The translations under genes and the position numbers were made by a program. Below are positions 1-41,854 of a stretch of DNA of 41,854 nt, in pieces. Every line of letters starts with the position of its first letter. The first letter of the stretch is position 1. Location of the stretch: IMG/VR virus record IMGVR_UViG_3300034198_025562, positions 1 to 41,854 of that record; one strand, given 5' to 3'. A model generated the notes under the pieces. It saw nothing but the letters and a program-made list of their open reading frames with translations, did no database searches and was not told the origin of the DNA. The DNA comes from a virus.

Positions 1-306
1 AATGAACCAGCGATCGTTCACTTGAAGCCCCGTCGCGATCGCATCGAGCGTGAGCTTCAGCAAATTGTCCGCGTCCATTGGGCGATTTAAATGCGCCCAG
101 ATGTCGATGACAATACGCTTCTTATCCACCGGAATAAAGTCCGGCCTTGCCACTATAGCAGCAATCGTCTGTCGTGTCACTTCCTCCTTCCACGCTTTGG
201 CTTCCCTGGTCATGTAGAAAATCCTGCCTGCGACACGGTAGGCCCTGTTCCACGAGGGGGGTCTTCCGTTCAGGCGTATCTCAAGTGGTCTGGTCCAGCC
301 TTCCAA
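1..306 (-). CDS. RusA-like Holliday junction resolvase (partial)
   Basis: The C-terminus runs off the left edge; 102 codons are visible. The translation has the RusA layout: an N-terminal strand with a Pro-rich turn and Asn20, then a basic helix (EAKAWK), then the catalytic block with Asp78, Asp80, Asn81, Lys84 and Asp88, followed by Asn97-Asp98. RusA nucleases resolve four-way DNA junctions during phage recombination and replication. The start is unsure: I chose TTG at 306, which leaves about 24 bases of overlap with the helicase loader; an in-frame ATG at 381 would overlap far more. It is the last visible gene of the leftward replication/recombination operon. Family assignment is firm; the exact start is not. 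Confidence 0.8.
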   Translation of the reverse strand, partial: MEGWTRPLEIRLNGRPPSWNRAYRVAGRIFYMTREAKAWKEEVTRQTIAAIVARPDFIPVDKKRIVIDIWAHLNRPMDADNLLKLTLDAIATGLQVNDRWFI

Positions 307-925
307 GTCGGATACGCTGGTCCGACCCTCCCACTTTGACAGCGCGACAGGTCTGCTGTAGGCGGGAGACGAGAGCCCCATATCCAAGGGCGTCGAGCTC
401 GTCAAGTCCGCGGTTCGTCGTTGCGATGGTCGCTTTGCACGCACTATATCGACTCTCCACTAATACGTAGAGCCTCTCCGCCGCCCAGTCCGTGGCCTTC
501 TCCTTGCCAAGATCATCAAGAATGACGACCGAAGCCTTTTCCAGGCAGTATTCAAACATGGCTACTACTTCTGCGTCATTATACTTCATGGATGATCGGA
601 TGCGATCAAGGAACAACGGGACGTTGATGAAACGAGCGCCAAGGAGACCCTGGGCAACCTTCTCTCGTACCGCAGCGACGGCGAGGTGGGTCTTTCCCGT
701 TCCAGGAGGACCGACAAAGAGGAGTCCGCGCTCGCCCAGCGGTTCAGCAGCCCAGTCCTGTGCAGCCTGCAGTGCGGTCTTTGATTCCTTCTGGGACTCA
801 AACTGCGCAAAGGTGCTGTTCATATAACGTTCAGGGATTCCCGACTTTCGCAGGGCTTCCTTGATGTCGCTTGGTGGCACAGTTTTATTCTGCACATCTT
901 CTAGGTACACTACTTCTGTCATCAA
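281..925 (-). CDS. DnaC/IstB-like helicase loader ATPase
   Basis: This 214-residue AAA+ protein has a perfect Walker A (GPPGTGKT, residues 72-79), Walker B (VVILDD, about 133-138), a sensor-1-like IATTNR stretch near 167-172 and Arg residues near 189-204 that could supply finger or sensor-2 functions. Family knowledge: DnaC-type loaders open the replicative helicase ring and place it on origin DNA. No helicase is seen here, so it may load the host DnaB or one encoded outside the window. Its ATG overlaps the stop of the upstream replisome organiser by 4 bases (ATGA), which suggests coupled translation; the pair forms a typical phage initiation module. Confidence 0.85.
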   Translation of the reverse strand: MMTEVVYLEDVQNKTVPPSDIKEALRKSGIPERYMNSTFAQFESQKESKTALQAAQDWAAEPLGERGLLFVGPPGTGKTHLAVAAVREKVAQGLLGARFINVPLFLDRIRSSMKYNDAEVVAMFEYCLEKASVVILDDLGKEKATDWAAERLYVLVESRYSACKATIATTNRGLDELDALGYGALVSRLQQTCRAVKVGGSDQRIRLGRLDQTT

Positions 926-1611
926 TCCTCCAAATGCGCATCTCTGGCGCTTGATGTTTGCCTGACTGGAGTTATCTTACGCTTCTGGCTTATTGCCGTC
1001 AAATAGGAGATCGGATCTCCCTTGAGGTCCCTAAGTGCCGCGTCGCAAACTGCTGCCATGAGCGCTGGAATCCCTCCAGGGAAATCTTTCATCAACTTTG
1101 CAATGCGGCTGTATTCGCTTCGTTGCGGCACAACCCCAAGCATCGCACCAAAGAACTCACCGAGCCTTCCCTGCGTGTTCGGCCCAGCAACGACATATGA
1201 GAGCCACTCCTTCAGGCTCCTGGCAACTGGTGTGTCGTGATCATCTCGCAATCCAAGTCGGTCAAGCCTCGCCCTTCCAGCCGCCGCAAGATTTGCGCGA
1301 GCCTGCGCCATGCCGTCTGCTGGCTCCTGCCACTCGTCCCAATCGTGAACAGCAAGACCATCCATCAATCCGACCCTTCGGAAGTGCGGAAGGAACTTTG
1401 CGTTCTGCGTTCCGACGAGCCCCTCAACATGCTGATCTGATTCAAACACGCCGTTTGTTTCCGATGCCGAGCAGAGAAGAACTACCCACGCCCACCGTGC
1501 GTTGTTGTCGGGCAAGCGCCATAGCTTCTTGTGTCGCGGTAGGTCGCTGTAGCATCTCCAATATACTCGGTGATCCGCTGGCTCCTCAATCGGAATGATC
1601 TGGGGCTTCAC
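922..1611 (-). CDS. Replisome organiser / DnaD-like replication initiator
   Basis: About 229 residues. The N-terminal half (R-H-K-K-L-W-R-L, then an Ala-rich helix and DGLAVHDW) resembles the winged-helix domain of phage replication initiators. The C-terminal part ends with a DPISYLTAI segment like the DnaD/DnaB C-terminal domain, which contacts DNA and helicase. I chose GTG at 1611 because it overlaps the upstream stop as GTGA and lies behind an AAGGGGA stretch; a TTG at 1671 would overlap the upstream gene by 64 bases. It precedes the DnaC-like loader with a 4-base overlap, the usual initiator-loader order. The function is inferred from architecture and neighbour, with no diagnostic catalytic motif. 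Confidence 0.6.
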   Translation of the reverse strand: MKPQIIPIEEPADHRVYWRCYSDLPRHKKLWRLPDNNARWAWVVLLCSASETNGVFESDQHVEGLVGTQNAKFLPHFRRVGLMDGLAVHDWDEWQEPADGMAQARANLAAAGRARLDRLGLRDDHDTPVARSLKEWLSYVVAGPNTQGRLGEFFGAMLGVVPQRSEYSRIAKLMKDFPGGIPALMAAVCDAALRDLKGDPISYLTAISQKRKITPVRQTSSARDAHLED

Positions 1612-1757
1612 CCCTGATCCCCTTCGCCAAGTGGTAGTTTCAACTGGTCTGGAATAATTTCCTCCTGACAATCAACACAAATGTCTGTGTCATTCGGAAA
1701 ATATTCTGAGGTGTTGATCTTCTCGCATGCCGCGCACTTCATCGCCCAATCGTACAT
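1608..1757 (-). CDS. Two-CxxC zinc-finger mini-protein
   Basis: A 49-residue protein easily missed because of its size. It starts at ATG 1757 with a near-ideal ribosome site (AAGGAGGA, about 4 bases before the ATG) and ends in a TGA that overlaps the GTG of the replication initiator. Cys8, Cys11, Cys27 and Cys30 form two CxxC knuckles 15 residues apart, the geometry of a small zinc ribbon. I do not recognise a named family. Its position between the RecB-like nuclease and the initiator, with coupled translation, suggests a role in DNA metabolism or takeover, which is inference only. Confidence 0.7.
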   Translation of the reverse strand: MYDWAMKCAACEKINTSEYFPNDTDICVDCQEEIIPDQLKLPLGEGDQG

Positions 1758-1767
1758 CGACTCCTCC

Positions 1768-2637
1768 TTATTCCCAGTCAGGCCAAAGACCTTTCTTCAA
1801 TGTTGGAACCATTCTATACAGTTCCTTACGGTCTTCAGGAATCTGCTGCGGGTGACTCTCAAACTTATTGCACAACGTCTTAAACTCGCACGTTGCGTGC
1901 GCAAAGGCCGTTGGGTTTGGATAGATTGCACCCTTCTCAATCGCGTCAAGGAACGACCTCGCGCCAATATACATTGTGTCAATCTGATCCTGTGTTCTTG
2001 TTGTCACTCTGCGATCCACGTTCACACCCTTGGCTGAATTGCTAATGATGTTGAATGTGATCGTAGGGTCATGACTGTAGTTCTCTCTAATGGCATTGAC
2101 GTAGGCTGTTGCCTGAATGTCGCCATTCTCCCTATCCTTTTCCCACCTGCGCTGCGCCGTCTTGTGCTCCACGACATTGAGGTCCTTGTTGATCATGTCA
2201 AGATTTGTCTTGAGCTTGATCGGAAGCTTTCCCAGTCGGGAGTGCTTGATCTCGGACATCAGCGTGTGCTCAACGTGCTTGGCTTCCCAATCGTCACCTT
2301 CAAGTATGGCTGCGCGAAGCATCTCCTCGCCAGCAAATCCCTCGCTCATTGAGTCGCGTTCCTTTTCTCCGCCCCAGTCGACCTTATCTGCCTCTAGCGC
2401 CCACGTCTTTCTGTAGTGGTCGTAGGCCATTGAAAGGTCGCCGTTGCGCTTACCGCCAGTGATGGGCTCGTACCAGCGCTGGAGACCAGCGTGTACGGAA
2501 GTTCCAAGAGCAAAGTACGCCGTAGTGCGGTTCGTCCACATGCCGAGGCGATACTTGTACCACCAGCGCAACGGGCAAGAGAGAAACTCTCTTAGCTCGC
2601 TGACGCTGATGTGCTGAGGATTTCGCTCCTCAATCAT
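1768..2637 (-). CDS. RecB-like PD-(D/E)XK exonuclease
   Basis: This 289-residue protein has the RecB/Cas4-type nuclease signature: an N-terminal SVSELREFLSCPLRW motif with a Cys, then a GTSVHAGLQ helix with the conserved His, then an Asp (LDMI) followed by VVEHKT, where Glu-x-Lys completes the catalytic set. A further C-x5-C pair lies near residues 250-257, so a metal cluster as in AddB/Cas4 is possible, though I count only three obvious cysteines. In phages such enzymes resect double-strand ends. It overlaps the upstream annealing-protein gene by 4 bases (ATGA), giving an exonuclease-annealase pair like lambda exo/bet or RecE/RecT. Confidence 0.85.
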   Translation of the reverse strand: MIEERNPQHISVSELREFLSCPLRWWYKYRLGMWTNRTTAYFALGTSVHAGLQRWYEPITGGKRNGDLSMAYDHYRKTWALEADKVDWGGEKERDSMSEGFAGEEMLRAAILEGDDWEAKHVEHTLMSEIKHSRLGKLPIKLKTNLDMINKDLNVVEHKTAQRRWEKDRENGDIQATAYVNAIRENYSHDPTITFNIISNSAKGVNVDRRVTTRTQDQIDTMYIGARSFLDAIEKGAIYPNPTAFAHATCEFKTLCNKFESHPQQIPEDRKELYRMVPTLKKGLWPDWE

Positions 2638-3233
2638 CCAACGATCTCCGTGCGGCGGCTCTTGAATTTCTTGACAAGGAACTCTCGGGAAATCTCGTCA
2701 ATTTCGATTCCGTCAGCGGAAGAGTTGTTTACCTTCTGCCCCACTGCGTTCAACTGCTCCATTGTGGTCGCCGCGTCAAAATCGTCGGAGAACTTCTGTA
2801 CATGCGGAGCAAGGACCATGTCCTCAAACACTTCTGCAGCAGCCTTCGCGAGCGTCTTTGACGTGCCGCCCTTTGACTTTATCTCGTCGTCTGAAGCAAT
2901 ACGCTTTGACGGAAGACCGGCCATAACAAGGGCGCGACCAACTGCCGACGTCTCGCAGTTCTCAATCTCAGAACCGCGGGTGTACGGCGTAGCGCCTGGA
3001 ATCTGCATCGCGCTGTGTCCGATTCCTGCTGGGTAGTGATCTATAAACCCGAGGTCGTCGCTGCTGCCCTCGCCCTTTATACCGCGGTAAGCACGAGCCT
3101 CAATCACCACGCGCTTCTCCGTGTGCTCAACAATTTTCGTTTCGATTCGTGCATTTGGATACGCTTCGTACCACGCGCGAATTCGCTCCGCTACATCCAC
3201 GTAATCCTTGAGTGCGCTCTTATCGAATGCCAT
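2634..3233 (-). CDS. Putative single-strand DNA annealing protein (Erf/Rad52-like)
   Basis: This 199-residue protein contains the motif ENCETSAVGRALVMAG, typical of phage single-strand annealing proteins of the Erf/Sak/Rad52-like group (E-x-S-A-x-G-R-A-L), preceded by a beta-rich region with EHTEKRVVIEARAY. The C-terminal third is charged and variable, as in Erf. A good ribosome site (AGGAGGACTGAA) precedes ATG 3233. It lies directly before the RecB-like nuclease with ATGA overlap, so the two probably act together in recombination-dependent replication or end repair. Which annealase family it belongs to cannot be settled by eye. Confidence 0.65.
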   Translation of the reverse strand: MAFDKSALKDYVDVAERIRAWYEAYPNARIETKIVEHTEKRVVIEARAYRGIKGEGSSDDLGFIDHYPAGIGHSAMQIPGATPYTRGSEIENCETSAVGRALVMAGLPSKRIASDDEIKSKGGTSKTLAKAAAEVFEDMVLAPHVQKFSDDFDAATTMEQLNAVGQKVNNSSADGIEIDEISREFLVKKFKSRRTEIVG

Positions 3234-3234
3234 T

Positions 3235-3501
3235 TCAGTCCTCCTTATTCATGTACTGGTCGAGATCCTCGAACAGCTTTGCTTCATCAACACCAAGAAA
3301 TTCAGAAATACGCTGGCGCATCGGCTTACTGATTGGCGCCTGCCCATACTGCACTTGGTTTAGATAACCATACGACACCCCAAGGTGCCGTGCAAGAAAC
3401 CTTCTCTTGATCCCAGTTTCCTCGAGCAGTCTCCACACCCAGGCGGTCTTCTTGCGTTGAAGCAGGCGCTGCTCTGCAAAGTTTGGCCCTGTTTGCTTCA
3501 T
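3235..3501 (-). CDS. Cro/CI-type helix-turn-helix protein
   Basis: About 88 residues. After a basic stretch (LLQRKKTAW) comes a helix-turn-helix of the lambda-repressor/XRE kind: a recognition segment ARHLGVSYGYLNQV followed by a Pro and a further helix (RQRISEFLGV). Such small proteins bind operators and often control early phage genes. I chose ATG 3501, which gives MKQTG as the N-terminus and follows a GGAAGGG about 12 bases upstream; an in-frame ATG at 3528 would overlap the preceding gene and has no ribosome site. It lies inside the recombination operon, so it may be autoregulatory for the downstream annealase and nuclease. Its target is unknown. Confidence 0.7.
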   Translation of the reverse strand: MKQTGPNFAEQRLLQRKKTAWVWRLLEETGIKRRFLARHLGVSYGYLNQVQYGQAPISKPMRQRISEFLGVDEAKLFEDLDQYMNKED

Positions 3502-3508
3502 TGGTACT

Positions 3509-3748
3509 TCAATCCCTTCCAGACTCATCCGAGCCGACTAGCCATTGCTGGAGAGCGTAGTTGATTCCCTCGTAGTACGCCGAGTGATCTTCGGGGGTCA
3601 GTTCCGGCTCCATTCCAGCGGCTGCATTTGCAGCCTCAAACCCGATCGCCACCTTCGGCTTTTCTACGGAGTCTGATCTGTCGAGCACCCTTTTTAGATG
3701 AAGACTGAATCGCCAACTCCCGAGCTTCACCATCTCCAGTTCCGTCAT
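3509..3748 (-). CDS. Small protein of unknown function
   Basis: A 79-residue protein starting at ATG 3748 with a good ribosome site (AAGGGGAG, 8 bases upstream). The C-terminal half has a helical LTPEDHSAYYEGINYALQ segment that looks like a real folded domain. I do not recognise a family. The first part of the gene lies inside the end of the upstream Cys-motif gene in another frame, an overlap of about 113 bases, much longer than elsewhere in the operon. Either both proteins are made or the upstream reading frame ends earlier in reality. Confidence 0.55.
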   Translation of the reverse strand: MTELEMVKLGSWRFSLHLKRVLDRSDSVEKPKVAIGFEAANAAAGMEPELTPEDHSAYYEGINYALQQWLVGSDESGRD

Positions 3749-3959
3749 TCTCGTATCTCCCCTTGCTATGGGAATAGCACTCATCCAAAATACACGAAGA
3801 GTGCGTAGATCCCGCCTTATCGATGGTCTCATCAAAGCTCATCACTCTGCCGCCACGCATGCAGTGCTCATTTGAGCAAAACAGCATTCCAGTTGTGAGC
3901 TCATAGAGTTTCCCGCTACATGCGTAGCAGGATCTCCACCAGATCCCCTTTTCAGCCAT
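3636..3959 (-). CDS. Zinc-knuckle protein overlapping the next gene
   Basis: A 107-residue protein beginning at ATG 3959 behind GGAGGGAAG. Cys11, Cys14, Cys28 and Cys33 (with His32) form a small zinc-binding module in the first 35 residues; more Cys/His residues follow near 55-65. The last 37 codons overlap the following gene in a different frame and read as low-complexity Ser/Lys/Arg, so the functional part is probably the N-terminal two thirds. No named family is recognised. It is one of several small Cys-rich proteins encoded in this early operon. Confidence 0.5.
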   Translation of the reverse strand: MAEKGIWWRSCYACSGKLYELTTGMLFCSNEHCMRGGRVMSFDETIDKAGSTHSSCILDECYSHSKGRYENDGTGDGEARELAIQSSSKKGARQIRLRRKAEGGDRV

Positions 3960-3981
3960 CTTCCCTCCTTCGAGTATGACC

Positions 3982-4155
3982 TTACTTGATTGTATCACCT
4001 CTTGTCAAGGCGCGTTCGGGGAGGCATGACAGGTGGTACTTGTCGTTGCCTTTCTTTACGAGGGGTCCGAGTCCCTTCCGGGTGAGGCCCCACTTTCGTG
4101 CGGGACATACCTTGCTGTGACAATATCCGCTAGGGGACGTATTCTCCTCGATCAT
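3982..4155 (-). CDS. Small C/H-rich protein, possible zinc finger
   Basis: A 57-residue protein starting at ATG 4155 behind a GGAGGG located 8 bases upstream; a longer form from 4191 has no such site. Cys12, Cys17, and a C-terminal His-x2-Cys (YHLSC) could bind one zinc ion, in the manner of host zinc-ribbon proteins with a basic middle (ARKWGLTRKGLG). It overlaps the end of the upstream HNH gene by 26 bases. No family is recognised; function unknown. Confidence 0.5.
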   Translation of the reverse strand: MIEENTSPSGYCHSKVCPARKWGLTRKGLGPLVKKGNDKYHLSCLPERALTRGDTIK

Positions 4156-4444
4156 ATGCAAAGCCCTCCAAATATTCGTATATAGCCTCACGCCATTTGC
4201 GAGAGGACTCCGTTTTAATCCGGTGATGCCAGCCGCAAAGGGTCACCAGGTTCCATTCCTCTGATGGCCCTCGCCTCCCCATACCATAGCTGAAAACGTG
4301 ATCCATCTCCAGGACGATGCCTGTACCAGGACCAAACTGGCTTCCGCACTGGTCGTGCATGCCAATCCTTGGCCCAACGCACCCTTTGTCCCTGGCCAAG
4401 ACGGCTTTTCTCATTACGGGCGTAACCGGATCTCGATGACCCAT
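4130..4444 (-). CDS. HNH endonuclease
   Basis: A 104-residue single-domain HNH nuclease. The beta-beta-alpha metal core is clear: LEMDHV with the catalytic His, then EEWNLVTLCGWHHRIKT with Asn and the final His pair, and a Cys pair (Cys22 and Cys33) earlier that may bind zinc. In HK97-like phages a small HNH protein adjacent to terminase and portal genes assists DNA packaging; this one follows the portal in the same operon, which fits that role, but a homing function is also possible. Its ATG overlaps the TAA of the upstream CFCMPC mini-protein. Confidence 0.85.
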   Translation of the reverse strand: MGHRDPVTPVMRKAVLARDKGCVGPRIGMHDQCGSQFGPGTGIVLEMDHVFSYGMGRRGPSEEWNLVTLCGWHHRIKTESSRKWREAIYEYLEGFAYDRGEYVP

Positions 4445-4590
4445 TAGGACTTCTTTCGCCCACGGCTTTTCTTAATGACTGGCTCCTTGTCCACGTCAAT
4501 TAACTTTGGCCTTGGTGCCTCTCCGGAATCCTTCAGAACTCGGCATGGCATGCAGAAGCAGGGCTGCTGATGATAAAACTTATCAGCCAT
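4444..4590 (-). CDS. CFCMPC mini-protein downstream of portal
   Basis: A 48-residue protein starting at ATG 4590, inside the last codons of the portal gene in another frame, and ending in a TAA that overlaps the ATG of the HNH gene (TAATG). It has a striking CFCMPC cluster at residues 11-16 and a basic tail (KKSRGRKKS). Three close cysteines plus His7 might bind a metal. The ribosome site is weak, so translation probably depends on re-initiation after the portal stop at 4583-4585. Family unknown; judged real because it exactly fills the gap between two firm genes. Confidence 0.6.
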   Translation of the reverse strand: MADKFYHQQPCFCMPCRVLKDSGEAPRPKLIDVDKEPVIKKSRGRKKS

Positions 4591-6781
4591 TCGCTTCGCG
4601 GGATTCTACTGATCGCATTACCTTGTTTGACCATGCCTTGCCAGCATCTCCACCCCAGAGAGCCCAGGCGATTCTTCCAGCAGAAGGGAAACCCTTTTGC
4701 CCTGGTGCCCAGCCTTCACCCTTCTTGTCAACCTCGTGACGGGCAAGATACGAACGCATCTTTCTGACGCGAGCAACTGTCATCTTGTTGCCAACGAGCA
4801 TTCGTGCGGTTTGCTGGCCTGGGCCAATACCGCCACGACCAAACTCTCTTCTCCAGTCGAGACCCTTCTGGGCCTCAGACTTCACGCCAGAAGGAACATC
4901 GAGGTTTATCCCGTCGGCGTTCTCGATTTCAACCTCGGCAATGTTCTTCGCTGTTGGATGAGACGAAGAGTACGCGCGCGCCGCCTGTTCGTCAGTATCG
5001 TAGAATGCGACCACATTGTAGCCGTCTCTTTCAACCTTCTGAGACTCGTATCTCTTAAAGTGGAGGGCGGCGTCGTCCGGGAACGTGTTGCGAATTACAT
5101 CTGCGACAGGTATTCCGAAATCCCCAAGAAGATCCTTAATCAGATCAGGGCTTTCCTTTGAGCGTGTGATTGCAATGATTTCCACCCCTGCCTCGATGTA
5201 CATGTCAAGCTCATCAATTATGTGGGCGGGGCAGTTCTCGTCCAGGACATTGTCTGACTCAATAATCACAGCAGACTTCTTGCCGGATTGCTGGCGCGCG
5301 TTCATGTCGGGATTTGGCTTTGAATCTAGCTGATCCTTGCCTTGGTCCGGCTTGCTCGGCGGCTTCGGCGCGCCTGGAGAATCGTCCACTGCACCCTCAG
5401 GAGCGTCTGGAACGGTTGGTGGTGCCGGTTGGTCGGGGTCGCCAACCTTGCCCTTGAGGTAAAGCTCGTAGTACCTGAGTGGCATGTACCCAAGCGGGCT
5501 CGGAAGCCAGATCTCATTGCCAAGGTCGCCAACGGCATCCTGTCCTCGCTCCTTAAGGGCATCGTTGAGCCGCAGCCACGGAAGACCTGCAAGTGCGGCC
5601 TTGTAGTAGTCGGCGACTGCCTGGGCAGATTCCCTGCCAACGTCGGTGTAAACAAATCTTAGGTTTCTGTCATACAGCCAGACGATCTCGCGGGTAATAT
5701 AGTCCGCGATCAGCTCGCACAGCGGTGCGATCCCGTTATCGGCAGTGAACGCTGCCCCGTACTCAGACGTACTCTTGTTTACATCAAAGTTGAGTCCGAT
5801 GTCTTGCGGCTGAACGCCGAAGACTGCACAGATCTTTCTCGCGAGATAGATCTGCCACTCCATGAATTGCATGTCGCGATTCGATTGGGCCATTGGTATC
5901 CACTTGACACCCTTGCCCCCGCCCGTGATGGCGGTCTGGCTCTTGCCTGCAATCTCGCCTTCCCAGTATGACTTGAAGGCATCTACCTGGTCTGGGCGCA
6001 CGCCCTCGCCAAGATCAATAATGCCAGGGGGAGTCGCCTGTTCAACAATGTTGTTGTTGTACTTCGCCGCGCGAAGATCTGCCTCAATGGTTTCCGCTAG
6101 AACCTCGAGCGGGGAAAGCCCGAGTGGAGAATACGTCACCTTGTTGGCAACAATCACCACCATCTCTTCGTTCTTGTAGTCAGCAACGACCTTGCCGGTA
6201 TCGTCGTACTCAAAGTACCTTGGCTTCTTAAGGTTTGATCCGTCCCATGCTGGGTCAAACGCAATTCTTGAACCATCTTTTGGCCAAAGATTCTTAATCG
6301 GGTCGGTGCTCCTTCCGGCACGCGCCCCAACGGTCAGCTCCTTCTCAATGCACCCCTGGTCAAGAACAAGTATGTCCTCGACAACGGGCTCGATGAATGA
6401 GCGCCATGAATCCATTCTTGTGTTTGGATCACGAAGCAAGTGCTTAATCTTGTGCACAATTTCCACGTTTGCCTGGCTTTCGCCATCAATCGTGACAATA
6501 TCCCATCGCGCCCGGCTGATCTGCTGCCTACGAAGATTTATCGCAGAGCGAATCCACGGATTGTTACGCGACCACTTGCGCAGCATATTGACTGATCTTT
6601 TCTGAACCGTACTTTGCCCCGCCCCGCGCGCATAAGGCTGCGCGTCATAGTTAGGAATCAGAATTGCATCCTTTATTGCCTGAACATCTGCTTCAGCCTG
6701 AACATTTGCTGTGGAGCGACTTACGCGCTCCCAGGGCATCATCACCACGGGTTTTGCTCCTTCGGCTTTCTTGTTCTCCAT
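4583..6781 (-). CDS. HK97-type portal protein with HAD-like and C-terminal extension domains
   Basis: 732 residues, where HK97-family portals are commonly 400-520. Residues about 60-460 are a portal: RNNPWIRSAINLRR, the LGLSPLEV turn, NNNIVEQATPPGI, and FGVQPQDIG with a Thr/Ser-rich stretch after it. A Pro/Asp-rich linker (about 465-495) leads to a HAD-like domain (about 500-610) with motif-I-like IIESDNVLD, motif-II-like IIAIT and motif-IV-like AFYDTDE; the usual nucleophilic Asp is Glu, so activity is doubtful. The last 100 residues carry a Gly/Trp-rich domain (ARHEVDK, GGIGPGQQTAR, AWALWGGD) also found in other phage head proteins. The dodecameric portal forms the DNA gate at the capsid vertex. 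No clear ribosome site; translation is probably coupled to the overlapping upstream gene. Confidence 0.9.
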   Translation of the reverse strand: MENKKAEGAKPVVMMPWERVSRSTANVQAEADVQAIKDAILIPNYDAQPYARGAGQSTVQKRSVNMLRKWSRNNPWIRSAINLRRQQISRARWDIVTIDGESQANVEIVHKIKHLLRDPNTRMDSWRSFIEPVVEDILVLDQGCIEKELTVGARAGRSTDPIKNLWPKDGSRIAFDPAWDGSNLKKPRYFEYDDTGKVVADYKNEEMVVIVANKVTYSPLGLSPLEVLAETIEADLRAAKYNNNIVEQATPPGIIDLGEGVRPDQVDAFKSYWEGEIAGKSQTAITGGGKGVKWIPMAQSNRDMQFMEWQIYLARKICAVFGVQPQDIGLNFDVNKSTSEYGAAFTADNGIAPLCELIADYITREIVWLYDRNLRFVYTDVGRESAQAVADYYKAALAGLPWLRLNDALKERGQDAVGDLGNEIWLPSPLGYMPLRYYELYLKGKVGDPDQPAPPTVPDAPEGAVDDSPGAPKPPSKPDQGKDQLDSKPNPDMNARQQSGKKSAVIIESDNVLDENCPAHIIDELDMYIEAGVEIIAITRSKESPDLIKDLLGDFGIPVADVIRNTFPDDAALHFKRYESQKVERDGYNVVAFYDTDEQAARAYSSSHPTAKNIAEVEIENADGINLDVPSGVKSEAQKGLDWRREFGRGGIGPGQQTARMLVGNKMTVARVRKMRSYLARHEVDKKGEGWAPGQKGFPSAGRIAWALWGGDAGKAWSNKVMRSVESREANG

Positions 6782-6981
6782 GATCTAATAGCGTTAGTAA
6801 TTGCTGTTTGATCCAAGTCTTTATTCACAATGCCCCTGGCATCTGTATAGTTGAATGGTATCATACGAATCCCATCAACCATCCCAATGCCACGAAATGA
6901 GGGAAGACGGGACCACCACTTTGGCACAACGTATCTACCGTCCTCAAATTGCATCTCGACGCTTTCGCTAACTTCAAGCAT
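6742..6981 (-). CDS. Small protein upstream of portal, unknown
   Basis: A 79-residue protein starting at ATG 6981, chosen because GAAGAGG lies 9 bases upstream; in-frame ATGs at 6987 and 7026 are alternatives. It overlaps the upstream gene by 8 bases and the portal start by 40 bases, so the three are likely translated together. The sequence has a PKWWSRLPS motif followed by a DLDQTAITNAIR helix. No family is recognised. The position suggests a head or packaging accessory role, which is inference. Confidence 0.55.
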   Translation of the reverse strand: MLEVSESVEMQFEDGRYVVPKWWSRLPSFRGIGMVDGIRMIPFNYTDARGIVNKDLDQTAITNAIRSWRTRKPKEQNPW

Positions 6982-7513
6982 CCTCATCGACCTCTTCAGC
7001 ATAGTCTTCAGACATGATCTCCGCAACAGAGTCCAGGTTTCCCATTAACTTACCGACGGCCGATGGATCTGTCGGATTCTCTTCGCGGAACTTTTTCCAG
7101 AAACCATCATAAACCTTATCATCCTCATCCGCCACCCTGACCAATTCTTCTTCTACGTGGCGCTGATACTTGATCTGCTGGGGGACGCTCCTCTTAAGCC
7201 TAGAGAGGATCTTGTGGCAGTCGTTGCATACGGCATACCGCTTCTGGCCCTTGGCCCTCGGAACCATCGGCTCTGGGACCAGATCGGCCTCCATATGCTC
7301 AGGCCCAACCATGATGGTGCACATCGCACACCTTGGGTGGGCCCGGTGTATCTCCTCGTATCTTCGCATAATTGGGGCAAGGGTTTTCTGTATTTTTCGG
7401 ATGGCAAGGACAATCTCAATCAGGCCGGTTTCGGCCTCATTCAGCTCTAGACACAAATGGCATTTGACTGCCGTCCCATCACACATGATGACAGTATACA
7501 CACAACTCTGCAT
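6974..7513 (-). CDS. Three-CxxC protein, first gene of leftward operon
   Basis: 179 residues with CHLC near residue 19, CAMC near 62 and CNDCHK near 97, a spacing resembling the zinc-binding shell of HNH-type folds, but the central catalytic His block is not evident. The C-terminal 50 residues are acidic. Two starts are possible, ATG 7513 and ATG 7486; neither has a ribosome site, and a -10-like TACACT lies so close to 7513 that the message may be nearly leaderless. It is the promoter-proximal gene ahead of the portal. It could be a small terminase or regulatory protein, but I see no small-terminase HTH and leave it unnamed. Confidence 0.65.
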   Translation of the reverse strand: MQSCVYTVIMCDGTAVKCHLCLELNEAETGLIEIVLAIRKIQKTLAPIMRRYEEIHRAHPRCAMCTIMVGPEHMEADLVPEPMVPRAKGQKRYAVCNDCHKILSRLKRSVPQQIKYQRHVEEELVRVADEDDKVYDGFWKKFREENPTDPSAVGKLMGNLDSVAEIMSEDYAEEVDEDA

Positions 7514-7545
7514 TTTGTGTGAAAACTAGTGTATTATTATGCGTA
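7514..7545. promoter_or_regulatory. Divergent promoter region, overlapping -10 boxes
   Basis: On the minus strand TACACT (7533-7528) lies 14 bases before ATG 7513, with TATTGA 16 bases further upstream as a weak -35. On the plus strand TATTAT (7532-7537) faces the head operon. The two -10 boxes overlap, so polymerase binding in one direction should exclude the other, giving a simple early/late switch between the portal-replication operon and the capsid operon. This is read from consensus matching only. Confidence 0.4.
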
Positions 7546-7590
7546 GGAATCAATAGCCTTGAAAACATGGCAGCCAGGGGGGATTATCTG

Positions 7591-7686
7591 ATGGTGCTTA
7601 TACGGGACTATCTACTGACACAGGTGTTTATCGGCCTGCCTGGCCGGTCTGCCTGTCCAACAAATCGCAGTAGCCGGGGGATCTGA
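7591..7686 (+). CDS. Possible 31-residue leader peptide
   Basis: ATG 7591 follows a strong purine run (GGGGGGA, 7 bases upstream) and the frame ends in TGA two bases before the TTG start of the capsid protease. The peptide begins MVLIRDYLLTQVFIGL and is hydrophobic in its first half. The same frame also extends back to ATG 7567 without a ribosome site. The short gap and the repeated GGGGGAT...TCTGAT ribosome-site sequence before both starts suggest translational coupling. No homology is recognisable and it may not be expressed as a protein. Confidence 0.35.
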   Translation: MVLIRDYLLTQVFIGLPGRSACPTNRSSRGI

Positions 7687-7688
7687 TT

Positions 7689-9572
7689 TTGGAATTCAAG
7701 ATTTACACCAATGCCTTGAAGGCCTACGAAAATGAGGGTGGCGAGCGATTTGTCACTGGGACCACCTCCTCCACGATCAGGGACCTTCACGGAGATGAGA
7801 TGTCCCTGAACGCGTTGAAGTCAATGGCCGATACGGCAAGACAGAATATGACTGTGTTTCTTAATCACAACTACAACGTTCCAGAAGATCTTTTTGGATC
7901 CGCAATGGACGCTCAGATTGTCAAGCGATTTGACTCCGAGACTGGGCAAGAGGTTTATGACCTGGACGTCAACATTCGTGTCGTAAACGAGGACGAAAAC
8001 CCAGAGGCACTTCGCGCATATCGCGCAATCAAGCGCGGCGTCAAGCTCGGACTATCCATTGGCGCACGAGTCGAGAAGGCAAGCCGCAAGGCGGCTACGG
8101 ACAGCCAGCCTGAGTCCATTGTTATCGAGAAGGTTCGCCTCATGGAGGCAAGCGTTGTAGGGATTCCGGCGAACCAGAGATCCTACTTGCACAATGCAAT
8201 TAAGAGCATCAAGGCTGCAGGTGTAAACCTCGACAGCATCGAGTCTGGTGAAGACTACGAAGAGATCAACAATAAGTTTGCAAAGGCCAGGGAGATTATT
8301 GATTCGATCAAGTCTCTTGAGATTGAGGGCGAGACGTCACCGGAAAACATTGCCCTTGCCGGAGCCCTTGCTGGCGTGCTTGCCGACTCTGCGGCCCTCT
8401 ATGTGAAGGCCCACGGAGCGCATTGGAACGTTGTTGGGCCAGCCTTTGCTCAGTATCATGAGCTTTTTGGCGAGATCTACGAGGATGTCTACGGCTCGCT
8501 AGATCCGCTCGCCGAGAACATTAGAAAGCTTAACGTCCCTGCCCCTGCAGAGATAAGAGAGCTTGCCCTCATGTCCTCGCCACAGCCAATTGCGGATGAC
8601 TACGACCCAGAAAGCTTGGCTTCTTCGGTCTATTCCGCAAACGAGGCCCTTATCAAGCGGATTCTCTCCGCATTTGACGTTGCTACCAGACAAAATCAGC
8701 AGGGGATTGCAAATTTCCTTGCTGAACGCCAGGACATGCACCAGAAATGGTCATGGCAGATTCGATCTTCGCTCGCCGAAGTCGAGACTGATACTGGTGC
8801 TGGTGGCATTGACGTCGAAGATACAGCAACGGAAGAGGCGTCATCCTCCGGCGTTGTGTCCAATGGATTTACGTCAAGCAAGAAGAATGAACAGGAGAGT
8901 TCAATGGAAATCGAAGAGAAGAAGACTCGCGTGACCGTTACGGTCAGCACGGATGGAGACGAGAGGCAGCAGGCCCCAGCAATGGAGCCAGTTGCTGAAG
9001 TTGATCAGGCCGAGGAGAAGGAAGAGGTTAAGGCCTCAGCCAGCCCAGAGGATACTGAGCCAGCCGTTAACGTAGAAGAGGATGCCGAGGCCGAAGAGTC
9101 CGAGAAGGACCCTGTGGTTGAGGCCCTTGAGGCGCTTGGCGCCACGCTAGTCGAGGCTGAAAAGTCTGCAGACGGCGAAAATGAATCATCCGTACAGCCG
9201 GAAACGGCAGAGGCGGAAGTTGTTGTCGAGGCCCCCGTTGAGGAGGCCCCGGCGGCGGAGAATGTCGAGGCTGACGAGGTTTCGTCTATTGACGAAGTCA
9301 AGTCGATCGCAAAGTCCGCTCTCGATGCAGCCAATGCTGCTCACGAGGAGGTCGCTGCCATTTCTGTGCGCGTGACCGAACTTGCTGAGGCGAAGGCCAA
9401 GGTCGAAGAGGATCTTTCGAAGGCGCTCGAACTCATTGAGCGCATCAGCGCTCTTGGGGTCGGCAGAAAGTCTTATGACCGTCCGCAGGAAGTTCGTGTA
9501 AAGTCACCGGAGTTTGCTCCGTGGCTAAGCCCATATGTACAGCGCGTCCTTGAGGCGCAAGACGAGGAGTAG
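7689..9572 (+). CDS. Capsid maturation protease fused to Dps/ferritin-like and scaffold domains
   Basis: 627 residues in three parts. Residues 1-170 are an HK97/XkdF-type prohead protease: His60 (FLNHNY), Ser123 (LGLSIGARV) and Glu153 (MEASVVGIPAN) form the expected His-Ser-Glu set. Residues about 215-360 are a four-helix Dps-like ferritin: AHGAHWNVVGPAF, YHELF, LDPLAENI. His245, His257, Asp272 and Glu276 have the same 12/15/4 spacing as the ferroxidase ligands of E. coli Dps (H51, H63, D78, E82). Residues 400-627 are acidic then coiled-coil, like a scaffolding protein. The TTG start is forced by an in-frame TAG at 7671 and follows GGGGGA. The major capsid protein gene follows after 3 bases. 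Confidence 0.85.
   Translation: MEFKIYTNALKAYENEGGERFVTGTTSSTIRDLHGDEMSLNALKSMADTARQNMTVFLNHNYNVPEDLFGSAMDAQIVKRFDSETGQEVYDLDVNIRVVNEDENPEALRAYRAIKRGVKLGLSIGARVEKASRKAATDSQPESIVIEKVRLMEASVVGIPANQRSYLHNAIKSIKAAGVNLDSIESGEDYEEINNKFAKAREIIDSIKSLEIEGETSPENIALAGALAGVLADSAALYVKAHGAHWNVVGPAFAQYHELFGEIYEDVYGSLDPLAENIRKLNVPAPAEIRELALMSSPQPIADDYDPESLASSVYSANEALIKRILSAFDVATRQNQQGIANFLAERQDMHQKWSWQIRSSLAEVETDTGAGGIDVEDTATEEASSSGVVSNGFTSSKKNEQESSMEIEEKKTRVTVTVSTDGDERQQAPAMEPVAEVDQAEEKEEVKASASPEDTEPAVNVEEDAEAEESEKDPVVEALEALGATLVEAEKSADGENESSVQPETAEAEVVVEAPVEEAPAAENVEADEVSSIDEVKSIAKSALDAANAAHEEVAAISVRVTELAEAKAKVEEDLSKALELIERISALGVGRKSYDRPQEVRVKSPEFAPWLSPYVQRVLEAQDEE
8904..9572 (+). CDS. Internal-start scaffolding protein (in-frame with protease)
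   Basis: ATG 8904 lies in frame at residue 406 of the protease fusion and is preceded by AGGAGAG at 8893-8899, only 4 bases away, one of the best ribosome sites in the window. The 222-residue product (MEIEEKK...) is acidic, with a long coiled coil near its end. Lambda makes its scaffold Nu3 in just this way from within the protease gene C. Separate production would supply scaffold in excess over protease. The internal initiation is predicted from sequence only. Confidence 0.5.
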   Translation: MEIEEKKTRVTVTVSTDGDERQQAPAMEPVAEVDQAEEKEEVKASASPEDTEPAVNVEEDAEAEESEKDPVVEALEALGATLVEAEKSADGENESSVQPETAEAEVVVEAPVEEAPAAENVEADEVSSIDEVKSIAKSALDAANAAHEEVAAISVRVTELAEAKAKVEEDLSKALELIERISALGVGRKSYDRPQEVRVKSPEFAPWLSPYVQRVLEAQDEE

Positions 9573-9575
9573 AAA

Positions 9576-10811
9576 ATGTCTGAGATACGAGAGAAGCTAC
9601 AGGACGTCGAGAAGGGTCTAAACTCCCTTAACGACGGCCACATCGGTCGAGACATCGATGTAGATAAGAAGTCATCGTTTGACCCAGCCGAGGCATATGC
9701 CGTTCAGCGCGAGCTTCGCAAGAAGTTCTCAAAGCTTTCGGCAACTGAACTCAACGAGATGCTTGATGTTCAGGCTTCGACACAGGCAGGCAAGCAGGCC
9801 GATTCGGCCGTGCTTAACCAGCTTGCGATGTCAAACCCACAGATTGCAAAGGCACTTGACAGCAGCAGCGGTTCGGCGCTTATCCGCCAGGACCTCGAGC
9901 CAATCCTTTACAGCCTGTTCGTGAAGAAGTTCCCATTCTTTGAGCGCATCCGCAAGGAGCCTGCAAACGGCCTCGTGCACGCGTTCAACCAGCAGACGGC
10001 TTACGGTGACGCAGTCTTCCAGACTGAAACTGGCACTGTGACCGACGATAACGCGACGTATTCACGCCAGACGACCAACGTGGCCGTTCTTGCGACACGC
10101 CGTGGTATCACGCTCAAGAATCAGTTCGCGCTTGGTCAGGGCGGCTCGCCGTTCAATGGCCTTTCGCAGGAGCTTGGCAGCGGCGTGACCGGCATTGCCC
10201 ACAAGCTTCAGAAGACCCTGTTCCAGGGCAACGCAACGGTTACGACAGGTGCTACCTCAACAACCGAGCTTGGTGCTTATGATGCCAACTCGTTTGACGG
10301 GCTTCGCAAGCTGCTCGGGTCCGCTGCAGCTGCTGGTAACGGCATTGTTGGCAAGGGGACGGCTTCATACCTGTCCACCATCAACACCGCAGTTGCTGGC
10401 GTTCTGGACAACGGTGGCGCTCCGTCGGCCATCGTCTGCACCCCAACCGACTACGCTGGTCTTGTGAACGAGCTTACAAACCTCGTTCGTTACAATGCAC
10501 CTTCGCAGACGGATCAGGCTGCTGGCGCAACCTTCGGTTCAGTAGTTACGGCAGCTGGCAACTTGCCAATCCTTGCCGTTCCTGGTGATGCCATCGGTGG
10601 ATACGCAATCTCCGGAACCAGCTACCGCGATATGTACGTGGTAGACGAGGCCGGTTGGTCAATGCCATATCTTGGCTCTGACTCAATCACGACCCTCGAG
10701 ATTCCAATCGGCGTGAACGGTGCCCTTACGCGCCTCTACATCATGTATGTGATGTTCGGGTTTGCCAACAAGGCACCTCAGTTCCAGTCAAAGATTCGCG
10801 TAACAGCCTAA
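9576..10811 (+). CDS. Major capsid protein, HK97 fold
   Basis: 411 residues directly downstream of the protease/scaffold, with a strong ribosome site (GAGGAGTAGAAA). The N-terminal 95 residues are helical and charged, like a delta/scaffold segment that could be removed by the protease. The core from about residue 105 (LIRQDLEPILYSLFVKKFPFF, then the E-loop-like TETGTVTDDNATYSRQTT and the P-domain) fits HK97-fold capsid proteins of actinophages. The C-terminal strand reads TRLYIMYVMFGFANKAPQFQSKIRV. It forms the capsid shell. Identification rests on size, position and fold pattern rather than on a catalytic motif. Confidence 0.85.
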   Translation: MSEIREKLQDVEKGLNSLNDGHIGRDIDVDKKSSFDPAEAYAVQRELRKKFSKLSATELNEMLDVQASTQAGKQADSAVLNQLAMSNPQIAKALDSSSGSALIRQDLEPILYSLFVKKFPFFERIRKEPANGLVHAFNQQTAYGDAVFQTETGTVTDDNATYSRQTTNVAVLATRRGITLKNQFALGQGGSPFNGLSQELGSGVTGIAHKLQKTLFQGNATVTTGATSTTELGAYDANSFDGLRKLLGSAAAAGNGIVGKGTASYLSTINTAVAGVLDNGGAPSAIVCTPTDYAGLVNELTNLVRYNAPSQTDQAAGATFGSVVTAAGNLPILAVPGDAIGGYAISGTSYRDMYVVDEAGWSMPYLGSDSITTLEIPIGVNGALTRLYIMYVMFGFANKAPQFQSKIRVTA

Positions 10812-10826
10812 TAGTAAGTGCCAAAT

Positions 10827-10850
10827 GGGCCCCAGGGAAACCTGGGGCCC
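10827..10850 (+). terminator. Perfect 10-bp hairpin with GAAA loop after capsid gene
   Basis: GGGCCCCAGG and CCTGGGGCCC pair perfectly around a GAAA (GNRA) tetraloop, 16 bases after the capsid stop. No T-run follows (AAGAGG), so a classic intrinsic terminator is unlikely; it may protect the 3' end of the abundant capsid message or attenuate transcription. Confidence 0.6.
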
Positions 10851-10872
10851 AAGAGGCTAGAGGGAGCATCAA

Positions 10873-11190
10873 ATGTTTGAAGATAAGAAGGAAGCTCCTG
10901 TAGTAGATTCATCTGCAGTTGCCAAGAAGGCCGTTACGGCGGCAAAGGCGGCAGTTGCCGACGACCAGATTGTCAAGGTAAGAACTAATGACGGTCTTTC
11001 CTCAATCGTTTTTGGGGACGGGACCTTTGCTAGATTCCACCTCAGCGTTGCCAACATTAAGGCGAAGTACCTCGTTCAGGCAGTAGCACAGGGCTGCACG
11101 GTTGAAGCCGACGCCCCTTCGCCAAAGCCAGACGAGCTCACCGCAGCGCAAAAGGCTGAACTGGAGAAGGTCTTCGGCAAGTCCGAGTAA
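10873..11190 (+). CDS. Small head-associated protein, unknown
   Basis: 105 residues with ribosome site GAGGGAGC before ATG 10873. The first 35 residues are Ala/Lys-rich (AVAKKAVTAAKAAVA), followed by a small beta segment (IVKVRTNDGLSSIVFGDGTFARF) and a helical end (TAAQKAELEKVFGK). Located between the capsid gene and the head-tail adaptor and flanked by two strong hairpins, so it is expressed as its own segment of the head operon. A decoration or head-completion protein is possible; no family is recognised. Confidence 0.6.
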   Translation: MFEDKKEAPVVDSSAVAKKAVTAAKAAVADDQIVKVRTNDGLSSIVFGDGTFARFHLSVANIKAKYLVQAVAQGCTVEADAPSPKPDELTAAQKAELEKVFGKSE

Positions 11191-11207
11191 TCAAACTCAG
11201 TAGCTGT

Positions 11208-11252
11208 AATGGGGCTCGCAGGACCTAATTTAGGTGATTTGCGGGCCCCATT
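11208..11252 (+). terminator. 13-bp stem-loop before head-tail adaptor gene
   Basis: AATGGGGCTCGCA pairs with TGCGGGCCCCATT (12 Watson-Crick pairs plus one T-G) around a 19-base loop that can itself fold (ACCTAA/TTAGGT). Only GCTTTAGG follows, so termination is probably partial. It lies 17 bases upstream of ATG 11269 and could lower expression of the adaptor relative to the capsid. Confidence 0.6.
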
Positions 11253-11268
11253 GCTTTAGGATGTGAAC

Positions 11269-12183
11269 ATGATAAAAGTCACCGTCAACCTCAGCGACCC
11301 AGCCTCTTCGGCAGCCTCCTACACCCATATTCAGATTGGCAGGGCAGCAAACGAGGCAGACGCAAACGCTCAAACTGGAACCTTTTCAAATCTCGGAAGC
11401 ACGGCTGCAATTGACCCCTACGTCGGCATATACCACTACAACGACACCTCCGCCCCCGTTGGGTACTGGTATGCATATCGCCTATTTAGCTCATCGGCGA
11501 GCAGCGCATGGTCCACAGCCTTCCAGGGCAAAGAGCTTGGGTATCTAACCGTCTCAGAGTTCAGGGATTATGAGCTTGGGGCTATATCCCTTCCTGACGG
11601 AAGCGAGTCGACTGACAATCGCCTTGAGCGCCTGATAGCCGTCGCCTCCTCGATGGTTGACAGCTACTGCGGAATAACATTTCAATACAAGGAGTCCACG
11701 GAGCAACACAGCTGGAACCAGAACTCAAGAAGGGTATACCCATACAACAACCCAATCATCAGCATCGACTCGGTTGAGGTTTTTGTAAGCAATCAGCAGA
11801 AGGCCACGTTTAACCTAAGCGACCTATTTATCAACACATCGCAGAACTACATTGAGGTCACCAGTCTTGCAAACGTGACCTATTCTCTTTTCCCCGCAAT
11901 TGTTGCCCTCGGCCTAATCCAACCAGTTGCGAGAATTACCTACAAGCACGGATACAAGAAGCCTCCTCACGAGATAAAGGACGCGACAGCAATGATTGCA
12001 ATTGACCTTGCCGCTAGAGATTCCCTCTATCAGACCGGCATGGGGCTTCTTACCAAGCTTACCGTGGGCGACACGACCATGGAGAGACTGCCCCAGGTGG
12101 TCGGCGGTCGCTACTCGGCCTTGGCAATACCGCCAACTGCAGCCGCAATCCTTGACCAATACATCTCGGTATCCCTCAGATGA
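11269..12183 (+). CDS. Head-tail adaptor with N-terminal FN3-like domain
   Basis: About 304 residues. The C-terminal part (from about residue 95: LTVSEFRDYELG, RLERLIAVASSMVDSYCGITF, then ARITYKHGYKKPP and a final helical region) matches the gp6/gp15-like connector family, which forms the ring below the portal. The first 90 residues are beta-rich with YTHIQIGRA and GYWYAYRLF, like a fibronectin-III/Ig domain, an addition that standard adaptors lack. ATG 11269 is preferred because AGGA lies 8 bases upstream; GTG 11263 is an in-frame alternative. The next gene overlaps its stop by 4 bases. Confidence 0.7.
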   Translation: MIKVTVNLSDPASSAASYTHIQIGRAANEADANAQTGTFSNLGSTAAIDPYVGIYHYNDTSAPVGYWYAYRLFSSSASSAWSTAFQGKELGYLTVSEFRDYELGAISLPDGSESTDNRLERLIAVASSMVDSYCGITFQYKESTEQHSWNQNSRRVYPYNNPIISIDSVEVFVSNQQKATFNLSDLFINTSQNYIEVTSLANVTYSLFPAIVALGLIQPVARITYKHGYKKPPHEIKDATAMIAIDLAARDSLYQTGMGLLTKLTVGDTTMERLPQVVGGRYSALAIPPTAAAILDQYISVSLR

Positions 12184-12515
12184 TCCCAGGAGCCATGGCT
12201 CGGGTCACGCTGAAGAGGAAGGGGACTGCCAGCCAGGCGGCAGACGGTACGCCGATTACCACTGACGAGATCATATGGGTCAAGAACTGCCACTACCAGT
12301 CGCTCCGTGAGGATGGCAGCCGAGATAACGCAACCGCAACCGGACCGACCTCGCGACAGGTGTATAGGTTTTGGACTCCCTATCTTGAGGGAAGAGAAAA
12401 GCCAAAAGTCAACGACAGGCTGGAAACAAATGGCCTCGAGTTCCGAGTCATTGGACTGGACTTCGAGGCCATTCGTCATCACCTGCTTCTTAGGGCAGAG
12501 AGGCTTGAGCGTTAA
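12180..12515 (+). CDS. Head closure / head-tail joining protein
   Basis: 111 residues with beta-rich layout: ARVTLKRKGTA, a loop, RQVYRFWTPYLEGREKPKVNDRL, then EFRVIGLD. This is the pattern of SPP1 gp16-like stopper proteins (they close the head exit channel after packaging), which follow the adaptor in many siphophages. ATG 12180 overlaps the adaptor stop (ATGA); a second ATG at 12195 has AGGAG three bases upstream. Its TAA shares the TTAA with the stop of the opposite-strand metallophosphoesterase gene, so the two operons converge with no spacer. Confidence 0.65.
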   Translation: MIPGAMARVTLKRKGTASQAADGTPITTDEIIWVKNCHYQSLREDGSRDNATATGPTSRQVYRFWTPYLEGREKPKVNDRLETNGLEFRVIGLDFEAIRHHLLLRAERLER

Positions 12516-13717
12516 TCGATCCTGCACCTAAGAACTTTTAGGTCATCCCACCCAAAATTGCCAACGACTAGCGTCAGCATTCCAGTGGGCGCGTCAACGC
12601 CAGCAACTTCCTTGTACCACTGAGATCCGCCATCAAGGCTTGGCGCCTGTATGTGCGTTCTCGCTCCGTGCGTTGCAAGGGCGAGATGATGGTAGTGCCC
12701 CGTAAGGAGCAGGGTTGCGTCCGATATCGGCTGCATCCCAAGCGCCTGTCGTGCCCACCAGTTCTCAATCTTCCCAGTCGCGTTTCCGCCGCCCCTACGC
12801 GCCTGATGGCCGTGGGCGAGGGCAATGATCGTCCCGTACACGTCCAGCGTGACGGTGAGATCGTTCTTTGGGATAATGAACTTTACGTGCCCATATGCCT
12901 CTGGGTTTGCTGCAAGTATCTCGGCGACCTGCTCAAATACTGCCACGTCATCGTTGTCGCCGAACGTCGTGAACGCCTTGCCGTTCTTCCTGTTTTCCCC
13001 GTGGTTGCCAGGAACGCAGGCAACAAGGACCTCTGGGGCAAACTTTGACCACTGGGTCAGCGCCTTAGTAATAAGGCGCCTTGCAACAGTTACCTGCTCC
13101 CTTCGGTCTAGGTCCGCCTGGAATGCCTGCATGTCGTAGTGGCCGTCACAGTTTTCAATAATGTCCCCGAGGCCAACAACGATGAGTTTCGATAGAGGTG
13201 CGCCAAGCTTCCTCAGCTCCTTCCATCTCGCCTCTACCTCGTTGATCCCGGCAAGGAATCTCCCTGCGATCTTTAGGCTTCCGCCGTTCTCCCCCTTGCC
13301 AAGCTGGAGGTCGGATATGGCAACCACAAGAGCGGAGCCATTCTCCGAGACGACTGGACGGGCAAACTTGTGCTTCCTTATCTCTTCAATAATGTCCTGA
13401 ACATCAGCGCCCATCTCGGCAGTCTTGCGGACAACCTTGCCCTTCCACTGGCGGTTTAACACCCCAAGAGTGTCACCCCAGACGTTAAAGAGGACCGGCT
13501 CTACAACCTCAAAGCCTGCAGGGTCTAGGCCCCACACGCGAAGAACGGTGTCCCAGTCTGGTGCATTCTCTGCGGGCATGCCATTTGTCGTGACTGTTCC
13601 CTCGTTGCCATTCCACGACACCCCTGGCTCCCAGCCCTCTGCGTGTTGACGCTTTGGCTTTCTTTCAGCCTGCAGTTCGCTCTGAACCGCCTTTATGTCG
13701 TCTAGCGGGTTAGCCAT
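12512..13717 (-). CDS. Calcineurin-like metallophosphoesterase
   Basis: About 401 residues. The metal-binding motifs appear in order: SDLQLGK (about 135-141; Gln where many relatives have His), GLGDIIENCDGH (about 182-193), VPGNHGE (about 236-242), ALAHGHQ (about 300-305) and TGHYHH (about 339-344). This is the phosphodiesterase family that includes the Mre11/SbcD nucleases, and phage members are suspected DNA end-processing enzymes. The first 120 residues are an N-terminal domain without recognisable motifs. ATG 13717 is one choice; ATG 13732 would overlap the upstream gene more. Neither has a clear ribosome site. It is the last gene of a two-gene unit starting at the 13999-14027 promoter. 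Confidence 0.85.
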   Translation of the reverse strand: MANPLDDIKAVQSELQAERKPKRQHAEGWEPGVSWNGNEGTVTTNGMPAENAPDWDTVLRVWGLDPAGFEVVEPVLFNVWGDTLGVLNRQWKGKVVRKTAEMGADVQDIIEEIRKHKFARPVVSENGSALVVAISDLQLGKGENGGSLKIAGRFLAGINEVEARWKELRKLGAPLSKLIVVGLGDIIENCDGHYDMQAFQADLDRREQVTVARRLITKALTQWSKFAPEVLVACVPGNHGENRKNGKAFTTFGDNDDVAVFEQVAEILAANPEAYGHVKFIIPKNDLTVTLDVYGTIIALAHGHQARRGGGNATGKIENWWARQALGMQPISDATLLLTGHYHHLALATHGARTHIQAPSLDGGSQWYKEVAGVDAPTGMLTLVVGNFGWDDLKVLRCRID

Positions 13718-13956
13718 TGATCGCACCGACATTCCTTTCGGCGATGGCGCCCAAGCGTATGCGGCTTGGCGTCATGCCCGTTCTTGAGCAGCCATCTAGA
13801 GACGGCAACAAGCTCAATGGTTGAGTCCAACAGCGCCTTTTCCAAAGCCTCCCGTTCATCGCCACCGAGCGACGTGAAGATCAGCCCAACGCTGCACTGA
13901 GGCCCCTTCTTAACGAAGCTGCTCCTCATTTCGTCCAAGATCTCGTCTACGGACAT
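13702..13956 (-). CDS. Small protein with C-terminal RHRRxxCxC motif
   Basis: 84 residues from ATG 13956, preceded by AAGGAG 5 bases upstream. The C-terminal 35 residues (helix LVAVSRWLLKNGH, then TLGRHRRKECRC) resemble short actinophage proteins in which a WL-x4-GH-x4-T-x2-RHR segment forms an HTH-like basic end with a Cys pair. DNA binding is likely but not proven. It precedes the metallophosphoesterase with overlap and follows its own promoter, so it may regulate that pair or help the enzyme on DNA. Confidence 0.6.
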   Translation of the reverse strand: MSVDEILDEMRSSFVKKGPQCSVGLIFTSLGGDEREALEKALLDSTIELVAVSRWLLKNGHDAKPHTLGRHRRKECRCDQWLTR

Positions 13957-13998
13957 ATCTTCTCCTTGTCTATTCGGCAGGACGTTCCCTGCAGTGTA

Positions 13999-14027
13999 AG
14001 CATAACACCTACGCGAATAGTTGTCCA
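13999..14027 (-). promoter_or_regulatory. Sigma-70-like promoter for the 13956 gene
   Basis: On the minus strand TGGACA (14027-14022) is followed after exactly 17 bases by TATGCT (14004-13999), with TGT just before it as an extended -10. The first gene starts about 43 bases downstream. It lies immediately after a strong leftward terminator, making the 13956 gene and the phosphoesterase a separate transcription unit. Confidence 0.55.
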
Positions 14028-14052
14028 CATACATACACGGATGTGTTGGTGG

Positions 14053-14091
14053 AAATAAAGAGGCCCTGGTGGGGCGACACCAGGGCCTCTT
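14053..14091 (-). terminator. Intrinsic terminator ending the tail-lysis operon
   Basis: AAGAGGCCCTGGTG and CACCAGGGCCTCTT form a perfect 14-bp stem with a 6-base loop; on the minus strand it is followed by TATTTCC. It lies 28 bases after the stop of the H1-like gene and is the strongest terminator in the window. The A/T pairs at the base of the stem may allow some activity in both directions. Confidence 0.85.
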
Positions 14092-14118
14092 GTGGGAGGG
14101 GTCTCGGGCCCCCTCGTA

Positions 14119-14268
14119 TTACTTACCGAAAATCTTGCCTAGAATCCCGCCGCCCTTAGCTACCGCATTCTTTTTCGCGGGAGCCTTCTTGGCAGGCTTT
14201 GCAGCAGGCTTCGGCTTCGCAGCAGGCTTCTTTGCTACTGGCTTCTTTGCGATCTTCTTTCCTGACAT
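14119..14268 (-). CDS. Histone-H1-like Lys/Ala/Pro-rich mini-protein
   Basis: 49 residues starting at ATG 14268 with GAGAAGGGG 8 bases upstream. Residues 4-38 are almost wholly Lys, Ala and Pro in AKKPA/AAKP repeats, the pattern of the C-terminal tail of histone H1 and of actinobacterial HU tails; the end (GGGILGKIFGK) could be a short amphipathic helix. Likely to bind DNA or another polyanion through charge alone. It is the last gene of the lysis segment, with its own extended -10 and palindrome upstream. A packaged DNA-condensing protein or a membrane-active cationic peptide are both possible. Confidence 0.65.
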   Translation of the reverse strand: MSGKKIAKKPVAKKPAAKPKPAAKPAKKAPAKKNAVAKGGGILGKIFGK

Positions 14269-14292
14269 TCTTTATACCCCTTCTCAAAAACT

Positions 14293-14322
14293 CGGTCAAT
14301 TGACCGTTTTCTGAGTATAGCA
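14293..14322 (-). promoter_or_regulatory. Extended -10 promoter with palindromic operator
   Basis: TGCTATACT (14322-14314) is a good extended -10 on the minus strand, without a good -35. The perfect 14-base palindrome CGGTCAATTGACCG (14293-14306) begins 8 bases downstream of it, where the transcript should start. Alternatively the palindrome with its flanking A-run and AGTTTTT is a weak terminator for the holin gene. Both uses are compatible. Confidence 0.45.
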
Positions 14323-14324
14323 GA

Positions 14325-14702
14325 TTACTTCTGTGATGCGTCGTCTTCATACGCTTCGTTCGCCAGGCTACCAGCAAGCTCGTCCGCGATCCCGTCACCA
14401 TCGGTGTCGATCGCCGACCCTGAGATGTGGGAGGTGGAATTCTGCTCCGCCTTAAAGGCCTTTGCCTTGCCGACGCCAAACTTTGCGTCCTCCGGGTTGA
14501 GGGCTCGCACGATTACCTGGAGGCACGCAGCAAGACCGGCCGACATAACCATTCGGAAGTCCCCGTCAGAGATATCAAGAAGCGGCACGCCCAACCCAAG
14601 GGCAACCGCGATTGAGACGGCAAGGAAGGCTCTTGCGGCCTCCAAAAGCATCTCGTCAATACCAGTGTTGTTCACAAGCCAAAGAACTGCGTTCTTAATC
14701 AT
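14325..14702 (-). CDS. Holin, r1t-like, with Ca-binding-like tail
   Basis: 125 residues next to the endolysin. Two hydrophobic helices (about 21-43, ARAFLAVSIAVALGLGVPLL, and about 50-67, VMSAGLAACLQVIV) match the layout of r1t-type holins, which make lethal membrane holes. The C-terminal half is soluble and charged, and contains IDTDGDGIADEL, a DxDGDGxxDE loop like those in EF-hand, dockerin and thrombospondin-3 repeats, which would bind calcium; this is unusual for a holin. Ribosome site AGAGAGGA precedes ATG 14702. Only 15 bases separate it from the endolysin stop. Confidence 0.7.
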   Translation of the reverse strand: MIKNAVLWLVNNTGIDEMLLEAARAFLAVSIAVALGLGVPLLDISDGDFRMVMSAGLAACLQVIVRALNPEDAKFGVGKAKAFKAEQNSTSHISGSAIDTDGDGIADELAGSLANEAYEDDASQK

Positions 14703-14717
14703 TATTCAAAATCCTCT

Positions 14718-15341
14718 CTACTTCTTCTCTATGATGATGACGTGCTGGAACGGAGGGGCATTGTGCTCGCCGGAGGCACGCTTTGAGTCGGCAATTGCCT
14801 TCAGCTGGGCCTCTGTAACCTTGACGCCGAACTGCTCCTTGCCCTTGCCTGATCGCGTTGGACAGGCCCACTGCCACCCCTCAACCGCATCCCATGCGGC
14901 GGCGGTCATGTGACCATATCCCTGAGTGATGTGCGTCTTGTCCTTCTTGGACCAGTAAGATGCCCAGCCTGCGTGCCAGGCGCTAACCTCTAACTCCTTG
15001 GGATATCCGATTGGCTGCTGAACCCAAACAATCAGAGCGGCGCCATTCTCGCAGCTCTTCACAACATCAGACCAGTCCTTTGCAAAGCGGGCATTAGCAC
15101 CAAGCACCCTGGCGGCCTTCATGAGGTCTCCAAGGGAAGATCCGTTGTCTGAGACCCCTTGCTTATCCTTGTGCCCGGTTGCCTTTTCCTTGGCGGCGAT
15201 GCCCTGCGCTGCAGAGAAATCCTTGCCCGCTTCGTACTGAAAAACCCAGGAAACAGCGGCGGCTACACTTGATGGCCCGCAGTCGTCAAGAATTCCGCCC
15301 TTTTCCTCGTGGTCAAGCTGAGACTTTACCTTGAACTTCAT
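14718..15341 (-). CDS. Endolysin, C39-like cysteine peptidase
   Basis: 207 residues with the papain/C39-like layout: DDCGPSSVAAAVSW with candidate nucleophile Cys21 in the first helix, and GYGHMTAAAWD with His144 and Asp151. Phage lysins of actinobacterial phages often carry such an N-terminal peptidase, which cuts peptide bonds of peptidoglycan. There is no signal peptide and no evident cell-wall-binding domain, so export would rely on the adjacent holin. AGGGGG precedes ATG 15341. Substrate specificity cannot be read from sequence; a non-lytic structural peptidase is a less likely alternative. Confidence 0.7.
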   Translation of the reverse strand: MKFKVKSQLDHEEKGGILDDCGPSSVAAAVSWVFQYEAGKDFSAAQGIAAKEKATGHKDKQGVSDNGSSLGDLMKAARVLGANARFAKDWSDVVKSCENGAALIVWVQQPIGYPKELEVSAWHAGWASYWSKKDKTHITQGYGHMTAAAWDAVEGWQWACPTRSGKGKEQFGVKVTEAQLKAIADSKRASGEHNAPPFQHVIIIEKK

Positions 15342-15378
15342 GAAACCCCCTAACTATAGCCCCGTCTGGAGCAATGTT

Positions 15379-15402
15379 AGTATACAGTTCACAGCAAGCT
15401 GT
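15379..15402 (-). promoter_or_regulatory. Weak promoter and dyad before endolysin
   Basis: TATACT (15384-15379) on the minus strand lies 38 bases before ATG 15341, and ACAGC-AA-GCTGT (15391-15402) forms a small dyad just upstream. No convincing -35 is seen. It could allow lysis genes to be transcribed apart from the long tail operon. Confidence 0.25.
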
Positions 15403-15404
15403 TT

Positions 15405-18400
15405 CTAGCCTTCTAGTTCTGCTATTTTCTTTTCTGCACGCTCAAGCCTAGCCCTAAGGTCTTTTGATGTCTCGATCAGTGCGTAGATAAGGTGCTGAGT
15501 GCTTACGGTGGCCATTGAATCACTGTCTGCCGGAGAAAACGCAACTGGTAGATGCTCTTCAATCTCCTGGGCGATAACACCAATAACCCTGCCATCGCCC
15601 CCGCCAATGTAACCATCATCCTTGATCTTCTGATTGTTCCATTCAAAAGAATACAAATTTATCTTATCGATTGACGAAGGGTCTATCGAGTACTCCTCTA
15701 TGCTGTGCTTGTAGTTAATATCCGAAGCGGTTAGTGTTTGACCTCCAGTAATTGACCCGCTTGCCTGCGTGTTTCCCGAGCTGTTAACTCTCAATCTTGG
15801 CGTAAACGTCCCCGGACTACCCGCAGCCCAATGCCCAAGGTCGATCCTATTGTTGGTAGGAACCGCAAAGTCCCCCTCGGCAGCGTTTGCTGAAACTAGA
15901 AGCGCTGGCTCTCCGTCCGGGTTAATTACCAGATTATCAAGAATTGGCCCAACTGCGGTCATTTCACCCGATCCGTTGACGACAAATTTTCCGCTCCCGA
16001 TGTTTATCCCGCCACCGGTAATGTTCATGTTTGTGGCCTGAACCTCTCCGGTGGTATAGGCAACAAACTCTCCGCCAAGGTTTATGAACCCATCAGTAAT
16101 AGATATGTCGCTTGCTGAAACGGAACCACTGTTGTCAACAGTAAACGTTCCGTTTCCAAGATCTATTGAACCGCCGGTAAATGCGCCACCCGTGATATCT
16201 ATGCTTGAAGCAGTAACATTTCCATTAAAGTCAACGGTAAAGTTCGGTGACTGTATGGCATTAGTGTCTGACTTCGTCTCGATTGATCCGGCAGGCGTAA
16301 CCTGCGCAAATGCCACATTTCCGCTTCCGCCAGTAAATCTTATGACCTTCCCGTTTGCCACCGTACCGTTTGTGTCACTTTGGGGTGAAATATCCCCAGA
16401 TGAAATGCCTGCAATCCTGATTGTCTTGCCCGTAGTTGCGTTTCCATAGCCATCTGCGTTGGTCGAGCTTGTGAGCTGAACGAGCGAGTATGGAGTTGAG
16501 GTAGACGACGGATGCGTGTAGTTGATTGTCCTGTAGTTGTTTGCATCAGCGCCAGCGCCAGCAGAGGCAAGAGCCTGATTCGCTGCAGTCAATCCAGATA
16601 TTACAATAGTCTTCCCATTGTCTATTTTGGCACCAGAAACTATGGTGCCAATTGGAACAAGCGTGACAGGAGATCCTGCGGTTCCACCTGAAACTGTCAT
16701 ACCATAGGTAACAGTTGATCTATTTGTCGCGGTTCCCGTAGTCGTGACGATCGAAGTATTTGCCCCAGAAGCTAGTGCAACGGTAAACATTTTTCCGTTT
16801 GTCGCCGTGCCCGAGGAGGGTTTGCTCGCAACATTTGCGGTTGTCAGGGAGTAGCTGAATGTAAGTGGATTTCCTGTCGTAGCAATAGATGTTGCAAGGA
16901 AAAAGCCGTCATATGGTGCGCCAAGCCCGGAAACTGAAACGGTGTCGTCGTTAATAAATCCGTGCGGCTTGTCGGTCACGCAGGTGACAACGTTACTGGT
17001 TACCGAGTACGATGTTACTGAAACCTGGTTTGACAATACCTTTCTTGAACCGTTGTAGGTGGCGCTGGTTGCTGCAATTTCCACGAAGTCGCCGGGGATA
17101 AATCCGTTCGGCTGGGCGGTGGAAATTATCCCATATCTCTTCTCAGTGCTGTTGTCGTATACGGCAAACGTAAACGCTCCGTATGTTTCGTTCGTCACAC
17201 CGTCAAATACCCCTGGGTCCTCGGAAACTCCAGACCCAACAACAATCTTGGTCGCCATTGCAACGCTGACGCTTGAGGTCCCAGTACCAGATGAGGCCTG
17301 CCTAAGATTTGAGTATCCAGCTGGAGCGGTGTATGTCTGAGGGGTATCATCCTGCGCGATGGCTGCAACCACCATGGAATTTGCTATCGGTGTTGTTGTC
17401 GCAGGGGGATTAGGGTCTCCGTTTGTCGTCAATGAGTCAGTTGTTGCTGGGGTCGTGTAGGCTATCGTCCTCCCCGATGCCGGTCTAAATATCATTCCAA
17501 CTGCAGCAGTTGCCAGAGCGGTAAACCCTGAAACCACAAGGTCTGGAACTGGAAGCGATGCTACTGGGTAAACAAAAATTGCTGCCCCGGGATCTGTTGG
17601 AAGAGTTGCAATACGCTGCCAGCTAGATAGTGGCGCCAAAAGTACAGTAGCGGCGGCGTTGTCGTCGGTGCCCGTTCCCGGCCAAATGGCTGGATTCAAG
17701 GCGCCCACAGGGTTTACCAGGCTGTCTGCAGAGTATACATTGACCACGGTGGTTCCCGGCAAACTTGACTGGATTCCTAAATAGTTTGCAAAGCCAGTGG
17801 GGGCGGATGAAGAGATTCCATCGTCATCAAGGCTTCCAAACGCAACAACCGCTGAATTTTCAATGGAAACCGAAACCGAAGGAGAGTCCGGCATGCCAGT
17901 TGACGCAAGCTGCTGAGCACTTGTTTGAACTGTGCAGTTTCTGTATGCCCGAGCGATTGAAGCGCTTGCTGTGGAGATACCGGTAACAGCAAGTGACGTG
18001 TCTGGAGTGTCGCCCATAGTTTTTGCCCACAACTTCGCATAGTGGCTACCATTCGTCATTGATTGAAGCTCAGTCCACCCAGCAGAAGACGTTGACGGCA
18101 GGGAGCCGTCTGACGCTGCGTATACAAGAACTACGTCGCCCTTGGCTGTCACGGGAAGGCTGGCCGTTCCGGTAGTAGAGCCAGCAAAATTTGTTGAAAC
18201 AGATCCTACAAATGCTACTCCATTGGTTATGCTTGTTGCCGTATCCGAACCAACAGTAACCGCTACCAGGTCACCTATGGCCAATGATGCCTGAGGCATC
18301 GATACTGTCATTACCGAGCCTGACGTGTTTGCCGATATGTTTGCCGCCTGAACGCTCGGTGCTGCTGGTGTTGCTGTTGAGACCGTATATGACTGAGTCC

Positions 18401-21400
18401 TTATAACCTCAAGGTTGGTTCTTGTTGCCGTTGTTCCAGAATTTAATGCCACCCCGAGACCGGAAACCTTTATCGATTCCGCTGCGGAAATACCGTGATA
18501 TCTCTTTGTTCTTACCGTTGCGACATTGCCAACCCTTGCAAAAGACTCAATCTCAGAGCCGTAATCGTAAGCAACCCGAGACGATCCATCCATGGTCGAT
18601 GTGTTTGAGACATTTACAATATCCCCTGGAAGAATCGAGTGGGGCGCTGTCGATACAAGGGTTCCGTATGTATCCGTTCCCGCCGTCGGGGAAAGATCTG
18701 TTCCGCCCGCAGCAGGAACTCCTTGTGCCTTTAGCGATATCGCGCTGCTAATGCTTGAGATTGCTACGTCTGTAACATTTGCATCAACGTCCGAATTTAG
18801 TACCGTAACTAGGTCTCCTGATGCGAACGGGTGCCACTGAAGCGATCTAAGGGAGGAGAGGCTTCCCCACTTTGTTTTATGGGTAATCCACTCGTCTGTA
18901 TGTGAAACAGGAACACCAGTAAGATTCATTGACGCGTCTACGCCTGCTATCGTAAGGAGATCTCCAGGCGAGATCCCGTGCTTGTTTTCAAGACTTAGAG
19001 CGCCCGTGGTGCCGTTTTTCACCTTCCTGGACGTGGGGACATCTATCGCTGAAATGGTCCTTGATCCGTCGAAGCCTGCGCCGACCCCAGCAATGATTGC
19101 CAGGTTCCCTGCCGCAACCCCGGCCGTAGTTCCGGTCCACAATGTTGCGGCAGTACCGGACTTATGCTTGTAGACAGCGGTTGTTGTACCGAGGGTTGCG
19201 CCCCACCTTGAGTCGATAGTTATCTTTCCAGACTTTATGACACCAGCGTCAATTCCCGCAGAGGATATCAATCCGCTGGTAATTGAATTAAGAACAATGT
19301 CTGCGGTATTAATTGCGTTTTCCCATGAAGTGCCCCCGACAGCGACCTTCCTCAGTCCTGGTGGTGTCCCGCCGAGGTGGTAAACAATCATTCCCTCAGG
19401 GTAAATAGATCTTAGGGATGCAATATTTTCTATATCTGGCAGATTGAGGCCGCTAATGATTTGCAACGGTCTAAGGCTTGACTCAAGTTTTTCTATTGAA
19501 ACAGAACCGTCCTGAAGCTCGGGTGATACTGTATTAGGAGAAATTGGCGCGGTTGCTTCCGAGTATCCGCTAAAAGTTCCGTTGGTTGATATGGCGCGAA
19601 CCCTGTACCTATACCCAAGAGCAGGTATCAATCCAGAGTCGTTCACATATGTGGCATTTGTATTTTGAATTGTTCTAAAGTCGTTGAAGGCGTAATAGGC
19701 AAGTCCGTCTACTTCGGATTCCTCTACTGTGCCGCTCTCAAGGCAAACATACTCAAAGCTGTTTGTGTATGTCTGGCTAACAAGCCACTGACCGTTTAAC
19801 GTAAGTAAGGTTTCGTCTATGGTTTCAATTTCTATCCTTACAACATCGTTTGCAACAAGACCATGGGAGTCAGAGGTGTTGACTGTTACTGTGCTTCCGG
19901 ACCTGGATACACTTGAGATGTCCTTGTATATTGCGTCCTGCCTCTGGACCTCGAAAGACGCAAGGTTTTTGTTGACCTCAACGTCTTGGTCGAATGTCCA
20001 GGCGAGGGATACCGATTTGTCATTTGCGGAAACGGAAATACTAGACGGAGTCTCGGGCCTTGGCGGAATTGGGTTTACCTGGTCAAGCTCCTTGATCTTT
20101 TCGCTTAGCCTGATAAACGCACTTCTTTGCAGCCTGATGTCACCACCAACAGTAATTGTATAAACAACGTCCATTCCCATCATTCTTGCCTGGACCGCCT
20201 TAACGATCAGCGGCTTCGCAACCCCGAGAAGCGTCCAGAGGAACGGGATAACGTCGCCGACCTCAGGAACTGGATACGCTGTCCCGTTGGCGCTTGACGG
20301 TCGCATTTCGAATGTGTAGGACTCTATCGGGAGGCCGTTCTCCTTCCAGAATCCTTCCGCAGAAAGCTCCGCATCCTCGAGTGTCTCCACTCGCTCGTCA
20401 GTAATTGCCGCCTCTACTATCTTTCCATTAGTGGCCCATATGCCTGGAACGAAATCGTAGTCGACATACTGAACGGGATTCCCGCTCTGGTCGGTGAGAG
20501 CTACCTTGTTGCCGTTTTCGTCCTTGGTCCTGAATACAGCATAAAGATGAAGCCTGTTTACCGATGCACCAGACTCTACAGGGCTCGTTGGAACTTCCAT
20601 CTCGTAAATTGGTACGGAGTATGAAACAGAGTCCTCAAAATCCCCATATCCCATTAAACCGGTTATCTGGGTTGCGCTCCAGTCGGTGAAGGATGCGCTT
20701 CCGCTCTGCTGATCCGTGCAGGACCCCCGGAGTCCAAAGTTTACGGCGTTTGCCGGGGCCTCAACTATTTTCCATATTCTTTCCCAGGCATAGACCGACT
20801 CACCAGTGAGGCTTCCAATGCTGGTTGAGCTGATGACCCCTCCCGCAGTGTTGTACCAATCAACATGCGCACCCCACCTGCCTTGATGCGCGCCAACATG
20901 CCCACGAACAGAAATGAAGTACTTAAGCCCAGGGGAGGTCGTTACCCTGCTGGCTGCGCTTGTCTCGATTGCTGTGCTGGCCGTACTAGACATAACGCTG
21001 TAACCTGCGCCGTACGGTCCGCTCGATGAGGATTGAAGGGTAAATCCTGAACTAGATGTCCAGCCATCAAGGTTTCCATCATAAAGACCATTGACAACCA
21101 ACTCCTTTGGGGTCTTCGCCCTGTAGTGGAGCTTGCAGGAGTAGGCGCCAGCCCCGTCTAGTTGACCCCTGTCTATCCAGTATTCCGCTCCAGTCTTCTC
21201 AGATATATAGTCCAGTGCGTTTCTTAGCGTTCTTCCGCCAAACTGCTCTGCGTTTGCGGTGTCGCTTTCTGGGAGGTATGGGCTAAATCTGTACTGGGTA
21301 TCTACTGGCTCAATTTCCGATGAAACGTCAAGGTCTATTTGGGTAAGCCATGTCTTGTCAAAAAGTCCACCAAAAAGCGATACTGGGTACAGCAGGCCCC

Positions 21401-22658
21401 TGATCCCGTCCTCGCCAGTGCCAACTCTGTAGTATCCTTCGTCAAACCAGTTCCCTACAAGCGTTTCAGTGCTGGCGGTGGTTGACGTCAAGGCGTCAAG
21501 CTTAAACATCTCGCCGTCCGCATATCCCCTTGGTGACCCGTAAAACAACTCCCATGGTGATCCGGTTGAGGAGTAGCTCTTGATATACGCAACCCCTCCA
21601 GATGTCAGGAATGCGTTGGTTGTCGATGCCGACCCGTTATCGCCAGTGTTCTTGTAGGTGATTTTGTTTGAGGACGGGACAGACTCTATGACAACTGCGT
21701 CTTCTGTTGAAACAGAAAATCCAGGAGTTTGCGGAATTGTCACTACAATTGGGTCGCCAGCAGAAAGGCCGTGCGGGTTTTCCGTCTGGATTGTTACTGC
21801 ATTTGAGCTCCTAGATGCGGAAGTTATCTTTATCTGCGAAAGGAGGGACTTTGATGACCTTGCAAGATAACTTGTCGTTTCTGATCCAGAGCCCGCTGTT
21901 TTAATTATGTAAACATTATGCCCGCTTGCTTTCGACGCGCTCTTCCATTTCACCTTTATGTTTTGCGTGGCTGTCCCCGCGGAGAGCGTGATCGTGTACG
22001 GCTTTGTTACTGGTCCAAGTTGCGGCGTGTTTCCGTCCCTTCCTGGGATTGTGCTTGACTCTGCCTGAATCCTTATCTCGTATGTTCCATCGGAAAGGCT
22101 ACCGCCAGTGGACTGCGACGTTGCGGAGAGTCCGTCAACCTGGCCAACAATCTGCGGAAATTGACCAATAAGAGTGTATGTGGTGTTTGTGCTGCCAGAA
22201 ATAAGATCAATATCCCTGGAGTCTCGCGGCGCGTAATAGTCGGCAATGATGTGCTCTTCCAGCATTACGGTGTTGTCAGCGCACTCGATATCCTGAGTTA
22301 CCGAACCACCCTGCCTTGCCGTGGACACCCTTGTGACAACGCCTGAGAATAAAACCGTGTCTGGGCTGGTAGAAGTGTCAAATATGATGACCTCGGTCTT
22401 GTTGGGGATCTCAATGATAAAGGACTCGTCTGCTATTGCGGCATTGACCTTGTCCGCAAACGTTGCTCCCGTGTAGTCATAGACTAGGCTTGAAGAGCTC
22501 GGTAGAATGGTCCAAAGCTTTATTGAGGAGTTTGCGCTCGTGCCCTCGCTGTTGCTCTCCCACGTCAAATTCTCGTAGTCCACGCGGGAGCTGATGTCAT
22601 AGAAGGCGGCGGCTTGCCCCTCGTACTTCAGCCTTGCAAATATCCTTACCGTTGCCAT
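15405..22658 (-). CDS. Giant baseplate/tail fibre protein with S74 chaperone
   Basis: 2,417 residues. The first about 170 residues are beta-rich and look like a tail-tip (Tal/Dit-like) attachment region. Residues about 865-1060 are FN3-like (SVSLAWTFDQDVEVN, YRYRVRAIS). Many HG-x3-GD-x-V modules (for example HGLSAGDPIVV, HGISPGDLLTI, HGFINDDTVSV) recur from about 300 to 1950. Near 2145-2240 are repeats of the kind F-x-VD-x2-G-x-V-x-ASDI-x-ITGG. The C-terminal 106 residues are a peptidase S74 intramolecular chaperone with SDINYK: Ser2312 and Lys2317 have the catalytic spacing for self-cleavage after trimer folding. Likely host recognition fibre. GGGAAGGA precedes ATG 22658, which abuts the tape-measure stop. 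Confidence 0.85.
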   Translation of the reverse strand: MATVRIFARLKYEGQAAAFYDISSRVDYENLTWESNSEGTSANSSIKLWTILPSSSSLVYDYTGATFADKVNAAIADESFIIEIPNKTEVIIFDTSTSPDTVLFSGVVTRVSTARQGGSVTQDIECADNTVMLEEHIIADYYAPRDSRDIDLISGSTNTTYTLIGQFPQIVGQVDGLSATSQSTGGSLSDGTYEIRIQAESSTIPGRDGNTPQLGPVTKPYTITLSAGTATQNIKVKWKSASKASGHNVYIIKTAGSGSETTSYLARSSKSLLSQIKITSASRSSNAVTIQTENPHGLSAGDPIVVTIPQTPGFSVSTEDAVVIESVPSSNKITYKNTGDNGSASTTNAFLTSGGVAYIKSYSSTGSPWELFYGSPRGYADGEMFKLDALTSTTASTETLVGNWFDEGYYRVGTGEDGIRGLLYPVSLFGGLFDKTWLTQIDLDVSSEIEPVDTQYRFSPYLPESDTANAEQFGGRTLRNALDYISEKTGAEYWIDRGQLDGAGAYSCKLHYRAKTPKELVVNGLYDGNLDGWTSSSGFTLQSSSSGPYGAGYSVMSSTASTAIETSAASRVTTSPGLKYFISVRGHVGAHQGRWGAHVDWYNTAGGVISSTSIGSLTGESVYAWERIWKIVEAPANAVNFGLRGSCTDQQSGSASFTDWSATQITGLMGYGDFEDSVSYSVPIYEMEVPTSPVESGASVNRLHLYAVFRTKDENGNKVALTDQSGNPVQYVDYDFVPGIWATNGKIVEAAITDERVETLEDAELSAEGFWKENGLPIESYTFEMRPSSANGTAYPVPEVGDVIPFLWTLLGVAKPLIVKAVQARMMGMDVVYTITVGGDIRLQRSAFIRLSEKIKELDQVNPIPPRPETPSSISVSANDKSVSLAWTFDQDVEVNKNLASFEVQRQDAIYKDISSVSRSGSTVTVNTSDSHGLVANDVVRIEIETIDETLLTLNGQWLVSQTYTNSFEYVCLESGTVEESEVDGLAYYAFNDFRTIQNTNATYVNDSGLIPALGYRYRVRAISTNGTFSGYSEATAPISPNTVSPELQDGSVSIEKLESSLRPLQIISGLNLPDIENIASLRSIYPEGMIVYHLGGTPPGLRKVAVGGTSWENAINTADIVLNSITSGLISSAGIDAGVIKSGKITIDSRWGATLGTTTAVYKHKSGTAATLWTGTTAGVAAGNLAIIAGVGAGFDGSRTISAIDVPTSRKVKNGTTGALSLENKHGISPGDLLTIAGVDASMNLTGVPVSHTDEWITHKTKWGSLSSLRSLQWHPFASGDLVTVLNSDVDANVTDVAISSISSAISLKAQGVPAAGGTDLSPTAGTDTYGTLVSTAPHSILPGDIVNVSNTSTMDGSSRVAYDYGSEIESFARVGNVATVRTKRYHGISAAESIKVSGLGVALNSGTTATRTNLEVIRTQSYTVSTATPAAPSVQAANISANTSGSVMTVSMPQASLAIGDLVAVTVGSDTATSITNGVAFVGSVSTNFAGSTTGTASLPVTAKGDVVLVYAASDGSLPSTSSAGWTELQSMTNGSHYAKLWAKTMGDTPDTSLAVTGISTASASIARAYRNCTVQTSAQQLASTGMPDSPSVSVSIENSAVVAFGSLDDDGISSSAPTGFANYLGIQSSLPGTTVVNVYSADSLVNPVGALNPAIWPGTGTDDNAAATVLLAPLSSWQRIATLPTDPGAAIFVYPVASLPVPDLVVSGFTALATAAVGMIFRPASGRTIAYTTPATTDSLTTNGDPNPPATTTPIANSMVVAAIAQDDTPQTYTAPAGYSNLRQASSGTGTSSVSVAMATKIVVGSGVSEDPGVFDGVTNETYGAFTFAVYDNSTEKRYGIISTAQPNGFIPGDFVEIAATSATYNGSRKVLSNQVSVTSYSVTSNVVTCVTDKPHGFINDDTVSVSGLGAPYDGFFLATSIATTGNPLTFSYSLTTANVASKPSSGTATNGKMFTVALASGANTSIVTTTGTATNRSTVTYGMTVSGGTAGSPVTLVPIGTIVSGAKIDNGKTIVISGLTAANQALASAGAGADANNYRTINYTHPSSTSTPYSLVQLTSSTNADGYGNATTGKTIRIAGISSGDISPQSDTNGTVANGKVIRFTGGSGNVAFAQVTPAGSIETKSDTNAIQSPNFTVDFNGNVTASSIDITGGAFTGGSIDLGNGTFTVDNSGSVSASDISITDGFINLGGEFVAYTTGEVQATNMNITGGGINIGSGKFVVNGSGEMTAVGPILDNLVINPDGEPALLVSANAAEGDFAVPTNNRIDLGHWAAGSPGTFTPRLRVNSSGNTQASGSITGGQTLTASDINYKHSIEEYSIDPSSIDKINLYSFEWNNQKIKDDGYIGGGDGRVIGVIAQEIEEHLPVAFSPADSDSMATVSTQHLIYALIETSKDLRARLERAEKKIAELEG

Positions 22659-25600
22659 TTAAATCCTTCCCACCCCTGAAGACCTGAGCAGCGATCGCTG
22701 CGCCCTCGTGACTTCCTCGGCAAGCTTCCTGATGTCCTGATCGTTTCTTACTGTTGGGTTGTTGATTATAACACTTGCGTTGATTCCACCGCCACCGCCA
22801 CCCGCAGCACCGATCCCGCTGATAGGTCGTATTCTTCTTGGGAATACGCGTGCGACGCCGCCAGGAACAACCTGCAGGGTTTCTCTTCCCGCCTCTCCGA
22901 CCGAGAACATTCCAGGACCCATGATTGTCCCGCCGCTTGCCATCTTTGGTATGTTTCCCGCATATGAACCAAGTCCCTTTACCAATGCTATGTGTGCTAC
23001 CTTGAAAAATGCTTCTACGTCTTTTGACTTAGTGCTCATGTTTGACGCCATATTGTACGCCTGTCCCATTTTACCCAATGGGTTAAAGGAGAACTGGCTA
23101 AGCGCGTTGGACATTATTACACCCCAGTTATACGGGTTCGCACCAGCAGGAGCGCCAAGGGACAACATTCTTCCAAGCTCTTTCCGCATTGCGATGTACC
23201 TAGTTTTTACTGCCTGCTTTATCAGTGCATCGCTTGCGGCGTCCATATTGGCAGCTTCGCCCTTGATCTGGTCTGTGATCTGAACTCCGTGGCCCCTCCA
23301 GTTGTCGTACGCTCTTCCGCCAAGGGAAGAGTCGCTGTTAGGCGCTTGAAATGGAATATCAGGCTCCGTAGGTTCCGGCTCAGTCCCTGGATCGTTAAGT
23401 GACTTGACGGCCCTTCTGAGCCTCTTAAGCTGCTTAATAAATTTGTCAACAACTGTCTTGAGCTTGTCGATGATTACGTTCCATGTCCCCATGAAGTTGT
23501 CGCCAAAGTCTGCGGCGTCAACAATGAGGTCGGCATCAAGGTCCCCAACAAGTGCAAAGCTTTCGCCATATAGTGCCTGTATCTTTGCAATTGCCTCGTC
23601 TCCGGTAATCTTTCCCTTTTCAAGTTGGGCAAGAATGTCCTCCATCCCCTCCTGGAACTTTAGCTTCACAGCCTCAAATTGCTCCTCCAGATCATCAACT
23701 GCGTCAAGGTATGGTGTTGACGTAAGGGCCTCCTCAAGCGCAATTTTCTTCCGCTCAAGCGCAGCCTCTTTCAGCGCTTCTGTTTTTGCTTCCTCTGCCT
23801 CTCGCATCCTCGCCGCGGCCTCAAGAGGGTCGACGCTTGCGTCGTACTGGGAAAGGCGAGCCATTTCAACGTTTCTTGTTGCCTCTCTAATCCTCTTTTC
23901 GATGGCGAGAAGCTTGTTCTTCTTTTCTTGGGCCTCTATCTCGTCCCTCAATGCCTTGACGTTTGTTGTTGTGCCGTCGTAAATTACTTCAAATGTGGCG
24001 TCGAGGTTCTCCTTTGCCTTTTCGAGGTTGTCCTGCATTCTCTTGTCAAAGAGCATCATGATCCTAGTTGAAAGCCTTGAGCTCCACTTTGAAACAGATG
24101 CCCTAAGCTTGTCCACGGCCTCCTGCAGCTTACTGACCTTCTTTTGAGCGTCTTCTGCAGCAGCGCCTGTCCCGTTGAACAATCCGTACGCGTCATTAGT
24201 AAGCTTAATTCCAAGCTCTTTTGCAAGCATCTCAATAGTCTGGAATAGCTGATCTGTGCTTGTAATATCGCCCATCGAGGCGAGCCTTATTGCAAGCTCA
24301 GTAATCGCGGACTTTCCTGCATTCTTATACGCCTCCCAATCTCCGGCACCCTTAGCAACTCTTTGATTCTGACGAGTCATCTCTTCAGAAACCATGGCTA
24401 GCACTGATTGCAGTGATGATGTCTGTTCCTCAGTAAGGGAAAGCCTTGATGAAACACCGCCGAGCAGCTCGTCGGTAGTAGGAAGCGTGTCACCGGTAAG
24501 CATGTTGGCAACAATGTCGTCTGATCGTACGTCAAAGGTGTCAAGGAGTCCGTTTATTTCCTGAACGGTAAGCTTTGTGTCGGCGAAGGCTGCTCTAATT
24601 GCATTAGATTTTTCAACATCAACTGGATCTACTGCTGCTGCTCCTGCCTGTTCACCTGCAACGTCGCGGAGCCCAAGAGAGTCGGCAACGGTATTCCCTA
24701 TTCCTCCGATAAGGTCCATTCCAAGCATTGAGCCAACAATCCCGGCGATCGCCAACGGGATTCCGCCACCAAGTCCAACCGCGGTTGCCCCCGCGGCTGC
24801 AATGCTGCCACCGATAAGCATTCCGCCAAGGTCAAACGTGCTCTCGACTCCAACCCTTGCCGCGTCTTCCCCTGAGGAAATCCTTCCGATGGCGTCCGCG
24901 GCAGTGAATAGGCCCGCAAATAAACCGGTCGGCCCAAGTGCCTTTTTGCCAAGAGAAATAGCCCCCTGACCTCCGGCAATCGCAACTTTCTTTGCCGCCG
25001 CTGCGCTTATCGCAGCACCACCAGTTGCAAGGTTTTTTATTGTTGAGAGCCCAGCTTTGCCTTTCGTCAGCCCGGCAAGAAGAAGCGCGGGAATTCCTAT
25101 GGAAGATATATTTTTTAGTACCGAAGACCCACCGGCGACGATTGCGGTTTTTGCTCCCGCTGCAAAAATCTTTACCGCACCGGCAAACTGACCAACCGCA
25201 GTTTGGAATCTTCCAAACATGCTAACGGGTCCAAGGCCGCTTGAGATCAGCGGGCTTTGAACAGTGAGCCTATTTGCCGCAAAGTCAAGAGCCCTTCCTG
25301 GCAGCGAGGCCGCCCCCTGTGCCTTCTTGGTAAAGTAATTTAGATCCACCATTCGCTTTGTAAGCGGACCGGCGCCGCGCTCAGCAAAATTTCCAACCCC
25401 TGGAATTGCCCTGGTAGCAACAGAATCAAGAACTCTTGCGCCAAGCTTCTGCATGGAGTCGATAACGGCAACCCCCACGTTTCCCGGCCCATAGACGATT
25501 GCCTTCGTCGCAGAGATTGTCGCACGGCCCATGGCGTGGAATACCCTGCTTCCAAGCCTTCTCATTGAATTAACCATTGACTCCGCAAGGTTTCCAGGGC

Positions 25601-28600
25601 CGTATACAATTGCGCGAGTTGTTTTTATTATGCCTCTTCCGATTCCGTGGTATATCGAGTCCGCCATTGATCGAAGAACGCCGGGAATTGACTCGATTCG
25701 ATTTGCAAGGGCAATCAGCGGTCTGTGGGCGCGGATTACTGCCTCCGCATATCTTTCCGAAGCCTTAAACATTCTTTCGACAAGAGTCATCTTTGCAATT
25801 GGCCTAATTGGGCTCGTGTCCGGCAATCTAAGCCCTAGGCTTTCTGCGGATGCCGGAAGAAGACCGGCTATATTCGGTCTAGGAAGAAGCGTCTGCGCAT
25901 TTATCGGACCAGCGGGAAGCTGGAGATTTCCAGGCCCAAGAAGCAGCTGCTTGGGCATGAGGGTGCTTGCCTTGCCACCAAATCTAAACCTCTTGTAGTA
26001 TTCGCTTATTCTTCCCGTGAAGGACTGCAGCGCGGTGCCGAAAAGCTGACTGATTGACTCTTTTAGACTGATCATCCTTCTTGTGAGTATGTCGTCTCCT
26101 GTTGCGCCAAAATTACCCGCCTTAAGTCCGGCCCGCAGCGCAACTGACCCGCCGCGCGTATTCGTAGTGTTTCCCAAGACATCCCTTGCGCCCTGTAGCC
26201 CCCTTCTTTGGACGGCATCTGCAAGAACTCCCCTGTGCGCAGCAGACGCTCTTGCTGCCCCACCAGCTGGGAAAAACCCTCTTGCCTCCATTGCGGCAAA
26301 TCTATTTCTTGCGAGAGTCATTGGGTTGGCCTCAAACGCCGTTGGGCCAAAACCAAGTGCCCTTGCAACGACACCGCCCCTACCGCCCCCAGCGGCAGCA
26401 TATAGATTGCTGGAAGTGTTCCTTAATCCCTGATCAATTGTCCCACCGATTCCAAGACCTCCGGGAACTGCCATTCCCGTTCTTGGATCAATTGTAGAGG
26501 GCGAGCCAAGTATCATTTTGTTTAGAGGAAGAATCATTCTTCTGAGCAATGCATAGGTTGCGGCAAGTCCAAGCGCCTCGCTCATTAGTGGTAGAGAAGT
26601 AAACACCTGAAGAATTGCGTTCATAATATTCAAAACTTTTTGCAGGACAGGTACGGCCACCCGAATCATTGCTATAAACGTTGCGCCAAATGCTGACGAA
26701 AGCGTGGCTGCTATCCTCTCCAGCATCGGGGCAAAGGTTCTCTTCATTGAGTCAAACGCGAGGATCATCGATCCAAATGTTCTGGATATTTCGCTATCAC
26801 CAGTTGCATCGGTAAATTGCTTTATTGCAGAAATTCCAACAATAATTCCACCTATAAGCGCGGCCATTGGGTTTAGGCCTACGGCAAGAGAAAGCGCCTT
26901 GACCACTAGTATTGTTCCGAATATTGCCTTTGCAAGATCGGTTCTCATGATGTCCGCGACGATCGCTATTCCGTCACCAAATCGATCCAGGAATGACATG
27001 CCCCCACCCGCGTCAAGACGGCCACCAAGAGATCCAATAACTCCAATAATTCCAGAAACGCCGTTAGAAGAAATATCCACAACGTCTCTAAACGTTTTTT
27101 CCACTGGGGGTATCATCAAGGCAAATGCGCCAGCAAATTTAGTTACTGCTCTTTGCGCCATTCTTGACTGGAAGAAGAGCCCAAGATCAATAACAACATC
27201 TCTCGTTAGCTCGAAGAGCGGCCTACTTACCTGTGCAACAAAGTACTGGCTTACGTCTGCAAGGGTTGACATTCCTCCCTCAAACGTCTTGGCAAGCTTC
27301 TTCATGCCGCCGCCATACGATTGGGAGAGTCCGTCGATAATTGCCTCTGCGGCGCCCTCTCCGATTTTTCCGCTAGATGTCAGGTCTCGGATTGCCTCAA
27401 TTGGGTCCAGGGAGATTCTCTTGAATATTTCTGCAATTTCTGCGCTGCTTGAGCTTGCAAGCTTGACCTGCCCTCTTGTAGCGTCATCTGTTGCCTTAAC
27501 GGTAGCCGTAACGAGGTCGGCCTGCCCTTCCGTTGTCTGAACGTATGCCCTGTCAATTGTCTTTCCGTTATACTCAAGAACAATATCCCCGGTCTTGACG
27601 AAGTCCTGAAGGAGTGCTCGCGAAAGAATGTCGTAACCTGCAATACCTGCGTTCGCCAGCTGCATCATGTCGTTTTGGTACACGCGCCCCGCTGATCGCA
27701 TCTGGCCAAGTGCGTATGTAATCCTTCTGATCTTATCGTCTTCTCCTCCGAGGGCGGCTACCGCGTCTCCAATTGCCTGAAGGTTCGGAAGAATTTCTTT
27801 GGTTTCAAATCCGAACGCCTGCATTTTTCTTGCCGCTTCTACAAGCTCAGGGAATCTGAATGGAGTAAGGTTAGCAAAGCTTTGAATCGATGAAACCATG
27901 AACTCAGAGTCTTTAGTTGCCTTACCTACGTCAATGTCTTCTCCCTTGAGTTTTTGCTGGTTCTCAAAAAGCGTCTGGAAGGCAACGGTTGACGTTTCAA
28001 GGGTTTGGTTGAATTTTATTATTCCGTCCTTGAAGTGTGCAAGCACTCCGCCAAGGGCTTGTGATATTTCTCTTGTTATTTCCTGAGAGAATCCGAACTT
28101 AATTTGCTGCTGAAGATTTCCGAGTATGCCCATCGCGTCGTTTGCAAATTTCTGAACTCCGTCAGTACCTATTTGCGGGCCCGGTATCGTGCCACCAAAT
28201 CCCCCGCCCATGCCGCCGCGACCAAAACCCGCAGGCCCCATTGGTGGGCGTCCGAATCCACCGCCACCGCCGCCAAACCCACCAGGCCTTGATGCGTATC
28301 CTGGCGGACGTGCGCCTCCGCCGCTCCTGTCGTAGACAACTGCCCTCTGGGCTGCCGCAGATCTTGCTGGGGCCGTAGCCGTTCTAAAGGCAGTTCTTGC
28401 CTCGCGAATAATCTCTGTCTGCATTGACGCGAGCTGCTTCGGGTATTGCTGTGCCATTCGGGAAACAGCAGCCGCTCGTGCCCTCTCCTGCATCCTGAGT
28501 GCCATTTCTGGCCCAAGCGATAGGCCGCCCTGCGCGTCAGTCGCGTACCCAGTTGCGGGTCTCCCGGCACGAACGGACCTTTGAGCCCTTGATAGGGCCC

Positions 28601-31600
28601 TTGACTCAAGACCCTTGAATATTTCAGACTGCATCCTGTCAAGCTCGGAGCCAACAGTTGTCTTTTGTCCGCCCTTCACAACTCCTGGAAGCGTCCTTCC
28701 AAGCAGCGCGCCGGACTTTATCTGATCAACGCTTGTTGCGAGGGCTTTCTTCCGTGCAGCATCGTACTCAGAGGCTGCCTTCTGGTATTGCGCTTGCTCG
28801 GCATCAAGGAATCGGAATGGGCGACCTGTTCCCTTTGTCGCGTTGTAGAGCCTTCCACCAGGAGCCCTAGCGGCACCGCCCTGAAGCTTACCGGCGATAC
28901 CACCTCTAATACCAGAAGCCGTGTTGAGTATTTCTTGAACCTTAGCAAGTGCCTCAACAACCTTTTGCAGGTTTGCAATGTTAGGGGCTTTAATCTTCCC
29001 AATGTGTTCCAGCATTGAGCCGACTGAGCCCATGTCAATGTTTGGAATTCTTCCACCAGCTGCCTGACTTGCAACAGCCTGAACCGTGCCTACTGCTGCC
29101 TCGGCAACTGCCTTTGTTGCGGCGGCTGGGGCCGCTCCGCGAATTGGAGCGCGGGTTGGAAGTATTCCTGCGGCACGATTTGGAAGAGGGCTCTGACCGC
29201 CAAAGTCAATTGGTGATTTACCAGCAGCAAATCTTGCCGCGCTCTTTTCTTGCCACTTAGCCCTTGCCGCCTGCTGCTTTCTTACGTCCTTAAGAAGAGA
29301 CCTTCTTGCTGCTGCAGACGCCCTTGCCGCATCAAACTGACTTCTGGCGTTTGCGACGCTTTCAGGAGAAAGGTCAATGCCAGCCTTTGAGCCGATTGCC
29401 TTAAGCGTTTCGTCGCTTCCAAACTTCTTAAGGAATGACTTTCTAAGGACCTTTTCCGAAGGAACCTTTGCCCTTGCCTTTTGCGATGCAAGCCACTCTG
29501 CGGCAGTCATGCCGCTCTTTCCTGATCTTATGTCGCCGCTCTGCATTGCTGCGTCGGTTGCGGCCATGAGTGACTTCTTCTGTAATGGCGTAAGCTTTGG
29601 TCCCGTAAACTTTGTTCCGCCATGCATCATTCCATATAGATCACTTGCCCCACCCTGCGCAAGCGGAGCACGGCTCTCAGGGTCAAACCTCATTCCCCTT
29701 GCCCGTGCGGCATTGACCATTGAGAGCATCGCAGTGCCAGCATCGCCGAGCTTTGCGGCTGCTGCAGTTGCCGCCACATCAATTCCCTGCTTCTTGCCTC
29801 GCGCCTTTGGCTGCATGACAAGCTGATCCTCTGAAGAGATTAGCCCCTGCTTGACAAGATACTTTCCTAGCCCACTGATTCCAGATGGTGGCTTTCCCTG
29901 GCCTGGCGCAGCAAACCTATCGCCCTTTGCCCCGACAAGAAATGGCCTACCCTTTTCGTCTACTGGAACGCCCTGATCATTAACGCCAGCAGCAGTGCCA
30001 AGTTTTCCAGAAGCCCTTGTTGACCTAGACGTCTTGGCCGTTGCATTGGCGGCCTTCTCCTCTGCCTTCGCAAGCTTTGCCTGCTCGCGCATTCTTTCAA
30101 CTTCTGCCTTAACCTCTTCCGGCCCAAGCGGTCGTGCAACAAGACCAGAAATAGCACTGCCTGGTGTTGCCCTTAGCTGCCTGACACCATCCTTGGCCAT
30201 AGTTTCAAACCAGTTCTCAAGCATCCCCTTTGAATAACTCTCGTTAGGAAAAACGTTTTTAAATATGTCCGTGAGCGTGCCCTGACCCTTTGACCCTATT
30301 GCTTTAAAGTTGAGTTTGCCGCCCTTGCTTATTCCAAGGCTTGAAAGAAGTGAGTCAATTCTTTCTTGATCGACCGCTCCTGGATCGACCTTTGTACCAA
30401 GGGTCTTCCTAAGGAAGCCCATGAGCTCCATCTTTGCCGCTCGGCCAGCGGAGTCCTCCCCGCTTACAGCAAACAGTCGCTTAAGAACCTTATCTGGGTC
30501 CATTTTTGATGCAGCTTCAGCCTGGGCAACTGCCTCGAGCGCTTCCTGCGATGTCTTTCCCTGGCCTTGAAGGTTTTTGAAAATAATGTTTCCTGCAGTC
30601 GATGGAGTTGCGCCGAGCTCTCTAAGCTGGGCAAGGCTAATAACACCGCCCCTTTGGAAAACAATGTCCGCAAATCGCTCAAGCCTCTCATGCGCATCTA
30701 GTCCCTTTGACGTAACGTCTATTATTTTAGCTTGGCCATCGACTATTATTTTCGCTTCGCCATAACCGATAACCTGCATAACGGGTCTATATCTTTTAAT
30801 CGTCTCCATAAGGTCGTCTATGGCGAATTTACCCTGCGCAGTTACTTTTCCGTTTACGTCAAAAAGACTTCCATCGTTAAGAAGCTTTATAATGGCACTG
30901 TTTTTTACATTGATGTGGTTAATTACTCCAGCTCTTATATTCGAAGTAAAAACTCCTCCTTGATCGGTTCTTACAATTCCCTTAAGCATTGCCAGTTGCC
31001 TGCCCTCAAGGGGGACTCCTGTCATAGACTTGACCTGACTTTGTATCTCCGAATACCTAAGGGCAGCCTTTTCCGCAGCGCTCAAAACCCCTTCGTAACT
31101 CTTCTTGCCAGCCGCCACGCCAAAAATCGTAGCAAGGTCTTTAGCGAGTCTTTTTGACTCTTTTATATGTGGAGCTATTAGCTTCTCTGTTGCCTCCCTC
31201 TTTAAACGGTATTCTTCCTGCTTTTCGGTAGGACTCATTCCCCTGTATATTGCTTTCGGGTCATTAATTATTTTCTTTTTGCCCATACCGAGCTTTGGCA
31301 GCCTCTCAACCTTGCCGCCTTTCGTTGAAAGCGCAGGTATTTCTCTTCTTATTGAAGACGGAAGGGATCTTAGCCCCTGATACGCACCGATGATGGATCG
31401 CTCTACCGCAAGAAGTCTTGCGTATTCACGCTCGTCGTCAAGCCGACCCTTTCGGCCCATGTCTTCAAGTCGATCTTTTCGTAGCCTCTCTTGAACTCTT
31501 ATTCTTGCTGAAGTAATTTTACCGATTGTTGATACAATAAAAGCTTTTGTGAGCCCGCGCTTTGGTATTGACTTGCCAAACTTTGTTTGATTTATTCCAC

Positions 31601-33140
31601 CAAGGATTTCAGAAAGGTTTATTTCGGCGGCATCTTTTATCGCTTGTATGCCTGCAGCTTTTTCTCTTTTTGCAGAAAATCTCTCCGCCTTTCTGACCCT
31701 TCGCATCCCCTCCTCGGCAAGCCTTCCCTCTGCAAGGACGTCAATCTCGCCGCCTCTTCTTCCGAGATCTTTAAGGATTTTAACAAGTTCTTTTCCCGCT
31801 TTGGATCCAGAAATTGATCTTTCCGCAGAGGAAAAAAGCTTCTTGAGTTCGTCTGCTGCTTTTGGGTCAATAAGAACCTGGTCGCCCTTGATTACCCTTG
31901 AGATTTGTATCGGTGCGGCGCCAAGTGGAACCCATGATTTTGTAGTCTTATTCCATCGATATAATTCTGGGTTTTTCCCAGTAGTGTCGACAAAGAGCTC
32001 TTTATCACTTGCGGGCTTTGTTGCCCTTGAGACATCTCCGCTTTGATACTTCCCGGCTTTTACCTCTTTTAGGGCAAGTTTTATTCTTGTTTCCCTATCA
32101 AGCATTGATTTTGGATTTGCATTAGCATACGCAAGAAAAGCCTGAACAATTTTTTCAGTTGGCGAACCTGCCAAAATAATCTTCTGATCGCCTATCTTTC
32201 CTGTTGCAAGTATTTTTGCTATCTGCGCAAAGTCATTTGATCTTTTTTTAATCTCTGCTGGCGAAAATATCTCTCCAGAGACGTTAATTTTACCAGTTTT
32301 TGAGTCTATTTTTATGGCGCCTTTTGACCCAGGGGGTACGATTGCAGCCATAAGAATCGACATTGCAAGCTCTGGGTCTTTTTCGTATATGTGACTAATT
32401 TGCCCGGCAAGGCCTGTTCGTTTTCCGCCGCTACCAAATCCAAGCTCACTGAAAGCATTTCTTAGGGGACTGCTTTTTCCCTCTCCTGCGCGCTCAGAAA
32501 GTATTCCCTCTACAATGACATCAAGTGGACCGCCAAATCCGCCAATCCTTACTGCGGCGGGGTAGGTTTTTCCAGCAGGTCCAATGATTCCCTTTTCATC
32601 GGTTACTGTTTTAGAACCAGTTAGTTTTTCATATTCAGCGTACGCCTTGGAAAAATCCCCCTGCCTTCTGGCCTTAACGGCGGACGCAACAAATCTTCTC
32701 TGAATCCTGGCCCTTGCTTTATCGGCTATTGACGATCTCGCGCCCCTTGCGGACGCCGCCGATGGTGCGGCGACCATTTTGGCGCTGGCAGACCTGACTG
32801 CCCCGTGTGCCTGTAGTGCATTAAAAAGCTTCTGATCTTTTGAAAGAACTTTTGCAAGTATTTCAAGTGCACGCTTTTTCCCAGATGGAGTATTTGGTAT
32901 GTCTTCCGGCATACCTTCAGAGTCAAGTTTTACGCCAAAAGACTTTAGCGCAGACTGAACTTTTAGCTCCGCCGCGGTAAAGTCAGCGTCGTCAATTGTT
33001 CCCTTAACCCTATAATCAACTCGACCAACATTTGCGACCTGTCCTGGGGCAAATTTTTCCCACAAAAGCCCCTCAAGTATCGTAATTGAGTCGTCTACTT
33101 CTCCAAGGGCTTCCCACTGGATATTATTGTCTTCTGCCAT
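22659..33140 (-). CDS. Tape measure protein, 3,493 residues
   Basis: Follows the tail chaperone frame without spacing, as tape-measure genes do. The conserved tape-measure core lies at about residues 1715-1850 (FQTLFENQQKL, ALGQMRSAGRVYQNDMMQL), so about 1,600 residues precede it: mostly Ala/Lys/Arg helices, then a Gly/Pro-rich linker near 1601-1657. Hydrophobic segments occur near 2075-2105 (AALIGGIIVGISAI) and 2760-2815, which may enter the host membrane on DNA ejection. Long charged coiled coils lie near 2990-3180. It sets tail length and is ejected with DNA. At about 0.15 nm per residue the full protein would imply a tail near 0.5 micrometre, or about half if only the part after the linker spans the tube. 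Confidence 0.93.
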   Translation of the reverse strand: MAEDNNIQWEALGEVDDSITILEGLLWEKFAPGQVANVGRVDYRVKGTIDDADFTAAELKVQSALKSFGVKLDSEGMPEDIPNTPSGKKRALEILAKVLSKDQKLFNALQAHGAVRSASAKMVAAPSAASARGARSSIADKARARIQRRFVASAVKARRQGDFSKAYAEYEKLTGSKTVTDEKGIIGPAGKTYPAAVRIGGFGGPLDVIVEGILSERAGEGKSSPLRNAFSELGFGSGGKRTGLAGQISHIYEKDPELAMSILMAAIVPPGSKGAIKIDSKTGKINVSGEIFSPAEIKKRSNDFAQIAKILATGKIGDQKIILAGSPTEKIVQAFLAYANANPKSMLDRETRIKLALKEVKAGKYQSGDVSRATKPASDKELFVDTTGKNPELYRWNKTTKSWVPLGAAPIQISRVIKGDQVLIDPKAADELKKLFSSAERSISGSKAGKELVKILKDLGRRGGEIDVLAEGRLAEEGMRRVRKAERFSAKREKAAGIQAIKDAAEINLSEILGGINQTKFGKSIPKRGLTKAFIVSTIGKITSARIRVQERLRKDRLEDMGRKGRLDDEREYARLLAVERSIIGAYQGLRSLPSSIRREIPALSTKGGKVERLPKLGMGKKKIINDPKAIYRGMSPTEKQEEYRLKREATEKLIAPHIKESKRLAKDLATIFGVAAGKKSYEGVLSAAEKAALRYSEIQSQVKSMTGVPLEGRQLAMLKGIVRTDQGGVFTSNIRAGVINHINVKNSAIIKLLNDGSLFDVNGKVTAQGKFAIDDLMETIKRYRPVMQVIGYGEAKIIVDGQAKIIDVTSKGLDAHERLERFADIVFQRGGVISLAQLRELGATPSTAGNIIFKNLQGQGKTSQEALEAVAQAEAASKMDPDKVLKRLFAVSGEDSAGRAAKMELMGFLRKTLGTKVDPGAVDQERIDSLLSSLGISKGGKLNFKAIGSKGQGTLTDIFKNVFPNESYSKGMLENWFETMAKDGVRQLRATPGSAISGLVARPLGPEEVKAEVERMREQAKLAKAEEKAANATAKTSRSTRASGKLGTAAGVNDQGVPVDEKGRPFLVGAKGDRFAAPGQGKPPSGISGLGKYLVKQGLISSEDQLVMQPKARGKKQGIDVAATAAAAKLGDAGTAMLSMVNAARARGMRFDPESRAPLAQGGASDLYGMMHGGTKFTGPKLTPLQKKSLMAATDAAMQSGDIRSGKSGMTAAEWLASQKARAKVPSEKVLRKSFLKKFGSDETLKAIGSKAGIDLSPESVANARSQFDAARASAAARRSLLKDVRKQQAARAKWQEKSAARFAAGKSPIDFGGQSPLPNRAAGILPTRAPIRGAAPAAATKAVAEAAVGTVQAVASQAAGGRIPNIDMGSVGSMLEHIGKIKAPNIANLQKVVEALAKVQEILNTASGIRGGIAGKLQGGAARAPGGRLYNATKGTGRPFRFLDAEQAQYQKAASEYDAARKKALATSVDQIKSGALLGRTLPGVVKGGQKTTVGSELDRMQSEIFKGLESRALSRAQRSVRAGRPATGYATDAQGGLSLGPEMALRMQERARAAAVSRMAQQYPKQLASMQTEIIREARTAFRTATAPARSAAAQRAVVYDRSGGGARPPGYASRPGGFGGGGGGFGRPPMGPAGFGRGGMGGGFGGTIPGPQIGTDGVQKFANDAMGILGNLQQQIKFGFSQEITREISQALGGVLAHFKDGIIKFNQTLETSTVAFQTLFENQQKLKGEDIDVGKATKDSEFMVSSIQSFANLTPFRFPELVEAARKMQAFGFETKEILPNLQAIGDAVAALGGEDDKIRRITYALGQMRSAGRVYQNDMMQLANAGIAGYDILSRALLQDFVKTGDIVLEYNGKTIDRAYVQTTEGQADLVTATVKATDDATRGQVKLASSSSAEIAEIFKRISLDPIEAIRDLTSSGKIGEGAAEAIIDGLSQSYGGGMKKLAKTFEGGMSTLADVSQYFVAQVSRPLFELTRDVVIDLGLFFQSRMAQRAVTKFAGAFALMIPPVEKTFRDVVDISSNGVSGIIGVIGSLGGRLDAGGGMSFLDRFGDGIAIVADIMRTDLAKAIFGTILVVKALSLAVGLNPMAALIGGIIVGISAIKQFTDATGDSEISRTFGSMILAFDSMKRTFAPMLERIAATLSSAFGATFIAMIRVAVPVLQKVLNIMNAILQVFTSLPLMSEALGLAATYALLRRMILPLNKMILGSPSTIDPRTGMAVPGGLGIGGTIDQGLRNTSSNLYAAAGGGRGGVVARALGFGPTAFEANPMTLARNRFAAMEARGFFPAGGAARASAAHRGVLADAVQRRGLQGARDVLGNTTNTRGGSVALRAGLKAGNFGATGDDILTRRMISLKESISQLFGTALQSFTGRISEYYKRFRFGGKASTLMPKQLLLGPGNLQLPAGPINAQTLLPRPNIAGLLPASAESLGLRLPDTSPIRPIAKMTLVERMFKASERYAEAVIRAHRPLIALANRIESIPGVLRSMADSIYHGIGRGIIKTTRAIVYGPGNLAESMVNSMRRLGSRVFHAMGRATISATKAIVYGPGNVGVAVIDSMQKLGARVLDSVATRAIPGVGNFAERGAGPLTKRMVDLNYFTKKAQGAASLPGRALDFAANRLTVQSPLISSGLGPVSMFGRFQTAVGQFAGAVKIFAAGAKTAIVAGGSSVLKNISSIGIPALLLAGLTKGKAGLSTIKNLATGGAAISAAAAKKVAIAGGQGAISLGKKALGPTGLFAGLFTAADAIGRISSGEDAARVGVESTFDLGGMLIGGSIAAAGATAVGLGGGIPLAIAGIVGSMLGMDLIGGIGNTVADSLGLRDVAGEQAGAAAVDPVDVEKSNAIRAAFADTKLTVQEINGLLDTFDVRSDDIVANMLTGDTLPTTDELLGGVSSRLSLTEEQTSSLQSVLAMVSEEMTRQNQRVAKGAGDWEAYKNAGKSAITELAIRLASMGDITSTDQLFQTIEMLAKELGIKLTNDAYGLFNGTGAAAEDAQKKVSKLQEAVDKLRASVSKWSSRLSTRIMMLFDKRMQDNLEKAKENLDATFEVIYDGTTTNVKALRDEIEAQEKKNKLLAIEKRIREATRNVEMARLSQYDASVDPLEAAARMREAEEAKTEALKEAALERKKIALEEALTSTPYLDAVDDLEEQFEAVKLKFQEGMEDILAQLEKGKITGDEAIAKIQALYGESFALVGDLDADLIVDAADFGDNFMGTWNVIIDKLKTVVDKFIKQLKRLRRAVKSLNDPGTEPEPTEPDIPFQAPNSDSSLGGRAYDNWRGHGVQITDQIKGEAANMDAASDALIKQAVKTRYIAMRKELGRMLSLGAPAGANPYNWGVIMSNALSQFSFNPLGKMGQAYNMASNMSTKSKDVEAFFKVAHIALVKGLGSYAGNIPKMASGGTIMGPGMFSVGEAGRETLQVVPGGVARVFPRRIRPISGIGAAGGGGGGINASVIINNPTVRNDQDIRKLAEEVTRAQRSLLRSSGVGRI

Positions 33141-33757
33141 TTACTTACCTGACTCCGCTGCGCGCTTTCTCATCGACTCTATTCGTTCGTTGATAAGCTT
33201 CTGCTTAGCTTCTGGTGAGCCAAACTGCATTACAAGGGCTTCAATGGATGACTTCTCATCCGGCGCGTCTAGCATCTTTTTCCCCTGGCCAGTCTTAGAC
33301 ACGGTAGAAGAAGACTTCATTTTCTTGTCTCTAGTCTCCATGTATCTACCGAAGGATGCAATCTGGGGAAGGGTCATACGCATGAAGTCGCCTGGTGTAT
33401 ACCCAAACGCATCAGCGTACGAACCCATAATTACACCCCAATCAATGTCTGACCAGCTTACGCCGGATTTACTGCTTTTCCCACCTGTTCGCCCTCCTCA
33501 GGCTCGTCAGGAAGAAGTCCGCTATCTCGAAGAACCTTGGTTACCGTGTCCTGCATCGTTCTGATGTCAAAACGATCCCCGACCTCGCGCTCCGTGATCT
33601 CTGGCTCGTTTCTCTTGATTGCCAGCCAAAGCACATAACGAAGGACGTTGAACTTGTTAAAGTCGATCTTGTCAATCGCCCCGTACTTGTCCTCAAGATC
33701 CGCCAGGTCGTTGAGGTTGAGCGCCTTTTTCGAGCTAATCTCTACTAGGTTTGCCAT
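33141..33757 (-). CDS. Tail assembly chaperone, -1 frameshift fusion (gpGT-like)
   Basis: The upstream frame (33757 to 33476) changes to the -1 frame at the G GGA AAA heptamer (33482-33476) and stays open to the TAA at 33141, giving about 205 residues: 94 from the first frame, then SSKSGVSWSDIDW and the rest. The -1 frame is open across the whole gap between the two frames and continues into MGSYADAFGY, which confirms the frame relation. The second part has a helix (TPGDFMRMTLPQIASF) typical of the T part of these chaperones. Family knowledge: lambda G/GT works in this way, with a minority GT product binding tape measure and tail tube subunits. The separate ATG 33428 has only a weak ribosome site. 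Confidence 0.85.
33458..33757 (-). CDS. Tail assembly chaperone, non-shifted form (gpG-like)
   Basis: 99 residues read without frameshift, ending at TAA 33460-33458. It has helices LNDLADLEDKYG and FNVLRYVLWLAIKRNEPEITEREVG, the usual compact helical fold of first-frame tail chaperones, and a short acidic end (PEEGEQVGK) over the slippery site. It should be the major product and coats the tape measure before tube assembly. AGGAG precedes ATG 33757 by about 10 bases. It lies just downstream of the terminator after the tail tube gene, so its transcription depends on read-through or a separate promoter. Confidence 0.88.
   Translation of the reverse strand: MANLVEISSKKALNLNDLADLEDKYGAIDKIDFNKFNVLRYVLWLAIKRNEPEITEREVGDRFDIRTMQDTVTKVLRDSGLLPDEPEEGEQVGKAVNPA
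33476..33482 (-). promoter_or_regulatory. Programmed -1 frameshift slippery site G GGA AAA
   Basis: In the zero frame the heptamer reads G GGA AAA (X XXY YYZ), near-identical to the lambda GGGAAAG site. Slippage yields AGC AGT AAA and an open frame into the second chaperone segment. I saw no obvious strong stem-loop directly downstream by eye. Confidence 0.85.
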
Positions 33758-33782
33758 ATTTCCCTATCTCCTATACTCCAAT

Positions 33783-33799
33783 CACGGCAAGTCGCCGTG
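33783..33799 (-). other. Leader hairpin before tail chaperone gene
   Basis: CACGGC and GCCGTG pair around a 5-base loop in the 80-base gap between the tail-tube terminator and ATG 33757. No T-run follows it on the minus strand. A TATGAT (-10-like) lies about 10 bases upstream of it, so it may be at the 5' end of a chaperone/tape-measure message. Confidence 0.35.
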
Positions 33800-33841
33800 T
33801 GGATATCATAGCGCAACTAGCGCCAAGATCATTTATAAAAC

Positions 33842-33872
33842 AGAAAACCCCCGAGAACAAGTCTCGGGGGTT
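33842..33872 (-). terminator. Intrinsic terminator after tail tube gene
   Basis: AACCCCCGAGA and TCTCGGGGGTT form a perfect 11-bp stem with a 5-base loop, and on the minus strand TTTTCTGTTTT follows. It lies 28 bases after the tail tube stop. Partial termination here would explain how the abundant tube protein is made in excess over the chaperones and tape measure. Confidence 0.85.
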
Positions 33873-33899
33873 CTGTTAGGCCTAAGCCTTGAGCTTAAA

Positions 33900-34451
33900 T
33901 TAGCTCTCGATCTCCACGCGGACGATCTGATCGGCTCCGGTGAGGGTCGTGTCGACAATGGCATTGAAGTCAATGTCCATCGTCGAAATGTCTTCTCGCA
34001 TGAACGGGAAGTTCAGGGCCGTTGAGAACGCCTTAAAGAGGTGAACGACCACCCTCTTGTCAGGGTCGTCAGTGCGGGTGTGCACAAACTTCACATACAT
34101 GGCCTGTGGCTTGTCATCGTACTCCGTCGTGAAGACGTTGTGCGTTGCCGTCAGGTTTCCTGCCGTATTGCTCACCGTGGTCTTTGCAACGGTGAAGAAG
34201 CGGGCAAGGTTCTCGAAGTTGAGCTCGACTGAACGTGCAGCTGCGGTGACGTTGCCACCGTAGTAACCACGGGCGATTACGAAGTTCGACTGGCCGCGGA
34301 ATTCCGCTTCCTGGAACTCAATGTTGAGCTCGACATCGCCACCGACCTCGCCGATGGTGTAGATGGTTGTGTAGGTCGTCGAAAGCGCGGCGGGGTTCGC
34401 GCCAGAGACCCACGGGGCGACCGAAAGGGTACCCGATCCAAGAGTCAGCAT
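33900..34451 (-). CDS. Major tail tube protein
   Basis: 183 residues, mostly beta strands, e.g. DVELNIEFQEAEFRGQ, AARSVELNFENLARFF and a C-terminal DIDFNAIVDTTLTGADQIVRVEI, which is the pattern of siphophage tube subunits. It lies between the tail terminator and the chaperones, the standard place. A strong ribosome site (GAGGAG, 9 bases before ATG 34451) and a terminator just after the gene fit high expression. It polymerises into hexameric rings around the tape measure. Confidence 0.82.
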   Translation of the reverse strand: MLTLGSGTLSVAPWVSGANPAALSTTYTTIYTIGEVGGDVELNIEFQEAEFRGQSNFVIARGYYGGNVTAAARSVELNFENLARFFTVAKTTVSNTAGNLTATHNVFTTEYDDKPQAMYVKFVHTRTDDPDKRVVVHLFKAFSTALNFPFMREDISTMDIDFNAIVDTTLTGADQIVRVEIES

Positions 34452-34463
34452 GCTATTTACTCC

Positions 34464-34859
34464 TCAAACTACTATTAGTTTGTACCGAAGGCGCCTTCGA
34501 TACTCCAATGTCGCCTCATCGTACTCATCTCGCTCGGCGACCTTTTTAGCGAGATGTATATTTATGCCCGATCCCGCGAAGCTCTTTGTGTTGATTAGAA
34601 CATCAATGCGGCTTGAGATCTCGCTCAGCTGAGGGGAGCCTGTGGACGAAACCACTAGCACCTCAACCTCCGGGCGACTTATCCCAAAAGCTGCATCAGA
34701 CGTTCCGCTCTCAACAGAGATCTTTATCGCTGGCAAGGCAGTCCGGACTGTTGCGGTGATCGGGTATATCTTCTTGTCGCTGGCAGTTCCGCTAAGCGAG
34801 GTCTGCAAGGTTGCATCCCCGCCAAGCTTGCTAAACAGCGATTCGTATATTCCCTTCAC
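34464..34859 (-). CDS. Tail terminator / tail completion protein
   Basis: 131 residues with the alpha-beta layout of tail terminators (DUF3168-like or gpU-like): N-terminal helix YESLFSKLGGD, then PAIKISVESG, the central EVEVLVVSSTGSPQLSEISSRI with a helix, and a C-terminal strand RYKLIVV. The order tail terminator, tube, chaperones, tape measure is standard. The start is GTG 34859; a -10-like TACTAT ends just 7 bases upstream, so the transcript probably begins at the start codon and is leaderless. The protein caps the tube at its head-proximal end. Confidence 0.65.
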   Translation of the reverse strand: MKGIYESLFSKLGGDATLQTSLSGTASDKKIYPITATVRTALPAIKISVESGTSDAAFGISRPEVEVLVVSSTGSPQLSEISSRIDVLINTKSFAGSGINIHLAKKVAERDEYDEATLEYRRRLRYKLIVV

Positions 34860-34866
34860 AAAGAGG

Positions 34867-34894
34867 ATAGTACGCTATCTGACTCACGGGGCAA
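34867..34894 (-). promoter_or_regulatory. Promoter for leaderless tail operon message
   Basis: TTGCCC (34894-34889), a 16-base spacer and TACTAT (34872-34867) on the minus strand; 7 bases then lead to GTG 34859. Transcription starting 6-8 bases after the -10 would begin at or next to the start codon. The -35 lies inside the end of the upstream HTH/Cys4 gene. Confidence 0.5.
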
Positions 34895-35357
34895 GGGTAG
34901 GCGATTCTACGTCCACTTCGGCATCATCCCAACCCATTGGAACAGCCTTCGGGTGTAGCGGCAACGGACTAAATGGTCGCAAGGGGCAATCGGTAATTCT
35001 GCAGAACCTATCCCCAAGGGCGCAGCCGCCGCACATTCTGTTAATGACCATTTGCCTTGCACGAGCCTGGCGCTCTGCGTCGGGCATTGCGACCCTGAAT
35101 GATGTTCTCTGATACTCCTCTGGGCTGATCTCAATACCGATCTTTTCAAGCGCTGAGAGCGGTATTGACCTTGATCCCGTCAGCCACTGGTTCACAGAGG
35201 ACTTGCTGTACCCGAGCTTTTCCGACCAGTAATCAACAAAGCTTTTGACGCTCATGCCTCTGCATTCGGCCTCCGTGGCAACTTGGAACCTCCTCCACGG
35301 GCCCTCTGGTGCAAGCGTTCTCCAGAACTCTGTGTCCTTCTTTACAATGTTGCTCAT
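34884..35357 (-). CDS. HTH protein with C-terminal Cys4 cluster
   Basis: 157 residues. Residues about 36-75 form an XRE-like helix-turn-helix (SVKSFVDYWSEKLGYSKSSVNQWLTG, SALEKIG) used for DNA binding. A second module near 109-130 has Cys109, Cys112, Cys119 and Cys124 (C-x2-C-x6-C-x4-C) followed by PLRPFSPL; phage proteins with a C-P-L-[YR]-P ending of this type probably bind zinc, though an Fe-S cluster is possible. AAAGGGGAG precedes ATG 35357. It lies between an HNH gene and the tail terminator, and its 3' end contains the promoter of the tail operon, so control of late transcription is a reasonable guess. Confidence 0.65.
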   Translation of the reverse strand: MSNIVKKDTEFWRTLAPEGPWRRFQVATEAECRGMSVKSFVDYWSEKLGYSKSSVNQWLTGSRSIPLSALEKIGIEISPEEYQRTSFRVAMPDAERQARARQMVINRMCGGCALGDRFCRITDCPLRPFSPLPLHPKAVPMGWDDAEVDVESPTLAP

Positions 35358-35377
35358 GCGTCTCCCCTTTCTTGGGG

Positions 35378-35830
35378 CTAACGCTGGTTTAGCCCCCTAA
35401 TCGCGGGATCAAGCCTGCCACCGTAATATTTACAGGTGCGGCACTCCCGGTCTCCGTTTCTACGCCAGTATGTGTTCTCCCATGTGTACTCGTGTCCGTG
35501 ACGACAACTTGTCGCACGAAGCTTGCCTGCGTCGCCCCTTCTGGTGTTCATTCTTGGGGTGACGACCTCAAGGTGTTGAAGGTTAACGCACTTCCTGTTT
35601 CGGCACAAGTGATCGATTTGAAGTCCTTTCACAATAGGACCGTGGACGTGTTCGTAGTGCCACTTGTGCGCATTGATCTTCTTGCCGTGCTGGTCCTTGA
35701 AGGCCCCATATCCAGACGGGTCCTTTGCCCCAGCCCACTCCCAGCAGCCGCTTTCAGCCTTGGAGACATGACGAAGAAACCGCGTGAGCGGGTCAGTTCT
35801 TGGTCGCCCCCGTTTGGTAACTTCTTCCAT
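35378..35830 (-). CDS. HNH homing-type endonuclease
   Basis: 150 residues with the HNH_3 arrangement: CWEWAG near residue 29, AHKWHYEHVHG, then QIDHLCRNRKCVNLQHLEVVTPRMN containing the His-Asn-His catalytic core and a zinc-binding Cys pair, and a C-terminal CRHGH...CRTC zinc/DNA-binding segment. Such free-standing nucleases spread by cutting related genomes at intergenic sites. TATACT lies 6 bases before ATG 35830, so its message looks leaderless. It sits at the boundary of the tail-structure block, the usual kind of insertion place for homing nucleases. Confidence 0.88.
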   Translation of the reverse strand: MEEVTKRGRPRTDPLTRFLRHVSKAESGCWEWAGAKDPSGYGAFKDQHGKKINAHKWHYEHVHGPIVKGLQIDHLCRNRKCVNLQHLEVVTPRMNTRRGDAGKLRATSCRHGHEYTWENTYWRRNGDRECRTCKYYGGRLDPAIRGLNQR

Positions 35831-35836
35831 GAAGAG

Positions 35837-35857
35837 AGTATACCATAACGTTTATGG
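35837..35857 (-). promoter_or_regulatory. Extended -10 with overlapping 15-base dyad
   Basis: TGGTATACT (35845-35837) on the minus strand is an extended -10 six bases before ATG 35830. CCATAA-CGT-TTATGG (35843-35857) is a perfect 6-bp dyad overlapping the TGG, so a bound repressor would block polymerase. Confidence 0.5.
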
Positions 35858-35859
35858 CG

Positions 35860-36054
35860 CTAATCTTCGATTGAAATCCTCAATGGCATGGTTACTGCCC
35901 ATGCAATCGTAAGGACCAGCAGGGTTCCGCCGACGAAGTTTCGTGTCTCTCCATCTGGCAACACAATCCAGCCGACCATAAGACCAAATACTGTCCAAGA
36001 TTGGGAAACGAGGTCATTGATAACGGCTTGGGCTATTGACTTCCATCTATTCAT
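35860..36054 (-). CDS. Small two-helix membrane protein
   Basis: 64 residues with two predicted membrane helices: about 17-33 ([17 protein letters not shown]) and about 41-56 ([16 protein letters not shown]), joined by a short charged loop (PDGETRNF). Size and layout resemble class II holins or holin-like accessory proteins. AGGAG precedes ATG 36054, which overlaps the stop of the secreted protein gene by 8 bases. Together with the XhlA-like protein and the secreted protein it forms a three-gene envelope cassette separate from the endolysin-holin pair. Confidence 0.6.
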
Positions 36055-37405
36055 TTTCTTTTCTCCTGCCCAGTTGGGCTTCTACGCTTCTTGCAGCTGG
36101 TCCTTTTGGACCCTTTCCTCCACCGCCGCCACCCGTGGGCCCGCTTGAGCCCCCGCCTGACGACCTAGCGATAGCAGCAGCACTTGCTGCAGCCTGTGCA
36201 ACCTGCGTCAAGATGATCGCAGGCAATACAGTTTCTCTTGCTGATTCCTTGTCCTCTTGAGATATATCGTTCCCTAGGTTTGCTATTGGCGCAAGTGCCT
36301 CACCAACTGCCTCTGCAGCGGCATCAGCAACAGCACCTACGGCCTCAGAGACTGTTTCTACGGCGGCACCTACCGCCTCGGAAACCGCTTCTGCAGCAGC
36401 ACCTACGGCTTGCTCAACCGCAGCAGCAACCTCACCTAGATCTGGCAGAGGGGGCTGTGTTGGCTCAGGAGAAGGAACAGCAGTGGGATCAGGAGAAGGG
36501 GCAGGTTCCGGCGAATCAGTTGGCTCCACGGTTCCTTCGGGCGTCGGCTCTGGTGTGGCAGTCGGGTCTGGTGTCGGCTCATTGGTTACCTCCGGGCTTG
36601 GAGTCGGCTCTTCAGTCGGCTCAGGGCTTGCGGTTGGATCTGGGGTTGGATCTGGAGTTGATTCCGGGCTAGGTGATGGCAATGGAGAAGGGCTCGGGGA
36701 AGGCTCTATAGAAGGCTCTGGCGTGGGGGTAGGAGCCACGCTAGGGCTTGGGGAAGGCGGTTCTGGGGTAGGAGAAGGTGTCGGCTCAGGAGTCGGCTCG
36801 GGGCTTGGTTCCGGAGTTGGCTCTGGGGTCGGCTCTGGGGTCGGCTCAGGGGTGGGCTGTGGCGTTGGCAAAATAGAAGGAATTGCAGTCGGCTCAACCG
36901 TGGGCGGGTTAGGGTCACGCAAAAGCGCAGTGGTGGTCAAGAGTTGGTAGGAGCCGCCTACAGGGAATGGGTCCTGCGGCCAGAGGCATGATCCGTCGTG
37001 ACAGGTAAAGCGTCCAGCCCGCAGCCGATAGACGCCAGCCTGGAGCTCCACGCTGATGTAGGAGTGCCAAGACTGCCCGTTGGTTCGGGGGTCATCGTCG
37101 TTCACCGTCATCAACGCACCAGTTGCATCGTAAAGCCAGAGTGCAGAGTCAGTAAAGTTTCCGCCGTCCTGAGTCGCAGCGCACCAAAAACTTGCAGTGT
37201 CGTTGCAAAGGTCTGTTTCGGCAGAAAAAACAGACGGCACGTCAATGACGACAAAGTAGTCGCCAGTCTCGGTCACAATTGTGCTGTAGGGGTATCCAGC
37301 GCCGTCGTAGCCATCTGCCCCGTAAACCGGCGAGGAAACAATGGAGAAAACTATCGTGGAGGCAATGAGCCACAGGGTGGCGGCGATAACAATTGCTCTA
37401 TGCAT
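36047..37405 (-). CDS. Secreted PPC-domain protein with Pro/Thr/Glu repeat stalk
   Basis: 452 residues. The N-terminal 28 residues are a signal peptide or anchor ([16 protein letters not shown]... ending SSPVYG-ADG). Residues about 30-165 resemble a bacterial pre-peptidase C-terminal (PPC) beta-sandwich: [40 protein letters not shown], with four Cys that could form disulphides outside the cell. Residues about 175-330 are PEPTPEPTP-type repeats, a rigid extended stalk. An Ala-rich helical region (about 330-400) and a Gly-rich basic end follow. ATG 37405 is chosen because AGGGAAAG precedes it and it overlaps the upstream TAA (TAATG). An exported cell-surface or wall-spanning protein seems likely; function unknown. 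Confidence 0.7.
36440..36905 (-). repeat. Pro-Thr/Ser-Glu-Pro coding repeat
   Basis: Imperfect tandem repeats of 6 to 12 bases coding for EPTP and EPSP units in the secreted protein. The opposite strand reads as Gly/Ser/Val repeats and gives a false open frame. Confidence 0.8.
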
Positions 37406-37590
37406 TACTTTCCCTGTCCGGAAAGCCAAGCCATAATTCCGCTAATACCCGTAAGGCCAAGAATGCCAATAACAAACTTTGCAAGGCGGAAGGCGCCGCG
37501 TGTCTCAGCCATCTCTACGCGCATAGCAGAAAGTTCTTCCTCAATCTTGTCAAGGCGATCAATAATTTGCTGAACGTTGCTCGCAGTCAC
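37405..37590 (-). CDS. XhlA-like small membrane protein
   Basis: 61 residues, start GTG 37590 with GAGGTG 5 bases upstream. A coiled-coil N-terminal half ([21 protein letters not shown]) is followed by one membrane helix (about 37-56, [21 protein letters not shown]). This matches XhlA/hemolysin-type proteins that help holins or sit in the phage-host membrane. It is first in the envelope cassette and overlaps the secreted protein gene (TAATG). Confidence 0.6.
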
Positions 37591-37631
37591 ATCGGCACCT
37601 CATGTTGTGGGGATGCATTGATGTTTGCACT

Positions 37632-37637
37632 ATATTA
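37632..37637 (-). promoter_or_regulatory. Candidate -10 box for envelope cassette
   Basis: TAATAT on the minus strand in the 72-base gap before the XhlA-like gene; TTACTT 18 bases upstream is a weak -35. The leader would be about 35 bases with a ribosome site. Confidence 0.3.
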
Positions 37638-37662
37638 TGTGCTCACTACAAGCGCAAGTAAT

Positions 37663-37833
37663 TTACCCTCTACGCGCCCAGCCTTCGCCCTTGTAAAAAA
37701 CATTTGCAGAAGAAAAAACCATGCTCATTTCTTTCCCGCACGGTTTATGTATCTTCTTACTATCATCTGACATCGGGTGCATAAGTTCAACCTTCTTGTC
37801 GCACTTATCGCAGAAATATTCGTATACTGGCAT
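37663..37833 (-). CDS. FmdB-type zinc-ribbon protein
   Basis: 56 residues starting at ATG 37833 behind a GGGGGG tract. The opening MPVYEYFCDKCDKKVE is the hallmark of the FmdB/CxxC zinc-ribbon family: aromatic YEY-x-C-x2-C. A second half-site has only one Cys (KPCGKEM), so metal binding may be incomplete or use the nearby His. Small FmdB-like proteins are common in phages and are thought to be regulatory, but no function is established. It follows the fibre module. Confidence 0.75.
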   Translation of the reverse strand: MPVYEYFCDKCDKKVELMHPMSDDSKKIHKPCGKEMSMVFSSANVFYKGEGWARRG

Positions 37834-37837
37834 TTTA

Positions 37838-38053
37838 CTACCCCCCGATAATGGCAGCAATCTCCTCTTCCGTCAATCCAAGGGCTGCAAGCTTTGCCAG
37901 GGCAGACTCTCGCACCTCATTGGACGCTTCACGCGCTGCATTAGCAGTCGCCTCCGCAGCATTAATCTCATTGACCTCTTCTTGGGTCAACGGCTCTACT
38001 GTCGTTTCTCCAGTTAAAATGTCATAGGTAAGTTTAGTTGGCATGTCAGGCAT
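37838..38053 (-). CDS. Small fibre-associated helical protein
   Basis: 71 residues: a short beta segment (TKLTYDILTGETTVEPL), then an Ala/Glu-rich coiled coil (EINAAEATANAAREASNEVRE) and a short helical end (LGLTEEEIAAIIGG). ATG 38053 overlaps the fibre gene's TAA (TAATG), with GGAG 7 bases upstream. Proteins of this shape often follow fibre genes and may act as assembly chaperones; this is inference from context. Confidence 0.6.
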   Translation of the reverse strand: MPDMPTKLTYDILTGETTVEPLTQEEVNEINAAEATANAAREASNEVRESALAKLAALGLTEEEIAAIIGG

Positions 38054-39138
38054 TAGTATACTCCATAAATTTCTATTACTGCTCCGGCTCCAATGAGGTT
38101 TGTGGCTGAAGAAGACACAAGCGAAATTGACGAGACGGCAGCAGTTGTGGAGTTAAAACCAAATCCAATTTGAAATCCAGGAGCCATAGAAGAAGCCGCC
38201 GTTCCAAACATAAAAGTCCACAGCGCCGCCTTGTACATAGAGGCGGCATAGTTTGGGAACTCCATCTTCAAGACAGACCCTGCTCCAGCACCGGAAATAA
38301 CAACCCCACCGCTTGCAAGGTCTACAGCCCACGATGTATCTCCAGTAGTTGCCGCGGAAGTGCCAACGGTTGTGCTTGCAGAGGTTACGGTTATACCCTT
38401 GCGACCATAGGTTGTCGTTGAAAGCCCGTTCATTTGAACGCTTAGGTTTGCCGCAGTCGCAGTGCTTGATTTAATGTTATAACTGTAAACAAGCAAAGAT
38501 TTATACGTTGATGGGATGCTTGAAATTGTGAACGTTTGCGTTGCGCTAGCCAATGTAGTGCTGCTAATTAATGCCATGCCTGACTGGGTTGACCACTGCG
38601 GGGCACTGCCGCTTGATGTCAGTACTGTGTTTGCTGCACCAATGCCCAGCCTCCCAAGGGCTGTTCCGCTTGATGCGTACACGAGGTCACCAGCAGCCTG
38701 TGAAGGGACGGTGGCGACTGCGCCGTGAAGCGCTGACAATGTCTGGTAAGCGGGGGCAGATGCCCCTGCTGTCAAGATATTATTTGTTGATCCAATCCCA
38801 AGTCGAGTTACTGCCGCTGATCCCGTAGCATAAATAATATCCCCAGCAGTAGTGACTGTACTTTTTGCAACGGCAGCATTAGCGAGGTCATACGCAGCCT
38901 TAACCGCAGTTGCGCTTGCGGCAACGGTGCTGCTTGTCGTGCTGGTTAAGTCTGTTAGCGCTGGACCAAACAGCACAAAGGCAGATCCGTTATAAATGTA
39001 CGGCTTCTGGTCGTCTGTATCAAAGTACACCTGACCAGTAACGGGAGTCGCGGGCGCGGCGCTAGACGCTGGGAAGGCAGCGCCAGAGGTAATATCTACC
39101 CATGTTCCGCCAGACCTAATGTATGTTTTCTTTGGCAT
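38053..39138 (-). CDS. Tail fibre-like protein
   Basis: 361 residues rich in Ser, Thr, Ala and Gly. The N-terminus (TYIRSGGTWVDITSGAAFP...GQVYFDTDDQKPYIYNGS) is a common start of phage fibre proteins. Two copies of a GD-[IL]-[IV]-YA-S/T-G...RLGIG...LT...AP-x-[WY] module occur at about residues 100-190. The C-terminal 150 residues are a beta-sandwich-like tip. GGGGAG precedes ATG 39138. It probably forms part of the adsorption apparatus. Confidence 0.75.
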   Translation of the reverse strand: MPKKTYIRSGGTWVDITSGAAFPASSAAPATPVTGQVYFDTDDQKPYIYNGSAFVLFGPALTDLTSTTSSTVAASATAVKAAYDLANAAVAKSTVTTAGDIIYATGSAAVTRLGIGSTNNILTAGASAPAYQTLSALHGAVATVPSQAAGDLVYASSGTALGRLGIGAANTVLTSSGSAPQWSTQSGMALISSTTLASATQTFTISSIPSTYKSLLVYSYNIKSSTATAANLSVQMNGLSTTTYGRKGITVTSASTTVGTSAATTGDTSWAVDLASGGVVISGAGAGSVLKMEFPNYAASMYKAALWTFMFGTAASSMAPGFQIGFGFNSTTAAVSSISLVSSSATNLIGAGAVIEIYGVY

Positions 39139-39140
39139 GC

Positions 39141-39350
39141 CTAACTCCCCTCAACAATTGCTAGTTCTAATCGTGAAATAGCAAGGTTCTCATCTGCGTA
39201 TTCCTCGTAGAATACCACTTCATTATCTTTAAGTTTCTCAAAAGCAAACACATCGCTACGCTGATCTGCGGTTGCATCTCGCCACCTTGCAAAGGTCGTG
39301 CCAGAATCGTCTTGTGCTATCTCGTACCATTCGTTCCGATTTAGGCTCAT
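39141..39350 (-). CDS. Small acidic protein between fibre genes
   Basis: 69 residues, start ATG 39350 with AAGGAG 5 bases upstream. Sequence has an aromatic N-terminal half (RNEWYEIAQDDSGTTFARW) and an acidic C-terminus. No family is recognised. Placement between two fibre genes suggests a fibre chaperone or adaptor. Confidence 0.6.
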   Translation of the reverse strand: MSLNRNEWYEIAQDDSGTTFARWRDATADQRSDVFAFEKLKDNEVVFYEEYADENLAISRLELAIVEGS

Positions 39351-39359
39351 GATAACTCC

Positions 39360-40394
39360 TTATGCATAGGTTAAGTATGCAATACTTGCGCTATTGTTGC
39401 TGTAGGCAACGATTGTATCTGCGCTTATGCTCATCTTAGTCTGGCTTGTTAGCGAAGTTGCAGATGTTACTGCTGCCCATGTTGCACCATGGTCAGTGCT
39501 ATACCCGATAGTTGTTCCGCCAGATAGGTAGCACACGCCATTGCCCGTAGGCGATGCTGCAAGACCACGAACAGTTCCTGGGTATACTGCCGGAGAAGGG
39601 TTAGTGATGACATTACCAGTGGTATTGTTAAATGCTGAGGCAGCAGCGCGACCAAGGCTGTTGTCGCCAAGGTATAGCCAGTGCGTACCAGTATATGCAA
39701 GACCTCGGCAGTCACCAATAGCAATAGTCTGCAATGTATAAGATGTTGTGTCATTTGCGGCGGAAAAATACGTTGCGTTAGCTCCGTTACCGCCCATCAC
39801 CATAATAAGTCGCTTATCTGATCCAGTTCCCGTTCCACCCCATGCGATGCCCTGAACACTTGCCCCTGTTTGCGGAAGGGTAGTAGCAGTAGACCAAGTT
39901 CCGCTAATTGATGTCGCAGTGGCAACGTAAATTCCAGTTGCATTTGAACCAACAGCAACGAATGGGCGAGCTGCGCCATTACAATACATCATTATTGTTG
40001 CGCTAGTTGCCCCAGATGAAACTGGGCTGACTGTGCTTAATGTACCTTGCGGCGTGCCGTCTGACGTATAGGAAAATTGACCAGTTGTGTCGTTTCCATA
40101 TACCCAATATTTGCTTGAACCAGTATCAATATAGGTAATGCCACGCGCCTGCCCCTGGCTCTGAATAGTTTTATATGTCCATCCTCCGTTGATTGACGTT
40201 GCGTAAGAGATGCTTCCAGTTGCGGTGACAGAAGAGGTTGGCGCACCGTACTTTACATAGTATCCGTTACCAGACATGAACCCAGAAGGAACTGTTGCGC
40301 TAGTATAGATTGCAGTATCTGGCTGGCTGCCTGGAGCAAGCAGCACTGAATAGTTTAATGAATATGCTGAAGAAGTTGTTCCTAGAATCCTCAT
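39360..40394 (-). CDS. Beta-propeller-like adsorption protein
   Basis: 344 residues made of repeated short strands with blade-like units such as GITYIDTGSSKYWVYG, GIAWGGTGTGSDKRLIMVMGG, GLAYTGTHWLYLG and GLAASPTGNGVCYLSGG, and a late GYSTDHGATWAAV, an Asp-box-like (S-x-D-x-G-x-T-W) motif of sialidase/BNR propellers. A six- or seven-blade propeller is likely, used for sugar binding in a receptor-recognition role. ATG 40394 overlaps the previous stop (ATGA). No catalytic residues for sialidase activity are identifiable. Confidence 0.65.
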   Translation of the reverse strand: MRILGTTSSAYSLNYSVLLAPGSQPDTAIYTSATVPSGFMSGNGYYVKYGAPTSSVTATGSISYATSINGGWTYKTIQSQGQARGITYIDTGSSKYWVYGNDTTGQFSYTSDGTPQGTLSTVSPVSSGATSATIMMYCNGAARPFVAVGSNATGIYVATATSISGTWSTATTLPQTGASVQGIAWGGTGTGSDKRLIMVMGGNGANATYFSAANDTTSYTLQTIAIGDCRGLAYTGTHWLYLGDNSLGRAAASAFNNTTGNVITNPSPAVYPGTVRGLAASPTGNGVCYLSGGTTIGYSTDHGATWAAVTSATSLTSQTKMSISADTIVAYSNNSASIAYLTYA

Positions 40395-40930
40395 GACAAG
40401 TCACCAACAACTACCCACTCATCCGTTGCAATCTTAATGCAGGTAGCAGTAGAGTATTGTGCGCGCAGTGTTGCTCCTGGAGTTGCCCTGACAGTAGTAG
40501 TTGCAGGCGTAACTGCAGCGACAGTGAGTGCTCCTGCTCCGTATCGCATAATATTGATCTGTGTACCAACTGGAAATGCTTGGGAGGCATTTGTTGGGAT
40601 TTGAGCAACAAGTGCGCTGGCGCTTGAAAAGATAAATAGTTCACTTTCATCCCCGATGACGAATGGGTAGTTTGCTGTCTTTGGCGCAGCGACGGTGCTT
40701 CCGAGTACAAGGGTCGGGTCGCCCGCTGGACCAGTGGCTCCAGTAGCCCCAGTAGCGCCAGTAGCACCAGTAGCGCCAGTTGATCCTACGATCTCATCAT
40801 TAGAGTCAATCCAGATATCGCCATCGTTGGCAATCGTCGGCTCAGCATTCTGGTAATAGACGGCATTACCCGCATTAGATAGAATCTCTATCCACTGCGT
40901 GCCGTCCCAGATCTTTGCTTGCTTAGCCAT
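40391..40930 (-). CDS. Fibre protein with collagen-like segment
   Basis: 179 residues. The start AKIWDGTQWIEI resembles phage fibre N-termini. Residues about 50-71 are Gly-x-y triplets, mainly GAT, then GPAGDP, which should form a short collagen-like triple helix. The C-terminal 100 residues are beta-rich and end VVVGDLS, likely a trimeric head. It is followed with 4-base overlap by the propeller protein, so the two may be parts of one fibre. Confidence 0.75.
   Translation of the reverse strand: MAKQAKIWDGTQWIEILSNAGNAVYYQNAEPTIANDGDIWIDSNDEIVGSTGATGATGATGATGATGPAGDPTLVLGSTVAAPKTANYPFVIGDESELFIFSSASALVAQIPTNASQAFPVGTQINIMRYGAGALTVAAVTPATTTVRATPGATLRAQYSTATCIKIATDEWVVVGDLS
40731..40782 (-). 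repeat. 9-bp repeats coding Gly-Ala-Thr collagen triplets
   Basis: Tandem units of the form CCAGTAGCN on the plus strand, with changes mainly at third codon positions. Such short tandem arrays easily gain or lose copies and change the fibre length. Confidence 0.75.
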
Positions 40931-40933
40931 AAC

Positions 40934-41317
40934 TTACGCCCGTCGTGACACTGCAGCGTCAATTGCGGCATCGTAGTCTGCCGTAACTGGAAGTGCGGCG
41001 CGCAACTGCGTTACAAGAACCTGGAGAATGCCGTTTGCCTTGGTGCGCTCTACGATCTCTGAGCGGATCAAATAGGACACGCGGACATACTGCTGAAGCT
41101 CTGCGAGTTCAGCAAGGTCTTCAATTGGGCACTGCGCAACCGCCTGGTCTGCAGGCAGGTCTTTCAGAGCAAGAAGATGCTCAGGATAAACCCCATCGGA
41201 TGCCGCCAGAATCGTCTGGTAGTTAGAGATGTTGAGGTCGTACTGGTACACCTCGTGAGTGCGCCCAACGACGTTATCGGCTAGGTCCTGAATCCGCTTT
41301 TCATCTGTAATGATCAT
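40934..41317 (-). CDS. Helical protein of the fibre module, unknown
   Basis: 127 residues from ATG 41317, chosen because CAAGGAGCAGAAA gives an excellent ribosome site; a start at 41341 has none. The protein is nearly all helical and acidic (DLADNVVGRTHEVYQY, DLAELAELQQYVRV, AIDAAVSRRA) without motifs. It lies between the partial propeller gene and the collagen-like fibre gene. A fibre-assembly chaperone is plausible; no family is recognised. Confidence 0.6.
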   Translation of the reverse strand: MIITDEKRIQDLADNVVGRTHEVYQYDLNISNYQTILAASDGVYPEHLLALKDLPADQAVAQCPIEDLAELAELQQYVRVSYLIRSEIVERTKANGILQVLVTQLRAALPVTADYDAAIDAAVSRRA

Positions 41318-41339
41318 TTTCTGCTCCTTGCCATCTGGC

Positions 41340-41366
41340 ACTATACGATTTGTTACTTTTTAACAA
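41340..41366 (-). promoter_or_regulatory. Candidate promoter and AT-rich hairpin
   Basis: On the minus strand TTGTTA (41366-41361), 15 bases, then TATAGT (41345-41340), ahead of the 41317 start. The same DNA forms a TTTGTTA/TAACAAA dyad (41349-41367), which could act as a weak terminator of the upstream propeller gene. Confidence 0.35.
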
Positions 41367-41378
41367 ACCTATTTTATA

Positions 41379-41854
41379 CTATATCTTAGTAACGCCCCTG
41401 AAGTCTACTCCGTTGCCAGTACTCGAAAGCGCGGCAGGGTCCGCAGCCTTCGTTCCAAACGCACCAGTCCAGGGGTAGGCGGAAAAATATGGGCTGCCCA
41501 CGTGCGCTACGGCGATATGACCACCAGATGGGCTGAACGCTACTCCGTTGCCAGTACTCGCAGGCAGCGTTGCAGGATCGGCAACCTTTGTTCCAAACGC
41601 ACCAGTCCAGGGGTAGGCCGAGATAAGTGGATTCGTAGCGTGCGCAACGGCAATATGGTCACCAGATGGGGCGAAGGCTACTCCGTTGCCAGCATTTGGA
41701 AGAAGCGTTGCTGGATCGGCAACCTTCGTTCCAAACGCACCAGTCCAAGGGTAGACGGAGACGTATGGGGTGCCCGGGTGCACTACGGCAATATGACCAC
41801 CAGATGGGGTGAACGCTACTCCGTTGCCAGTACTCGCAGGCAGCGTTGCTGGAT
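41379..41854 (-). CDS. WD/YVTN-like beta-propeller repeat protein (N-terminus missing)
   Basis: The frame is open to the right edge, so the start is outside the window; about 157 residues are visible. They consist of near-identical units of 45-46 residues with GNGVAFSPSG, HIAVAH and YPWTGAFGTKVADPATL, ending GNGVDFRGVTKI. Each unit should form one four-stranded propeller blade. In phage tail modules such propellers bind cell-surface ligands. A partial unit at the very edge shows that the array continues. The gene is the first visible in the fibre module. Confidence 0.7.
   Translation of the reverse strand, partial: PATLPASTGNGVAFTPSGGHIAVVHPGTPYVSVYPWTGAFGTKVADPATLLPNAGNGVAFAPSGDHIAVAHATNPLISAYPWTGAFGTKVADPATLPASTGNGVAFSPSGGHIAVAHVGSPYFSAYPWTGAFGTKAADPAALSSTGNGVDFRGVTKI
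41405..41854 (-). repeat. Tandem 135-138-bp propeller repeats
   Basis: The sequence CTACTCCGTTGCCAG recurs on the plus strand at 41405, 41540, 41678 and 41816, giving periods of 135, 138 and 138. The copies are very alike at DNA level, which indicates recent duplication or gene conversion. Confidence 0.9.

Follow-up and report, generated by a model that had tools for sequence, protein, structure and literature searches.

A Dps mini-ferritin domain fused between prohead protease and scaffold in a phage head gene, and recurrence of this fusion with other types of head protease

The phage systems closest to the locus described here combine protease and scaffold: lambda C/Nu3 is a two-product protease/scaffold gene, and proteases of the S78/HK97 type are known with a scaffold tail. 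Dps proteins (mini-ferritins) assemble as 12-mers, iron site 1 of the Pseudomonas aeruginosa protein (PaDps) being composed of H37, D64 and E68 (PMC10002758). Stand-alone Dps proteins are known from phages, i.e., Gratiaviridae, Lactobacillus phages and SU10 (PMC8008677, PMC4281155), which were not reported to be protease-fused; in case of SU10, MS detected the protein in a phage concentrate prepared without CsCl purification (PMC4281155). Protection of the host against ROS was proposed by the respective authors for phage Dps/ferritin (PMC8008677, PMC6802176). Encapsulins are host compartments in which an HK97-fold shell surrounds a ferritin-like, peptide-targeted cargo (PMC11202242). A fusion of Dps with a prohead protease was not found in the literature searched (open-licence papers only), in agreement with the initial annotation of the present sequence, which had named no precedent.

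The fusion gene analyzed here is located at 7689-9572 (+ strand) of the window, i.e., the entire 41,854-nt stretch of IMG/VR virus record IMGVR_UViG_3300034198_025562, and was recognized from its open reading frame as well as Pfam and PHROG matches. It has a TTG start, preceded by a Shine-Dalgarno-like GGGGGA (7676-7681) for the long product, followed by 627 open codons and a stop at 9572. The 627-aa protein consists of (i) an S78-type prohead protease domain (residues 1-177; 7689-8219), (ii) a first acidic linker (residues 178-216; 8220-8336), (iii) a Dps domain (residues 217-362; 8337-8774), (iv) a second acidic linker (residues 363-405; 8775-8903), and (v) a scaffold-like acidic tail of 222 aa (residues 406-627; 8904-9572), all encoded on the + strand. 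This fusion is real, conserved and recurrent, and apparently undescribed, though unremarked fused sequences sit in databases. The first linker terminates in a conserved K-x-x-E-(V/I)-E-G-(Q/E) motif just ahead of Dps, which may be cut by a protease or mark a recombination junction. The K-x-x-E-(V/I)-E-G-Q form of this motif is retained even in relatives without Dps.

The capsid protease had initially been proposed from His60, Ser123 and Glu153 (codons at 7866-7868, 8055-8057 and 8145-8147), and these residues are correctly placed and invariant in 24 aligned relatives. Pfam Peptidase_S78 matches residues 103-173 (E = 1.3e-6; 29.1 bits versus a gathering score of 21), and a PHROGs search also returned head maturation protease families. 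The AlphaFold2 model of this domain has a pLDDT of 82, only one out of five models being good, and its comparison with the PDB yielded no match at E ≤ 0.001, SSB-like noise aside. Since the predicted model has no confident solved match, the family assignment is based on profiles and residues.

Assignment of the central domain to Dps is supported by matches to Pfam Ferritin (residues 226-365, E = 1.1e-14) and PHROG 3636 (phage Dps; residues 224-362, E = 9e-24), as well as by a PDB sequence search that retrieved PaDps with a gapless alignment across 145 residues (E = 9e-21). The AlphaFold2 model of residues 217-362, calculated with 24 relatives, displays the four-helix bundle of Dps including its short BC helix (pLDDT 89.2). 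In a Foldseek search with this model, Dps structures rank first (best PDB match 8ff9, TM 0.87), so that the fold anticipated in the initial annotation is indeed the one predicted.

The four ligand residues named there, H245, H257, D272 and E276 (8421-8423, 8457-8459, 8502-8504 and 8514-8516), and likewise G261 (8469-8471) align without gaps to H37, H49, D64, E68 and E53 of PaDps. Iron site 1, with the histidine contributed by one subunit and aspartate plus glutamate by the other, is by alignment complete here, since H245, D272 and E276 correspond to the three site-1 ligands of PaDps. At the second site H257 is present and the acidic ligand position is occupied by Gly261, i.e., four of the five conventional ligands are kept. 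In E. coli numbering the Gly261 position equals D67; the PaDps alignment is independent of this numbering. Gly261 does not exclude Dps membership, since the solved Dps proteins of Listeria, Helicobacter and Agrobacterium contain iron at site 1 only (PMC10002758); a complete second iron site is common, not universal, in Dps.

Among 131 Dps domains of phages, with a median pairwise identity of 45 %, H245, H257, D272, E276 and the adjacent W246 are retained without exception (131/131). Some of these columns are biased, since the search seeds contain HWNV (H51 position in E. coli numbering) and E82 is covered by a seed of the first Dps scan; none of the seeds behind the Dps alignments includes the positions of H257 (H63) and D272 (D78). 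Position 261 is free in the same set (G, E, Q, S, A, L, K or N). Thus, the description of the domain as apparently intact holds for site 1 and H257 and fails for the fifth ligand. Part of the ligand conservation could stem from the dimer interface. The dN/dS of the Dps domain is about 0.04-0.14 (median 0.08), demonstrating strong purifying selection wherever Dps is present, and conservation of site 1 points to a predicted iron and peroxide chemistry. In comparison to Dps mini-ferritins (PA0962, PDB 8ff9), the domain thus shares the fold, the site-1 H/D/E ligands, the second histidine and the tryptophan, but is embedded between two other domains, carries glycine at the E53-equivalent position, is acidic and belongs to a phage-specific clade.

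The domain has a pI of 4.8 (phage Dps fusions, median pI 4.45-4.66), no Lys-rich tail and acidic linkers on either side. This charge argues against DNA condensation, as judged from composition, and weakens the DNA binding that had initially been considered. A DNA-condensing or DNA-cleaving internal protein would suit the name and family of Dps and the in vitro DNA cleavage by its closest solved homologue, PaDps, as 12-mer (PMC10002758), but is very improbable for a protein of such acidity.

The scaffold-like tail (pI 4.15), initially read as a scaffold tail, is preceded by an internal Shine-Dalgarno sequence AGGAG (8893-8897), located 6 nt ahead of an in-frame ATG at 8904. Shine-Dalgarno plus ATG/GTG are found at the tail start in 41 of 43 relatives, though the flanking amino acids differ; as background, a strong Shine-Dalgarno sequence precedes 10.7 % of the in-frame ATG/GTG codons of these genes taken together, a figure that counts the scaffold starts themselves. 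From this conserved internal ribosome-binding site and start a second, shorter product is deduced: starting at ATG 8904, ribosomes probably produce the tail by itself as well, giving a short scaffold beside the long protease-Dps-scaffold protein, and Dps would then occur in the long form only. The gene resembles lambda C/Nu3 and S78/HK97-type proteases with a scaffold tail in its H/S/E residues and its location before the capsid gene, and lambda C/Nu3 also in the in-frame internal scaffold start with ribosome-binding site. Unlike in these systems, a folded enzyme domain and exchangeable modules are inserted between protease and scaffold.

The major capsid protein (9576-10811, + strand; PHROG 752/212) is encoded immediately downstream of the protease gene. 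The protease-capsid-adaptor island (7689-12515, + strand) diverges from the portal gene (4583-6781, - strand; PHROG 2662/12), and this divergent orientation of portal and protease gene is alike in all 64 window-type loci showing portal and capsid genes (64/64). Searches against cultured phages yielded no match for the capsid protein and no fusion for the full 627-aa protein. The C-terminus of the portal, which in phage portals faces the head interior, contains a PHROG 2859 module (portal residues 594-727; 4601-5002, - strand) that also occurs in four Dps-protease fusions (L114, L194, L212 and L255). By eye only, a stretch ahead of this module looks HAD-like. Further away, 36047-37429 (- strand) encodes a secreted-looking protein with extended Pro-Thr/Pro-Glu repeats, which phages do not usually have. 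The neighbourhood is not that of an encapsulin shell gene, being formed by a phage major capsid protein (PHROG 752) and a portal within a tailed-phage genome. Encapsulins may nevertheless serve as an analogy, though only as such, since an HK97-fold shell around a ferritin-like protein is also proposed here; the cargo would, however, be targeted by fusion to protease/scaffold rather than by peptide and enter a DNA-filled capsid.

Among close relatives, the segment from protease to tail is mosaic, which had not been part of the initial annotation, nor had the module pool common to portal C-termini or the probable separate synthesis of the tail. The modules comprise Dps, an Hva1-Tudor-like domain (Pfam PF11160) and a WDGAAA...GSYKLPFAD-type module; they are inserted at the position of the first linker and, as a second site, at that of the second linker, some relatives having a second, similar-looking module after Dps. 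On the protease tree, the presence of Dps changes 9 times, every change being forced by well-supported branches, i.e., close relatives have acquired or lost the module at least 9 times. Two relatives with and without Dps (L010 and L057, respectively) have identical protease sequences, and in the pair L001/L003 proteases are 91 % identical versus 55 % for Dps, indicating exchange of the module; some protease identities of 34 % represent one-residue register errors and were disregarded. Dps is missing from 17 of 41 close relatives and hence dispensable.

Two relatives (L067, L071) possess a truncated Dps, consisting of the C-terminal helices only, without ligands and in frame between protease and scaffold, and a third (L043) shows an apparent deletion scar in place of Dps. 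L075 also has a truncated Dps. Such remnants would be in accord with a decaying module or an assembly artefact also in the window; this has next to no probability and is contradicted for the window copy by the dN/dS of about 0.08, the invariant ligands and the many independent contigs. An assembly artefact is specifically countered by a near-identical copy of the fusion and dozens of diverged copies on other contigs. The dispensability of Dps also bears on a purely structural role, in which the dimer/dodecamer geometry would oligomerize or nucleate the protease-scaffold core without redox function. The 12-mers formed by Dps proteins (PMC10002758), the position between protease and scaffold and the loss of the fifth ligand would be compatible with such a role, but close relatives assemble without any Dps, and site-1 ligands and adjacent Trp are invariant in the 131 sequences despite their divergence; this explanation is therefore regarded as improbable.

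Wider scans, seeded on Dps alone rather than on proteases, revealed many further phage Dps domains, forming a clade apart from cellular Dps. Therein, a prohead protease of one of about seven types is fused to Dps in about 70 distinct ORFs, extending the fusion to other phages as the initial annotation had suggested looking for. Dps is C-terminal in six of these types, i.e., the window type, PHROG 9427, PHROG 2753 (L119), PHROG 3270 (L109, L111), XkdF-type S78_2 (L133) and portal-protease polyproteins (L125, L154, L193); S78 with DUF6321 (L128, L156) is among the seven types. Dps is N-terminal to the protease in HAD-Dps-S78 proteins and a related group (L114, L122, L127, L194, L212), and this reversed domain order implies more than one fusion event. 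In three of the latter (L122, L127, L194), a HAD-type phosphatase domain (polynucleotide-kinase-like), Dps and S78 protease reside in one protein. The Dps tree requires about 9 changes between fused and alone, and its strong branches compel the stand-alone label to change at least 5 times. Wherever a fusion partner could be named, it was a prohead protease (in three cases as portal-protease polyprotein), several longer Dps ORFs having no named partner; this skew is not a seed effect, since the later scans were seeded on Dps. BFVD contains entries annotated as 'Prohead protease' (333-763 aa) with the same fold. In three further ORFs (L209, L226, L241), Dps is N-terminal to a protein with a recurring module type YRRGAGAYSSSHRPGKTRDQWAMARVNAYL, with no protease detected. 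One candidate fusion (L251) was dropped, its upstream part not being a protease.

An advantage of residence inside the head best accounts for the skew towards prohead proteases. That Dps became joined more than once to proteins of the head interior, together with a dN/dS near 0.08, points to Dps as capsid cargo; the same reading is favoured by the PHROG 2859 module common to several fusions and the portal C-terminus, and by stand-alone Dps genes adjoining portal-type genes or XkdF-type proteases. Its delivery to the prohead interior, already envisaged in the initial annotation, is strengthened by the convergent fusions to several protease types. The best explanation, to which we assign a probability of roughly 0.6, comprises two products and Dps as prohead-interior cargo with an iron/peroxide role. 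Accordingly worded as a model, the gene would yield a minor long protease-Dps-scaffold protein plus scaffold alone from the internal start; the scaffold part would carry the long form into the prohead, as in protease-scaffold fusions of other phages, with the Dps domain riding along as interior cargo module. There, Dps would bind iron at site 1 via H245 and D272 plus E276 of the partner subunit, with H257 nearby, and the chemistry of the bound iron would remove Fe(II) and peroxide. This may shield the genome after packaging or on entry or, should the module leave the capsid together with the DNA, the infected cell. Interior location, oligomerization, ferroxidase chemistry, benefit and the two products are what we infer.

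The recurrence suggests that taking such an enzyme into the head is common to many phages. One may speculate, somewhat more tentatively, that tailed phages possess an exchangeable 'cargo slot' (protease/scaffold gap and portal C-terminus) for loading enzymes including an active mini-ferritin; the virion would thereby become a compartment for iron and peroxide resembling an encapsulin, either shielding its DNA or passing the enzyme on to the next host. Were this so, enzymes would enter phage heads by a general route, via capsid proteases and scaffolds, and a ferritin-like cargo inside an HK97-fold shell would be a parallel to encapsulins. One could then also test concretely whether virions bring their own protection from oxidative damage, a question relevant to how phages survive in sunlit water and to the 'ferrojan horse' idea, which concerns iron in virions; moreover, nature would provide a design by which proteins can be packed into capsids.

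Many phage Dps genes are stand-alone, and some adjoin replication genes, such that a cytosolic role of phage Dps probably exists too and the basic Dps function need not require encapsidation. For the fusion, a cytosolic auxiliary would mean that Dps shields the host from peroxide/iron, fusion to the protease providing strong late expression and encapsidation being incidental. Stand-alone Dps of the same clade is common, in several phages by replication genes, and host ROS protection was proposed for phage Dps/ferritin (PMC8008677, PMC6802176). The named partners, however, are prohead proteases of seven types (three being portal-protease polyproteins), whereas random late-gene fusion would also hit tail, lysis and capsid genes, rendering this explanation unlikely, albeit the most serious competitor of interior cargo. 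Some further stand-alone Dps genes neighbour an XkdF-type protease. When proteases were sought in the vicinity of stand-alone Dps with a single sequence as query, five cases only were retrieved, indicating that stand-alone Dps is not generally protease-adjacent. Several stand-alone Dps genes directly follow a portal-type gene (one confirmed by profile), and in the confirmed case Dps is succeeded by an ADP-ribosyltransferase-bearing ORF. This 1660-aa ORF (L188:5424-10403), with portal and Dps immediately before it, harbours an ADP-ribosyltransferase exoenzyme domain and probably represents another head-carried enzyme.
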